Below are positions 1 through 64,000 of a DNA stretch of 64,000 bases, one piece after another. Location: positions 1,302,001 through 1,366,000 of the forward strand of contig OZ017766.1 of the NCBI GenBank assembly GCA_963969345.1. The letters run 5' to 3'. The notes beneath the pieces are model-generated. The model was not told where the DNA came from. It did no database searches and saw only the letters and a list, made by a program, of their open reading frames with translations. Numbering within the stretch: the stretch's first letter is position 1; each line of letters starts with the position of its first letter. This DNA comes from Turbatrix aceti (taxonomy: Eukaryota > Nematoda > Chromadorea > Rhabditida > Panagrolaimidae). A program made the translations under genes and the position numbers.

Positions 1-1780
1 GACATGCTCGGCTTCCACAAGTCTGTTGCTAACAATCAGCCACCGCGGACTTTCCGGTAGGGCACAAATCAGAAATATAGATGCCGTATGGATGACCGCG
101 GTGATGAGCTGGATGGATTGCCACGATTTGACGAAGTAAGCCAGCAAGGCCAGCAGCGCGTAGCCGACGGCCCAGGGGGCCTGCAGCAGGCTGCCAACCA
201 TGCCACGGTACCGCACACCGGTGATCTCCATGCAGAGGACGTAAGCTGCGAGGTCGGCCGCCTCGTTGCACACGGCACTGCAGAATCGAATAAACAAAAA
301 TAGCGGATAGTAAGTCGAATACGGTAGCAGGAGATTGAACATGGAAGAAAGGATACCGAAACCGATGATCGTGGGCTTACGACCGACTCGATCCGAAGCC
401 AAACCACCGATCACGCAGCCAACCAGAAGACCACCCGAATAGATGAGTTGAGAGTGAGCCCGCATAAAATTGTCTTCGCATACCAGGTTCCATTGTGTTA
501 CAATTGTCAGCTTCATTACCTGAAAAAAATGCTGGCAAATTTTTTTTACATAAAACGTAAGGAAATGGCAACTTGTTTTTTTTGGTTTAAGGGGCTCCCC
601 CTGTTAACCAAAAACAATAAGGTACAATTGACAGCGCGCCATCCGCCTATGTAATCCCCAGTAAACAACCTACATCATCAGCGTAATACCAGCTTTCGCA
701 TTTCTCAATCGGCACGTCTTCCCGCTTGACAGCTTCTTCGGCCTGCGCGAGCGTCATGCGTCGAAGCTCTTCGTACCTCTTGGCACCTCGATTGTAGTAA
801 TGGCATTGATCGTGAAAATCGGATACATCGCGTTGGGTATTGCCCGTTTTAGGATAGATAATAGATGTATTCATAGCATCCGTATGAGACCATAAAAACT
901 CGCTTGCTGATAAATTTCCTGTTACTGTACTAGTAGAATTAATACCGGTACCCGGTACCTGGCACCAGTGATCGGGTTGATACATCATGTAGACAACGGA
1001 TAAGTTAAACATAGCGTGAGGAATTTGTTGAAGTGATATTAGGAGGTAGACAAAGATTTGCCAGAACGAGCAGCCGCCGATGATTTTCAAAACGCCTTCG
1101 AAGTCGACTGGATCCGTGCATCCGGCTTCATTTTTCTTGATTGGACGATACTTTTTCTGTATCTGCATGTGTTGGTCCCGGATCTCGCGCGTCGAGAAGG
1201 ACGTTTTGTGACCAAAGATCAGGCTGCCCATGTTGGTCGCAATCGATCGAAGAGAAGTCGTGTCTGAGAACGCAATGGAGAACTTACTGTAGTGATGGTG
1301 CGGTCGATGGTGGCTGGACCCGTGGCCACCCCCCTTGCCGCCCTCGCGCTGGGTCGTTGACTGGTCATCAGCGTCCGAAGGCTGGTCTTCGGTATCGTCT
1401 CCGTCGCCATCGCCGTCGTTATCGCCTTCGACGTCGTCGTCTCGGCTCTCAGTGTCAAACACAGCCGGCGGCCGCTGTTGTCGATGTAGGACAAAGGGAA
1501 GAGCGTTTTCGGAATACGCGACAACGCTCGGCATGCCGCCTAGACGACCGTGCTCGGCGTGGGGGATGGAGGGTGTCCGGGCGTCGACCAAGGTCGGCTC
1601 GCTGTAGATGTGCCCTCCCCGGTAGAGTCCCTCTGGCTTGTCATCGTTATCGTGGTCACCGTGCTCACGAGCATGGGTAAAAATATTGGATTCAGACTCT
1701 CCACAGCTGCGGGATGGCATGGAACTCAGAGACGCGGCAGTGGCAAGTAGGTGGTGGCGGGAGGCTGCTGTCGTTGTCAT
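1..1780 (-). CDS. SLC22-family organic cation/anion transporter, 5' part (runs off left edge)
   Basis: Major-facilitator transporter of the SLC22 (OCT/OAT/OCTN) family, a plasma-membrane carrier of organic ions; the substrate cannot be told. Visible exons on the minus strand are 1780-674 and 519-1, split by a 154-nt intron (GTAGGT donor); both lengths are multiples of three. The first 225 residues form an unusual soluble extension with an Asp/Gly run and a His-rich stretch. TM1 follows (FWQIFVYLLISLQQIP), then the SLC22 hallmark DHWCQVPG, an extracellular loop with N-glycosylation sequons, VTQWNLVCED, the DRVGRKP loop signature and ALPESPRW before TM7. The later helices and the stop lie outside the window. 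The start at 1780 (MTTTAAS) was chosen; an in-frame ATG at 1921 would add 47 atypical residues. The family call is firm; the start is less so. Confidence 0.9.
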
Positions 1781-4019
1781 TTCTGCCGTAAACGGCACTG
1801 TCTTGTAATGATGGCAGAAAAATACCGTATCGATCGCCGACAACGACGAACGATTACAGGTTATGGAGCGATCATGAAGGAACACTAAAAAATTATGCAC
1901 GGTTTTATGTGAAAAAAACACGTCAATGAACAGATATTTTTACCACAGTTCCTACGAAAGACGTCAGTTAAAACAGGTCTCACGGGGATTCCTATATCAC
2001 GTTTCTCACCCGGCAGCGCGTAGGAAGGAAACGGAACTCAAAGGCTTTGGGCTCGGTCCTCGGTCGGGGTGGGGTGCCAAGCATTTTGCAGATCTAGGAA
2101 AAAAGCAGAAAACTGCGGCCGGATGGATATGGACGGAACGTCAAAAAAATCAATGTACAAAAAACGCTCCATTCAACAAAACATTTTTTGATGCTAGCAA
2201 AACATTGTTCCGGGAAATGCCGGAAAAAAAGACATGTGCGTGTAGGGAAGTACAAAACACGACGAAACAAAAGAATGTTTATGTGAACGGAAACAAATTT
2301 TTTCTAGTGTCCGGAAAAGGCAACAAACGAGGGCAACATGTTGGAGTTTGACATGCCATCGGCGGTCATGCTGAACCAAATTCGTGACCACTAAAAATAA
2401 AGTTCCTGGCAAGGATAAAAAAGTTCAGACGGGAAAGAAATCATCACGTATTTTTCATCTAGGATAGATGTGAGATTTAAAAGAATGACAAATCCCAGCA
2501 AATGGATTATCAAAATGCAAGCAAGCACAGGATTTTTTTTGTTATTTTTAAGAAGTCAAGCAGGAGAGGGGACGGGGATTCCCCTCTGCAGCATCTCTCC
2601 GCCAGCCAGTCTCTCGCACTCTCTGGTAAATATGAAATGCTAAGCGACGACAACGACGAAGGCTTGTTCCTTTGGTTGTCTAAGCAAGCACCCCCAGCAG
2701 CAGCCGCAGTCACTCTCTGTGTGCTCTGTGATGCTAAATCTCATCTGACGACAAAAAAGAAAACCAACCTTTTATTACATTTTTTTGTTTTTCTCAGCTG
2801 TTGTTGTCGCAAAAAAGACCAAATACTATGAATTCAAAATTTGGACATCCAAATTTGTCATTGAAGCAAAGAACGCTACGTGCCTTCATCGTGATTGAGC
2901 AACGAAGGGCTCCGATATAAAAACAAGACTTTTGTGAAAAAAACGAGATGTCTTAAAGACTCATGGCAACCAGATTGCGCCTTTGTTTGATGTAAAACCA
3001 ACTGTATTAATTTTCCTCTCGCATCACGAGTATACTGAAACTTCCGGTGGTTGTCAGCACATGGTGAGTAAAATCTCAATACTTCCGGCTTATGTTTTTG
3101 TTACATTTTTCGAATGATTTTATCCCCCTTGCACCGGCATTTCCAGTAAGTAAAATCAAAGGTTTCAAGCATACAAATTTTTAAAATTTTTTACCAAAGA
3201 CCAAACGAGCTCCCGACTATTTATTGTCTGCAGGGTGCAATACATCATTTACACAGCAAATGAGATTAGCCAATACAACAAAATATATAATCAAAACTGC
3301 GGAAAAAAATATTTGTCAACTAGTAATACCGTGCAAATACTATTTTGACCGAAGCTGCACAATTTTCTGGTACACAACATTGGGCTTTTCCCGCGAACAA
3401 GCATATTATTCTATCAAAAACTATCGTATAATTGTGTTTTTTTTAGTTTACCAAACGCCGTCGTCATAAAACGAACCCTATTATGTATTCGCATAATCGA
3501 ATGTAATAAATTTTCTTCACATGCTTATTATGCATCTGAGTAGCACAACTAGCATCAGGGGGCGACAAAACGATCACTGACCTGTAGTGACTAATGGCGG
3601 GCTTGCTTTCATCTTTCGCATCCATAAACACGAGTCCTAAGAAAAGAATGGGGCTTGGAATTTGTCAGGAAAGCCCCTTCCCCGACAGCGTCGCCTTCAT
3701 TTCAGCCAGCAGGATGATCAGGCGTGAAACTGGTTCAGCTGCAGCTGCTGACGGTGCTTGCACACTGACATCAGTTGCACTTACGAGCACCGCACAACAC
3801 AGCTGGTTCGAGCAATTTTGTTTTATCTCTTTCACTGTTGTCCGAGAAAGCGAAAAAATACGTCTTGTTTTTTTCGGAGAGCAAGCAACAAACAAAATCG
3901 TTATCCATCATGCCGGAGAACTGGGTGCTAAATATGAGGGGTTCACACCTAGTGAATTGACCAAGAATTTGACCTAACTGTTCTCGTGCACTTGCGACGT
4001 ACATGCATTTTTTATGGGG
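1781..4019. other. Gene-free AT-rich stretch upstream of the SLC22 gene
   Basis: The sequence is T/A-rich with only short ORFs that have no recognisable domain, no convincing splice pattern and no partner exons. It probably holds the promoter of the SLC22 gene at its left end. I see no RNA gene in it. Confidence 0.5.
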
Positions 4020-4027
4020 GTAATCAG

Positions 4028-4349
4028 CAGACATGAAAATGGCCCGGCTCAGGCCCGGGCCGGGCTTGGGCGGGCCTGTGACTTTTCAGTAGGCCCCTAA
4101 AAGCCCGTTTTGGCCCGGGATTTAATCAATAATTTAAAAAATACGAAAAATTAACAGCATTTTGGTTATTTTTTACAAAATTTAGTCTCTACAGATAGAA
4201 AACATAGTATTTTTAGAAAAAACCAGTAATTTATGTTATTTATATAACGATTGGTTGCTATTTTTTTGGATAAAAATTTGGAAAAAAATACAGAATGGAT
4301 AATTTCGGGCCGGGCCTGGGCCTAAAAACTAGGCCCGTTTTCATGTCTG
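4028..4349. mobile_element. hAT-type MITE with 8-bp target duplication GTAATCAG
   Basis: A 322-bp element with 12-bp terminal inverted repeats CAGACATGAAAA, flanked by identical 8-bp copies of GTAATCAG at 4020-4027 and 4350-4357. Several GGCCCGGG-type motifs lie just inside each end, and the interior is AT-rich and non-coding. An 8-bp duplication, ends starting CAG and repeated subterminal motifs are typical of non-autonomous hAT-superfamily elements. Confidence 0.85.
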
Positions 4350-4654
4350 GTAATCAGCTGCTTTTATGGCTTTCAACAGCGCCATGCGTCATGCTTGGTC
4401 GAAAATTATGTATTCCCAACAAAAAATTTTTGTCATGCTTGAAATAGATACAAAAACCGAAAAAGAAATATTTTTTGGATACAGTAATTTTAGAAGTCAG
4501 GTAAAAGTGCATTGGAAATTTTGGCTTTTGGTTACTTTTGCACTTACGTAGCTCATCGGTTTCCAAACGCAGTCTACATAATATGTAGATGAGTAACTGA
4601 ACTGATGTGAAGGCAATTATCTGTCAACAGACAAAGAAATGATGTCTATACTTT

Positions 4655-4795
4655 TTTGTTTTAACAAAAACAAAAAAGTATTTGTTAAAACAAAAAAGAA
4701 AAAAAAAGTTTATTTTTTTTTTAAAGAAAAAAAAAGTTTATTTTTTTTTTTAAAGAAAAAAAAAGTTTATTTTTTTTTTAAATAAACTATACTTT
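4655..4795. repeat. A/T-only tandem repeat
   Basis: About three copies of a roughly 30-bp unit made of a long T run, TTTAAAG, a long A run and GTTTA, preceded by shorter AACAAAA motifs. It is low-complexity DNA with no coding potential. Confidence 0.8.
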
Positions 4796-5164
4796 AAAAA
4801 AAAAATATAAATTACTGGACAAAGAATTTCGATTTAATTTATTTTCGGAAATTCAATTTTATGGGATACAGATCAAAAAACAATTTTGATATTTGTGGAC
4901 AAGCAAAGACAAGAAAGGTGTCAATTCTACAAAAAAAAAGATTGCCCAATATTATTTAAAAACTCTGTTAGTTAGCACTTTTGTAGGTGGGTTTGTGAAT
5001 TACCGAAAGCGAAGAGCGTTGTCGAAAAACCCGTCAACAAATACGTTAATTCTGTAGGTAAAGAGACTGAGGAACCTCTGCTGACTGACTTTTTTCACAA
5101 AAAAACACACAACGACGGCAGGGAGGAAAAAAATCAGTTATTTTGAACAAAAAATATACACAAA

Positions 5165-5440
5165 ACAGTGGTGATCGCTTGGAGGACGTCCGGGCGGAGT
5201 ACGGTGGCGTAAGATCAAAGGAACTCCGTCAAGCACACATGAGACTCCTCAGTCGCATGAACGAAGCATGCTAAAACCCCCGAAGAGGATATCGACTGAT
5301 CTTTGGTTGCAGAGAAGAGCCCCAAAGTAAACAGTCGACTGGAAGGACGTCAACAAGGCTGACGGCAAGGACCTCATAGGATGCATGCGGGTCAGGTCAG
5401 AGGACCGGTCTTGGGCCCTGTCCCCGTTGAGGGTTAAAAA
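5165..5440. other. GC-richer island of unknown origin in AT-rich DNA
   Basis: Base composition changes abruptly here compared with both flanks. One plus-strand frame is open for about 35 codons (containing RLEDVRAEYGGVR) and then stops. The texture resembles exonic or retroelement-derived DNA, but I recognise no domain. It ends shortly before the palindromic element that starts near 5471. Confidence 0.35.
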
Positions 5441-5470
5441 AAATTTGTTTTTTGTTTAACAAATTTGTTT

Positions 5471-6500
5471 TAAGAGGGAGTCTGTGACAGGATTTTGGAA
5501 TAAGGTGGAGAGTGCGACCCCGTGAAAAAACAACTTCAAATGTTTTTAACCAAAGTTGTAGGCACCCCTATAGGATTGTTAAAAAAAATTATAAAAAATT
5601 TTTCAGATGCCGGATTCTGGAGATTTGGCTTCTGAAATGTTTTTTCGTTTTGAATTTTCAACTCAATTCTTAATAGAAGCAAAAATCTGAATTTAATTTG
5701 ACAAAGGTATTTTGGCACGAGGAATCGATTCCCGCACTCAGATTCCACAAAAAACATCTGTCCGCCCGGCAATTATTGTTTTTTTGTTTTTGTTTTCATA
5801 TTTTCCGCCAAAACATGCCTATTTCGTCCGAGGGGGAGGGCAAGGCATACCCTATCTTGAAGCCCGTTTTTTTTGCCATCGGATGAGCAAAAACACAAAA
5901 AATTCTATGTCGGTCCCGGTGACCAAAACAGGGAAAAACCCGTCAAAACGGTCAAAAAACTGACTACGCGCTGCGCGCATCGCGATGCGCACGCGGCGAC
6001 TTTTGGTGTGCTTTGCGTTCTCGTTGTTTTTTAACGACCATTTTGACGGTTTTTCCATGTTTTGGTCACCGGGACCGACATAGAATTTTTTGTGTTTTAG
6101 CTCATCCGATGGCAAAAAAAACGAGCTTCAAGATAGGGTATGCCTTGCCCTCCCCCTCGGACGAAATAGGCATGTTTTGGCTGAAAATATGAATACAAAA
6201 ACAAAAAAAACATAATTGCCGGGCGGACAGATGTTTTTTGTGGAATCTGAGTGCGGGAATCGATTCCTCGTGCCAAAATACCTTTGTCAAATTAAATTCA
6301 GATTTTTGCTTCTATTAAGAATTGAGTTGAAAATTCAAAACGAAAAAACATTTCAGAAGCCAAATCTCCAGAATCCGGCATCTGAAAAATTTTTCATAAT
6401 TTTTTTTAACAATCCTATAGGGGTGCCTACAACTTTGGTTAAAAACAATTGAAGTTGTTTTTTCACGGGGTCGCCGGTCCAAAATCCTGTCACAGACAGG
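5471..6500. mobile_element. Palindromic element A (about 1 kb, arms about 480 bp)
   Basis: The left arm (about 5481-5960) is the reverse complement of the right arm (about 6028-6497), separated by a short GC-rich spacer. Matching segments such as 5536-5772 and 6216-6452 encode almost the same 78-residue string on opposite strands and lie in exact register about a centre near 5994. The outer end reads AAGAGGGAGTCTGTGACAGG. A diverged relative lies at 57.4-58.8 kb. No transposase is visible. This is a fold-back-like, non-autonomous DNA element; its superfamily is unresolved. Confidence 0.85.
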
Positions 6501-8676
6501 CTTTTAAAGTTTCAGGCACAAAAAATAAATTAAAAAAAATCAAAACAGGAAATCATAAAAACTTAACCCAGATTAAATTTCTTTCGTCATCTTATCACGC
6601 GTAAACTTGTCATCATTCGAGCAAATGTAAGCTTTAGCCCAAACAAAGTGGCCTAACATCTGAACGTTTTGGTTAAAAAATCATTTTTTTTAATATCAAA
6701 CCGTAACGTTACAATGTGTTAAATTACGCTTAATAGTATATTACGTTAAAAACCCTTCAAAATTATCAACAGCGATTCGCATTTTCTAAATCTGAAAACG
6801 TGCCTCCTTTCTGGATACTGCGTCATTTATTTTATCGGCTTTGTGTTAGCAAAATATTAAAAAGTTGAAATTTTGAAGGTTTAGCGTTAAACTCGACAGC
6901 TAGCCTTCAAAAAATCATCAGAAAGTCATAAATTTTGTTTTCAATTCAGTGAAAAGGTAAATAAAAAGAATTTTTAAAGAATAGCTTCAGACGAAGCTGT
7001 GCAAAAACAAAAGGAACAATGACATTGTCGTTATTGGATAAGAAAATAAAAAATAAATATAAAGAAACTATGTAGAAAACATCTCGCTCCTCAGAATATC
7101 ATGTTTACAAAACAAAAAATAATAAAATTTGACAGAGGATAAGAAATGCGACAGGAAAATCCTCTTGCACGTGAAGCCAGACGCGACCGCAATCAAGCAG
7201 CAGACAAGCCAGCAGAAAGCAGCCGAATGCTTTCATTCCTGCTTTCTTTCTTTACTAATGCATTTGAAGGCCTGTCTATGCCACACACAGAACATACCAG
7301 CCAGCGAGAGAGGGAGAGAGAAAAAAAAGAGAGTCGATGGATTACTCGAAGGGAAGAAGAGACGGGAGTTGCAGGAAATATGTGCTGAATAGCAATACAC
7401 CAGACCGGCAGACTAGCTTGTTTGCTCGTTCGCCAAACGCCTGCGAGCCCGGAGGATAAACTTCCTGGCATCAAACACCCTATTTGGTTTGTCTGCCCGA
7501 GGGACGGATGGATAGCTTTTGTGCCAATAGGCACTGAAAGGCGTTTTGTTATCATTGACGGTTCAAAAAACCCTGGAGAATTTTGTACTTCAAAAAACCC
7601 TGGAGAATTTTGTACTTCAAAAAACCCTGGAGAATTTTGTACTTCAAAAAACACTGTTTTACATCAGCTGGAACACAAAGATGATAAAAACGATTATGTA
7701 CCTAGATACAGAATCTCAGAGCTGCACACTCTGGGGGCAGTAGCGCAAAAGGCCTCCAGGACTTCTCGACTCCGAAGTCCGCGTCGACATCCATCGACAG
7801 AGCTGGACGTCCCCTGGAATCGCATTATGATATATTGTAACAGATCCAAAATTCTGCCCCCCCCCGATTCGAAATTTCTGCACTCGAGTCAGGTTATATT
7901 TATATTTTTTTTCTGTTTAAGGAAAGGAATTTTCTGAGCTAAACTGCTTATTAAAAAAATTTTCTTTTGAATTTTTGGTCTTATAAAGTTAACACAACTA
8001 TTAGCGAATGAAAGGATACAAATTAGTAACTTTTGATCCTTGTTCATTCTGTAAAAAGAATGACAACAAGAAATTTCATCGAGTCCGGATTTTAGGAGGT
8101 TTATCCGGGGACAACAGTGCTGCAAGCAACGTTTTCTGGGATATCCAATTTAATAGTGCCTGCTTGCTTGTTGTACACAAAAAAAATGAAATTGTTCTCA
8201 AACAAACAATAAGAAACGCATTTGTTTCCGAGAACGAAAATAGATAATTTAGACATAATCGTTTGCAGACGTGCAAAAATGCAAAAACTTGTTTCGCTTT
8301 CTTTGCGAAAAAAACAAAGATTAGATATTTAAAAACTCAAAGCATGTGTCAAAAATTGGAATTCAAGTTGTATTCTTTCTGGCGTGATCTAAGAAAAAGG
8401 AATCTGATATACATGTGACGTATTTTTAATCATGTTGAAATTTAAACAATGAAGTCTTTGTAAACACAGCAGTCGTTGTAGCAGGCATTGCAGTCAAATT
8501 ATTTTCCAGCCAAATTATTTTCTAAACCTTGTACCTGATGACGATCGAACACAACACACGGGTTGATCTTTGTGCACGCGAAAACATTCGAGACTACAAG
8601 TCGCGTAGCGTACGAACAAAAAGCAAAAAGGAGTTTGCTGGATAAGACAGTTCGTGAACAGATTCCCGTCCACATC
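6501..8676. other. Gene-free stretch upstream of the dienoyl-CoA reductase
   Basis: AT-rich sequence with a 27-bp tandem repeat near 7.6 kb and a G/A-rich patch near 7300-7370. The ORFs inside have no recognisable domains. The last few hundred bases probably contain the promoter and leader of the reductase gene. Confidence 0.45.
7562..7651. repeat. 27-bp tandem repeat, just over three copies
   Basis: A 27-bp unit (AAAACCCTGGAGAATTTTGT plus ACTTCAA) repeats head to tail without spacers. The period is a multiple of three, so one forward frame (7422-7937) stays open and reads KNPGEFCTS three times, but nothing else supports a gene there. Confidence 0.85.
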
Positions 8677-9721
8677 ATGGCTGCCGCTTGCAAGACCCCC
8701 GAAAAATTCTTTCGCGCGGTCAAGACTCCCGCACTTCCTCAAAATGCCCTTGCTGGCAAGCTGGCACTCGTGACCGGTGGGGGCACGGGACTCGGACGAG
8801 TCATGGCGACGACTTTTTCTCTGCTCGGAGCGAACGTTGTCATCGCAGCCAGGTAAACCGTTTCTCATTTTCTTTGCGCTTTACTTGTTTTTTTAGGCGT
8901 CTGGAAGTTCTCCAAAAAACCTCTGCTGAAATCACAGCACAGTCGGGGAATCCTGTGTTGCCGGTCCAGCTTGACGTCCGTCAGCCAGAGCGCGTCGCGG
9001 CACTCTACGATGCCATTCAAGATCGCTTCGGGCGACTGCCTAATATTGTAATCAACAACGCCGCTGGCAACTTCATCATGGCGACGGAGCGGCTGTCGCC
9101 GAATGCTATCAAATCGGTCATCGAAATCGTTCTTCTGGGCACGTTCAACGTCACTACAGAGCTCGGCCGTCGCCTTATCAATTCAAAGGCCCCTCACGAT
9201 GGCTGTGCCTTCCTTAACATCACGACGCCCTATGCGCGCCACGGTTCGTCCTTCGTCGTGCCTTCTGCGACCGCAAAGGCAGGCGTTGAGACGCTGGTTC
9301 GCTCGTTAGCCGTCGAATGGGCCAAATATGGCATGCGCTTCAACGTTGTCGCCCCTGGGCCGATACCGACTGAAGGCGCTTTTGGTCGGCTCTCTGACAA
9401 GTCCATTGACGAGATGAAAGCTCAAGCTGGATCCACGGTGCCCCTGGGAAGGTGTGGGGAGCCAGAGGAGCTCGCCAACCTTGTGTCTTTTATTTGCAGT
9501 GATTATGGGTCATGGATCAATGGGGCCGTGGGTTTTTGACCACCTTTGCGTACAAGGTATAAAAATTTTTTCAGATCATCGATTTTGACGGCGGACAGCA
9601 GTTCAACGGTCAGGGATCGTCGATTGGAGGCGAGCATTACCACAAAATCACACCCAAAGGCTGGGCAGAAGTCGAAAATCTCATCCGTGGGCGAACCGGC
9701 AAGGAGAAGTCAAAAATGTAA
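8677..9721 (+). CDS. 2,4-dienoyl-CoA reductase (DECR1-like SDR)
   Basis: NADPH-dependent short-chain dehydrogenase that reduces 2,4-dienoyl-CoA esters during beta-oxidation of polyunsaturated fatty acids. Exons 8677-8852, 8897-9527 and 9575-9721 encode 317 residues. The Rossmann cofactor loop GGGTGLG lies near residue 49, NNAAGNF follows, and the C-terminal third carries the DECR signature WINGA-IIDFDGG. The second donor is GTGGGT, chosen because it restores the conserved WINGAxxxFDGG spacing. The ATG at 8677 sits just before the conserved N-terminal PEKFF region; an in-frame ATG at 8563 would add 38 residues. The protein ends in SKM, a variant peroxisomal targeting tripeptide, so peroxisomal location is possible although the closest relatives I know are mitochondrial. 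No neighbouring gene shares the pathway. Confidence 0.9.
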
Positions 9722-10047
9722 TTTAGGTACTAAAAATAGTTTCTTTGAAGAGAGCTCTCTTAATTTTTTTACGAAGAATTTGACAGTACGTTATCCAAGT
9801 TTTTTAAAAAACAATAAACGTATGTAAATATGATCGTCGAGCGGGTTCAAATTTAAAATATATTGTATCTTAAAATTTGTTTTTTACGATTTCACATACT
9901 CACCGTAATGACGACGAAAAAAGTCACCTTTCCTGACACTATGATCTTGAGTTTTCGTATTGAGATCGGCGGCTCGGTGTTCTGAGTGAGCGGATTCGTT
10001 CGGTGACGGAAATACTTTTTTTCCACTTTTTAAAAAGATCACATGTG
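9722..10047. other. 3' flank of the reductase gene
   Basis: AT-rich sequence with AATAAA-like motifs near 9811 and no coding signal. It ends at the target duplication of the next MITE. Confidence 0.5.
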
Positions 10048-10324
10048 CAAGGGTGTCAATCGGGCCGGGCCTGATGGTGAGTCGGCCCGGTTTAAAAAAA
10101 AAGAAAATTTTAGAACAAAATTTATTCAAAACAGTCAAAAAATGAACCAAAAACTTGCTCATTTTGAGTAATCCTCCCCCATTATGAATAACAACGTGTA
10201 TTTTTACCTTTTCAACTCATATTTGTCAACAAATTGAAAAAATTTTAGTAAATTTTGCTTCAATTTTACGCTTTGGTAAAAAGGCGGGCCGGGCCGACAA
10301 AAATTCGGCCCGTTGACACCCTTG
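10048..10324. mobile_element. hAT-type MITE with 8-bp target duplication CACATGTG
   Basis: A 277-bp element with ends CAAGGGTGTCAA and their reverse complement, flanked by CACATGTG at 10040-10047 and 10325-10332. GGGCCGGGCC motifs lie just inside both ends and the interior is AT-rich and non-coding. The architecture is the same as in the element at 4028-4349, though the terminal sequence differs. Confidence 0.85.
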
Positions 10325-10332
10325 CACATGTG

Positions 10333-10957
10333 TACACTTTTAAAAAATGCACATATGTATGTGATGCATTTTACTTTAGGATGTGGCTAACACACGGTGC
10401 GGAGTGTTCCCAACACGAATATTTTTAGCGATTTTGTAAAAGTGTTATGTATTCGTCGACAGCTTTCGGGTATTCATATCATTTGCATTTTTTTGGCATA
10501 TTGCCATTGTGTCAAGCTAAGATCAAGCTTTTTATAGAACTTGGTGCTTTATCGATTGCTTGCAAATGAACTTCGCTGCAGGAGTCCAAAGATAGAAAAT
10601 ATCAAATTTTGCTTTAGGCCTCCTGCCTTCCCTGTACTAAAATTTGAAAATTTCGTCTCAGTCCTGTCTTTGCACTACCCAAAGCTTCAATTTAAGCCGG
10701 CATTTGTGATTCTTTATCTACAGGCCTAGACGGAGAGGGCAAATGAAATTTTGACTATCTTGACTACGTCGCGGGTGCACCCGTTGTACGATGATTCTGC
10801 CCAAATCATACTTTGTTTTGCTAAATCCGATCTCCTGATGCTCATTTGTACCGTTTCTACATTCGCCCAGTCGCTAACTCCCTGGCCGAGTCGGTACAAC
10901 ACCTTCTTAACTCCATCGCAGCAACAGGTGACGTTCCGGATAAACATGCTTTTTTTT
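10333..10957. other. Intergenic DNA, possibly with LINE remnant at its right end
   Basis: The first 400 bp show nothing. From about 10740 the texture becomes coding-like; one frame near 10870-10950 reads VANSLAESVQHLLNSIAATG. This could be upstream sequence of the LINE fragment that resumes at 11456, interrupted by the inverted-repeat element, but I could not confirm a join. Confidence 0.3.
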
Positions 10958-11455
10958 GGGGTTTGTCCAGAAATTACGTCATTGCAAGAGGGGGGGAGGG
11001 GGGGTCAGTCCAAAAATGACGGAAAATGATGGAGGGGGGAGGGGGGTACTGCTCAAAATGACGTCATTAAAAAATTTCAAGAATTGGCTTACGAATTTTC
11101 TAAATTTCAGTTTTTTTTTGTCAAAATGCGCTCAAAACTGACTGTTTTTTTTCCAATATAATTATGTTTCACCAATCATTTTTTTAAATATGACCGACTC
11201 CGAACAGGCTTCTTAAAAAAACATAATAACTACACAATAATTTCGGCATATAGTTTTCGAAAGTAGTTTTTAGCAAACTTGATAAACCAAAACTTGCAAA
11301 AAAAACACTAAAAAATGACAATTTTTTTTCAAAATGACGTCATTTAGGGGGGGGGGGGTCCGGGGTGCCCCACCTTGCAATGACAACCGATGACAGAGGG
11401 GGGAGGGGGGTAAAAAATCACCGATTTTGCGATGACGTAATTTCTGGACAAGCCC
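10958..11455. mobile_element. Terminal-inverted-repeat element, superfamily unassigned
   Basis: Both ends carry TTGTCCAGAAATTACGTCAT-like inverted repeats (left 10958-10985, right 11430-11455). Just inside are long G runs and further TGACGTCATT motifs in inverted orientation. The element is about 500 bp, has no ORF of interest, and I could not identify a clear target-site duplication. It is a non-autonomous DNA element. Confidence 0.7.
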
Positions 11456-11760
11456 TTGCTGTATGGAGGGAGACGCAGCGAACGTCGAGAATAACCCGCC
11501 TAAGCCACTGGAAGCCGCAAGACCAGCCAGTGCCTCCGACCGCGCCAAAGAACAAGCGTCCGCCAGGCCACCCTCCGAGGCGATGGACCGACGACTTTGC
11601 GGCCTTCCAGAACGCTCCTGCTAAGGACTACGACGTGACGCAGGTAGCTACGATTGACGGCGCCCTCTTCGTGCAATCTCGATACTCATCACTGTCTCTT
11701 TGATTTTGTAATGAGTAATTATGCACGAGTAAGAGTAATAAAGTAAAGTAAAGTGAAGTA
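11456..11760 (+). mobile_element. 3' end of a non-LTR retrotransposon (RTE-like), fragment 1
   Basis: A plus-strand frame to 11703 reads ...PPGHPPRRWTDDFAAFQNAP... and stops, resembling the C-terminal tail after the reverse transcriptase of RTE-type LINEs (GRPPxRWxDD). It is followed by a short 3' UTR that ends in AGTAAAGTAAAGTGAAGTAA. The fragment is truncated at its 5' end. A second copy in reverse orientation lies at 13086-13253. Confidence 0.7.
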
Positions 11761-11996
11761 AAAACTGTCTACCGTGCAACAATGATTGCACTTTCAGTCA
11801 CAGTAAACCATATTAATCATTTGTACTATGTCTCATGTCTTCAAATGTCTCCTGGCTGCTCTACTCCAGCGACAAAAAACATTATCGCGTGCAAGCTTCA
11901 ATAATATGCCCCTCGTGCTTTTTTTGCTATGCAATTGCACTGGAATCTACAAAATCAAGGGTCCAATGTTCTCGCGTTCATTTGCTTAACAATAGG

Positions 11997-13082
11997 ATGG
12001 TTGAAGCAGGCCAGATGTCTCCTTATATCTACAATCTTGTCACTCTCGTCGCTTACGTCGTCACCGGAGTGAGTATCGTACTGTACATTCTTATCATGTA
12101 TATTCTATTTACACGAAAGTCACTTAGATCATCTTTCTACACAATTTTCAATTTCGTCATCGTGGGAAATTTTTTTCTGATGTTCAGTATGATGATGTTC
12201 TACATTCCCAGAACACCGTTTTTTACCGGTTTTATGCATGCACTTCCTGAAAAGCATTTTTTGATCACATTTACAATTTTTGTGTACTACTACCTGGGAT
12301 ACTACACCGCGCATGCTTCACTCGTAATGAGTTTCAATAGGTTTACGGTGTTTAAGCTTCACGTACATTACCGTAAATTTTGGGAAAGGGCAATACCATG
12401 GTCAATTGCCTTTATCGTGCTCATACCATTTATTTTGTCGGGAAATACGTGGTTTCATGGATACATCATCAAATCTCATCCGGCCCTACCGACCGGTAAG
12501 ACATGGGCTAGCACGCGGGTGCTCGTATTCGCGCAAGCTGACATTATCTTTTACCACTTCAACGCTATATCCGTCATTGACCTTGTCATGAATCTGATCT
12601 GTATTCATGATCTCATAATGCAAAATAGGAAAAAGTTAACCGGCAATGCAAGAACCAGCAAAGAAGACAGACGGCTATTTGGCATTTCACTTGTCTTATT
12701 TTTGATTCAGTCAATACAAGCTGTTCTGATTGTAAGTAATTGCTTTTGACTTCGGAAACAACCACCCATTTCTAGTACATGTCTCAGATAGAGTTGCCTG
12801 GGGTCTATCGAGACTTGCTGTATACCGGAATTTGTTACTCCCAAACCCTCCGAAGCATCAGCCCGGCATGGTGCATGCTACTGCTTAATTCTGTGGTTCG
12901 AAAAGAAATTGTATGTTTCCCAAACGTCATTGTACTACGGTATACTGAAAATACAATTTTAGAAGCGCATCTTTGGAATCAATAAAGTCGGTGACAGCAC
13001 TACCTTGCAAACCCAGCAGTCTAAAACATCCAAAACAAATGAGGGAACAAATTCAACCCCTCCTGTAAGACCCCAGTCGTGA
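11997..13082 (+). CDS. Srg-family chemoreceptor GPCR, copy A
   Basis: Seven-transmembrane receptor resembling the nematode serpentine class gamma (Srg) family, expected in ciliated sensory neurons. Exons 11997-12731, 12776-12910 and 12963-13082 give 329 residues. TM1 is LVTLVAYVVTGVSIVLYIL; SSFYTIFNF, PRTPFFT and MSFNRFTVFKL follow, and NRF near TM3 occupies the place of the E/DRY motif. The C-terminal exon is polar (Ser/Thr/Asn-rich tail). The start was chosen by alignment to copy B (13816): both reach QMS at residue 6 and have identical lengths for exons 1 and 2. Introns are 44 and 52 nt. A LINE fragment is inserted exactly at the stop codon, which survives inside the target duplication. 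The seven-helix call is firm; the subfamily rests on recalled Srg motifs. Confidence 0.8.
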
Positions 13083-13085
13083 TAC

Positions 13086-13253
13086 TTTACTTTACTTTAC
13101 TTTATTACTCTTACTCGTGAATAATTACTCATTACAAAATCAAAGAGACAGTGATGAGTATCGAGATTGCACGAAGAGGGCGCCGTCAATCCTAGCTACC
13201 TGCGTCACGTCGTAGTCCTTAGCAGGAGCGTTCTGGAAGGCCGCAAAGTCATC
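13086..13253 (-). mobile_element. LINE 3' fragment 2 with 10-bp target duplication
   Basis: A reverse-oriented, 5'-truncated copy of the fragment at 11456-11760: the plus strand starts TTTACTTTACTTTACTTTAT and continues with the complement of the same 3' UTR and coding tail. GTCGTGATAC is duplicated at 13076-13085 and 13254-13263, showing a target-primed insertion. The left duplication overlaps the stop codon of the upstream srg gene. Confidence 0.85.
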
Positions 13254-13263
13254 GTCGTGATAC

Positions 13264-13815
13264 ATTACTTTAATTATAGTTGTTGTTTGTTATTATTTGT
13301 ATTCTTTATACTGCTACATGTCGAGATGAAAAAAATAAATTAATACGTACACAAAATTATTGAAAGTTTACCTGCAAGCTTGACAGACTGAATCCCGTTT
13401 CAGTATCTGATTGGTTTTTTAGTTCAAACATTTTCTATACCCTCCAACACTTTCTTCCGATGATGCATCTATTTTTTCTGCCACAAAAGAAACTACAATT
13501 CATGTCTAACAAAAACGCCTCCATATTCCTGGAATTATACTTCCATCTCCAATCGTGTTCGATAAAAAAAAGCACATCCGCAGCCATAAAAGCACAAGTC
13601 TACAGTATCCAGTTATTTTGTTCTGTCGCGTGACATTCTGTCAGAAGACAGGTACAAAAGACGCAACTTTTTTAAGATGCTTTTTAATAGTCATCCCCTT
13701 CCCTGCCCCCATACTTAATACTAAATCATTTTATATTATGCTCACCAAGCAAAACCTTTACTTCAACTACTGTTAACTCCACCTTTTTCGTCTTCAGCAT
13801 ATAGTTTTGCGAAAA
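13264..13815. other. Spacer between the two srg genes
   Basis: AT-rich DNA with no coding signal; presumably the promoter and leader of the second receptor gene. Confidence 0.5.
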
Positions 13816-14964
13816 ATGGCCAACGTCAATCAAATGTCATCGCTCGCTTACGACGTCGTAACCCTTGTTGCTTATCTCGTAACCGCTGTAACGACGGTTT
13901 TGTACGTCGTTATCATATATATACTCTTGACAAGGAAACATTTCCGATCGTCGTTTTATACTATCTTTAACTATGTAGTCATCGGAAATTTTGTTGCAAT
14001 GTACCTGATGGCACTGCTATACATGCCGAGAACTCCCTTTTTCACCGACATCATGCACGCGCTTCCTGAACATCATTTTGTCATTACTTCTGTAATTTTT
14101 TGGTATTACTACTTGAATTACTACACTGTCAATGCCACGCTTATTATGAGTTTTAACAGGTTTACGGTATTCAAGCTGCACGTCAGGTACAAACAATTTT
14201 GGCGGAAAGCCATGCCCGTGGCAATTGGTTTTATCGTGGGGGTGCCGCTCTTGTTTGCCGGAAATGTGTGGTATTCAGATTATGTCATCATTGCGCATCC
14301 GTCGCTACCGACTGGTCGGACATGGGCTTCCCTGAAGGTTGTTGGGGCGCCACAAGCTGAGCTTATATTCTACTATCTGTCCATTATTTCGATTTTTGAC
14401 TTATTACTTAACCTTTCGTGCATTTATGATCTTATCATGCAGAGCCGGAAAAACATTGTAACTGCGACGCGAACAAGCAAGGAAGATAGAAGACTGTTTA
14501 TTATTTCGTCTGTTTTATTTGCGATTCAGTCTATTCAGGCAGTGTTAAACGTAAGTTGCTTTGGCCTACGCACCTGGTCAAGTGACCACGAGCATCAAGC
14601 GCACTTCCTAAATGACGTCTTGATAAATCTCTCCTTTCAGTACGTCTCGCAAATCGAACTATCCGGTATATACCGTGACATGCTCTTCACAGGCATATGT
14701 TATGCCCAAACGCTTCGAAACATCAGTCCGGCATGGTGCATCTTATGTATGAGTTCTGCCGTACGACGGGAAGTTGTAAGTCATAAAACCAGATTAGGTT
14801 CTGAAATCCTTTTAAAAATGTTTTAGTTCCGACTTTTCAATACTCGAAAATACGGTGACGTTAGCATCCAAACTGTTAATCAGTCCGGAAATCGACAGAG
14901 CGAAAGAACTTCGCATTCTCGACCGACTGCATCTTTCAAAACTATAACTGCGCGTGATGGTTAA
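13816..14964 (+). CDS. Srg-family chemoreceptor GPCR, copy B
   Basis: Tandem paralogue of the receptor at 11997. Exons 13816-14550, 14641-14775 and 14827-14964 give 335 residues. The same landmarks appear in order: LVTAVTTVLYVVIIYILL as TM1, SSFYTIFNY, PRTPFFT, MSFNRFTVFKLHVRY, TRTSKEDRRLF in the last cytoplasmic loop, and NISPAWCIL in TM7. Exon 1 (735 nt) and exon 2 (135 nt) match copy A exactly in length, and both introns are in the same places, so the pair arose by tandem duplication. The tail is Ser/Arg-rich. Intron 1 is longer here (90 versus 44 nt). It is intact and likely functional, with sensory-neuron membrane location inferred from the family. Confidence 0.82.
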
Positions 14965-15491
14965 TGATTTTTTGAATATCTATGATTCAATTATTTTTAA
15001 AGTGTCATGCCATTTTTCATTTGATCAAAAAAATTGCTAAAAGTTTTTTGTAAAAAAAGCGGTAAATGCAACAGATATAAAATATAAAAATGGGTATACG
15101 TCACACGTATCGTCAACTTGGGAAAGGACTGCATGTCAGCTTGTAGTTTGTCCAATTCCCAGTAAAAAATATATAGTACATAATCTTTACTTCAGACAAT
15201 TTCCGCAGACACGTCGTAAAAAAGTTTCATGTGTTAGTTTTTGGACAAAAATAGAGTTGACACAATATGTAGGAGATTTGTCAAACGGTCAGCAAAAACC
15301 TGATTATTGCGTAGACATGAAATACTAATTTCGTCCCTTTTTTAAAAATTATGAACATTAAAAACATTTCAAAATAAGAACATGATCGTAACTATTTGAT
15401 CTTTGTTTTCAAGCCTCGAGCCGCATTTTCTCAGCAGACAATCACCCCCCTTCCGGCGCAGTTGCAAACCGCTTGCATCCTTGGTTTAAAG
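14965..15491. other. 3' flank of srg copy B
   Basis: AT-rich sequence, no coding signal and no repeat that I recognise, up to the target duplication of the palindromic hAT-like element. Confidence 0.5.
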
Positions 15492-16126
15492 CAGAGATGG
15501 CAAAAAAGTGATCTGATGGGTTTGATCGCGTACTTTTCACAACCAATTGAAATGAAGTAATGCAAAGTTATAGTGCCAAGGGTAGTAATTACATTTGAGA
15601 TATTATAATTTGCTTAGCGCATTAATTGGCATAATGACGCGCGCCGTAATTAACGTTTTTTAAACTTTAAAAATTTTATTTCTCAAAAACTACTGCACTT
15701 TTAGAAACGGATGACATATCATTCGACTCAGTTTTTCATGGGAAATTTTATAAAAATATAAAAAGGATAGTTCACGATTTAAAATAATGCCGAAATAAAA
15801 AGTGCCATTTTGACATTTTTAGTTTGGCACTTTTTTAAATCGTGACCCCTCCTTTTTATATTTTTATAAAATTGCCCATGAAAAACTGAGTCGAACGATA
15901 TGCCATCCGTTTCAAAAAGTGCAGTAGTTTTTGAGAAATAAAATTTTTAAAGTTTAAAAAACGTTAATTACGGCGCACGTCATTATGTCAATTAATGCGC
16001 TAAGCAAATTATAATATCTCAAATGTAATTACTACCCTTGGCACTATAACTTTGCATTACTTCATTTCAATTGGTTGTGAAAAGTACGCGATCAAACCCA
16101 TCAGATCACTTTTTTGCCATCTCTGG
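15492..16126. mobile_element. Palindromic hAT-type MITE with 8-bp target duplication GTTTAAAG
   Basis: A 635-bp element that is inverted-repeat almost to its centre (near 15809). Ends are CAGAGATGGCAAAAAAGTGA and the reverse complement, flanked by GTTTAAAG at 15484-15491 and 16127-16134. The 8-bp duplication and CAGAGATGGC start fit the hAT superfamily. A few mismatches between arms (for example GGATAGTTCACG against GGAGGGGTCACG) show modest age. There is no ORF. Confidence 0.9.
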
Positions 16127-16134
16127 TTTAAAGT

Positions 16135-16962
16135 CATTTTTTTGTCCATGACAAAAGAGCAGCCGACCAACGGTTATCTTTTTGATTCGTGCGCATTATA
16201 CCGATAGGAAGGGGTAAAATGATACTAAACGAAAAAGAAATCAAACCGACCAGCGACGCTTAATTAAACTCCCACCACGGATACCAGTGTAAAGACGGCC
16301 TTTTTGGAAAATTCCCGTTATGAAAACGTAATCTCCTGTTCCTTGTCTCCTGTCTCACTTCTCGTCTTCTTGCGCACGCGTTTTGTGCGTGAATAGCGTG
16401 AACTGTAACACATAGCAGTTTAAATTCAGTCGTTTGTAAATTTCGTTTAAATGTTGAAGAAATGCGAAAGTGAGGGCACGATGATGACATTAGGTGTTGA
16501 TCGCCATCATTTTGCTCTTTCTCGCCCGTTTTAGACCCATAAATCACAATCTTTGTTATCTTGGGTTGTCCCGTTCGTCCAAGGAAGACGACAAGGGTGT
16601 AAGGGGGTGTTTGTGCGCAGGCCGACGTATATATGAATCGGTAGGTGACTAAAGACAACTAATAATCACCGTCATTCAACGCAAAACCTTTGATGGGTGC
16701 TGTGCGTCGGGTTAAAAATAAATAGTACTCTTTCGTTCTGTTTTTTTTGTTCTTCGCGAACGAGTTTTAACAGGATGATCTATCTATATAAGGTCAGGAT
16801 GGTATTTGCATTAAAGCAGATTCGAGAACCTTTGATCAGGTGTGAGGTTGAGTCTGAGCATGCTGTGCATGTAAAAATCACTCTCACCTTACACGGCGTG
16901 AAAACAAAACCTGTGATAACAAAAAACCTCTTCAGACTAACTTCTCACTTGCTGCCCCCACC
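16135..16962. other. Upstream region of the methyltransferase gene
   Basis: Holds a minus-strand ORF (16658-16260) without recognisable domain, which I do not accept as a gene, and the probable promoter of the methyltransferase. A CCTCTTCAG splice-acceptor-like site lies about 30 bp before the ATG and may be a trans-splice site. Confidence 0.4.
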
Positions 16963-18504
16963 ATGACCGTGACAACCGCAAATGGCACCCGTGATGTCTA
17001 TCACAAGTTCTGGAACAAGTACTCGGATACCCCAACGAACAATTCCATGCTGCTGAACAAGAACGCCGACGAGCTAGCCAGCCGCGACAGCGATGACATC
17101 CTGGCTTCACTTCCCGACTTCACGGGTAAGGTTGTGGCCGACATCGCCGCAGGCATCGGTCGCTTCACAACCCTCTTCTCCCAGACCGCGGCCCACGTCA
17201 CGTCGGTTGACTTCATCGAGTCTTTCATCGCCAAGAACAAGGAGCGCAACGCCGGTGCCACCAATATCACGTACATCGTATCGGACGCCGCGCACCTCGA
17301 GCTGGAAGCCGGATCCTACGATTTGGTATTCACCAATTGGCTTGCCATGTACATGGATGACAAGGAGACGGTGCAGTTTGTGTTCAACACCCTCAAGTGG
17401 CTTCGGCCCGGCGGCATGTTCAAGTTCAGGGAGAGCTGCAGCGAGCCCTCGACTGGTTAGTTGATCTTCGACGGACTGAGTCCATTTCTATGTGGTTCTA
17501 GGGCGCAAGAAGGACACCGGAGTACACACCGGCGCAGACCACAACCCAACTCACTACCGCCACTGCAGCCTGTACATCGAGTTACTGCGCCAGGCACGTT
17601 TCCGAGATCCCGAAGGCCAGTGGTGGAGGTATCACGTCAAATGGTCGACTAGCGTCCCTACTTACATCGAGGTAAGCACCTGGCTTCACCTTTGCCGAGT
17701 ACTGGCTTTGAGACCAAAAACATGTTTAGCGCATGTCCAACTGGCGCCAGGTGCACTGGCTTGCCGAAAAAGTCCCCTGCACCGATGACTCCCGTCCTAC
17801 GCTCGCCGATCTCGTGCACAAGCTCTCCGTCGTCTGGCCCGCGGAACAGCAAGCCGCGGACGACGCACTCCTCTCGGCGCCCGTCTGGACCCAAAAGGCA
17901 AGTTATCAGTGTGGTATGTAGGGGAGTAGGCTTCTTCCAAGAATAGTTGTTCAATCTACGCTGTGCTCAGATTCTGGCCGATCATCTGCGTCTACCGGCC
18001 ACCGGTACCGTCTTGGCCTACAACCCGCGTGACGTCTCTGCCGACGCCCGTCTCGACTGGCACGCCATCGCTGCTGCCCACCACGTCAATGTCTGGACCA
18101 TCGAAACCAGCACGTACGCGTACCAGACAGCGCTCACGCGTGCCACCGAGATCAAAGACCAGCGCGTTCGCTTCGGCTGGAACGAAAGCCTCGGGGAAGC
18201 CGTGGATTACCTAGCATCGAACGAGGTGACCTTCGACGCGTTCGTCGGGGTCGAGTTGCTGTCAACCGCGGATTCTAAGGACCTAACGTCGTTAACAACC
18301 CGACTCCTAGCCCCACAAGCGCCGGTCGTGCTCCTCGAACCCCTAACCGTGGATGTCGTGTCCCCAGCCCTGACCAAAAGCGGTCTGGCTGCCGAGCAGT
18401 TGACCGACGTCAGCGCCCAGGTCGCTGGCAGCGTCGCCCCCGGTCATCCGGCAGCCAGCCGGCCTTGGACTCTTGTCAAAGCACGGATTGTCTCGTCCCA
18501 ATAA
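16963..18504 (+). CDS. pmt-1: Phosphoethanolamine N-methyltransferase, PMT-1 type
   Basis: SAM-dependent methyltransferase of the nematode and plant phosphobase route from phosphoethanolamine to phosphocholine. Exons 16963-17455, 17502-17671, 17730-17897 and 17947-18504 give 462 residues. The catalytic domain is N-terminal: SAM motif I VVADIAAGIGRFT near residues 53-65, then DFIESFIAKN, TNWLAMYM, FRESCSEPSTG and NPTHYR. Conserved NWRQVHW follows. The C-terminal 190 residues have a methyltransferase-like fold pattern but no SAM motif. As I recall, an N-terminal active domain fits PMT-1 (first methylation) rather than PMT-2, whose domain is C-terminal. Intron 3 has a GC donor (AAAAG|GCAAGT). 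Its acceptor may be at 17946 or 17970; both keep frame. Confidence 0.87.
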
Positions 18505-18642
18505 TTTTCACTTTTTAAATGATCGGACAAAAATAAATGCGTACAAATAAATCCCAGGTAATTGCACTTGATCCAAACTCGTCTGTGGATAAAAGCGAAT
18601 CAGTAGTATATAAAAGCTTTCCCGGATAATGTCGGATGCGTG

Positions 18643-19470
18643 TCAGTACCGAACTTGGTCACGGACCGTCCTCACAATCTGTGTTGTTTGAAAAATGAGT
18701 TGATTTGCAGCAACAAAAACAGGAGTTTGATTTTGATCCCGAAAGTACTCCTTTAGCGTATTGCTGAATCTTTTAGAGTAATGCACAAATTCGCGCTTCC
18801 GTTTTTCGACGACTAAAAAAAAAATGAAAACATGAACATCCCCTAAAAAACCTACGAGGCTGGTAACGCTTGGGCGTAACCTGAATGACGAGAGTAGTCG
18901 CGTCCAAAAGCTTCTTGATCGATGATGCAATTTCCTTGATGGTCTCCAGGAACGGTGGTCGGCCCTTCATGGCCTCTGGGACCTGTGCCAGGACCCGTCG
19001 CAGATCGACCGCTCTGAAAAGGGCGTAAATGATGCCACAAACATGAAAAGTCCCCACCTTAGCGACAAATCAACGAATTCAGGGCGATTCGCCAGTTCTG
19101 GGATCTCCAGGTCATCGACTGGGGCTGTGGCGTGCATCCGCAGAAAAGATTCCTGCAAAAACCATAAATAAGCACATGTTAGTCTAGAGGTGCTACAAAC
19201 CTGAAGATTGACCTGCATTTTTGCTTCACCCAGCAGGACCTTGGCAAAATCAAACAAAAATGACGGCGAGGATGACTCTGTCTGGTAGAGGTTATTCTGA
19301 AGCAGCTAAAAACACACAGAACGTCACTGGCACAAAAACAACAAGAAACTCACATCCAAAGCCCCAACGGCGTTTTCGTTATCAGAGTGGGCGCGTCGAA
19401 GCTTCTCAAACGCAGAGCTGTAGATAGCCTGGTAAGTCATGGCGCCGAGATATCCGCCTTCCTCGTTCAT
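18643..19470 (-). CDS. ccm-3: Programmed cell death protein 10 (CCM3) homologue
   Basis: Adaptor of the STRIPAK/GCKIII complex. Minus-strand exons 19470-19354, 19305-19201, 19152-19058, 19013-18856 and 18812-18643 encode 214 residues, close to the 212 of the human protein. The N-terminal dimerisation segment aligns around MTYQAIYSSAFEKL. LRMHATAPVDDLEIPE matches LRMAADDVEEYMIE, and FLETIKEIASSIKKLLD matches the linker helix. The C-terminal focal-adhesion-targeting-like domain reads REFVHYSKRFSNTLKEYF and then VFVAANQLIFQTTQIV. The last junction (C|GTAGGT to a T-rich acceptor) was chosen because it alone keeps VEKRKREFV in frame. It is convergent with the methyltransferase (138 bp between stops) and divergent from ATP synthase f. 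Confidence 0.92.
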
Positions 19471-19898
19471 CTTGGCCACCAGATCAGTAGTCAGCCTTAC
19501 AATGCAAACTCAAGAAATCAATGAAACTCAAATTAATATCGTAGGTCAACAAAAGTAGGCGGTGTACAATCAATAAACCATTTACGATCAGCTATGTCAC
19601 AAAAGAAGGGATGGAAAAGTGTCGTGCAAGAAACCAAGGAGAGAAAGCAAATCTTCCATCGTGCAGTAATTTTCTCTCGCAGAGAACCTTCGACTAGCGC
19701 GTGCGCATCGAAAATGCATTGCATGGTTTCGACACGAAAGAAGTCAACGCGTTTGCGTTGATATTTTTCTCGTTTTGTTCACGTTTTTTCTCACTCGTTA
19801 TCGATTTTGCCGGAGGTTTATTATCGTTTTGGACCGCGTTGGTGATCAGGTTGCGTGGTACATGCTTAAAGAATCCTTTTTTAAAACGAGTTTTTAGG
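19471..19898. promoter_or_regulatory. Shared divergent upstream region of ccm-3 and ATP synthase f
   Basis: The 428-bp gap between two divergent starts must hold both promoters. A TTTTTAG acceptor-like site lies directly before the ATP synthase f ATG at 19899, suggesting a trans-splice site or a 5' UTR intron. No other motif stands out. Confidence 0.45.
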
Positions 19899-20447
19899 AT
19901 GAGTTTCCTGCGTGTCCCACCCCCACACACGAAAATCACCCCATGGGTTCCGGACCTGATCTTCATCCCCATTTCCCGGGCTTTTGAACGTCTCGGTGTC
20001 TACTTCTACAACCGCGTCATCAGCAGGACCGAGATTGGTCTGTTCAACAAGAATTACAACCCCAAGGTCCATGGCCCTTACGTTCACCACCGTTACTACG
20101 GCAAACGTGAGTAGCGATTTTTTATTTGCAAAAAAATGCATTTTTGCACCAATTTGAGTATTGTGTGTTCCATTTTATTTTTCATCGTTTCAGCTGACAT
20201 CAAGCTCCTCGACGTCAAGGTAGCCGACCTCCCTGCCTGGTTTGCACGCCGTGACAAGACTCCCCGCGCCATCTACCAGGAATTCATGCGCAACGTCTAC
20301 CGCGTCCACCACCTCTACTACTCCGGTCCCGTCTACGCGAGCGTTGTCAAGACGATCTTCCGCTTTGTCTTTGCGTACTCGTTCCTTAACTGGCTGGTCA
20401 AGCAGCACCGTTACCGCGAAATTCAGAAGTGCCTGTACCACTGGTAG
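19899..20447 (+). CDS. ATP synthase subunit f, mitochondrial
   Basis: Small membrane subunit of the FO stator of mitochondrial ATP synthase. Exons 19899-20106 and 20194-20447 give 153 residues. The family core is clear: YNPKVHGPYVHHRYYGK joined across the intron to PDIKLLDVKVADLPAW, then ARRDKTPRAIYQEF and a single C-terminal transmembrane helix FRFVFAYSFLNWL with a basic tail. The phase-1 junction restores YYGKPD, which is conserved. The protein is longer than mammalian f (about 90 residues) through its N-terminal segment. The gene is upstream of thymidylate kinase on the same strand, with an AATAAA signal at 20612, so the two may be co-transcribed. Confidence 0.88.
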
Positions 20448-20611
20448 AGCAGAGAGTTCCTCGTAGCGCCGTTTCCCGCACCACTCGCCAGCCGAAAATT
20501 AGTTCTTTTCGTTCCCCAGCACAAGATGCAAGATGATTATCTTCCTCTTGTCTCTGCGTATTGTGCATTTTGACTACCGAGCGTGTGTGATTTTGTCTTG
20601 TGTTGGCGTAA

Positions 20612-20728
20612 AATAAAATTTTAGGATAAAAGTTTGCGCGTGACAAAAAAATTGAGGGTAGATTTCCGTTGTAATTTTGATCAAAAATTAGTTTTTATGT
20701 GGAATCGTGTTTTTTTGTATTTTTGCAG
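20612..20728 (+). promoter_or_regulatory. Intercistronic region: polyadenylation signal and candidate trans-splice acceptor
   Basis: AATAAA lies at 20612-20617 after the ATP synthase f stop. About 110 nt later a T-rich tract ending TTTTTGCAG at 20728 sits four bases before the thymidylate kinase ATG. This spacing resembles SL2 trans-splicing in nematode operons; a 5' UTR cis-intron is the alternative. Confidence 0.5.
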
Positions 20729-20732
20729 GCCG

Positions 20733-21582
20733 ATGACTCGGGCGACTGTTTTCAGACAAGCAATGACCCGCGGTGCTCTCATTGTCTTCGAAGGACTCGA
20801 TCGTAGCGGCAAAACCACGCAAACACAGAAACTCAAAGACTACCTCATCGCCCAGGGACAGGATGCTGTTCTTCAACGTTTTCCGGGTAAATAAAAAAAA
20901 TTATGTCTGTCGTATTTTTGGAAATAACGTGCTTTTGTTACCTTTCCAAAAGTAACGACGGTGTTCACAGATTTTCGTCCGTAACAATTTGTGTCGATTA
21001 GAATGTTTCACAAAAAAATAAAAACTGTTCGGATTTCTAGACCGCTCGGAGCCCCTGATGGGCCCCACGATCGACAACTACCTCCGCACTGCCAAATCCG
21101 TGGACGAGGACAAAGAGGCCATTCACCTGATGTTCGCCGCCAATCGCCACCTCCTGAGGAAGCGCATCGAAGACCACCTCTCCGCCGGTACCCACGTCAT
21201 CGTCGATCGCTACTCGTTCTCCGGCATCACGTACTCGCTAGCCAAGTCGCTGCCCCTCGACTTTGTCACTTCGTCTGAAATTGGTCTGACCCACCCCGAT
21301 GCCGTCTTTTACTTTTCCATCGACCCGGACGTCACCAAGCAGCGCGGTGGCTTTGGCGATGAGGTCATGGAGAAGAACGACTTCCAAAAGGTCGTACGAG
21401 GACACATGGAAAAGTTTCTAGATGAGTCGTACTGGCGCATCGTAGACGCTAATCAGTCCATCGACGACGTCCACGAATCAGTGAAGGCGCTGGCTGCCAA
21501 GGTCATCAGCGACGCCGCTGACAAGCCGCTCAGCCACTTTCAGGCTACTGACTTTGACGTGTTGCATGCAAAAACATTGTAA
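20733..21582 (+). CDS. Thymidylate kinase (dTMP kinase)
   Basis: Phosphorylates dTMP to dTDP in DNA precursor synthesis. Exons 20733-20886 and 21041-21582 give 231 residues. The P-loop is FEGLDRSGKTTQ (near residues 19-30). RFPDRSEPLMGPTID is the dTMP-binding loop restored by the splice, VDRYSFSG is the DRX motif, and QRGGFGDEVMEK is the lid region. The length fits the eukaryotic enzyme (about 212) with a slightly longer C-terminus. Met-1 at 20733 or Met-11 at 20763 could each be the start; the first is favoured because the acceptor-like site lies immediately upstream. It follows ATP synthase f on the same strand and converges with the MLT-10-like gene. Confidence 0.93.
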
Positions 21583-21782
21583 TTTAACATCCACGGATAA
21601 CAGTCCACGTTGAACGGCTCTACGCGCTCTTGCCAGTAATTTATATGTCTGTATGTTTTGTTCATGGTGTCAATAAACAGTTTTGGGATTCATTGCAAAA
21701 TTTCTGCTTTTGATGGTCGACTTTTCATTGACTCAATGTATTTTTTCTCACAGGCACACAACTATCTATGTAAAAAAAACAA

Positions 21783-24310
21783 TCAGGAAAGAAAAGTGGG
21801 CGAAAGAACGTTTGCCATGAGGAATGTCTCTGTGAGAATCGCAGGCGATGCGACGCCGGGCGACAGAATGGATCCGCCAAGCGCCATCGGTGATATGACA
21901 TCCGGGCAGAGGACCAAGGGACTCAAAATCAGCGGGCTGAGAAGGTAGGGATTCAGGATGTTGGGCGAGAGGACGTACGGATTGAGAATGAAGGGGGCCA
22001 TGACTAGGGGGGAGAGGATGTAGGGACTCAGGAGGTAGGGGGACAGGATGAAGGGCATGCCTATGCCCGGGGAGAGGATGTAGGGGCTGAGGACCGCGGG
22101 ATTGAGGATGAGTGGAGAGAAGAGGCTCGGCGACAAGATGACTGGGCCGAGCACGCTGAAGCCGTAAACCGGAGCGAACATGTACGGCGCCAGGATGACC
22201 GGCTGGAGGACAGAAAGCAGATCGCGTTTCTGGCGAGTGGCACTCCGATTTGTATATTCTCCAAAATCATCCTCCGGGATTCCCCGCGCAATATTTTCGA
22301 TCCTGGCCCATAGAGCGTCTTCTCGCTTGCGTCGAGGCAACTTTTCGTATCTGTCGATGAATCCCACGGCTTCAGGAGGCATCTTGAATCCCTGCTCGGA
22401 GTACAAATTCTTAAGCTGGTATTTTTCGAGGAATGTGAACCCTTTTCTGTCGATTTCAGCCTTTTGCCGGTTGAAAAGGATGTCATCGAGCTTGTCAAAG
22501 GCTTCGCTGACCTTTTCCGTAGCATCGGCGACGGCACCTCCGCCGCCGAAAAAGTTTAGGCCTTCTAGGATACCAAGAGTGGACTCGACGGTCTGCGTGG
22601 TGCGCGAGAGGGACATGACTGTATCCAAGATTGCTTCTCGGTCACTTTTCTGCAGCCCGATGGTTTTTAGAATCTTAAAAGATGTATTCGAGTTTTTTAT
22701 TTTTCAATGTTAAAAATTTTAATTTTTTAAAGCAAGCTAAATTCAAAATTGAAATAACGAACCGTCGGCACACTGGCAACACTGTGGTTGTCGTGAGAGT
22801 CGTCGTACAGTGCCAAAACCGTTGGAGAAAGCATGCCACCTCCGCTGACCTTGTTTGGCATCAAAGGAGCGAGACGAGGGCTCAGTATGTTGGTGTTGCT
22901 GTCGGCGTCTTCCTTTCGATTTGCCCGAGCACGCTCGATGAACCACATCGCCATGTCCATGATTCCCTGCTTTCCTCTCTAAACATTTTTTTAAATTTTT
23001 TTCTTTTCACCCTTTGACCACTACCCTGGCTTTAGGACTCTTGGTCGGCTGATCGTTGTCCAATACAAGATCGTACATTCTGAAGTTGTATACACGGGCT
23101 CCCGGCGAGGATTCCCGATCTTCGAGCTGCCGTTTTATTCTCAGAAGTTTGTCGTAAGTATGAATCCACTTTTTCTCTACTCTGGGCGTGTCTTGACGAT
23201 TTTTCGTAGAATTATTTGGAATACCGAATTGATTAATCAAATTCGTCACTTTTTCAATTGGTGATTTAGACCTTCCTATACTTGTAATCTTTTCTCTATT
23301 TATTGGCTGCAAAAAAATTCGTCAGAAGTTCGTGCTTCCAAACTAAAGTGCTTTTTATTATAATTTTTAAGTGCACTTAATTGCATAATAACAAATATTT
23401 GTGCATCCCATCCAAAAATCAAAATATACTTTTAGAGTACAGTCAGAATTCTGGATCACTGATATTTTAAGCACGAATGTCCGAAAAATGACCAACCTGG
23501 AAGCCATGCCTGGGATAATATTTTTTTTGATAGCCAGCTTCTCTTCGGGGACGATAACGATACTTTGAAAATCTTGGCGATGTAAAATTGTAAATACGTA
23601 TAAATGGCGACGAAAGTGCAAGTGATCGTGGCGGAACAGCAACAACGGACATTGGTCGTACTCGGGCACGTAACTTTTTAATTTTTAAAATTTTTATTTC
23701 TGGATACTTGATTCGCAGTGTCTCGGAACTTGGATTTGCCGTTGCCGGTCTTGTTCTTACCAATCGACGGCGTGCGGCAATGAGACACTTGGCGCCCTCG
23801 GTTAAGTCTTTTTTATCGTCGATTTTATCCAGACACAGTGCCAGGCGATGTTTTTCAGCTAGAATTCAGGTGCGCAACATTATTTTCTAAATATGTGATA
23901 CGTGGAATTACTGTAGTTACCTGAGCTGAGTTTTTGATACAGATTTTTGCCAAGCTGAACCATTAGAGCCTTGACGGAATGAATGTACCAGTTGACATGC
24001 ATGTTTTTTATTTTATCGTAATTTTTTTCGTCTACTTGATATTCTTTGAGATCCTCGGGAATTGAAGGTGTAAGGGTGCTGGTTTCTGAAATAAACGGGA
24101 TTTTTGGATTTCAGACTTAAAACGAAAGTTTTTTCACTCGCTTGATTACTTCGCTACTGTTTTCAAATTTCAAATTTACCAAAAATTTGATCTCTTATTT
24201 GCAAATTCATGTGCCTACAATAGTAGCGTATACCACCTACCTGTAGCAGTACAAAGATAAAACATAACAATTACAATGAATACCGTCGACGATGACATGT
24301 TGTAAAACAT
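21783..24310 (-). CDS. MLT-10-like moulting-cycle protein
   Basis: Secreted nematode-specific protein of the MLT-10 family, linked to cuticle renewal at moults. Minus-strand exons 24310-24241, 24085-23921, 23858-23497, 23306-23025, 22978-22763 and 22673-21783 give 661 residues. A signal peptide (MSSSTVFIVIVMFYLC) starts the protein. The middle part contains ILSPRLAPLMP and LSPTVLALYD, typical of the family, then TIGLQKSDREAILDTVM. The C-terminal 140 residues are a run of roughly twenty proline-anchored five-residue repeats such as VLSPYILSP, LILNP and SPLIL, the family hallmark. The junction at 23025 (donor GTAGTG) is the least certain. The first ATG is at 24310; an in-frame one at 24298 gives a cleaner signal peptide. 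It converges with thymidylate kinase. Confidence 0.85.
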
Positions 24311-25823
24311 GGCTGATATGTAAAGTTAGAAACTACTTGGGATGTCGTAGACTCGTATTTGTGCACATAAAAGGTGGATAGTTTATATCGTAAAACAATT
24401 TTTGATCCAGTTAGAAGAACTCTTGCTTCCCTTTTGCTTTCGTCGTAGTGAAACAGATTGGCGGAAGAGGGTGTGTAATCCGGGAGGGGAGTTTGTTATA
24501 TAATGCGAAAGGGGATCATTGGCGCTGTGGGGATTTGAGTCGATCGCTACAACGAAAGATAAAAAAGACTAAATAGGGAGTGACCCTTCAAAATCCACCC
24601 CCCTGGCATTCCCTTTTTTGAACACGACGCAATCGTTTCCATTGTACCTTCACGTAGCTACAGGCACGTGCACGTGATGACACAGGGTCAAAGCTTTCTT
24701 CTGCGCATCTGCCTATAATCCGAAGATCGACTCTTTTGTGTACGGCGTAATCTCGTAATCGGACCTTATTGGATTTGTACAGGTGGGATAGACTGTTCGG
24801 TGCGTGTATGCGTCAAAACATTATATTTACATGAAAAATCATAAAATAAGCCAAGCCAAGACTGAAGATCTTTGGCAGTACAAAGAAATGTTCCGTTTGC
24901 CGTTATCTTTCTCTGATCGACGTGTATGTACTTCTGAGGTAAACGAAGCTACCACAGAAGGAAAGACGTGAGCTACACCATGTTCTCATAATTCCGATCC
25001 TGCATTTTTAAATCCGCTAATTGAAAGGTTAGCTAATCTTATTTGACATCTAGACATGAGAAATGAGGTGATGCTCTGATATTAATTGTAGTTGGCTGTC
25101 AAATAGGCTGAACCGATTGAATATCATCAACGTGATGAAACCCCCCTCATATCCCCTTCTTATGAAAACACACGTGTGCGTAGTCCTTTCCCTTTCTAGA
25201 TGTCAACAAAACCCTGATTTTTATATTAATCACCTTCTAAGTAGTCTTCTACGGGTCACTAAACGCAAATCCAATACTACGGATATCAATGCTACATAAA
25301 CATGTTTGCACCCATCAAATGCTGCATGCAACAATAAAATAACTTGATATCCGTGAAAAAAGCGTATCACAAATGTTCAGCAGATTTTATCGCGGTTGTC
25401 TTGTCAACGATCGCTTTTTAACGCACACTAAAATATAAATGTTTTTGTGATAATTTTGATTTTCAGACAAAAAGTATTCTGTTGAAACATTTTTTGCTCC
25501 CATGAAAAAAGATACGGTAACTCTATTTTTTAGCGATCGTAAAAATAACCCATAAAAGTGTCGTTAAAAAACTCGCCCATGTTGTTCTGCAAACAACGAA
25601 TTAGTCAACGCTCGTTTCATCATCGACCACAGTACACAAGGGCGAGGCACTCCGAATGGCAATCCTAGGCTTACATGTGAAGGTGTTAAAAAATATGTCA
25701 ACAACACATCACCTGTCGAAATTCGCGTAAGAACATCAGTCGATTAGAATCTTTCCATCGACGCATGGTTCTGTATTCTTTTTATATTTTTTTATTAAAA
25801 TGTGTTTTTAGGAAAAAAAAACC
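24311..25823. promoter_or_regulatory. Divergent intergenic region with abutting E-boxes
   Basis: This 1.5-kb stretch separates two outward-reading secreted-protein genes and shows no coding signal. It contains CACGTGCACGTG at 24665-24676, two palindromic E-boxes back to back, within a GC-richer patch (24590-24780). A TTTTTAG acceptor-like site lies shortly before the ATG of the right-hand gene. Confidence 0.5.
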
Positions 25824-26090
25824 ATGGTTAACCGTTCCGTAATCATCTTCACTCTTTGTGCTTGCCTTCTACTGTCGACAGCACCTGTTACTTCCTACCG
25901 CCTGCTAGCTCTTCCACGCCAGCAGCAACCGGAGCAAGCAAACAAGCTACTCCTCTACCGTCAAAATTACCGACCCGAACCTCATCCTATCAACAACAAC
26001 GGAGCAGGTGTTCCAGCACCTGACGCCGGCACCGGCACCATCGGCGGCGGTATTCTTGCGCAGGACGAGGCGCCAGACACGGCTATATAG
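25824..26090 (+). CDS. Small secreted protein, unknown family
   Basis: A single-exon ORF of 88 residues with a clear signal peptide: basic MVNR, hydrophobic SVIIFTLCACLLLSTAP, then a likely cleavage near VTS-Y. The mature part (about 65 residues) has a Leu/Gln/Arg-rich first half (YRLLALPRQQQ, KLLLYRQNYRPEP) and a Gly/Ala/Pro-rich acidic second half. It has no cysteine in the mature part and no dibasic processing sites. The ATG context (AAACCATGG) is good, and TTTTTAG lies 14 bases upstream, matching a trans-splice or leader-intron acceptor. AATAAA follows at 26134, about 45 bp after the stop. I recognise no family; a peptide precursor or antimicrobial-like product is possible but unproven. 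Confidence 0.65.
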   Translation: MVNRSVIIFTLCACLLLSTAPVTSYRLLALPRQQQPEQANKLLLYRQNYRPEPHPINNNGAGVPAPDAGTGTIGGGILAQDEAPDTAI

Positions 26091-26371
26091 CCGGACTGTT
26101 CTGCCACGTTTTCTACCCGATCATTAACCGTTGAATAAAAGAGTACACCCGTGCGTAGTAGTACAAACGATTTTACTGTCGTAATTAGACTGTAATTACA
26201 CCTGCTCATACAACATCACACAGTTTTCAGTCCGCATGAGAAAACGACTGACTGATGGGAAGAATACGAGACGAATAAACATCGTTTCTGAAAAAATGCC
26301 CATAAAAATTGAAAACAGGAGTAAAGCGCACTTACATGAGAATTGTCGGTGGGAATTGCGGGAAACAAATT

Positions 26372-27709
26372 TTACTTCTTCTGAAAACGTATGAAATGAG
26401 CGTAAAAAAATCTTTCAATGAAATTTGAGTTGCAACCAATAGGCACCCAAAATTGTTCAAAAAGCAAAAAAAAATGATGTGCATAAAACAACGTTACTGG
26501 ATAGGAAGGTAACAAAATAAGCATCACAAAAACGTTATGCACAAAAATCTGGCATGTTTTGTAGAAAAAGCTCACCTCCTCGGACTTCTTGTCATCCTTC
26601 TCGGACTTCTTGTCATCCTTCTTTTCATCATTCTTGTCATCCTTCTTGCCGTCGCCATCTTTCTTGTTCTTCCCTTCTTCGGCCTTCTTCTTGTCCTCTT
26701 CTTCCCGCTTTTTCCGCTCCTCGTCCCATCGTTCCCAGTCATACGGATACTCGGTGGCTTCCATACTCTTCATTGCTTGCTTCAACAAAGAATACATACG
26801 GGGATAGTTAGGTTCCTCGAAGAATTTTCCCCCATCAATGGTCCGCATGATTTCAACGTACTCGCGTGGACATCCACCAAAGAGTTGCTTCAAGGTCACT
26901 CCGAAGCGACAGTTCTTTTTCATGCGCCCGACGTCGTCCATGTCTTTGAGGTTGCGCCAAGGCAGGCTTCCTTTTGTGAACTCCACTAGCATGTAGAGCC
27001 TGGAAAAGACATTATAAAAAATTAACGGTCGCCAAAAGGCCTTCAATAGTGTTATCCGCAAAAAAAGTAATATAACAAACCAAGTTTCAAGATCATCGAG
27101 ACGACACATCTCACGGGACGCGTGACAGGCAACCGGAGCATACTTGACTGTTCCGCGAAATCCGGCCACCGTACGAGGCTTCTTGATCGTGCCATCTTCG
27201 TGGACAAACTTACGAGCCATTCCGAAATCCAAGACGTAAATCTTCCGGTACTCTTTGATCTCGGGTCTGCCGACCGTGTAATTAGCAGGTTTGACATCTC
27301 TATGCAAGTACCCGATTCCGTGGAGGTCCTCGAGCGCTTCTAGGCACTGGATGCCCACCGAAATTGCCGTGCCGGGGGAAAATTTCTTGCCGTTCGCCAT
27401 CTGGCGAAGATCGTGCAGAGACTTGCCAACAAAAGTCATGACGACGTAGTTGAAATTATCCATCTTCCCTTTGTCTTCGATCTTGCAGAAATGCCGTCCT
27501 CCGGATTTGCTGAGTTCGTTGAGGACAAACACCTCCATTTTAAGCAGCTGGATTGGCTCATTCGCCCCTTCGACCTTGAGAGCGTAAAACATCCCTTTCG
27601 GATCTGTCACCCGGTAGACAGCTCCAAACGCGCCTTCACCAAGCTTTTTGTCGATCGTCCACTTTTCAACCTTGCGGCCGGGATCCAGTTGAATGAGTTG
27701 ATCCGCCAT
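26372..27709 (-). CDS. Casein kinase 1 / tau-tubulin-kinase-like protein kinase
   Basis: Ser/Thr kinase of the CK1 superfamily, heavily expanded in nematodes. Minus-strand exons 27709-27081, 26999-26576 and 26380-26372 give 353 residues; the last exon encodes only KK and the stop. The glycine loop is GEGAFGAVY (near 24), the catalytic lysine lies in YALKVE, the catalytic loop is HRDVKPANY and the metal loop is DFGMAR, so it looks active. GTVKYAPVACHASREMCRLDDLETW is interrupted by an intron at its tryptophan codon and matches the CK1-specific substrate loop region in form. The C-terminal tail from about residue 300 is almost entirely Lys/Glu/Asp with KKDDKKSEKDDKKSEE-type repeats. It diverges from RCL1 with a 290-bp shared upstream gap. 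Confidence 0.9.
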   Translation of the reverse strand: MADQLIQLDPGRKVEKWTIDKKLGEGAFGAVYRVTDPKGMFYALKVEGANEPIQLLKMEVFVLNELSKSGGRHFCKIEDKGKMDNFNYVVMTFVGKSLHDLRQMANGKKFSPGTAISVGIQCLEALEDLHGIGYLHRDVKPANYTVGRPEIKEYRKIYVLDFGMARKFVHEDGTIKKPRTVAGFRGTVKYAPVACHASREMCRLDDLETWFVILLFLRITLLKAFWRPLIFYNVFSRLYMLVEFTKGSLPWRNLKDMDDVGRMKKNCRFGVTLKQLFGGCPREYVEIMRTIDGGKFFEEPNYPRMYSLLKQAMKSMEATEYPYDWERWDEERKKREEEDKKKAEEGKNKKDGDGKKDDKNDEKKDDKKSEKDDKKSEEVSFFYKTCQIFVHNVFVMLILLPSYPVTLFYAHHFFLLFEQFWVPIGCNSNFIERFFYAHFIRFQKK

Positions 27710-27999
27710 GATTCACAGGATATACGAAGCGTTCTCCCAGCAGCGCAGTTACTGTGCCGTCGACACTGCCGAAGGGAGTCGACACAAAGCGATACTACGG
27801 AAAAAAAGATACATTCAAAATCTACGCGGTAGTAGGAGATTTGCATTTTGGATTAGAAGAATTGAATACGGCACAAAATAACAGAAAAACTCAATTTTTG
27901 AAAAAAAAGATGCTCCGACGACGAAAAGCTTTGTTTTCGCGTTGAGAATTTTCTGTTGTTTTCAAGTTTTTTTGCGTGGTTTTCCTACGTTCAGAAGCC

Positions 28000-29408
28000 A
28001 TGTCGGAGAGTCTAGCCTTTGAGGGCTGCAATCTGTTTCGGCAACGCTTAGTCTATTCTCTTCTCAGCGGACGACCAGTTACGATATCGGATATACGCCT
28101 AAATTCAGACTCGCCTGGTGTGAAAAGTACGTTTTATTTGTTTTGTTGTTGTTTTACTTGTACTATGTATTTCTGGGCCTATTGTTACAGTTTTTGTGCC
28201 TTTCAGTTTAACTTTATTTTTAGGCCACGAAATTAAGCTTCTTTCCCTCATTGAAAGGATCACAAATGGGACCAGGGTTGAAATTAACAAAACTGGTGAG
28301 TTTTGCCCATCTACGAAGACAAATCTTGGTCTTTTATAATTTCAGGCACACGTGTCAAGTTTATTCCTGGCGTTCTCCATGGCGCAGAGGTCGATTTTGA
28401 CTGCGGAAGCGATCGTTGCCTGAGTTATTTTTTGGAAGTCTTGATTCTCGTTTCGCCGTTTTGCAAGATCCCGCTGCGCGCCACGCTTCACGGCGTCACG
28501 AACGCCCACGGTGAACTGTCTGTGGATGCTTTGCGTGCGACGTGGTTGCCTGTCTACAATAAGTTTGTCCTCAACGACGACGATTTGCAACTCAAGATCA
28601 AAGCCCGTGGATTCGCGCCCGAGGGTGGCGGTGTCGTTACCCTCTCGACGCCTATCGTTCGTGTCTTACGACCTGTTTTGGTGCGTTTTTCCTCGATTTT
28701 GGCAATTTAAAAATTTCATGGTTGATTTCAGAGAGAAACCCCCGGCAAGGTGTGCAAAATCCGTGGCCTAGCCTACGTCTGCAAGGTTTCGCCTTCCATT
28801 GCCCAGAGAATGATTCAGTCAGCCAAGAACACCCTTCGGGACTACATCGCCGACATCTACATCACAGTGGACCAGCGAAAGGGCGCCAGCGGGGGTCGTT
28901 CACCCGGCTTCGGACTCTTCCTGACAGCCGAGACGACAGAAGGCGTCTTCTACCACGGCGAAGCCATGTCGCTGCCCAAGTCGGCCGAAGGCGCGGCTGC
29001 GGAGCAGCTCATCCCCGAAGAAGTCGGCCAGCAGGCGGGGGTCGCACTCCTAGAGGAAATCTACCGGGGAGGATGCTGTGATTCAAGTGCCCAGGCCCTG
29101 GCAGCGACGTTCATTACCCTGTGCGAGAAGGACATTTCCAAGTTCCTGGTTGGACCGCTTTCTAGCTACACGTTGGTTGAATTTTACGGCAATTCTATAC
29201 TACATAAAAGAATTTCAGTGTTCACACGCTGCGCAACCTTCGATCATTTTTCGAGCAGACATTCAAGATCGACGAATATTGGAAGCTGCGCCCGGAATCC
29301 GAGGAGAAGAACGACGAAGACCAGGCATCAAGGATCGGCAGCCGTGACAAAGCGGTTCTCACCGGCGTCGGCGTGGGGTTCACAAATCTGAACAAAGTCG
29401 TCCTTTGA
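28000..29408 (+). CDS. RNA 3'-terminal phosphate cyclase-like protein (RCL1)
   Basis: Nucleolar protein of the RTC fold needed for early 18S rRNA processing with BMS1; it lacks cyclase activity in known members. Exons 28000-28126, 28224-28295, 28346-28680, 28732-29171 and 29219-29408 give 387 residues, near the usual 370. Family features in order: FEGCNLFRQRLVYSLLSGRP at the start, ITNGTRVEINKTGT across two junctions, RGFAPEGGG, IRGLAYVCKVSP, QRKGASGGRSPGFGL, and SSYTVHTLRNLRSFF restored by the last splice. The donor GTACGT of exon 1 was chosen because it reproduces the PGVKSHEIKLL alignment to relatives. The next gene on the same strand begins 147 bp after its stop. Confidence 0.92.
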
Positions 29409-29507
29409 CGCGGTTATTGTTTCATTTTTTGTTGATTTGTTGAACAACGATATAAAAGAAATTGGAGTCGAAAGGGGTGAAAAATGTCCCAATGATATTT
29501 CTTCAGC
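29409..29507 (+). promoter_or_regulatory. Short intercistronic gap with candidate trans-splice acceptor
   Basis: Between the RCL1 stop and TTTCTTCAG ending at 29507 there are only 99 bases, typical of nematode operon spacing. TATAAA-like sequence near 29451 could serve as a weak polyadenylation signal. The downstream ATG is at 29556. Confidence 0.4.
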
Positions 29508-29555
29508 GCAGAAATTTAAAATATTTTTTTGTAAAATCAAAAAAATATTTCAACG

Positions 29556-30569
29556 ATGGAGTTACATCTCCTGGAAGCGTGCTGCATCCAAGAACACTTT
29601 TTACAAGTGGAAATCATCGCGGACGCATCCATGCACTGGCCTGCGGGCCTCACCTTTCGCCAGGCCTTCGTCCACTCGATTCCCGTTACGCAGAGAGTTC
29701 TGCGGCGGTTCCGGGCCCTCGCTGCCGACCGTCGTCTCGAGCCCTGGCAAGAACGCATCCCCGAGGTCGCCGATTACGTTTCCTCGGGCGAAAACACCGT
29801 CATTCTAAACGCCGATGTTGGACGGATTCTTCAGCTTGACGTCGACCTCGATCCGCAATCCGCGACACCACCTGAAATTGCCTGGGCAGAGCAGTGTGTT
29901 GCCGTAAGGAAAGCGCTTGCCGCAGCGGAGGACGTGAAGGTCAAAACCCACGGGACGAGGCTTTCGTTGCGTCAGAAGACGGCAGGGGGCTCGCCAAAGG
30001 TCGTTCTGGAGTATACGCCTGACTTTCCGTACACCGGAATTCATGTCACGGGTTCTATGGCTCAGATGTTTGGTGAAAACTTTGTATGGCGAAATAACTC
30101 GTGGGTTTTTTTTCAAAAATTATCATTTTGAAAAAAAAAAAATTTTGTATTACTTTTTATGACCATAATTTCGTGCATTATTGTTGATTTCTTTGACAGA
30201 ACCCTCCTGAAGGCAGCAGAAGCCTTCATATCACTCGTGGTCCTTCTGGCTCCTGCGTACAAGCAGATCGCTGCCGCTGCTACCAAGCTCCAAGTCAGCG
30301 TCTGTCATCCAGAATCAAAATGCCTTCTGCCGTTAACTCATCTCCACCGTCTACCCCATAAGAGCGGTAACGTCATCGAGTGTGTATTTTTTCTCAACTT
30401 GCGTCTCAGAGCCAAAACAGTGATCGTGTCAGTCGCGATGTCTATCGACGACTTTCAAGAAGCGCCCCACTCCGTCGTCGTCGTACCGTCCGATGTCAAG
30501 TTCGATGTCACCAAGTGGCTTAAGGAGAATTCATTGGCTAAGAACCTGCTGTGTTGTCTTGTCGAGTAG
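29556..30569 (+). CDS. Unassigned protein, possible diverged HUS1-like clamp subunit
   Basis: Exon 1 is 29556-30100; exon 2 begins at 30200 and reads to the stop at 30569, about 305 residues. The donor is GTGGGT, the only one that keeps the downstream frame open. A second, short intron ending at 30409 or 30418 is possible because a pyrimidine-rich tract ends in CAG; all versions stay in frame. GC-rich codon use matches neighbouring genes, so the gene is probably real. I do not recognise it firmly. Patterns such as TVILNADVGRIL, RKALAAAEDVKVK and the C-terminal VKFDVTKWL...NLLCCLVE faintly follow the order seen in HUS1 of the 9-1-1 checkpoint clamp, but this is a weak manual comparison. It lies directly downstream of RCL1, possibly in one operon. 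Confidence 0.55.
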
Positions 30570-30667
30570 TGCGCCAACAACCAAAACTGTTTTTTATATA
30601 ATATTTTATCAAGGATCTGAAATGCAAAAATTATAAATGGTTAAAGCCTGGTCACTGAGAAGGTGTG

Positions 30668-33272
30668 CTATCTGAATTTTGTAACAAAAAGTGCATACGC
30701 AATAGATACAAACGCAGCTTGCACGTCTATGGCATGGATGAAGACACCGAGGGGTGGATTTCTGCCTAGCAGAAACGAAAGAGCGGATAAATACCCGATA
30801 GATAAGACAAAAACACTCCGTCGAATCAGCTGGAAGTCGCCGGCAAACAGTGAGATGATGTAGATGGCAGCTGACACAACCAGGAACGCCGGATCTCGCT
30901 TCGGACACGCAAAGCGGTCGACAACATACGTGATTGCTGTCAGACTGAGGTAGAAGACGTACAAAATGCCGAAGGGCGCAGCCGCGCGGACAGGCCGTCG
31001 CTTGAGACCTACGGCGAGCCCCAACGCAGTGACTACGCCAAAGAAGGGGTGCCATCGGTCGGCAATCAGAATAGAAGCAAAGATGCATGTTATCAGGTAG
31101 ATTGGTTTCGTCGATGACGGGGGCCTCAAGATGGAATGCCATCTTTGGGCGAGTCGATGGAAGACAAATTGCACCATGTCTGAGGCACAGTGAACCGCGT
31201 TGGCCAGTATCAAGGCTACCAGGAAGGCGAGAAAGGTTATTGTACTGAAGTGGTATGGTTATACATATCCTCGCTTAAGCATGCAACTTACGATGCAAAG
31301 AATACGGTCAACAAGAGTATTCCGAAGGTCAGGAATCCTTTAGCCAGCTCCGAATCAAACACAATCGCCATGGCTTGAAGCAGAAACACAAGAATGAACA
31401 CAAATAATGGAAACACTGTAATCCAATCGAGCATTGTCATTCTAGCAGTGTGCATCCAGTCATGGCTTACGGTAACCGTAATATTACAATCGCCACCATC
31501 GATGAAGGTTAGACTAGCTTCGGCATTCTTGTCATATGCAAAGATTCGTATAAATCGACGGGTAGAAGACTCATTGATGCCACCACTGTCGAGGCGTCTG
31601 ATGCCGGGTGCTTCATAAATTGCACGAAACGGTGCTCGTGCCGCAATTTTGGTAACACACTTCCGACGAATCGTGACTGCGAATACGGTGGATGGGTTGA
31701 TATCTTCAAAGGAGACTGGCAAACGACGATATCCCCTAACTGTGAACTTCCGAGTCTGGACGACGGGTAGAAGAAGGCGGAAGTCGGTGAGCTTCATAGG
31801 AGAAAGCAATGTTCGTTGAGGAGAAAAGACATAAATTTTAGAAACCCTGCTGTCACCAACAAATATTTCTTCTTGGCATTGGGTGGTATTCAGAAGTGAA
31901 TACAGTGCTTTGGTGGTAAGGTATCGTGTTACAGGTGAGCAGGCCTGGTTTTGCAAGGTCGCTGACAGCAACTCGCTTTCAGCAACCGGACCAACAGCCA
32001 GAATAAGGTCGGATCCTTTAGCGGATACAACAACCTTATCCCTGTCCTCACAGCCGTCATCCACGCTACAGACTGGAAGTTCGGAGTCTTCAGGTAAATT
32101 GACAGATTTAAAGTCAGCTGCGGATCCATGGTAAAACTTTTCAACAACTTTTTCGTCAAAATTTGATCGAAACCCTGACTGATTCTTTGCGTAATAAAAC
32201 AACACCCGCGACAGATGTCTGACAAGTTGGTTACACCAGACAATGCATTGGTGATCTGCTTCTGCCCATACCCGGTCGATCGCAGTCGACGAAAAATGCC
32301 AAATACCGGTCTTAGCACTCGGAGTGAGTGTGATTCTTTCTGATATCAGTTCATCCTTAAGACCACCACTAATGGACAAGATTGGAGGCAAGCCTTCGGC
32401 TTTTTTGTCTGCTAAATTGTTCAATTTGTCCCAAAGCAAAACCATTCCACTGTCGAATATCACAGCTGAAAAAACTCTTGATTTTCAAAAAATCAGTTTG
32501 CCGAAAACATACGGGGATAAACGTGCGGTGTTGCGAGCGTGAATACAGCAGAAACAATGCTGGCATCAAAGCTTCGCCTCGACAGTACCTCACGTATTAC
32601 AATGCCACCCATGGAGTGGCCAACGAGCACAATCGGGGGACGCGGTTCAACGTACATTTCTCGAACGTGGCCCATAGCAGCTTCGAGAAAATCAGCCTGT
32701 TCGAGAATCATGTCACTTGACATACCAGAATGCTGTTCGTCAAAATCGACGGCAAATACGTCAAAATGAAATTTAGTTCCCCGGCTTTCGGTTTTATTTT
32801 GTAGTACCGAACCGAGTGATCGAGCTTGCTTACTCGAACCTGCATTTCCGGGTACAAAGATTACGGGTATACCATTGACCACTTTTGTTTGTCTAGAATA
32901 AGACAGATAATGATAAAGGTAAGAAAAAAGTCATAAAATGAAAAACATGAGTACTGCTCCTTACCGATAGTATTGAGCGTATAATCCTTCACCATATAGA
33001 ACCAGGGAATAAATTGAACGGCTGCACGTAGCGTCCCAATCCATTCCGACATCCTGAAAATAAATACGTTTACAAATATTAAACTTAGAAGCAATGAAGC
33101 GGCAAATACCACAAGCCGCCCAATGAAACAAACGAACCACAAAATTGGGATATCTCCACATCATGGTCATCTGACATTCATTATGATCGGTCAAAAAAGC
33201 TGTTGACAATCTCAGCATGCTGACAACTAGTACAACAAAGAACTCCAACGCTTTCATGGACCACGGCTTCAT
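30668..33272 (-). CDS. GPI inositol-deacylase (PGAP1)
   Basis: ER membrane lipase that removes the acyl chain from the inositol of newly made GPI anchors. Minus-strand exons 33272-33138, 33053-32965, 32892-32513, 32465-31292 and 31244-30668 give 784 residues. An N-terminal membrane helix (LEFFVVLVVSMLRLSTAF) is followed by CQMTMMWRYPNF, LVLYGEG and the alpha/beta-hydrolase core NGIPVIFVPGNAGS, FDVFAVDF, then the nucleophile elbow VGHSMGG and ATPHVYP. The C-terminal third has several hydrophobic helices (LDWITVFPLFVFILVFLL, FLTFGILLLTVFFAS and more), as in the family. The junctions recreate YYRQTKVVNGIP and HVYPVIF. It ends 98 bp from the stop of the convergent HUS1-like gene. Confidence 0.93.
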
Positions 33273-33848
33273 CGCGAAGGTCTGAGTTTCCTGAATATAT
33301 GAGCAAATTCGCCGCTGCTGCTACGCGTGAATCACAAACAGACGTCAATGTGTCATGACAACATGTATCAGAATCAATGAAGACGTCGTCGATGATTCGT
33401 CTTGTTTACGCTCGATATAATGCACAAGCCGCAGCGACAGCGACCGCGGCGGTGTCGTCGGCAGCGGTGGTTGCTGTGGTAGTGGTAATCGACCAGCCTC
33501 TTTCAAACTCCTTTCTAGCTTGTTTGCAAAGAGCGTGGCGGGAGTACTGCATTGGTAGCAATTGTCTCGATTGTTGACTCAAATGGAGGACCAGGAGATC
33601 TCACGATCGGAGGATCTGAGTTTTTTGCTGGGGGTGGTGACGCTTTTGCGATGTGTTTTTTGTCAGCGTGGTTTTTAAATGTCAATATTACTTGATTGTG
33701 TTGAACCTTCTTTTCTTTAAGTTTGTTAGGTGCAAAGCCTGGAAGTAGATCCGATGAACGTTACCAACTCTCAAAGAAATCATTATCCAACCTAACAATT
33801 TATTTCACCATAAATTCCCGTTTTAACAAAAAAATAAACACAGTAAAG
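33273..33848. other. Gap between PGAP1 and the sugar-transporter gene
   Basis: It holds the PGAP1 upstream region and the 3' end of the transporter gene. An Ala/Val-rich ORF at 33377-33577 is low-complexity (GCG/GTG-rich) and is not accepted as a gene. Confidence 0.45.
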
Positions 33849-35770
33849 CTATTCACGTTTGTTGACAAAATCACCGTCAGCCAGCAGAGACCCGTTTGTG
33901 GTGGCAAATGTATACTTGGTAACGGTAACGGAGTTTTTTGACTTCATCGTCGGCGATACCGGTCTGATCGTCACGTGCTTGATGCCCGGCATCACTGCCT
34001 TTGTACATCTCATCATATAGGCTATGATCTCGTGAATCTCTTGGCCCTTGGTCTCTGGCAGGTTGTAATAGAGGTAGCAGAGGGCGAAGCTCGACGGTAT
34101 GATGTAGAGTGGCACAAAGGACCACGCTTGGATCCACTCATACATGGGTAGTGTGATAAAAGAGAAAAAAAAGCCGAGTAGCGTGCTGATTCCGAAAACT
34201 ATAGACTGCATGAGGGAGCGATAACGTTGGGGTGCTAGTTCGGAGGTGATGAAGTAGGCGATGGGGCCGAGAGCGCCTCTAAACTTGGATCAAATTAAAA
34301 CCATCTTAGGTACAATTGTTGGTTCCGGTTCACCCATAAGTAATGCCAAAGCCAATGAGGCTTCCAATACATCCGTAAGCATAGTTTGGATGCACGATAT
34401 CAGTCAGGCGATCAAAGATGATATAAGCCACAAGACATGCCATGTTTAGCATTCCGGCACCAAGCATCATTGGCCTTCGCCCGAATCTGTCAACGTAAAA
34501 GCTTCCAACAATCGATGCCAACAGATTACAAATTGTAAACGCAAAAGAAGAATACTGGGCTATTGGCTCGGAAAAATGACTTTCCAGAATGTCAGTTGAC
34601 AAGTAGGAAATCGGCCAGATGCCGTTGACAAGCGTAAGCGACATCACGCCGATGATAAGAGCCTTCCGGAGATGTGGTTGTGTCAAGACCTCTCCAATAG
34701 CACTCCCCAGCGGTAGGGAATACTTTTCGTCGCATTCCTTGAGGATATTAGATATGCTATCATCGTAGTTTTTTCTTGGGCCCTGATAGTACCTAAATTT
34801 TTCCCAAAATTTTAGTTCAGCCAAAAAAAGTTATCTTACCTTAGTGCTTCGATAGCAGCAGGACGATTGTGTTTGTGTAGGAGCAAAAACTTGGGTGTTT
34901 CTTTCAGGGGGAACATAATAACAATGGCAAGAAAACCTGGAAAAATTGCAAATCCCACGAGAAAGGTAAGGTTTTTGCCAAGTACACCGTTCAGACCCAT
35001 GCCCATTCCAACGACGTCCATAGCAATAAACGCGGTCTCACTGAGGAAGCTACAGACCCCCCGCATCTCTGTCGGGGTTGTTTCCTAAAATACATAGTGT
35101 TTGTAATCAAAAGCGCTTGCCCTACCTGTAGAAACAAAATAAGGGTAATAAAAGAAATGCCACAACTTGCAGAAGCAATGATTCGTCCGACAAAGTATAA
35201 TTCTGGGAGCTTTTGAACAATTCCAAGAGTACAACAAAACGTGCCGAAAAGACTGATGATGTTGGCGGCAATTAGTGAGGCTACACAAAAAGATTCTACT
35301 TATAAATGACATGAACGAAAATTAACCAACACTTTCGACCGTAAGTATCAGTAATATACGGGGTGACAAAGACACCGAAAAGGTATCCAATGAACCAAAT
35401 GTTCAGTATGAATGACCAAAGCCAGGTAAAATTCCACTCATTGATACCATCTGTGTTACCGCGCTCAATGTAGCTTTCATTTATGTAGTGCCGAAATGAT
35501 ACGTATGCTGTGTTCGGATATGAATTGGAATAGGCTTCCTCAAAGAACAAATCGGGTATACGGCTCCCTGATTAGCATTCATTAAAAATTTTGACTTACT
35601 TGAAAGTTCACAAGAGACGACAAGATGGTAGAAAGACAGATAATAAGCCTCGGATTTCCCCGAGGGGCCAACATTGTACTGCTATATTGATCCGCTATAT
35701 TGCCCATGTTGACTGTGTGCGATCGAACACCAGCCAAATAAGAATAAGTTTCTATTGGATGATCTTTCAT
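33849..35770 (-). CDS. SLC2/GLUT-like sugar transporter
   Basis: Twelve-helix facilitative hexose-transporter-type MFS protein. Minus-strand exons 35770-35600, 35538-35331, 35280-35126, 35084-34840, 34792-34334 and 34278-33849 give 555 residues. Family motifs in order: TM1 ILSSLVNFQ, YGRK in the loop after TM2, VGRIIASASCGIS, TPTEMRG, ETPKFLLLHKHNR before a YYQG segment, DRFGRRP in the second half, GPIAYFITSEL in TM10 and NLPETKGQEI after TM12. The donor after GRK (GTTGGT) and the acceptor TTTGAG at 35539 were fixed by phase and by family alignment; the latter is weaker. The usual QQLSG-type sugar-binding motif is not evident, so the substrate is uncertain. Extra 5' exons cannot be excluded. 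Confidence 0.87.
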
Positions 35771-37676
35771 GTATCCAAAGTTGTTTTTTGCATTTTTTGT
35801 ATGCTTTGGACTATTTTTTATGAAAACCTAAAATATAATAACAAAATCAGTGGTATTTTTTTCAACAAAAAGTTGATAACCATAAAAAAATTGATGGCCT
35901 CCAGTTGTAATAATTATGTATCGTCACAAAATTTGGGCACAGAATAGTTTATCCCTATAACGTAAAAAATGTCCCTGACGCTGATCTAATGTGTCAGAAG
36001 TCAATTCTTGGTTGGATGTTTCATGAGAGGGAGAGGGGGTTAAAGAACAAAGCAAAGTCACACAGGGTTCAGTTCTTTTGGATTGTATTGACATGACTTG
36101 TTATACATATGTATATAATGCACGCTCATCTGAACCAATATCATGATGATGTGATACAAAAACTATTAGATACACAAATCAAAGAATTATTCAATTGTGA
36201 GCAAAACTGTCAATGAATGTTGTTCTGTAATTTTTTGTGAGATCATACATCAAAGTCAAATATATTTACACATGTTACATTTACTATGAGTATATGTTGC
36301 GTAGCGTATAGTGCTTTTATTTTTTTATTTACATTTTATTTATTTCACCGCTACTTAGTGGTTAGTTATCATTGAAGCACAAAAAGTTCCCTATTTACCC
36401 GACAAAACTCCTTCAAATAGAGGAAAATCAAGGGAAAAAGACCAATTTGATCATAACTCTTTTTTGGCATAACGATGTGCCAGTATCTCGCATATCTGTT
36501 CTTCCCTATCAGATGCAGCTCTCCACGGTTTGGATTGTCTTATTTCAATCGGACAAGGCAGATAAAGGCCTGTGAAAATCGTTGACTAAAAATCTCCAAA
36601 ACATGGCACAAAATTAATATTTTTGGCTATCGATGGCTTGTTTGAAAACTCAAGACATGCCGGATCGAATTGTTTGTTATGCTGCATACCTACACAAAAA
36701 TTTAAGAACGAAAGATAACGTTATTATGAATTTTGGAGCCATGAATTGAATCTGATATCAGGATCCTATGAATCAGGTTAAGATTTCTGCAATCAATATT
36801 GTAGCATGATAGAAAAAAGCGTAATTATCGTGAAAAAGTACATGAACATTAGCCATCATATATTTTTCGATACCGTCAACTCCAAATTCTAGACAAAATA
36901 AAAATGTGGTCATAATCATCAGTTGAATAAAAAAAATGTTGCTCTGTTTAGTTTCAGTAATGATGTGGCAGCAGGTACGCAAGATTAGTCCGGTTTTAAT
37001 CTTCATTTTTCATCTGGATAACGCGGAGTCGGCGAAAGCGAATATTTCGATGATCAATAACATTGGCTCAACTCGGGTATGTATCACAATTTTTACATAC
37101 AAATAATGTAAAAAACAGACAGGTTTATAATTATTTGATTCGATGTTTGACGTTTGAAGTTCGGATGTTGCAACAGAACAGCTTTGATGATGTTGATCAA
37201 GATTGTTCCGCTCGTGCTCGAAAAAGTTTTGTGATATCATCTAAATGTTTATGAATGGGATTCATGTTTTTACACTGTGTCTAAAACGGGCACAAAGAAA
37301 TCTTAGGTGAAACATTAAAGGGGAGGCAGATTCATGTCAGAAATCGACGGCAATTTTGTAAACACTCAAAAAATGCATTTGCGTCCTTTGCTTTTTTTAA
37401 CCCTAAACAATCCAGAGTTTTGATGAGCAATTATGGTTTGTGGCCAGTGTGATTTGCCATCGACTTTTTGCAGCGCACCAAAATAAGTTTTCGAATTGGT
37501 CAAAAAATATAAAATTGTTTTGTAATTCGCGCGTTGCATCGGTTGACATTCATCACATATTGCCAAGGTTCATACCGACGAATCATCAGCATTTCAATGA
37601 GTTGGCGTTTTCTGAAGGAAATTTACGGCTCTAGAGCTTCCGTATTGCTTTTTGTTTCCGTTATCGGGAAATCATC
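35771..37676. other. 1.9-kb gene-free divergent region
   Basis: AT-rich sequence between the transporter gene (leftward) and UFSP2 (rightward). Short minus-strand ORFs near 36.8-37.2 kb show no domain or splice support. No repeats or RNA genes were recognised. Confidence 0.5.
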
Positions 37677-40600
37677 ATGACAACAGATGCAGTTACAAAG
37701 GTTTGTTTTATTAAAGGACGCGTCCGTTTAGCTTCGCGAGTTTCCCTCCCATCCTTCCTCTACTTTTGTAGTTCGATGACGTGTTATAGCGTGGAATGAA
37801 CTTCTCATGCTGGAGCAACTCCTGTGCGCGCTATTTTTGTTGTTACAAGCTCTGAACTCTATTCTCACTCGCAGTTTGAAAGCAATATGCGAATGCGCGC
37901 GAAAATGGATTTTCAAAAAAATGAAATATTGTTCAGCGCGCGTTGGCCGAATTAGTTGCAAAAAAAGGATTTTGGGCCAAATTTGAAAATTTTTACCTTT
38001 TCAAATTAGATTTGTAATTAGAATAATATTTGAAGCATTTTGATTTGTTTTTCAGAATTGTGGGACAATTTTTGATCAAAATCGAGTAGGGTTCGGAAGA
38101 AAAAATCCACGGATCTTCAAAATATAGATAGAAAGCTGAAAATTTCAGGGTAGACTAAAAACAAAATTTCCTTTCGAATGGCTTACTCAGTTTTTTGATA
38201 TCGATTCGATAAATGTTCGAAAAAACGGTTTTTTTCGGAAATTTGAAAAATTCGGAACTTTTTAGAAACTTGATCAAAAAATAAATATCACCAATCGAAG
38301 GAGCAGTATCTTTTTGATCTACTGTAAAATTTTCAGACATTTACCATATCTCGTGGGCATACGGTAGCGATTCTCCCGAACCCTACTTGTTTTAGCGCCT
38401 GAGGCTATAAAGTGAAGCACTACGGAACAAAGTGAAATAGAGCATCTTGTTAGAAATTTTTTGGCCTACAAAATGTTGTAACTCCTGAATTTTTATCTAT
38501 TTTTTTGGCTTCGCAATTTTCGTTCGCGCAACATACACTCATTTTTGGTACAAATTTTCCGAAAATTGAAATCGAAAAAGGGGGGTTCGGGGGAAAAATC
38601 GTTGTTCAGCGAGTTTTGGGATGTTATAGCACGAACCTCGACCTGGGATGTAAAAAGCCCTGTAGAATTCAAAAAAAATATTATTATGTTCCTAAAAATT
38701 CGAAAAAGTTCCGAAAAATGCTTCTTTTTTGAAAATTTGAAAATTTAGAAACTTTACGGTCCAAATGAAAATAAATAAATATCCCCATCGAATTTAGAAT
38801 TCATTTTTACTACTATACTGAAATTTTCAGCAATATTGCTTTCAAACTGAACGAACGGCGATTTTTCCCCCGAACCCCCCTTTTTCGATTTCAATTTTCG
38901 GAAAATTTGTACCAAAAATGAGTGTATGTTGCGCGAACGAAAATTGCGAAGCCAAAAAAATAGATAAAAATTCAGGAGTTACAACATTTTGTAGGCCAAA
39001 AAATTTCTAACAAGATGCTCTATTTCACTTTGTTCCGTAGTGCTTCACTTTATAGCCTCAGGCGCTAAAACAAGTAGGGTTCGGGAGAATCGCTACCGTA
39101 TGCCCACGAGATATGGTAAATGTCTGAAAATTTTACAGTAGATCAAAAAGATACTGCTCCTTCGATTGGTGATATTTATTTTTTGATCAAGTTTCTAAAA
39201 AGTTCCGAATTTTTCAAATTTCCGAAAAAAACCGTTTTTTCGAACATTTATCGAATCGATATCAAAAAACTGAGTAAGCCATTCGAAAGGAAATTTTGTT
39301 TTTAGTCTACCCTGAAATTTTCAGCTTTCTATCTATATGTTGAAGATCCGTGGATTTTTTCTTCCGAACCCTACTCGATTTTGATCAAAAATTGTCCCAC
39401 AATTCTGAAAAACAAATCAAAATGCTTCAAATATTATTCTAATTACAAATCTAATTTGAAAAGGTAAAAATTTTCAAATTTGGCCCAAAATCCTTTTTTT
39501 GCAACTAATTCGGCCAACGCGCGCTGAACAATATTTCATTTTTTTGAAAATCCATTTTCGCGCGCATTCGCATATTGCTTTCAAACTGCGAGTGAGAATA
39601 GAGTTCAGAGCTTGTAACAACAAAAATAGCGCGCACAGGAGTTGCTCCAGCATGAGAAGTTCATTCCACGCTATAACACGTCATCGAACTACAAAAGTAG
39701 AGGAAGGATGGGAGGGAAACTCGCGAAGCTAAACGGACGCGTCCTTTAATGGCGTGTGAATAACATTTGTCATCTATTTTAGAAAATTGATCAACTGCAG
39801 CTATCGCATGGCTTGTTGTTTGGCCCAAAAACCGTTAGTTCAGGCGAATTGCCCGCTGCTGCCACGCTGATTGCCTGGTTGCGGAGAGCTGAGGGTTTTG
39901 CTGATTTGAAACTGTTGGAGAGCTTTCTCCCTGCAGGTTTGCCTAATTTTTGCACTTCACAAGTTTTTTTGACTTTTAGGCATTTCTTACGTCGGATCAA
40001 CGGATGACACCAGCTTACAAGATGCTGAAAAACCCGCAGAAATGTCTGCATCCATTCCTTGTTCTGAAAAAAAGGTTTTCAAAGTTACGATCCCCATAAA
40101 CGTATCCGACGTCACCGCTGACCAAGTCACCGTTGCCGGGGACGACATTACGATCAGTCAGCCAAACGCGTCGACCGAGGCATTCACCATCGAGCTCGAA
40201 ACTTTGCCCGATGCCGATCCTGTTGAATCTGTGCTCAGACTTGCCATCCAGGTTCAGGCATTTGTCGCCAAATCACCCGTGACACCGGATGCTTTGACTC
40301 ACTCAAAGCTGTTCACTTTTTCCGACGTATCGCAGCCTTTTGTGGTACTCGTTAATAATGCGACATCGGAGCCCGCTCTCTCGAAAGAGTTGAAGCAGCT
40401 GGTGCCGACAAGTGTTACTCTTCAACTGCCGGGTGCGTTTTTTGGCGTACCATTTTGTTAGTGTTTTGTGCCTCACATTTTTGGGTCTTTGTTTTTCCAT
40501 TTGTTACGATACTTTTGTGGTTTTATTCTTTCCTTTATTGCATTGTTTTTTAGAATTCTCTACAATCCCGACCCCTGACTTCGGATCGTTGTTGATTAGC

Positions 40601-41206
40601 CCGCACAAAACGGTGCCGCACAAGGCGAAGGACCTCTACGCCGTCATCCAAAGCGACTACGCCTACTACCACTACATGTGCGACGGCTTCGACGACTCCG
40701 GCTGGGGCTGTGCCTATCGCAGCCTACAGACGATTTGGTCGTGGCTGCAGTTGAAGGGCCGTGCCCGACGACCTCCTCCTGACCACCGTGAGATCCAGGA
40801 ATCCCTCGTCGCATGCGGTGACAAGCAGGCCAACTTTGTCGACTCGCGTGGATGGATCGGGAGCTTTGAGATCTGCTACGTCCTTCAGAACCTCGCAGGC
40901 GTAGAATCGCGCACGCTATCGTCGTCGTCAGGCAAAGAGGTCGACGAACACGGTCGTGCCCTTGTCTATCACTTCCAGCACGACGGAGCACCCGTCATGA
41001 TCGGTGGCGGCTCGTATGCACACACGATCATTGGCGCAGATTACAACAGAAGGAGCGGGGAGTGTGAATTCCTCATTTTAGATCCACACTACACGGGCAA
41101 GGATACCCAGGCTGCCGCCGTCAAGGGAGGAGGCATCGTATGGAAGACCAAGAAGTTTTTCGATCCCAAGTCTCATTACAATCTGTTGTTTGTTACCAAT
41201 CCTTGA
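37677..41206 (+). CDS. UFM1-specific peptidase 2 (UFSP2)
   Basis: Cysteine protease that matures UFM1 and removes it from substrates. Exons 37677-37700, 39783-39936, 39980-40432 and 40554-41206 give 427 residues (human UFSP2 has 469). The C-terminal peptidase domain is diagnostic: DDSGWGCAYRSLQT holds the catalytic cysteine, GWIGSFEICYVLQ follows, GGSYAHTIIG has the histidine, and LILDPHYTG contains the Asp-Pro-His element. The N-terminal half (KIDQLQLSHGLLFGP onward) corresponds to the weakly conserved substrate-binding region. Exon 1 encodes only MTTDAVTK; its phase and the short residual intron support it. Intron 1 carries a 2,039-bp palindromic element. The next gene downstream is an inactive rhomboid on the same strand. 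Confidence 0.92.
37711..39749. mobile_element. Near-perfect 2-kb palindromic element inside UFSP2 intron 1, TTAA duplication
   Basis: Arms 37711-38601 and 38859-39749 (891 bp each) are reverse complements in exact register about 38730, with a 257-bp loop. Identical predicted peptides occur at 37728-37961 (minus) and 39499-39732 (plus), and at 38155-38340 and 39120-39305. I found only scattered mismatches (for example near 38120 versus 39338). Ends read TTAAAGGACGCGTCC, consistent with a TTAA (or TTA/TAA) target duplication. No transposase ORF exists, so it is non-autonomous; the superfamily is unresolved. Confidence 0.92.
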
Positions 41207-41762
41207 AATTTTTAAAAGATGAAAAAAATAAATAAATTATTTTGAATTTAAAAAAAACATGACAGAGTGAAAAAAAGAAAAGTAACAACGAAGAAAGGTA
41301 AACCTTGTGAATCGTAATTCACAAAAATACTTCCGCATCGCATCGATCAAGCAATCGTATTTTCAAAAAGTAACAAAATGATAACAAAAAGATAACATTA
41401 TGCTTTATTTTCTAACTCGCAACATGCAAACACCGATCGGCTGCGATAATCCCCCTTGCGCGCGCGCGTCTTTTTCATCGAAGAAAAGAAAAGGTAAGCA
41501 AAACGCCCGACGGTTGCACAGCGATCCTAGAGCATTTTGTTTCGTTCCTTGTTACGTACAGCCGGGTTCGTCTGCTAGAAGCTTCTTTTGTGCAATCAAT
41601 CGACGATTTTGTGCGTGGCTCTGACTAATCGGGTGCCAATCGTTGTCATCGTACTTTTCTCTTACGTACGTTTTTATGAATTTTTGTCAGTATGACTCAT
41701 CGCTGTGATCTGGATTGATAACAGTTTATTCGTTTCTTTCAGGAGTGCAGTGAGGTAGCTCA
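41207..41762. other. Gap between UFSP2 and the rhomboid gene
   Basis: AATAAATAAATT at about 41227 probably ends UFSP2 transcripts. A TTTCTTTCAG site at about 41742, 20 bases before the rhomboid ATG, looks like a leader-intron or trans-splice acceptor. Nothing else is seen. Confidence 0.5.
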
Positions 41763-44754
41763 ATGAATCGAGAAAGGACACCGCGTGGGCCAACTGGGTC
41801 GCCGAAACGCGTCAAATTTGATGTAAGTTTGTATATTACGTTTACTGGGTATATTTTACTCCTCATAAATCTGTGATCACAGTTTTCTGGCTGTTGGGGG
41901 GCTATTATTGACTAATTTTCTTTCCAACTTTATTACTTTACTTTTCATGGTCACATTTTTGTGCGTAACATTTTTAGCCGTATTTTGTTATTTCAAGTGC
42001 ATTACATAACATTTCAAAATCGGTCTTTTATTACTTTTTGTTATCGAATTCGTCTGAATATGATTTTTTGAGCTTCTTGTGTTATTTCACGCGAAAATTG
42101 ATAACTTTTTTGGTTTCAGGATAAGACCACACGCAAGCCAGCCAATCGATCTGTGTTCCAGAGAACAGCTAGTATACGGGAATTCACACGTGATCTGCTT
42201 ACCGGTGACATCGATGCCGAGGTATGGCGGAAGCGTCGGCTTCGTCACCTCAACGAGCAGTATGGTGTTACCGAAAACGTCAAAGATATGGTGCCCGAGG
42301 TTAAGACTGTCGCTGTAAGTTGTGTTGAAGGCTGCAAGTGTTGTTTTACGTTTACGCGCTTTCAGGTACCTTTTGTACGATCAGTATCCCTTGATCCAAC
42401 GTCAATACAGCGCACACAAGCGGCGCCACAGCGAACGCAAGCGGATAAGAGCGCCGTGCTGACAATTTTGAAGGACGATGTTTTGCGCTTTTGCAAGGGG
42501 TATTTTTGTTCATTTTCGGACGTTTTTGTAGGATTTTGTTGCAGATCGAAACTTCGAAACAAACCAAGCGCGCTGGTGAGCTGCAATCCGGCGTTGGTGT
42601 CGGATAATGTGTTCAGAGGCGACATCAGTGACATCAGACCGCCTCCTTCAAAAACGGAGTTGCTGCCAGAACCCAAACCAGCGATTGCCGGGAGTCCCGA
42701 CAGGCCTTTACCTTCGACGTCGGATGACGAAACGGTAAGCATGTTTACGAATCTTTTCGAAGTTGCGCGATCTCTAGATTTTTTGTCTCGTATTCAACGG
42801 ATGTTTGTTTGAATTTCTTTTCAGAACGAATCTGTGTTCGTCATGCCACTTCCCCCCGATCCTTCCAGTTTCGATCCCTATCGGCGATCTCCATCTCCTT
42901 ACAGAAGTTTTGGTACGCCGTCTTGTGACGTCCAAATGCCATCGAACCAAGAAGCCATCGAAATGGAAGACGTCTGTTGATTTATACGTTGTTGTTTTTT
43001 TAAGTATACTTTTTTCAGTTTGCGACATCAACATTCTCCTTCTACGGCGACTCCGATGCTGAAGACGGGGAAGCAGCCCCCGCCGCCCCGACCCCGGGTA
43101 CCACTTTTATCCGTAGTGCACCGGAACAACCGTGCCAGCGTTTTCTTCAAGATCGCCACCCCATTTTGAAGCGATTTGATAGGTTCAAGAAGTTCACTCA
43201 GAAGGTGACTGCTGCTTCTGACGATCGACTGATCAGACTCAAAAAGTACATCAATGATCGTTCTGTGGACTACAGGTTGGTTTTTTGTGAAAACGTTCCA
43301 AAGTTGCTAAATGTTATTGTTTTCATCTTTTTAGGCCATTTTTCACGTATTGGGTGATAACAGTTCAATTCTTGGTTCTGATGTCGTCTCTTTTTCTTTA
43401 CGGCTTTACTCAGATCGACATCAAAAACGTGTTCGACATCACTACGTATAAGGGAACCGTAATGACGACTGCCGTTACGCCCCGTGAAATCGAGTACTTC
43501 GAGATCAACAACGTCTGGCTTGGACCGAGGTTCGCGGATTTGGTGCAGATCGGCGCCAAGTATCGACCCTGCATGTACCGCGATGCCGGACTGCACGACC
43601 TCATCATGCGAGAGCGTGCCGAAGAATCGAGTGTCACCGGCTGTTGCATCAGCCCCTTTGGCTGCTATCAGACGTCCGAGTGCCCGTCGTATCTCGGCAA
43701 ACTCGTGCAGTACAGCAACTCCACGGGTCAGCCGAGACGAGTCGTCTGCGGACAGGATCCGCATTACTGTAATCAGGCGGACGTTGCTCCTTCCATGTGG
43801 ACCAACAACATCACCAAGTGGCCGGTCTGCAAACGGCGCCTCAAATCTCACGAGGAGCACATGAAGTGCTCTGTCATCTCGCGGCCGTGCTGCATCCAGC
43901 TCCAGGGCCAGTGCCGGATTACGACCAAGACCTACTGCGACTTCGTCAAGGGACACTACCACCCGAACGCGACGCTCTGCTCGCAGGTCTCGTGCCTCAA
44001 CGACATCTGCGGCATGGGAAGGTTTTCTAGTCGCGACGAGCCCGATCAGTGGTACCGGATGATTACCGCTATTTTCATTCACGCTGGGTACGGTTTTCGG
44101 ATTTTTGATTGGAATCAAAAATTTTGTTTAGGATCCTCCAGTTCATAATTACGTTTGCTTTGCACTTCTATTTCGTCATCAAATTTGAAAAGATGTATGG
44201 CTGGTGGCGAGTGGCAGTTATCTACCTCACCTGCGGTATCGGCGGCTACCTGGCCAGCGCCGTCTTCACACCCTACTGGCCGTCGGTGGGCCCCTTTCCC
44301 AGTCTTGCGGGCATCCATGGCGTCTTGCTGATCGAGGCATTCTACAACTGGGCGTACATCAAAACGCAGAATGCCCTGGCGATGCATTTGTTGCTGCCTT
44401 TGGTTTTTGTCGGCTGTGGCATTTTGCCCTTCGTCGACATGGTCAGCATCTTGGTCGGTCTCGTGCTGGGATGTCTTCTCGCTTACCGTGAGTTTATACT
44501 GCAGCGAAAAACTGATGTTTGCTTTTTGTTTAGCCATGATACCGTACATGAAGATGGAGAACAAGATCGGCCACTACTGCCTGACCGCTGCGTGTCTCGT
44601 TTCCTGTGCCTTGATTTTCCTCTTCCTCTCCAGCATGTTTTCGTCAGACGACCTCTCGCAATACCCTAGCCTTTCCTATCTCGCGTGCATCCCATTCTCC
44701 GAGCACATCTGTGATCACCAAGGACTCACCGTCAAAAGCTGGATTCCCATCTGA
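41763..44754 (+). CDS. Inactive rhomboid protein (iRhom-like)
   Basis: Membrane pseudoprotease of the iRhom branch, which in other animals controls trafficking or ER degradation of EGF-family ligands and ADAM17. Nine exons (41763-41822, 42120-42314, 42366-42499, 42545-42734, 42825-42971, 43019-43275, 43335-44087, 44132-44487, 44534-44754) give 770 residues. A cytosolic Pro/Ser-rich N-terminus of about 320 residues leads to PFFTYWVITVQ and the first TM helix. The long cysteine-rich lumenal iRhom homology region follows (GAKYRPCM, GCCISPFGCYQ, CCIQLQGQCRI, CSQVSCLNDICG). The rhomboid core then runs PDQWYRMITAIFIHAGILQF, YGWWRVAVIY and VGPFPSLAGIHG. The catalytic GxSG serine motif of active rhomboids is absent at the expected place, fitting an inactive member. 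Confidence 0.88.
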
Positions 44755-45165
44755 GTCGGTATAACTTCTGAAAATTGAAATTTGCAGTCGACGGTTATTT
44801 TTTTTGCTCTTCTTTCTTTTTCCATCTCATCTTTCACGCGTTACGATTGTCTCGATTTTATTAAAAATATTTTTTTTACATTGTTGCCATTGTTTTTTTG
44901 TAGATAAATGACGGGTTTTTTTGGTGCTCGAAGACCGGGGAGAGGGATGCGTTGTTTAGCCGTCCAAGAGCTTGAAAGAAGAACTTCTTCAGAGCGGAGT
45001 GGCCGATGGTGCCTCACAGTGCTGTCTGGCAATCAATCGGGGGCAGAGGTGTGCGTCATTCACACAACAACATTATGCAAAGCCATTCCATGCGCTTCTC
45101 ATCCACTGTGCTCTTTTGTTCAATCAGCACCGAATATTTTCTGTCCATTTGCCCGTATTTTTGTT
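44755..45165. other. Gap between the rhomboid and phospholipase-B-like genes
   Basis: T-rich sequence with no gene. ORFs here are short shadows that run into the next gene in frame; the signal-peptide start at 45166 was preferred. Confidence 0.45.
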
Positions 45166-46710
45166 ATGACAGGGTTTCGTTATTTATTAGCACAACTGTT
45201 TATATTATTTTTACTCGAGAACGGTATTTTGGGGCAACGTGCCAGGTCTCGCAGCAGATTTGATGATTCGTCTCGGAGCAGCAGCAATGACGATTCCAAG
45301 GAGTTGGTTTTAAATATTTTTGTAGAGCAAATAAACTTTTTTTAGTCAGGACAGGCCCGACTACTCAGACGACTACGCTGACTTCAACATCCAGACTTCG
45401 TACATCAATGCCGGGTTCACCGGGTCCGGTTCGTTTGCGTGTGCCCCGATCAAAGGACTGCTCATGACGGGACGATCGGTGGCAGACGTTGCTCCAGAAG
45501 ACGTCGACGTCGTCGCGACCCTCGGTGATTCCCTCGTTACCGGTGCCGGCCTTTGGGCGGGGACGAATATTGAGTTTCGGGGAGCTGTGTTCACTACCGG
45601 GGGTGATGCGAGTATCGATGGCCTTCCGACTGTTGCCAGTGAGTTTTTGAGTTAAATATGTACTTTGAGATACGGTTGATTAACGTCAAATTTGTTTTTA
45701 GACATTCTCATGCAGTTCAACCACCACCTGGAAGGCATCACCCACGGCATGGGATCCGTCGACCAACTTCCGCACTACCAGTTGAATCTCGCAGAACGCG
45801 ATCCAAATTCTACGGACGTTATTTTGCAAGCTCAGACTCTGGTCGACAGACTGCAACACATAAACAGCACGGTGACCAGCGATCTTCCGCTCAAGCATCA
45901 GTGGATCATGATCTTCGTCGCCATCGGCACCAACGACGTCTGCTTTCTGTGCCGCGGGCCGGACAAGTCCGCGATCGAAAGGGCGCTTCACATCCTACGC
46001 CGCGGTCTGCCCCGGGCTCTAGTCGTCCTCATAGGACCCGTTCACGTGTCTAAGTCCGCGGAGATGACTTACAACTTGTTCATGTAGGTTTCCAAGTTTA
46101 TCCCAGGCATCGAAAGAAATTTCCTTTCAGGCCCCGTTGTCCATGCTTCAAGAGAATTCCCGGGCACCAGATGGCTCAGCTCCATGAAAGCTGGCGTCTT
46201 GCTCTGTCCGAAATCGAGCAGAAGTTCAACGCACGGGGATACCGGGGATTCGAGGTCATCGGCATCCCCTCCCTCGAGATAACCTCCCGTCACCCCGACC
46301 AGCTCTTCATCGTCGACAAGCCACTCCTCAACCGCCGGGGTCATGCTTATGCCGCCAAGTGGCTATGGAACAGACTCGTGGGCGGTCCGAAGTACAACTC
46401 GACCATGCCCCTTAGCGAGGACACTTACTACTGCCCGTCGCTGGAGTGCCCGTACTTCCGGACGTCTCAGAATCTGCGATCATGTGCCATCATCACGATT
46501 CGTGAGTATGAAAATCTCGTAGCTACTACGCCGTCTTCGGGCGCGGTGGAGGAATTTCTGAATCCCCGAATCGAGCATCTGAGAATCCATTTCGTTGCTT
46601 ACATCGTGGTTATCAGCATATTGTGCCTGGCTTCTGTCTCTGTATTCGGGTTTTTTTTTTACCAGCACGGAAAACGGCACTTGTCAAAGGGCCGCTTTGA
46701 ACCATTGTGA
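45166..46710 (+). CDS. Phospholipase-B1-like SGNH-family membrane protein, probably catalytically impaired
   Basis: Exons 45166-45302, 45346-45638, 45702-46083 and 46131-46710 give 463 residues. A signal peptide (YLLAQLFILFLLENGILG) opens the protein and one C-terminal transmembrane helix (FVAYIVVISILCLASVSVFGF) closes it, as in PLB1-type ectoenzymes that cleave phospholipids. Block I is VATLGDSLVTGAG with the nucleophile serine; TTGGDASIDGLPTVANIL and the Asn block IFVAIGTNDVC follow. At the end, where PLB proteins have a DCFHFSDRGHA-type segment with catalytic Asp and His, this protein reads VDKPLLNRRGHAYAAKWLWN: the Asp remains but His is replaced by Leu. The family call is firm; activity is doubtful. 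AATAAA follows two bases after the stop. Confidence 0.87.
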
Positions 46711-47205
46711 ATAAAAATTTTCTTTCTGGAAATAAAAAATACAGCCTAACGTGGAACTTAATGATGACTTTAAAAATTTTTTACGTGTACTACTGTTGGC
46801 ATGACCCAAAGTCATGAGCGCGCACATGAACGTGGACGTGGACACGCTACGCAAACGAAGAAAGGGTCATCGAGTCGATAGTAATGAACACCACACACGC
46901 GTGTGCACACGCACGACTCTGCGCATTGCTGACCCAGATTTGCACCAAACCAAAGGCGTGTGCTTTTTTTCTGGGGCGAAACTAATCCTTGGAGAAATAT
47001 AGACACAGTACCGGTCGAGTGATCGAAGTGTCGACCTTAACCCGAATATTGCCCCTGTCAACGGACACGGAGGGGCTGCTGTCCGGCGGGTCAGTTTGTC
47101 AAACCCCTGCGAGGAGTGTTTGAAAACAATTCACAATTTTCTTTGCGTTTGGTGCTTTTTTGATTTTTTGTAGGGTTACGACTTGTTTTACAGGTTCGAT
47201 CCGGC
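46711..47205. other. Gap between phospholipase-B-like and secreted-protein genes
   Basis: No coding signal. Two acceptor-like sites (TTTTTGTAG at about 47174 and TTTTACAG at about 47192) precede the next ATG and may be leader-intron or trans-splice sites. Confidence 0.45.
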
Positions 47206-47997
47206 ATGGCACTAGTAAAGAGTCTCCTCCTTGCGGCCCTGGCTGCCCAACTTGTCAGCGCTCAGCTCAAATCCGCGATCCAGGGCACGCACTGCTCGAA
47301 GAACCAAGTCGTCAACAAGGTCACGTTCTACGAGGACGGCGCCATCGAGGCTGAGTGTGGACCGATTCCCTGTGGCGCGTCGGGTGCCTCCTGCATTGAG
47401 GACCAAGCTGCGTGCCGGGACGACACCCCCCTGGTCTTCAGCGGCATGAAGTGGGCCCCCAACGGCCAGTCTCTGCTTCTCCGATGCTGCTCGCTCGACG
47501 TCGGAAACAAGATGTACGTGGGCACTGACATGATCACGCTTGGCGCCTTCTACTCCGGCGGTCTCGTTTCCCCCAAAGACAAGTTCGGCCACGGTGGAGC
47601 AGAATTCGACTACGTTAGCAGCATCCGAGCTGAACAGTCAGTTTTAAGCCCATCATTTTTTCCTCAGCCTAATTTTTTTTCTTTCAGGGGAGGAATTAGG
47701 ATCTGGGTTCACCGGATCATGTGCGCGTCGGACTCGACCACGCCTGAGCCCCGTCAGCAGTTGGCGCCGGCTCGTCGCCAACAGATCCCCGTCGAGGGAT
47801 CCGCTTCGAGCCGATCATCCGCTGCCTTCGAACAGCGACGACAGAACCTTCTCCGCCAGCTGAACTCCGATGCTCCTGTCCAGCACGCCGCGCCTCTTCA
47901 GCAAGCCGTTGAAAGCGAAATCGTCAATCCCCTGAAATACCGACCTCGTCAGCATGATGCTCCTCTGGTTGAAGAAGCTTCCGCCCGACTTCTTTAA
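47206..47997 (+). CDS. Secreted cysteine-rich protein, family not recognised
   Basis: Exons 47206-47636 and 47688-47997 give 246 residues; the whole region is also open without splicing, but the GTCAGT...TTTCAG intron removes a Phe/Pro/Ser-rich insertion and joins RAEQ to GGIRIWV. A signal peptide (VKSLLLAALAAQLVSA) begins the protein. About 130 residues form a compact domain with conserved-looking cysteines (HCSKN, ECGPIPC, SCIEDQAAC, LLRCCSLD, RIMCAS) and the phrase YVGTDMITLGAFYSGGLV. The last 90 residues are Gln/Arg/Ala-rich and probably disordered. The domain resembles a group of uncharacterised nematode secreted proteins I have seen, but I cannot name it. It is the last of four same-strand genes. 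Confidence 0.72.
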   Translation: MALVKSLLLAALAAQLVSAQLKSAIQGTHCSKNQVVNKVTFYEDGAIEAECGPIPCGASGASCIEDQAACRDDTPLVFSGMKWAPNGQSLLLRCCSLDVGNKMYVGTDMITLGAFYSGGLVSPKDKFGHGGAEFDYVSSIRAEQSVLSPSFFPQPNFFSFRGGIRIWVHRIMCASDSTTPEPRQQLAPARRQQIPVEGSASSRSSAAFEQRRQNLLRQLNSDAPVQHAAPLQQAVESEIVNPLKYRPRQHDAPLVEEASARLL

Positions 47998-50900
47998 TTT
48001 TTTTATATAACTTTTCGTTTGGCAATGAACATAATAAAATGCTAATAAGTTTTGTTTAGGAGGGTTGTAAAACAGCAACGGCTATTTTTTTATCAAAAAA
48101 CAATAACTGTCACTTTTGATAAATCCTTAAAAAATAGGCAATTCGATTTTCTACTAACAAAAACCTAGAAAAAAAATATGAATTTTTTGCAATGGTTTTC
48201 ATTTGGTTAAAAAAGTTCTGCAAGCCTATGACTGATTCGATATCATAAGCCTTGGATTGTTGTACATGAGTTAAACACAAAAGAAACTGACAAATTTTCT
48301 CAGGAAACTAATGACCCACTTTAGAGCGTTGTGGTTGACGTAATCACTCAAGGTCGCAATTTCAGAATAATATAATTTTTGTGTCATTTCTCTCTGTTTC
48401 ATGTATGCGCGAATGAATTATTTTTTGGTCTGAACACTGGTTTTTCATGTTCATCCAATTGCATTTAAACTTTTGAAAATTGTTGGATTATAATCATGTT
48501 AAAAAAATCCATTTTTTAAAAAATCGTGACTTCTCCAATTAAAATATTGCGCTTAATTATAACTAAGTGGCGTTTTTGAAGCGTTGGAAACGTCGGAAGC
48601 ACAACACTTTGATTTTAGGGGCGTTTTTCAGAGAAGTAAAAGTAATAGCTTTTGTTTTTCAATTTTTGTCGTTTTCAGTAGACATTGATCTTTTTTGGAT
48701 ATTTGTTTCGCAATTTTAAATTTTTGAGAGTCATTGATTAAACTTTGCCGATAATATTGAGTTTTTTGTCATACAACCCAGAAAAAGAAAGATTTTTTTT
48801 GTCAATTTTGGTTGCGATAAATTCTTTTGTCGCATGCGAACACAAATTTACGATAGTTTATTCCGAATTTTTTTCACTTTTGATTCGAGTTCATTTGGTT
48901 TTTTTGATATATCTGCGAAACTGATATAGTTTTTTTAACTCGATTTCTTTCAGATCTCTCTGCTGACATTAATCAAGATGACAAGACAAATCAAGTTGTT
49001 TTTTGGGCACTTTGTTTGACTGCAAAAAAACAACTAGCGCGTTGCGGATTGCTTTACGTGCTTGCATGCAATCTGATTTTCTTATAAATTGCAGTAAATT
49101 TTTTTGTTTTTTGTCTTCATTTTATTTTTTCCACACAAACCAGAGCAGTTTATCATTTATCATCAACGATAAAAAATTTTAATTAAAACAATGTCAAAAT
49201 ACGTTGCTTCATACACCTTCCCTAATGCCGATCCGTATTTATGCTCTTTGACAACATGAAATTGAATTTCTTTCCGTAGTACACCAATTTTAATTGCCAT
49301 ATGCTACAGAAGAGGGGACGGTTTCACTCCGCGCTTTGGACACATCCGGTTTTGCTGGTCATTTTCATCAATCTTTTGCATTTTGGTGGTTTGACGCCTG
49401 TTTGACTCAAAATACTGTTTTTTATAGGCAAAAAGTTGCACGAAAAATGACGAGGAGAAGAATTTCGCTTTCGCTTTCTGCATCTTTTGTTTATTCCAGA
49501 CGGAAACGGATAATTATAGGCTTCTTCCTTAATTTTGATGACCCTGGTATCCCTAAACCCTACTCGACTCTTCCTGCCCAGTGAAGGGTGTCTCTGGTCG
49601 ACGGACAACTAATAGTTTGGTGCGAATGACCTTTTCGCACCTCTCGAGTCCCCTCCCCGGTCGCCGGCTGGATAGAGTTTATAGTTGCGCGGCAACTTAT
49701 ACTATGTTTTCTTTTTTTGGTGGTTTATTGTCTATTTTTTGTTGGTATTTATCGTTCCGAGCGGGGAAGGGCACACGACAGTCATCACTCGCGCTGTCAA
49801 TGCCAGCGCCAACTAACTGGCTGACTGACCTTCAAAAAACTGAAAAGTTGTTTCGTCGGTGGCGGCGGCGTGTGGTGGTGGCAGCCAGCGCCCGGCAAAA
49901 CAACCAGTCCCCGTGCTGGACCGACCGATCAAGTGTTTTGAACCACAATTTTTTTTCCACGTGTGTGCTAAAAAAAGTAAATTTTTTATGCACAATTTGA
50001 TTGATCGATTGATTGAACATGCTTTTTTTGGGTACTTACCTGAGAAGGGAGTATAGATGAATATCTGAAGGTAATTCAATAGTATTTTCTCATCGCTCGT
50101 CGCAGACCACTCATAGAAAAACCTTCTCTCTCTCTCTGCTCTTCCAAGGAAGGGTTTGAACCATTTGAACGGAATCCATCAGAACGCAACGTACCTACCT
50201 ATCTACCTGCCCGATATCCTTGCTCTTGTTCGCTGTCTCTTGAAACAATCAATTCATTGTTGACTTCTTGTGACTTCATGACTCTTCAAAGGGGATTTTT
50301 TCGGTCACTCACTTTTGCACCTCAATCAATCAATTTTTCTTTCCTCACTGGGGTAGATTCCAGTTTTCTCCCTTCCTATGCATTTTTTTTCTTGGCAGTA
50401 AAAACCAAACCAGTGGGTATCGTTTGTGTTCATTGATCGCCGCCATGGATAAGAACTCTTACCCGATGATTAAACTGTTTCTGGGCAAACTCGGTCACTT
50501 TTCTGGACTTGAAGTACCTTTTCTCCTTCCCCAGCGGATGATGCTGGACTATTATGACGTTACATCCTTATCCTTATCCTCGTCTAGGCCAGGACAACCC
50601 AACCAGGAGTTAATTGTCATCGTTGAAAGCGGACTTGAATGCGGATGCGCGTAAAAAATCCAACTTGGGATGCTTTCAAGGACAATGCAAGAAGGCACTT
50701 GCATTCTTGTTTTGCGCGCCTGCCTTCCTGTCCACTGCAGTCAAGTCAGATTTTTTGCGCAATGTTTAGCGATACAACTTGCATGTTGTCTAAAAAGTGC
50801 ATATTTTTAATGCACTTAACGGGTGACAAAATGAAAGTAGGTTAATCCACGGTAGGTACAAAATTTTATGATTTATTAGAACGCGAGAAATTTGTCGTTA

Positions 50901-53815
50901 CCTCATAGTCCGACATTTTTTGGTTAGTTTGTTTTTTTATATGTGCAGTGTTTGATAAAGTACTTTTCCACCAAGCGTTAACAATTGAGTTTTTTTTGTT
51001 TGTTTGCAAAACCCAATCTGGCAGCGATGGAGCCGTAGCATGTGATCGGACTGTCAGTATATTTATTATTTTTTGCAAGAATTATGTTGTGGCTTAGTTC
51101 CCGCATTGCTTCCTTTACCTGTTTGTTGTGTTTAGTCAAAGACTTGATTTTATTAGACTGCGCAAATGGATACAGGTGAGCGAGGTAGGGTTCTGGTCGT
51201 CGGAATAAATTTTAAAATACAACCTGCTTGGTCACTACATCTAGTAGGCTCATCCGAGCGTTCACATCGTTCTTGATACGGAGGGGCAGGTAGACAACAA
51301 AAAGTGCTCTTCTTATTGGCCCCTGCTTTGCTTTTTGGTCTGTTTATCGCTTATGCAGGTGTCCGGCACATTTTTTAGTTTTATTACATGCGCCCACATT
51401 GTAAATTAGTCAATCTTCTGGCCGCTTATTTTTTTGAACGTTTTGATATAATTGTATATAGGTGTCTTCGTGTGTTTGTAATAGCCGACGTCTGCTTTTA
51501 CCAACCGCTAACCTTCGCTACCCGCACTACCTATACCTAGTGTACCTGCCTAGTGGTCAACCACTCGTGGTCTCGGGCTCAGTCTGTTGTCCTGGTCGTG
51601 GTGGCGGTGTCAGCGCAAAACATAAATACTTGGACTGACCACCGGCCCCCCCTCCGTCATTGTAGCCCTCTCTGAGAATGTGGAGGAGCGCAGCTTCTCT
51701 CGCGCATTTGCCTTGCCAGCGCGCAACAAAAGACGATCCTTTCTTGTGTTCGAACACTTTTATCAAAGAGAATGACACGGCAGAATAAGATGACGAACGA
51801 TGCGAATAGAAAACAATGCCTCATTTATGAATGATTATGAGTGAAATTATGGCTTTCTTTTTTCATGTTTTTGTTTGTTTACCTTTGTCTTGTGGTATAG
51901 GTGCGTGGTTTGTATTATTTCTTTGCTGGTTCGTGTCTCCGTAGATTTTGTGGTTCAAAGCGTGATATTTTTCTATTTTTGAGATCAGTACCGGTTGTTT
52001 TTTGCAAATTCACAAAAAATAGTTTTCCGCACAATTTTGTTGTCCTTCTTCAAAGTTATCAGAGCAAAACGTTCTCTCCTTCTTTTTTTACACTGTCAAT
52101 GTAGCCTAAAAAATACTAAACCTCATTCGCATTGTCATGCACCAAGTTTTAACTTGCCGCATATTCGCAGGGATTCAGTTTACAAACGATTGTTAATATT
52201 TTGTAAAAAAACCATTGTTGCTGTCTTTTGCCTTTTTTTGACGCACGAGAGTCTGATCAGCTCGACCGCATTCCCCCCTGCTCTTGACCGGCGGTTACAA
52301 CGACAGCATCGCATCATCTCCCTTTCATGCGCGCAGTGTGATGCTGTGACTCTTGAAAAAGTCATGACTGTGACTTGCTTACTTACTCCCTCCTAACTCA
52401 CTTCTCATCATCAGCATCGTCATTGACGATGTACCAGATCGACTGGATCAAGGCGAGCCCGGCGCACACTCGTGGGAACAAGAAGAGAACGAAAGTCAGC
52501 ACTTGTCCGGTTCAAGTGTTTTTGGAATTTTTGGGTTGTTTTTAACCTCACTTTGGGGTGAAAATCAATTTCCCTGATGGTGCTACCAATTTTTAGTTTA
52601 GAAAGTGACCTTCACGCAACTCAGTTTTTTGCCATTCCAGACAAAAAAAGATGCGGTTTGACTTCTATGTCTTTTTGGTCATGACCTAATTATAAGCTTC
52701 AGTCCTCTTGTTTGACCGAGAAAAATACTTCTGATTTTGATTTGTGGCGTTTTAAACTTAAAAGCAAATAGGTGAATGAATTACTTGAATAAACCCTGCT
52801 GTCATTTTTGTGCATATTTGATCAAGTGTGTCGTCCCTTGTTTTATTTTGATGTTTCATGTGATTTTTTCTTGACACTAATATGTTGCACGTATTCCGAT
52901 ACCAGAAAGTATACATTGCAATTAATTTTAAAGTTATTTCATCACTTTTTTTTTACTTTTTTACATGCTCAAAGCACGCCGCTATCTTTTTTTCAATTCG
53001 CACAAAATTTGCAGGTTTATAATTTTTCAGTCCACGGTTCACCGAGGTCGATGCTCACTTTTTTGGAGTCGTTTTTTATGGCTAATCTGTCAAAAAAAAA
53101 CCAGTCGGGATTAACTAAGTGTTTTTGCATTTTTGAATTTTATAAAAAATTGACATTTTTATTATTTGAACACCAACTTTGTCTATAGATGGCGATTTTT
53201 TTAATGCTGAATTGCCCTAGAAAACAATCCTAATTTTGTATATCGTTGACATTGCTATTTTTTCGAAACCACGCTGTCATTTGGTGTTCTTTTAATATTT
53301 TGGATACAACAAGTACTTCCACAGAGAATTCAGATGTTCTCCCGAGGAAAAAAGAAAATTTGGTCACATCAGAAAGGATGAGCCTGACAACTCCCCCGAA
53401 TTAATTCCAAAAATTATTGAAAAAACCTTAATGTTACATTGCGAATAATGGAACCACATTGTCACTCAGTAATGTGAGAGATTAACGAGTTTTATCGGTG
53501 GCTGTTAAAATCTTGTTTGTCCACTGCATTATCCACTGATTTTACTTCGCTAATTCACTCTGTTCGTCTTGAAGTTTTCGTGTTTCTACAAATTTAAGCA
53601 GGAATTCACGCGTTTCTGACTGAGTCAACAAATCATTCAAAAGATAAATTTCAGCCTCACGAACATCTCGATCATTAACACCCTCAATGTCCGAACCTTC
53701 TACCTGAGTGGTTCAGGGGACGATTGACACACCACGTCATGCACTAACTAGGGTGTTATTGTATTTGAACTGCCTGCCACCTGTGAGTACCGGATAACTT
53801 TACCCACAGAAAAAG
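47998..53815. other. 5.8-kb gene-free region upstream of the FN3 receptor
   Basis: The stretch is T-rich with scattered pyrimidine tracts, including a CT repeat at about 50127-50140, and a GC-richer patch at 49580-49930. ORFs up to 139 codons (49581-50000) have no domain, no splice partners and biased composition. It probably contains the promoter of the receptor and possibly non-coding leader exons. I saw no RNA gene or repeat element with clear ends. Confidence 0.45.
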
Positions 53816-56800
53816 ATGAAGCGTCACCGGTCTGGTCGACATCAGAGGCATTCTGTCAGAATATCATGGATTACTACGTTTTCTACAACCGTATTACTCT
53901 TTCTTAGTACAACAAGTGGTCTGGGCCTAGCCTTACCTCTCTCAACGGGTCATTTTGCCATTCAACAAAATTCTACGATACGTGATAATGCAGGTATGAT
54001 AACGGGGGTTCTGGGAGGGGGTAGCAACCGAGATTGGGTATCTGGTAACTGAAAACCTTTAAAAATAATTATACAGTTGATGTTATTTCTCCTTGGAAAA
54101 CTATTATTGAATGGATTCTCTATTTCTTCAATAAGCATTTTGTGCGCCTGTTTTAGTTATTTTATCTTTCATTTTATTATTTCAGAAAATACCTCGCTGT
54201 CCATGCCTCAACGAGACTCACCGATGACATTCAACATTCAAAAAGACCCAACAGATTCTTCGAGATTGCTTAACGTTTTTTTGCCATCAAATTTTGAAAA
54301 GTACAAACAATTTATCGCCAAGGTTACCGATATTTCTCCAGCCATCGAATTTCCAGTCCGTGACGTAAATCGGACATTCTTAGCGTCACCAACCGACAGC
54401 TCGGTCATCAACATTCATGGCCTTAATCCTGGTCATCAGTACACAATCGCAGTCTATGGCCGGATCGAAGGCGATTCACAACTCATTAAGGAAGAATCTG
54501 TCATCATGGATCCACTGCCTCTCAATTTTTCTGGGGGCTTGACCAATGCTATCGTAGCCACGCATACGAATATCACAATGCGTGCTTCGAAGGTTGAGAA
54601 AGCGCTTCAGGACACTTTTCGGGTAGAATACGTTCAACTGGATCCACCTAAGAGGTATCCCATTCTCGATGTCCACGATATACCGGATCAAAAAGACGTT
54701 GAATTGTATCTTGGGAATCTGAATCCTGGTAGGGATTACAATGTTATGGTTACGTCGCTGAGAAATGGTTTGCCAAGTCGGCCGTGGAAGGGTGTCATAA
54801 CGACAAGTGAGTGATACCTGTTTCCCAATTCGCTAATTCGACTCTTTCAGAACCTCTCAAGCCAGGACAACTGCTGGTTCAAGACCTCAATGCCACTTGC
54901 ATCAATCTCAGCTGGATTCTGCCACCCGAAAGTGGCGCAGATCGTTTCAAAATAGCCTACGGCGTCATCAACGGCGAAAAAGACATGACCAAGTTTCAAG
55001 TACCGTATGTCGTACAACAGGTGGACCTTTGCAAAGACATAGTTGCTGGTCATGGGTACATCTTTGCCGTCATCGCCGAAAAGTCAAATCAAATCAGCGA
55101 TCCCGCTACGATATCACACACCGTTAAACCACTTTCTGCTAAGGATATTCAAGTGTCCGCTGATTTTGGTCAAAACAAGTATCGCATAGACGTTCTGCTT
55201 CCTCCCAGGGAGAGCACCAAGATAGACAAGTGCATTATTACAGTCAATTCTGAAGAGCTAGAGAAAATGGAGGAGGTGGTCAAGGTGGAAGACCGGAACA
55301 CCACTTCAGGGGCCCCTCTGAAGTGTTCCACCTTCATGGACCTAACCCCAGGCAAGAGATACGACATGTCTGCTGCCACGCAGAGCGGTGCGGCAGCGGG
55401 AATCAAGATCTTCCGTAGTCTAGCGCTGGAGCCGGGTTTCGACATGAAATCCTTTGGCTTCAGCGTCGCGGAATTAAAGGGTGTATTAAAGTTCGACTGG
55501 CCGGAGTCTGAAGTCGCCCTGAAGAGGATACAAACTCTCTGGGGCCAGATAGTAGGCGACGATTCCCTCCTCCATATCAACGTTCTCCCCATCGGGTCGT
55601 CTACCATAATTGGTCCCGGAGATGACGAATCCACCAAAGAGCAGCCCAAGCAGATGGACACCTCTCCAACAAAGATCAGCGATGACACGAATCACCTGGT
55701 GGTCGACAACCTCCGTCGAGGTGGTTGCTACAAGGTGCAAATGTATACCGTAACCTCATCTGGCATCGTATCCACGACCAAGTTTGAGGAATACGTCCGA
55801 ATCAGTGCGCCTCTCGTTGGCATGAACGTCAGCCAGATTACAAAAAACACAGCTGTCCTCGCGCTCACCATGATCACGAGCCAGGACAATGCTTACGCAG
55901 TGTCGAGCGACGTATCCGAGTGCAATCTGTCTATCATCGTTGTAGACACTCAGAATACCGTCATCTATGACAAAACAATAAGGCTAGTCGACGCGGCGAT
56001 GCCGACGATATTGTTCGAAGGCCTGAGACCCTTCCACAAGTACTCCGTGAACAGCAACATCTTCTGCGGCGAAGAGAAGGACAACGTCTGCCCCCAGAAG
56101 AGCCGGCACATGAATACGCTCAGCTTCGAGACGAAACAAGACCGCCCCGGACCGGTGCAAAACCTTTCCATCAAGGCTCTCAACCCGTACTCTGTGCACA
56201 CGTCCTGGTTGCCCCCCTCCCTGCCCAACGGGGTCATCACACACTACATCATCAACGTGCACCCTCTGGACACGAGTGAAAAACCCTGGACTGTCAACGT
56301 GGGGGCCAATTTGAATGCGGCGAGAGACGCTGTCGTCGAGGCTGTTGTCGACAATCTCATTGGTGGCCAGGACTACCGTATCACTGTACAAGCGGTGACT
56401 GAGGCCGGAACCGGGGACCTACCCGCTGTTTCGGAGTCTGTTAAGATCGAGATGCCGATCATGGCACCACCAAGGCCGGCTTCGAGGATCGAAGTTCTGC
56501 CCAACACCATTCGATCCACGGACTTGACCATCCGGTACAACACGGCCATGTTCAGCACCAAGCACGGTCTCCTGACAAAAGCTGCCGTCATCGTGGCCCA
56601 CGTTTCCCCTGACGGGAAAACAAATGAAAACTGGATCTTTGACTCGCCAAACAAGACTTTGACATGGGCACAGATTCAGAGATTCGACGTCTGGCCGCCC
56701 TACGTCGCGGTTGAGACGCCTATTGAGCCTCTCAAGAGATTTGCGCCTCGGTCTGTCTCTGAGGTCGTTGGCATCGACATGACGTGCAGCAATCAGGATC

Positions 56801-59800
56801 CGACCACGATTTGCAACGGACCTCTTCGCCCGGGATCAGGGTATAGGTTCAAGCTGAGGCTCTACACAGCACCCAATCTGTGGACTGATACGCTGTATTC
56901 GGATGTCGTGGTTACAGGTTGGTATATTTTTTTAACGGGATATCCAATTCTGCGGACTTATTTTTATTCCAATTTTACATAAAAAAGTAATGACGCACGT
57001 GTGTGGGACCGTAGGTGGATAAAGTGATGAAATCTAAGCAGATTAACTACAATTTAACATTACATCATTTTCTCATGTTTCATTACCTTTTAATAACATC
57101 TATCTGCCAAGCACCGGTGCTGGGAAAGAAGGATTTGATACTTATGCATACTTTTATTCTCTCTACTGCTAACGTAAGACAGATTGCATTATTTACGGAG
57201 CGATGAATCTCAGGGATCTGTAATTCTGAAATGAACAACTTTGAAGAACGTAATCTTAGAATTTTGTTTGCCTGGGTTTATGTGTTGCCATAAATTATTC
57301 GCTATTATTTGATAATTTTTTTTCCGGAAGAAAAAAATCTTGAACGTAGCCAAGATAAACAGACACTCTGCAAGCCGATTTGGGATCGGCGGCCCAGCTA
57401 ATTTACAACTTCAAATGTTTTGTGCCCAAGTTGTAGGGGGTCTATGGGAGACTCCAAATGGGCCATGATAGATTTTTCAGATGCCGGATTCTGGAGCTAG
57501 GGCTTCTCGAATGTTTCGACGTCAAAATTTCAAACTGCTTTTAAAAATCTGATTTTTTGCATACAGGGGTATCTTGGCACGTGCAATCGACTGGTGTATT
57601 TAGTTTTCTCAAGAAACATCTGACTTGTTTGAAAAAATTGATTTTCTTCGATTTACCTGTATTTACCGTCAAAACTTGGCTGCAGCGTCCGAGAGAGGAT
57701 TCTCCAGCGGGTTTTGACACCGGAATCTGAAAGCCCGTCTTTTTTGACGTCGATTGAGGTATTACACAAAAAAAATTATGTCCCTTTATTTGACCAACGC
57801 TGGGCTTGTATGGCGCGCACTTGAGAAAAAAACACCTTTGTCGAGTTTTAGAATTGAATATTTTTATTGTTTTAAAAATCTGATTTTTGGTTTCCGGGGG
57901 TAGTTTGGCACAAGAAATCGACTGGTGTATTCAGATTTCTCAAAAAAACATCTGATTTTTATGAAAAACTTGATGGTTGATGTTTTACTGTTATTTACCG
58001 GCACAAAATTGGCTGCAGCGCCCGATGGAGAATCTTCTAGGCAGCTTTGATGCCAGAATCGGTTTCCCCATCTTTTTCGACGTCGATTGATGTATAACAC
58101 AGAAAAATTGAGGTGCCTTTCTTTGACCATAGCCAGGTTTTTATCGCGCGCACTTGGTGCAAACACCTTTTTTTGCGTCACTGGCCGAAAAAGACGTGCG
58201 CGCGCGTAACAGGAGTCATGTTCAAAAAAAAGCCCTGAAGCCAATTTTTGTTTTATATGCTCACGGTCACCTGGGTGTGTTCAGGCATGTCCCAAATATT
58301 GTTTTTAGCGACCTGCGCTGATCATCCGATTATTTTGTGTATTGTCACTGGCATTATGTATTATTATAATTAAAGCGGTAAATTGCGATATTTCAGTTTC
58401 ATGTTTTTTCAATACACAAAATAATCGGATGATGAAAAAATCAATTTTTTTTAAAAATGCAGATGTTTTTTGTTGTAGTTTCATTTAACGTGCAGGTACA
58501 ACATTTTTTGAGAAAACTAAATACACCAGTCGATTTCCCGTGTCAAGATACTCCTGTATGCCAAAAATCAGATTTTTAGAAGCAGTTTGAAATTTTGACG
58601 TTGAAACATTCGAGAAGCCCTAGCTCCAGAATTCGGCTTCTGAAAAATCTGTCATGGCCCATTTGGAGTCTCCCATAGACCCCCTACAACTTGGGCACAA
58701 AACATTTGAAGTTGTAAATTAGCTGGGTCGCGGCCTCCACCTTATTCCAAAATCGGCTCGCAGAGTCCCTCTTAAAAATAGAAGGCAATTTGTCACTTGA
58801 GTGGGATATTGATAACCCATTAAAGCCCACACAACAGTTGGGGTGAAAGTTGAAGGGGTTTATGGCTTTTGTTTATGATATCTCCCTCTTTCTCCCCCGC
58901 CCGCCCGCTCGCCTGTCTGTCTTCAAGTCACGAGAAGGATGTCGAGTTGTTGTTATGTAGTCAGTCAAATTGCTAAAACATATGAGATTAATTTGTGTTT
59001 GTTTGGGTACAAAGAGGTTTGCTCCATTTTTATATTCAATTTAACACTCCCTCTCTCTATCCACTATAAAATACTTACAACCCCTTCGACTTAATGTTTA
59101 GCCTGCACGGCACTGCACGTAGAACCAAATTTTTTTCTTGATTTTTGTGTGCTGAAAAGAGAGGATGTAGGGGGGTGCAAATTGCAGTGTAAGCACGCAA
59201 GAAAAAAAGTGATAAAATAACACCCCCACAAGTTTGATGCACGCCTGCTGCCGCGGCGTGTGCCGTACACGGAAAGAAGAAGAAACCGATGGCGAGAAAA
59301 AAAGAGTCTTGTGTGTATTATGTAAACGCTCTAGTATTTTTTCTTTCTCTATGGACCAAAACTGCAGGGAAGAAAGGAAGGAAAAGGACCCGGATGGGAG
59401 GCAATGAAGAGAAAGGCGAAGAATATTATGTTGAACGAAAAATAGGTCCTTTTTCTGAGAATGAGAAACAAGTTGCAAAAAAATGGAACTTTAAAAATGG
59501 AACGCGAATTTTTGAACTAAAGTTTTATGGCTTTGATAAATGTTGATTTAAAATATTTATTTAGACAAAAAAATAAATTTGTTTTTTAGTTTTATGATTT
59601 CTTTCCCCTTTCAAAAAAAAATCTTATTCCAGTTTAAATAAAATCGTTTCGAAACTAACATTTTATGACGTCGAACAAACAACATCCATTGATGATTTTC
59701 TACTGATATAAAAAAGAACGTAAACTCTAATGCCCCACCCCATCTTTGCAAACATGGAATTATTTTGTGTAAAAAACGGCTTTGCATTTTGCATTGACCA

Positions 59801-62800
59801 CAATTTGAAGTTTTTTCGGAACAAAATTTTGTTCTTTACTAGCCGAAAAATATTCAAAAGAAAGTTTTGGATCGGTGCTCAGATTGTTTGTCTTGTCACA
59901 TGGTTTTCTCATTACACGCGGATTTTTTCTCCTTCTTCTCAGACAAGAAAACAGAAACGAACAAAAAATTTGTTTTGTAAGTTTATATTAAATCAACACA
60001 CTGTGTATTACCGTATTCTGAGGCTAATTTTAGACAATATTGAGTGTGCGCGTTTTTGATGGCATGAGATGGGGCATCGAGGAAAGAGGTTCAGACCGGA
60101 AGATCAAAGGTTAACTGAAAATAAAGATCTTGTTTACTTCGACTAGGATTCATCACAATTATTATCATCTACCGTAATCTTGAAAAAAAATGAATTGAGT
60201 TTGATCGGAGGCGTAATTTTATACTCTTTCATGCCCGGAAGGTTGTTCCACGTTTGTTGGGTTGTATTTAGTAAACAATTCATAAAAATCTATTTTATAA
60301 AAAAACAATGAAATTTTTGTTTTGTCAATTTTTTTCTTAGAAATTTTTTGGTACTTATTAGGGCTCATAAATGCCAACTGCCTCCCGATTTTATACAGAA
60401 ATACAATTTTGATTCCGTAAATCTACCTTTTGTGGTTAGTTAATTTTTGTACATAATAGCGTGGGTCATTCAATAGAAACGTTGCATCCGTGCAAGTTGT
60501 ATTTTTGCCCCGACTTTCCGTCGACAAATTACTTTTTGAGTGCTTTTTTACAACTCTCGAGTCCAGTGAGTTTGTCAAAGTTGCCAACCATGGTTTTATG
60601 GATGCTGTTTTTTCCAGTCAGTCAGCCACGTAAAAAAACAGAATAACACGTGGGCGACCGACCAACCGCAAAGGAGGGCAAAAAACCACAACTCAAGGGG
60701 GAGGAGTAGGAGGCGGAAGAGTCATTCGGAGGAGGAGAAGGAGTTGTGGTGTGGCACGCATTATGGTACCCCTAGTCCCTTATGTGGCACTTAACACCCA
60801 TCAACACGCACTTTATCATTTTTCAATTTCAATTTTAGGTTTAAAGCATAAAATTTAACCTTGATTTTGATTGCTTTGTAGTTTTTTAAATATGTATGTT
60901 TTGTCTACTTTGGAGGAGTGGGGGAGTTATTTTATTAAAACTATAAAATAGATGCATTGCTGAGCTTGTCAGTTATCCGACTGTCTGTCTATCTGTGCGG
61001 GGGTTGCCGCATGTGTTGTCACAGACAGGCATTTTCTTTTATTGAATTATTGCTGCATTTAAAAAAACACGAACAAAACATATAAATTTGTTTTGATATT
61101 AAAAAAAGGGTTTTCTTGGCTCCTGAATTTTTTTCACGGTAAATATCATTGTTTCTTTGTGTTCAAATCCAAACAACAACGTTTTGTTAGTCGTTTCTTC
61201 TTGAATCCTTGCTTGCCGACGGCAACGACCGGCTTAGCCAGCTAGTGTGTACAAGGGGTGTCGTGTCATTCGTGTGTGTTGTCGTCGTTGTAATCATCGA
61301 TGCGGACAATGAACGACGCCGGCACAAAGGGCGTTGATGCCGATGCCGTTGTTGTTGCTCATGATGTTCTCAGAGGTGATTATGCTTAAGAACATCAAGG
61401 CTAGTCTCCTAGGTGTCAGCACCCAGCTGCGCTGCGTTCTCGATGACATCCTGTTTTTTCCTCATCCTCGGCAAACTTTTTTTTCCTTCTTGGGTGTTTG
61501 TTGTTTGGTTTCTTTTTCTTCACGTTATTTGTTAGAGCGGGGAAGAAGAAAGAGGATGCCACCTCTCTTGCTGGGGAGCCAGTCTGTCAACAGATGATGA
61601 TGACCGACCCTTATTCATGCATGCCAATCCATTAGGAAACCTTTTGAATTTTTGAGATTCAAACTTTTTATTTTATCTTCTTTTGCAAAAAAACGGTGTT
61701 TTTTGAAGAAAAAGGTTTGGAATATTAGAATATAAGGGCTTCTTTTCCAATAAACAAAAGCGACTTGCTCTTCGTTATCTGTCGGATTACTGTCAGCCGG
61801 CTGCCGGGGCTGGTAATCTGCAACACCTGTGTAATACACGTCTAACGTTTTTAACTTTTAAGAATATTTAGATAAAAAACTTTAGTTCACTTTTTAAATG
61901 TTTGCCTAAAAATAGTTTCATTGAAAAAATATTTTATGACAGACAAGCAAAATGGTATCCACGGGGAACATTGTCGTAGAATAGGCTGCATTGAGGGATG
62001 GTTATTTTCCGTATGTATTTATTTTTGTTTTTACACGAGGCTTCACTCCTACACACATACGATAGATGCGGTGTTGTATTTTCTTGCCGGATGGCATACA
62101 CCCTCTGAAAAAAAGAAAAGAATGCAGGATGAAAGGAAAAAAATATTGCATGAGCGAAGGAGGGAAGGGAGGACTGCTAATGGCATTTGTTTGCAATTTT
62201 TGTTTTAAATACCAACTAAATAAGAGATCGTTCTTCTGGTTTAGGGTCAATGACCGCGCGGCGTCACAAGTTGATGGGATAGGAGGTAGAGAGGTTTGTT
62301 CAAAGTTAAATAGAACAACGTGAAAGATGCCAGGATATGTGGAATAGGTTTGGATTTTATAGGTCACATTTATGAGCGGTCCTTCCAACAAAAATTTTCA
62401 AATCTGTGCAAATCCGCTCAAATCAAACATTTTGTCCCTCGTTATACTGTGCGATTGCCGTTGGCTGTTTTTCACGTGGAAAACGAGTATAATCGGCTTT
62501 TGCTCTGTTTTATCCATTTTCTCGACTTTCATTCATTGACTGCTCATGTTTTTTCTCTCTCCGTATGCCACACAACACTCATTCATGCCATGCCCACTTC
62601 GTATTTTTACTCCCGTTATTTCATTCATTCATCCGTTTACTGCCTTGCCCTGTGGCACTCCCCTCCCTCATCGTGGACTACTTGTGACTGGGCAGGGCCG
62701 GCACACGAGGCGACCGACTTTTATGGGGCTCTATCCCATTCATTTGGATGGCGCATGCATACTATGCTTCCGCCCTCCCCCTCCCTGTGAGCGCTGAGCC

Positions 62801-64000
62801 ATTCAGAAAAAAGTTTGCTCAGGAATAATATTTTTAGAGGCGCAAAATCTTCTCTTTTTTGTGGTTTTCATGGGAAGGAACCATGATGATCGTCAATTTG
62901 AGGGACAACATCTTATCTAAAAGGAGATGAATTATGTTTCTTATTATAGTTGACGGTTATTTACAGAATATCGTTCCTATTTCATACTAGAAAGGGGAAA
63001 ACATGTTTGGATTTCAAAAAATATTAAAAAACGATTTTAACGTTTTTTAATGCACTCGGGTCCCAACATGTTTACCTGTGTCTTAATCCACATAAATTTC
63101 AACATGTGACTTTATCTTAAATCCTTTTTTTTAATGAAAGACTTTGTTCGAAGAGTATAGAAATGAAACTAAACCTTGGTCTCCTTGCTTCTAGTCATCA
63201 AGGGTGTAAAAACCACAAGGTTTTTGGTTTGCCAAAAATCTCAGATACGATTTTTTTCTGTTTGCTTGACTGCATTTTTTCACTCTTGACTGTCTTATTC
63301 TTCCGTATTGCACACAAAAATTATCCAAACTAGGTTTACAGATAGTACAAACGCAAGGTGTAACATGCACATTTTACGTATTTTTATGATAAATCCGCTT
63401 AAAGCCAATACATCATAGTATATCTCCTGCGTCAGATTTTTTTGATTCGGCTCATAAAATTATTTTTTGACGGAGTTTTGGAATTCAGGGTAAATGTGTG
63501 ACTTTTTTATTCACTCGACCTCTGATGCCTAGCCTACTATGTATGCCAAGTATGACGACGTTATGAACCGAGGAGTGAAGAAGGCAACAAACAACAAGTG
63601 GTCACTTGCACTTTTGCCTGCACGTTCATGCCGTTGTTGCCTCCTCCTCCTCCCGTAAACGTAATGGCTATTTTTGGCATCTCTGTTTTTGGATTTTTTC
63701 AATTTTCCGATGCTCAGACGGTATTTCTTGGCGTTAACCTCTTCAATGACCGAGAGCACAGAGGTGGCACGCACATATTAACGCGAGGTTTATTTGCTTA
63801 TGTATAGTTTTAATTTTTGGTCGTGTAGATAGGAAAATTTGTTCTGGGAAAATTTTATAGTTTTGTTTATGAAAAAAATAAGTGTATCTTCTTTTTCAGA
63901 ACCCCTTCAAGGCGAGACAGCATTTCGAACGTTCATCGTTGCCTGCTCTCTACTCATCCTTGGAGCACTTTTGGCTTTCATATTCTTTATCTTCGTTAAC
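53816..64000 (+). CDS. FN3-repeat receptor, likely R3-type receptor tyrosine phosphatase (5' part; runs off right edge)
   Basis: Exons 53816-53993, 54186-54806, 54851-56917 and 63900 to the window end encode a signal sequence (FSTTVLLFLSTTSGLGLALP), about 920 extracellular residues and one transmembrane helix (FIVACSLLILGALLAFIFFI). Fibronectin-III modules are visible: near residues 270-355 (NATCINLSWILPPESG) and 700-805 (PGPVQNLSIKALNPYSVHTSW...GGQDYRITVQAVTEAGTGD), with more diverged ones between. The membrane-proximal segment (FSTKHGLLTKAAVIVAHV, then LRPGSGYRFKLRLYTAPNLWTDTLYSDV) resembles that of R3 phosphatases such as PTPRJ and nematode DEP-1. No phosphatase domain is in the window, so this identity is inference. 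Many N-glycosylation sequons are present. The last intron is 6,982 bp. Confidence 0.75.
57366..58785. mobile_element. Palindromic element B, diverged relative of element A, within the receptor intron
   Basis: Outer arms 57366-57614 and 58505-58756 pair in register about 58060; both contain AATTTACAACTTCAAATG and GGGTCTATGGGAGACTCC. The right terminus (complement strand) reads TTTTTAAGAGGGACTCTG, matching the end of element A. The 890-bp interior holds two diverged tandem copies of an approximately 330-bp block (about 57533-57860 and 57872-58200) and a small 25-bp inverted repeat. No ORF of interest. Confidence 0.82.
58321..58434. repeat. Small inverted repeat in the loop of element B
   Basis: ATCATCCGATTATTTTGTGT at 58321 and its reverse complement ACACAAAATAATCGGATGAT ending at 58434 flank about 65 bp. 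It could fold as a stem nested in the larger hairpin. Confidence 0.75.

Follow-up and report, generated by a model that had tools for sequence, protein, structure and literature searches.

Among described systems, the Galileo transposons of Drosophila have very long inverted arms, and proposals made for them include chimeric copies and the lengthening of arms by conversion (PMC2775673, PMC3573991). In the parts of these two reports that treat arm divergence, the within-copy values are 0.0018 and 0.0071 for copies 1 and 2, against 0.067-0.069 between these two copies, while copies 4 and 5 have within-copy values of 0.063 and 0.057. The passages concerned ascribe to Galileo a P-type transposase (PMC3169594) and a target duplication of 7 bp (PMC3573991). 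The Tm1 Mutator/foldback elements of root-knot nematodes are described, in the relevant part of PMC3169594, as having arms made of short tandem motifs, asymmetric 7-bp tips and target duplications of mostly 9 bp. For Kolobok transposons, the sections of PMC6004289 and PMC9587614 that cover them list a TTAA target, 5'-RR ends, a DDE transposase, a THAP domain and a C/DxxH motif that is shared with MuDR and others.

We analyzed a long palindrome at the 5' end of a gene in Turbatrix aceti, within a stretch of 64,000 nucleotides referred to here as the window. As in Galileo, so far as the cited passages describe it, members of this family have very long inverted arms, and the two arms of one copy can be each other's closest relatives; arms more alike within than between copies were found in the window and, in all, in 8 of the 21 copies with full arms. 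In contrast to the P-type transposase and 7-bp duplications reported for Galileo, the window element is bounded by TTAA, and whereas the Galileo chimeras in those passages are between subfamilies of a single element, the core studied here occurs with two different end types. Tm1 resembles these elements in being a foldback-like DNA transposon of nematodes, and its 8-10-bp duplications recall those of the relatives of the window element that end in GGTRAAGGGTC; compared by its published description, in the part noted above, it differs from the window element in its tandem-motif arms and in duplications that are mostly 9 bp and not TTAA (PMC3169594). New here are the episodic concerted evolution of the arms and the presence of one palindromic core under two end types. 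In the literature searched, which extends to few of the subscription journals, we saw no account of one palindrome core shared by two end types.

The palindrome in UFSP2 intron 1

The gene to the right of the palindrome had been named UFSP2 from its letters alone, and the name holds. It encodes a Peptidase_C78 domain (E 6.9e-58), solved UFSP structures match it at up to 3.8e-61, and its best protein match is from Halicephalobus sp. NKZ332 (75%), which points to a nematode host related to Halicephalobus.

Comparison of mirrored bases confirmed that the near-perfect 2-kb palindrome is real, with ungapped arms of 892 nt each, a single mismatch (38121/39339) and a loop of 257 nt, and an inverted-repeat search concurred, giving a 907-nt inverted pair at 99% identity. 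The sequence-only reading had described 891-bp arms in exact register about a 257-bp loop; register and loop stand, and the arm length is corrected to 892 nt with one mismatch. The start it gave for the finding, 37677, is the start codon and not the palindrome edge, which lies at 37710. The outermost A/T pair (37710/39750) falls outside the TTAA and may be due to chance. By our judgement, an 892-nt arm pair is far beyond chance expectation, and given this length and the presence of the same palindrome structure elsewhere in the genome, we took the palindrome to be non-chance. It is a non-coding mobile element.

Long palindromes are prone to misassembly, and a structure of this kind could be produced by an inverted chimeric read or by duplication of one arm in the library or the assembly. 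We consider such an artefact highly improbable here. The TTAA-bounded structure is found again at two sites far away, each with arm sequences of its own, and the arms stop at TTAA (plus the one possible chance pair) in such a way that excision leaves a plausible intron, whereas nothing would make an artefact end at that point.

Table 1. Positions in the window of the palindrome, its parts and the surrounding UFSP2 exons.
Feature	Positions	Strand	Basis
Predicted UFSP2 exon 1, 8 residues	37677..37700	+	ATG in frame with exon 2 across GT-AG intron
Predicted UFSP2 intron 1, 2082 nt (47 nt without the element)	37701..39782	+	gene model
Left palindrome arm, 892 nt	37710..38601	+	mirrored-base comparison
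Outer left arm, only in TTAA-type copies and degraded relatives	37710..37933	+	boundary approximate
Left TTAA target duplication	37711..37714	.	comparison of intact copies
Left terminal motif AGGACGCGTCC, Kolobok-like 5'-RR	37715..37725	+	comparison of intact copies
Core shared whole or in part with GGTRAAGGGTC-ended copies	37938..39522	.	~88-89% whole stretch, ~88-91% per arm
Loop, 257 nt	38602..38858	.	mirrored-base comparison
Right palindrome arm, 892 nt, 1 mismatch to left arm	38859..39750	-	mirrored-base comparison
Outer right arm, mirror of 37710-37933	39527..39750	-	boundary approximate
Right terminal motif, inverted AGGACGCGTCC	39735..39745	-	comparison of intact copies
Right TTAA target duplication	39746..39749	.	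comparison of intact copies
Predicted UFSP2 exon 2	39783..39936	+	gene model
Predicted UFSP2 exon 3	39980..40432	+	gene model
Predicted UFSP2 exon 4, Peptidase_C78 domain	40554..41206	+	gene model and domain/protein matches

When the element was taken out together with one TTAA, an in-frame 47-nt GT-AG intron remained, starting with GTTTGT and ending with TATTTTAG, which reproduced the excision product that had been proposed. The remaining introns of the model measure 43 nt (intron 2) and 121 nt (intron 3), and the pertinent portion of PMC6872716 gives a mean intron of 473 nt for Halicephalobus mephisto. That 47 nt is a normal intron size here, as had been claimed, is plausible.

The predicted first exon has only eight residues. 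An in-frame TAG lies directly 5' of exon 2, exon 2 contains no Met, and the first downstream in-frame Met is in exon 3, so that an upstream start codon is needed if exon 2 is to keep its 51 codons; for these reasons the 8-residue exon is favored. Such an exon, if the gene model is right, would be consistent with insertion into the intron. We also weighed a different 5' end for UFSP2, with the palindrome in upstream intergenic or untranslated DNA and position 39783 acting as the acceptor for another exon or for trans-splicing. Nematodes trans-splice leaders, and a protein search that could have confirmed the N-terminus found no homologue of UFSP2 residues 1-230 among 2651 candidates at E <= 1. 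We nevertheless judge a different 5' end unlikely, as exon 1 reads in frame to a GT donor, intron 1 once restored is close in length to the 43-nt intron 2, and exon 2 needs an upstream start.

In the minimum-energy fold of the 2082-nt intron (-1653 kcal/mol), 889 of the 892 arm bases paired with their mirror partners; by coordinates, 9 nt of the intron precede the stem and 32 nt follow it. In the pre-mRNA the arms would be expected to pair and the insert to loop out, possibly holding the splice sites close together, and on this model splicing may be little disturbed by the hairpin. A near-perfect 892-bp RNA hairpin would then lie between exons 1 and 2 of a gene of the UFM1 pathway, which would offer a natural setting in which to ask how such RNA is edited, silenced or bypassed by splicing in worms.

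Intact copies, TTAA ends and a candidate helper

As the sequence-only reading had suggested, we searched the whole genome (59.9 Mb in 28 contigs) with the arm and obtained at least 48 matches, with the best 40 of 267 candidates scored. These included two further intact copies, L009 and L010, which have the same outer arms and carry TTAAAGGACGCGTCC at both ends, as well as a degraded fourth copy (L032) and a degraded fragment (L033). The exact 15-mer TTAAAGGACGCGTCC occurs seven times in the genome; six occurrences are the ends of the three intact copies and the seventh is in L032. TTAA was present at both ends in all three intact copies, and the flanks outside TTAA were, by eye, unrelated among the three. 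A constant TTAA alone cannot separate a target duplication from a fixed element end. A search of the assembly for an empty allele, using the joined flanks, returned only the two flanks of UFSP2 itself.

The claim of a recent insertion into a short intron can be upheld as to the insertion, given the two intact TTAA-bounded copies in unrelated flanks and the in-frame 47-nt intron restored by excision. Its recency cannot be drawn from arm identity alone, since in this palindrome family the arms are copied onto each other. We consider it likely that the palindrome is a non-coding DNA transposon, a long foldback MITE, that inserted at an intronic TTAA and duplicated it, and that the transposase which moved it in trans was most likely of the Kolobok type. 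The element would have landed at the TTAA of the 47-nt intron, and the transposase would have acted on the AGGACGCGTCC ends. The insertion is an ordinary event that is unusually legible, with a short intron before it and a 2-kb hairpin intron after it.

Judged by its termini, the element is probably of the Kolobok type. The ends AGGACG...CGTCCT agree with the 5'-RR / YY-3' terminus rule set out for Kolobok in the section of PMC9587614 that gives it. Kolobok and T2-type MITEs, in the portions of PMC6004289 and PMC9587614 that list them, have in common with the window element the TTAA target and 5'-AG / CT-3' ends, and several of the listed Xenopus ends start with AGGAC. Unlike them, the window element is almost wholly palindrome and shares its core with differently ended elements.

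A candidate for the helper was found at L030, where TTAAAGGACGCGTTC ends lie 7.4 kb apart and inverted arms of ~1.9 kb, in two blocks 98-99% identical, enclose a central gene. After removal of two predicted introns of 39 nt each, the first 434 residues of the encoded protein matched PF20700 (Mutator-like transposase) at 46.6 bits, above the cut-off of 26.5; the unspliced frames alone scored 23.4 and 19.2. By eye the protein has a THAP-like C2CH pattern (C-x2-C...C-x2-H) and a CxxH motif; together with putative DDE features, these would add to the likeness to Kolobok, in an element with nearly the same terminal 15-mer as the window element. In contrast to known Kolobok elements, the identity of the helper here rests on a short terminus, and the L030 protein gave no match to the Pfam THAP model at E <= 1. 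A protein search for a Kolobok identity with the first reading frame of L030 gave none among 4672 candidates at E <= 0.001.

The terminal 15-mers of the window element and L030 are identical at 14 of 15 positions, and the two share no other similarity, so L030 is a thinly linked candidate for a Kolobok-type helper. There were seven one-mismatch matches to the 15-mer, against nine matches with up to one mismatch for the same word read backward. What singles out L030 is position and not match count. L031 is a related palindrome of 3.6 kb that shares the ends of L030, and the four one-mismatch 15-mers in these two loci are placed at the tips of long inverted arms, where a chance match is not expected. 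The last part of the L030 coding region, which includes the presumed last E, is separated from the rest by a ~412-bp dispersed repeat, and the transposase may therefore be non-functional. This repeat occupies ~5335-5746 inside the transposase gene; 19 other listed places match it over most or the whole of its length, with identities of 97-100% at all but one. When the central region of L030 was used as a DNA query (best 40 of 55 candidates scored), no second full copy was recovered; apart from the repeat, L031 gave a match of 115 bp and C5 a partial one at 68%.

The element might instead be a TTAA-specific transposon of another superfamily, either piggyBac or an unknown one, which we regard as rather unlikely. 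PiggyBac likewise duplicates TTAA, according to the part of PMC9587614 that deals with it, and the link to the L030 transposase consists of one 15-base terminus with 14 matching positions; the AG...CT ends, however, fit the Kolobok rule of the same source. A search with the piggyBac profile PF13843 gave no match in the genome, and none in the control genomes either.

Arms are homogenised in part of the copies

We compared the arms of 28 copies, the window and 27 that were fetched, with the wider L045 and L044 replacing L026 and L027. Within single copies the core arms differed at between 0 of 664 and 57 of 539 sites. The window arms have one core difference from each other and 13 from the nearest other arm. 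Of 60 variable gap-free columns among the TTAA-type copies, which number three, 33 show agreement between the two arms in each copy. Between the window and L010, 27 of the 29 variable gap-free arm sites were changed in both arms, while between the window and L009 the change was concerted in 12 of 38 variable columns; L009 kept 25 differences between its arms, 19 of them in a short block. A re-pairing control yielded 0 of 60 concerted columns, a near-trivial outcome of its construction to which we give no weight as evidence. In a further case, both core arms of L042 equal the left arm of L043 (0/664), whereas the right arm of L043 differs from its left arm at 18/664 sites and resembles the right arm of L039, a pattern that points to one arm having been overwritten.

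Arm copying is episodic and not constant. The nearest neighbor of 36 of the 56 arms is an arm of another copy (30 on the same side, 6 on the opposite side) and that of the other 20 is the partner in the same copy, with some ties in the assignment; in 13 of the 21 full-arm copies the two arms are not closer to each other than to any other copy's arm, and in 8 they are. The same-side neighbors, which mean that many copies keep distinguishable arms matching the same sides of other copies, would suit an account in which arm identity reflects youth only, perfect palindromes having been made once, all copies being recent and no arm being copied onto another. That account is improbable in view of the 27 of 29 sites at which the window and L010 differ in both arms, the 8 of 21 copies that violate the order expected of independently evolving arms, and the enlarged copies described below, in which most variable columns outside the element ends were changed in both arms.

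Arm-to-arm copying is the reading we retain. Most likely, a single strand of the element folds back, or one arm templates the repair of the other, so that the copy becomes symmetric; we infer that homogenisation proceeds by such fold-back copying or by gene conversion between arms, at the time of replication, repair or transposition. Galileo sets a precedent for concerted arms and is also the closest one for the mechanism. With mirrored substitutions as the trace of arm copying, fold-back and gene-conversion models of the origin and spread of palindromic MITEs become testable from sequence.

At 18 sites only the right arm of L009 differs from the window, and most of these lie in a block at element positions 559-653. 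The GGTRAAGGGTC-ended relatives have the L009 base as their majority at 12 of the 18 sites and another at 5, with no majority at 1. We rejected gene conversion from that family into L009, because the identity of its right arm to the relatives is about the same in the block (0.895) as outside it (0.906); three other TTAA-type arms tested fall to 0.78-0.81. It appears more likely that L009 kept older sequence in this block.

One core under two kinds of ends

The core of the window palindrome, whole or in part, was shared by 25 fetched copies without the outer arms, at ~88-89% over the whole stretch and ~88-91% per arm, and the 15-mer TTAAAGGACGCGTCC is absent from all 25 loci. Where these copies have ends, the ends are GGTRAAGGGTC; 17 copies have both, and in 8 one or both are unrecognisable. 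Exact target duplications were present in 12 of the 17 two-ended copies, of 8 bp in 7 and of 9 bp in 5, and the remaining 5, which are composite, had none. Two of the 12, L014 and L015, share one set of flanks, so the independent duplications number 11; this pair, whose core arms are identical and whose flanks match although the sites on C4 are far apart, is a duplicated segment carrying the palindrome. The 17-mer GGTRAAGGGTCRGACCG has 75 exact occurrences genome-wide and its reversed control has none. With core-sharing copies that have other ends and other target duplications, one palindromic core travels under two end types, which suggests how non-autonomous elements could outlive the loss of a transposase.

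A target duplication of 8-9 bp is a criterion for Merlin elements, and we take the 8-9-bp duplications and GG ends of the GGTRAAGGGTC relatives to be reminiscent of Merlin. A Merlin transposase was tried as their helper and rejected, the sole PF12762 match, in L034, having no GGTGAAGGGTCGGACC end within 3 mismatches. A looser end pattern at L034 gave one match against 1.7 expected by chance, and a search for the gene's own element ends found only short or imperfect inverted matches. The match itself (PF12762, 60.9 bits), at 4306-4968 of L034, represents a lone transposase gene of the IS1595/Merlin type, flanked by two diverged frames that by eye resemble ABC transporters.

In six copies (L012, L017, L020, L024, L028 and L037) one arm is cut short at one common position; all six share the right flank and ~1.4-1.5 kb of sequence upstream, so that the palindrome is carried within a larger repeat. 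L016 shares this right flank too, with N bases at its junction.

Five copies (L039, L042, L043, L044 and L045) have arms of 1.58-1.71 kb that continue past the GGTRAAGGGTC ends. The flank beyond these ends is mirror-symmetric, TCAGAATTTTTT...AAAAAATTCTGA, without an 8-9-bp duplication, and the outer flanks are shared as well, so we treat the five as copies of one larger repeat and count them as one event. The 560 bp that adjoin the element ends on the outside contain 7 variable gap-free columns; 5 were changed in both arms (three changes private to L042 and two to L045) and 2 in one arm only. A search with the 879-bp outer arm matched 15 stretches. Of these, 13 directly abut a GGTRAAGGGTC end, the remaining 2 are found immediately outside two of the 13, and none was a stand-alone parent of the enlarged palindromes. 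The enlarged palindrome of L044 is enclosed in a composite repeat of 6 kb (3000-8984), whose outer inverted arms, 618 bp long, begin with TACAGTGCGTTCAG, an arm start that we take to be Tc1/mariner-like.

The enlarged palindromes look like what copying that overran an element end would leave, and may be the nearest thing to an intermediate in a change of ends. The occurrence of the core with TTAA/AGGACGCGTCC ends, with GGTRAAGGGTC ends and inside larger palindromes with mirrored flanks leads us to propose, tentatively and as a possibility we rate below even, that palindromic transposons can change their transposase. An end of a second transposon type would be gained on one side of a palindromic core, and arm copying would mirror it onto the other arm, which would open the core to the action of a different enzyme. 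None of the fetched copies had one end of each type; we infer the change of ends, in either direction, from the sequences.

Palindromic repeats of C. elegans such as PALTTTAAA are non-coding and have AT-rich targets. Going by this general description, they resemble the window element as non-coding nematode palindromes with an AT-rich target. The window contains another palindrome at 15485-16132 (~649 bp, 95% self-complementary) with TTTAAA on both sides, which we take to be reminiscent of these repeats. A self-complementary stretch of ~960 bp (93.6%) with GCGACCCCGTGAAAA ends is present at 5514-6474, and two more inverted pairs lie at 57389-58731 (228-bp arms, 95%) and 11589-13254 (172-bp arms, 98%).
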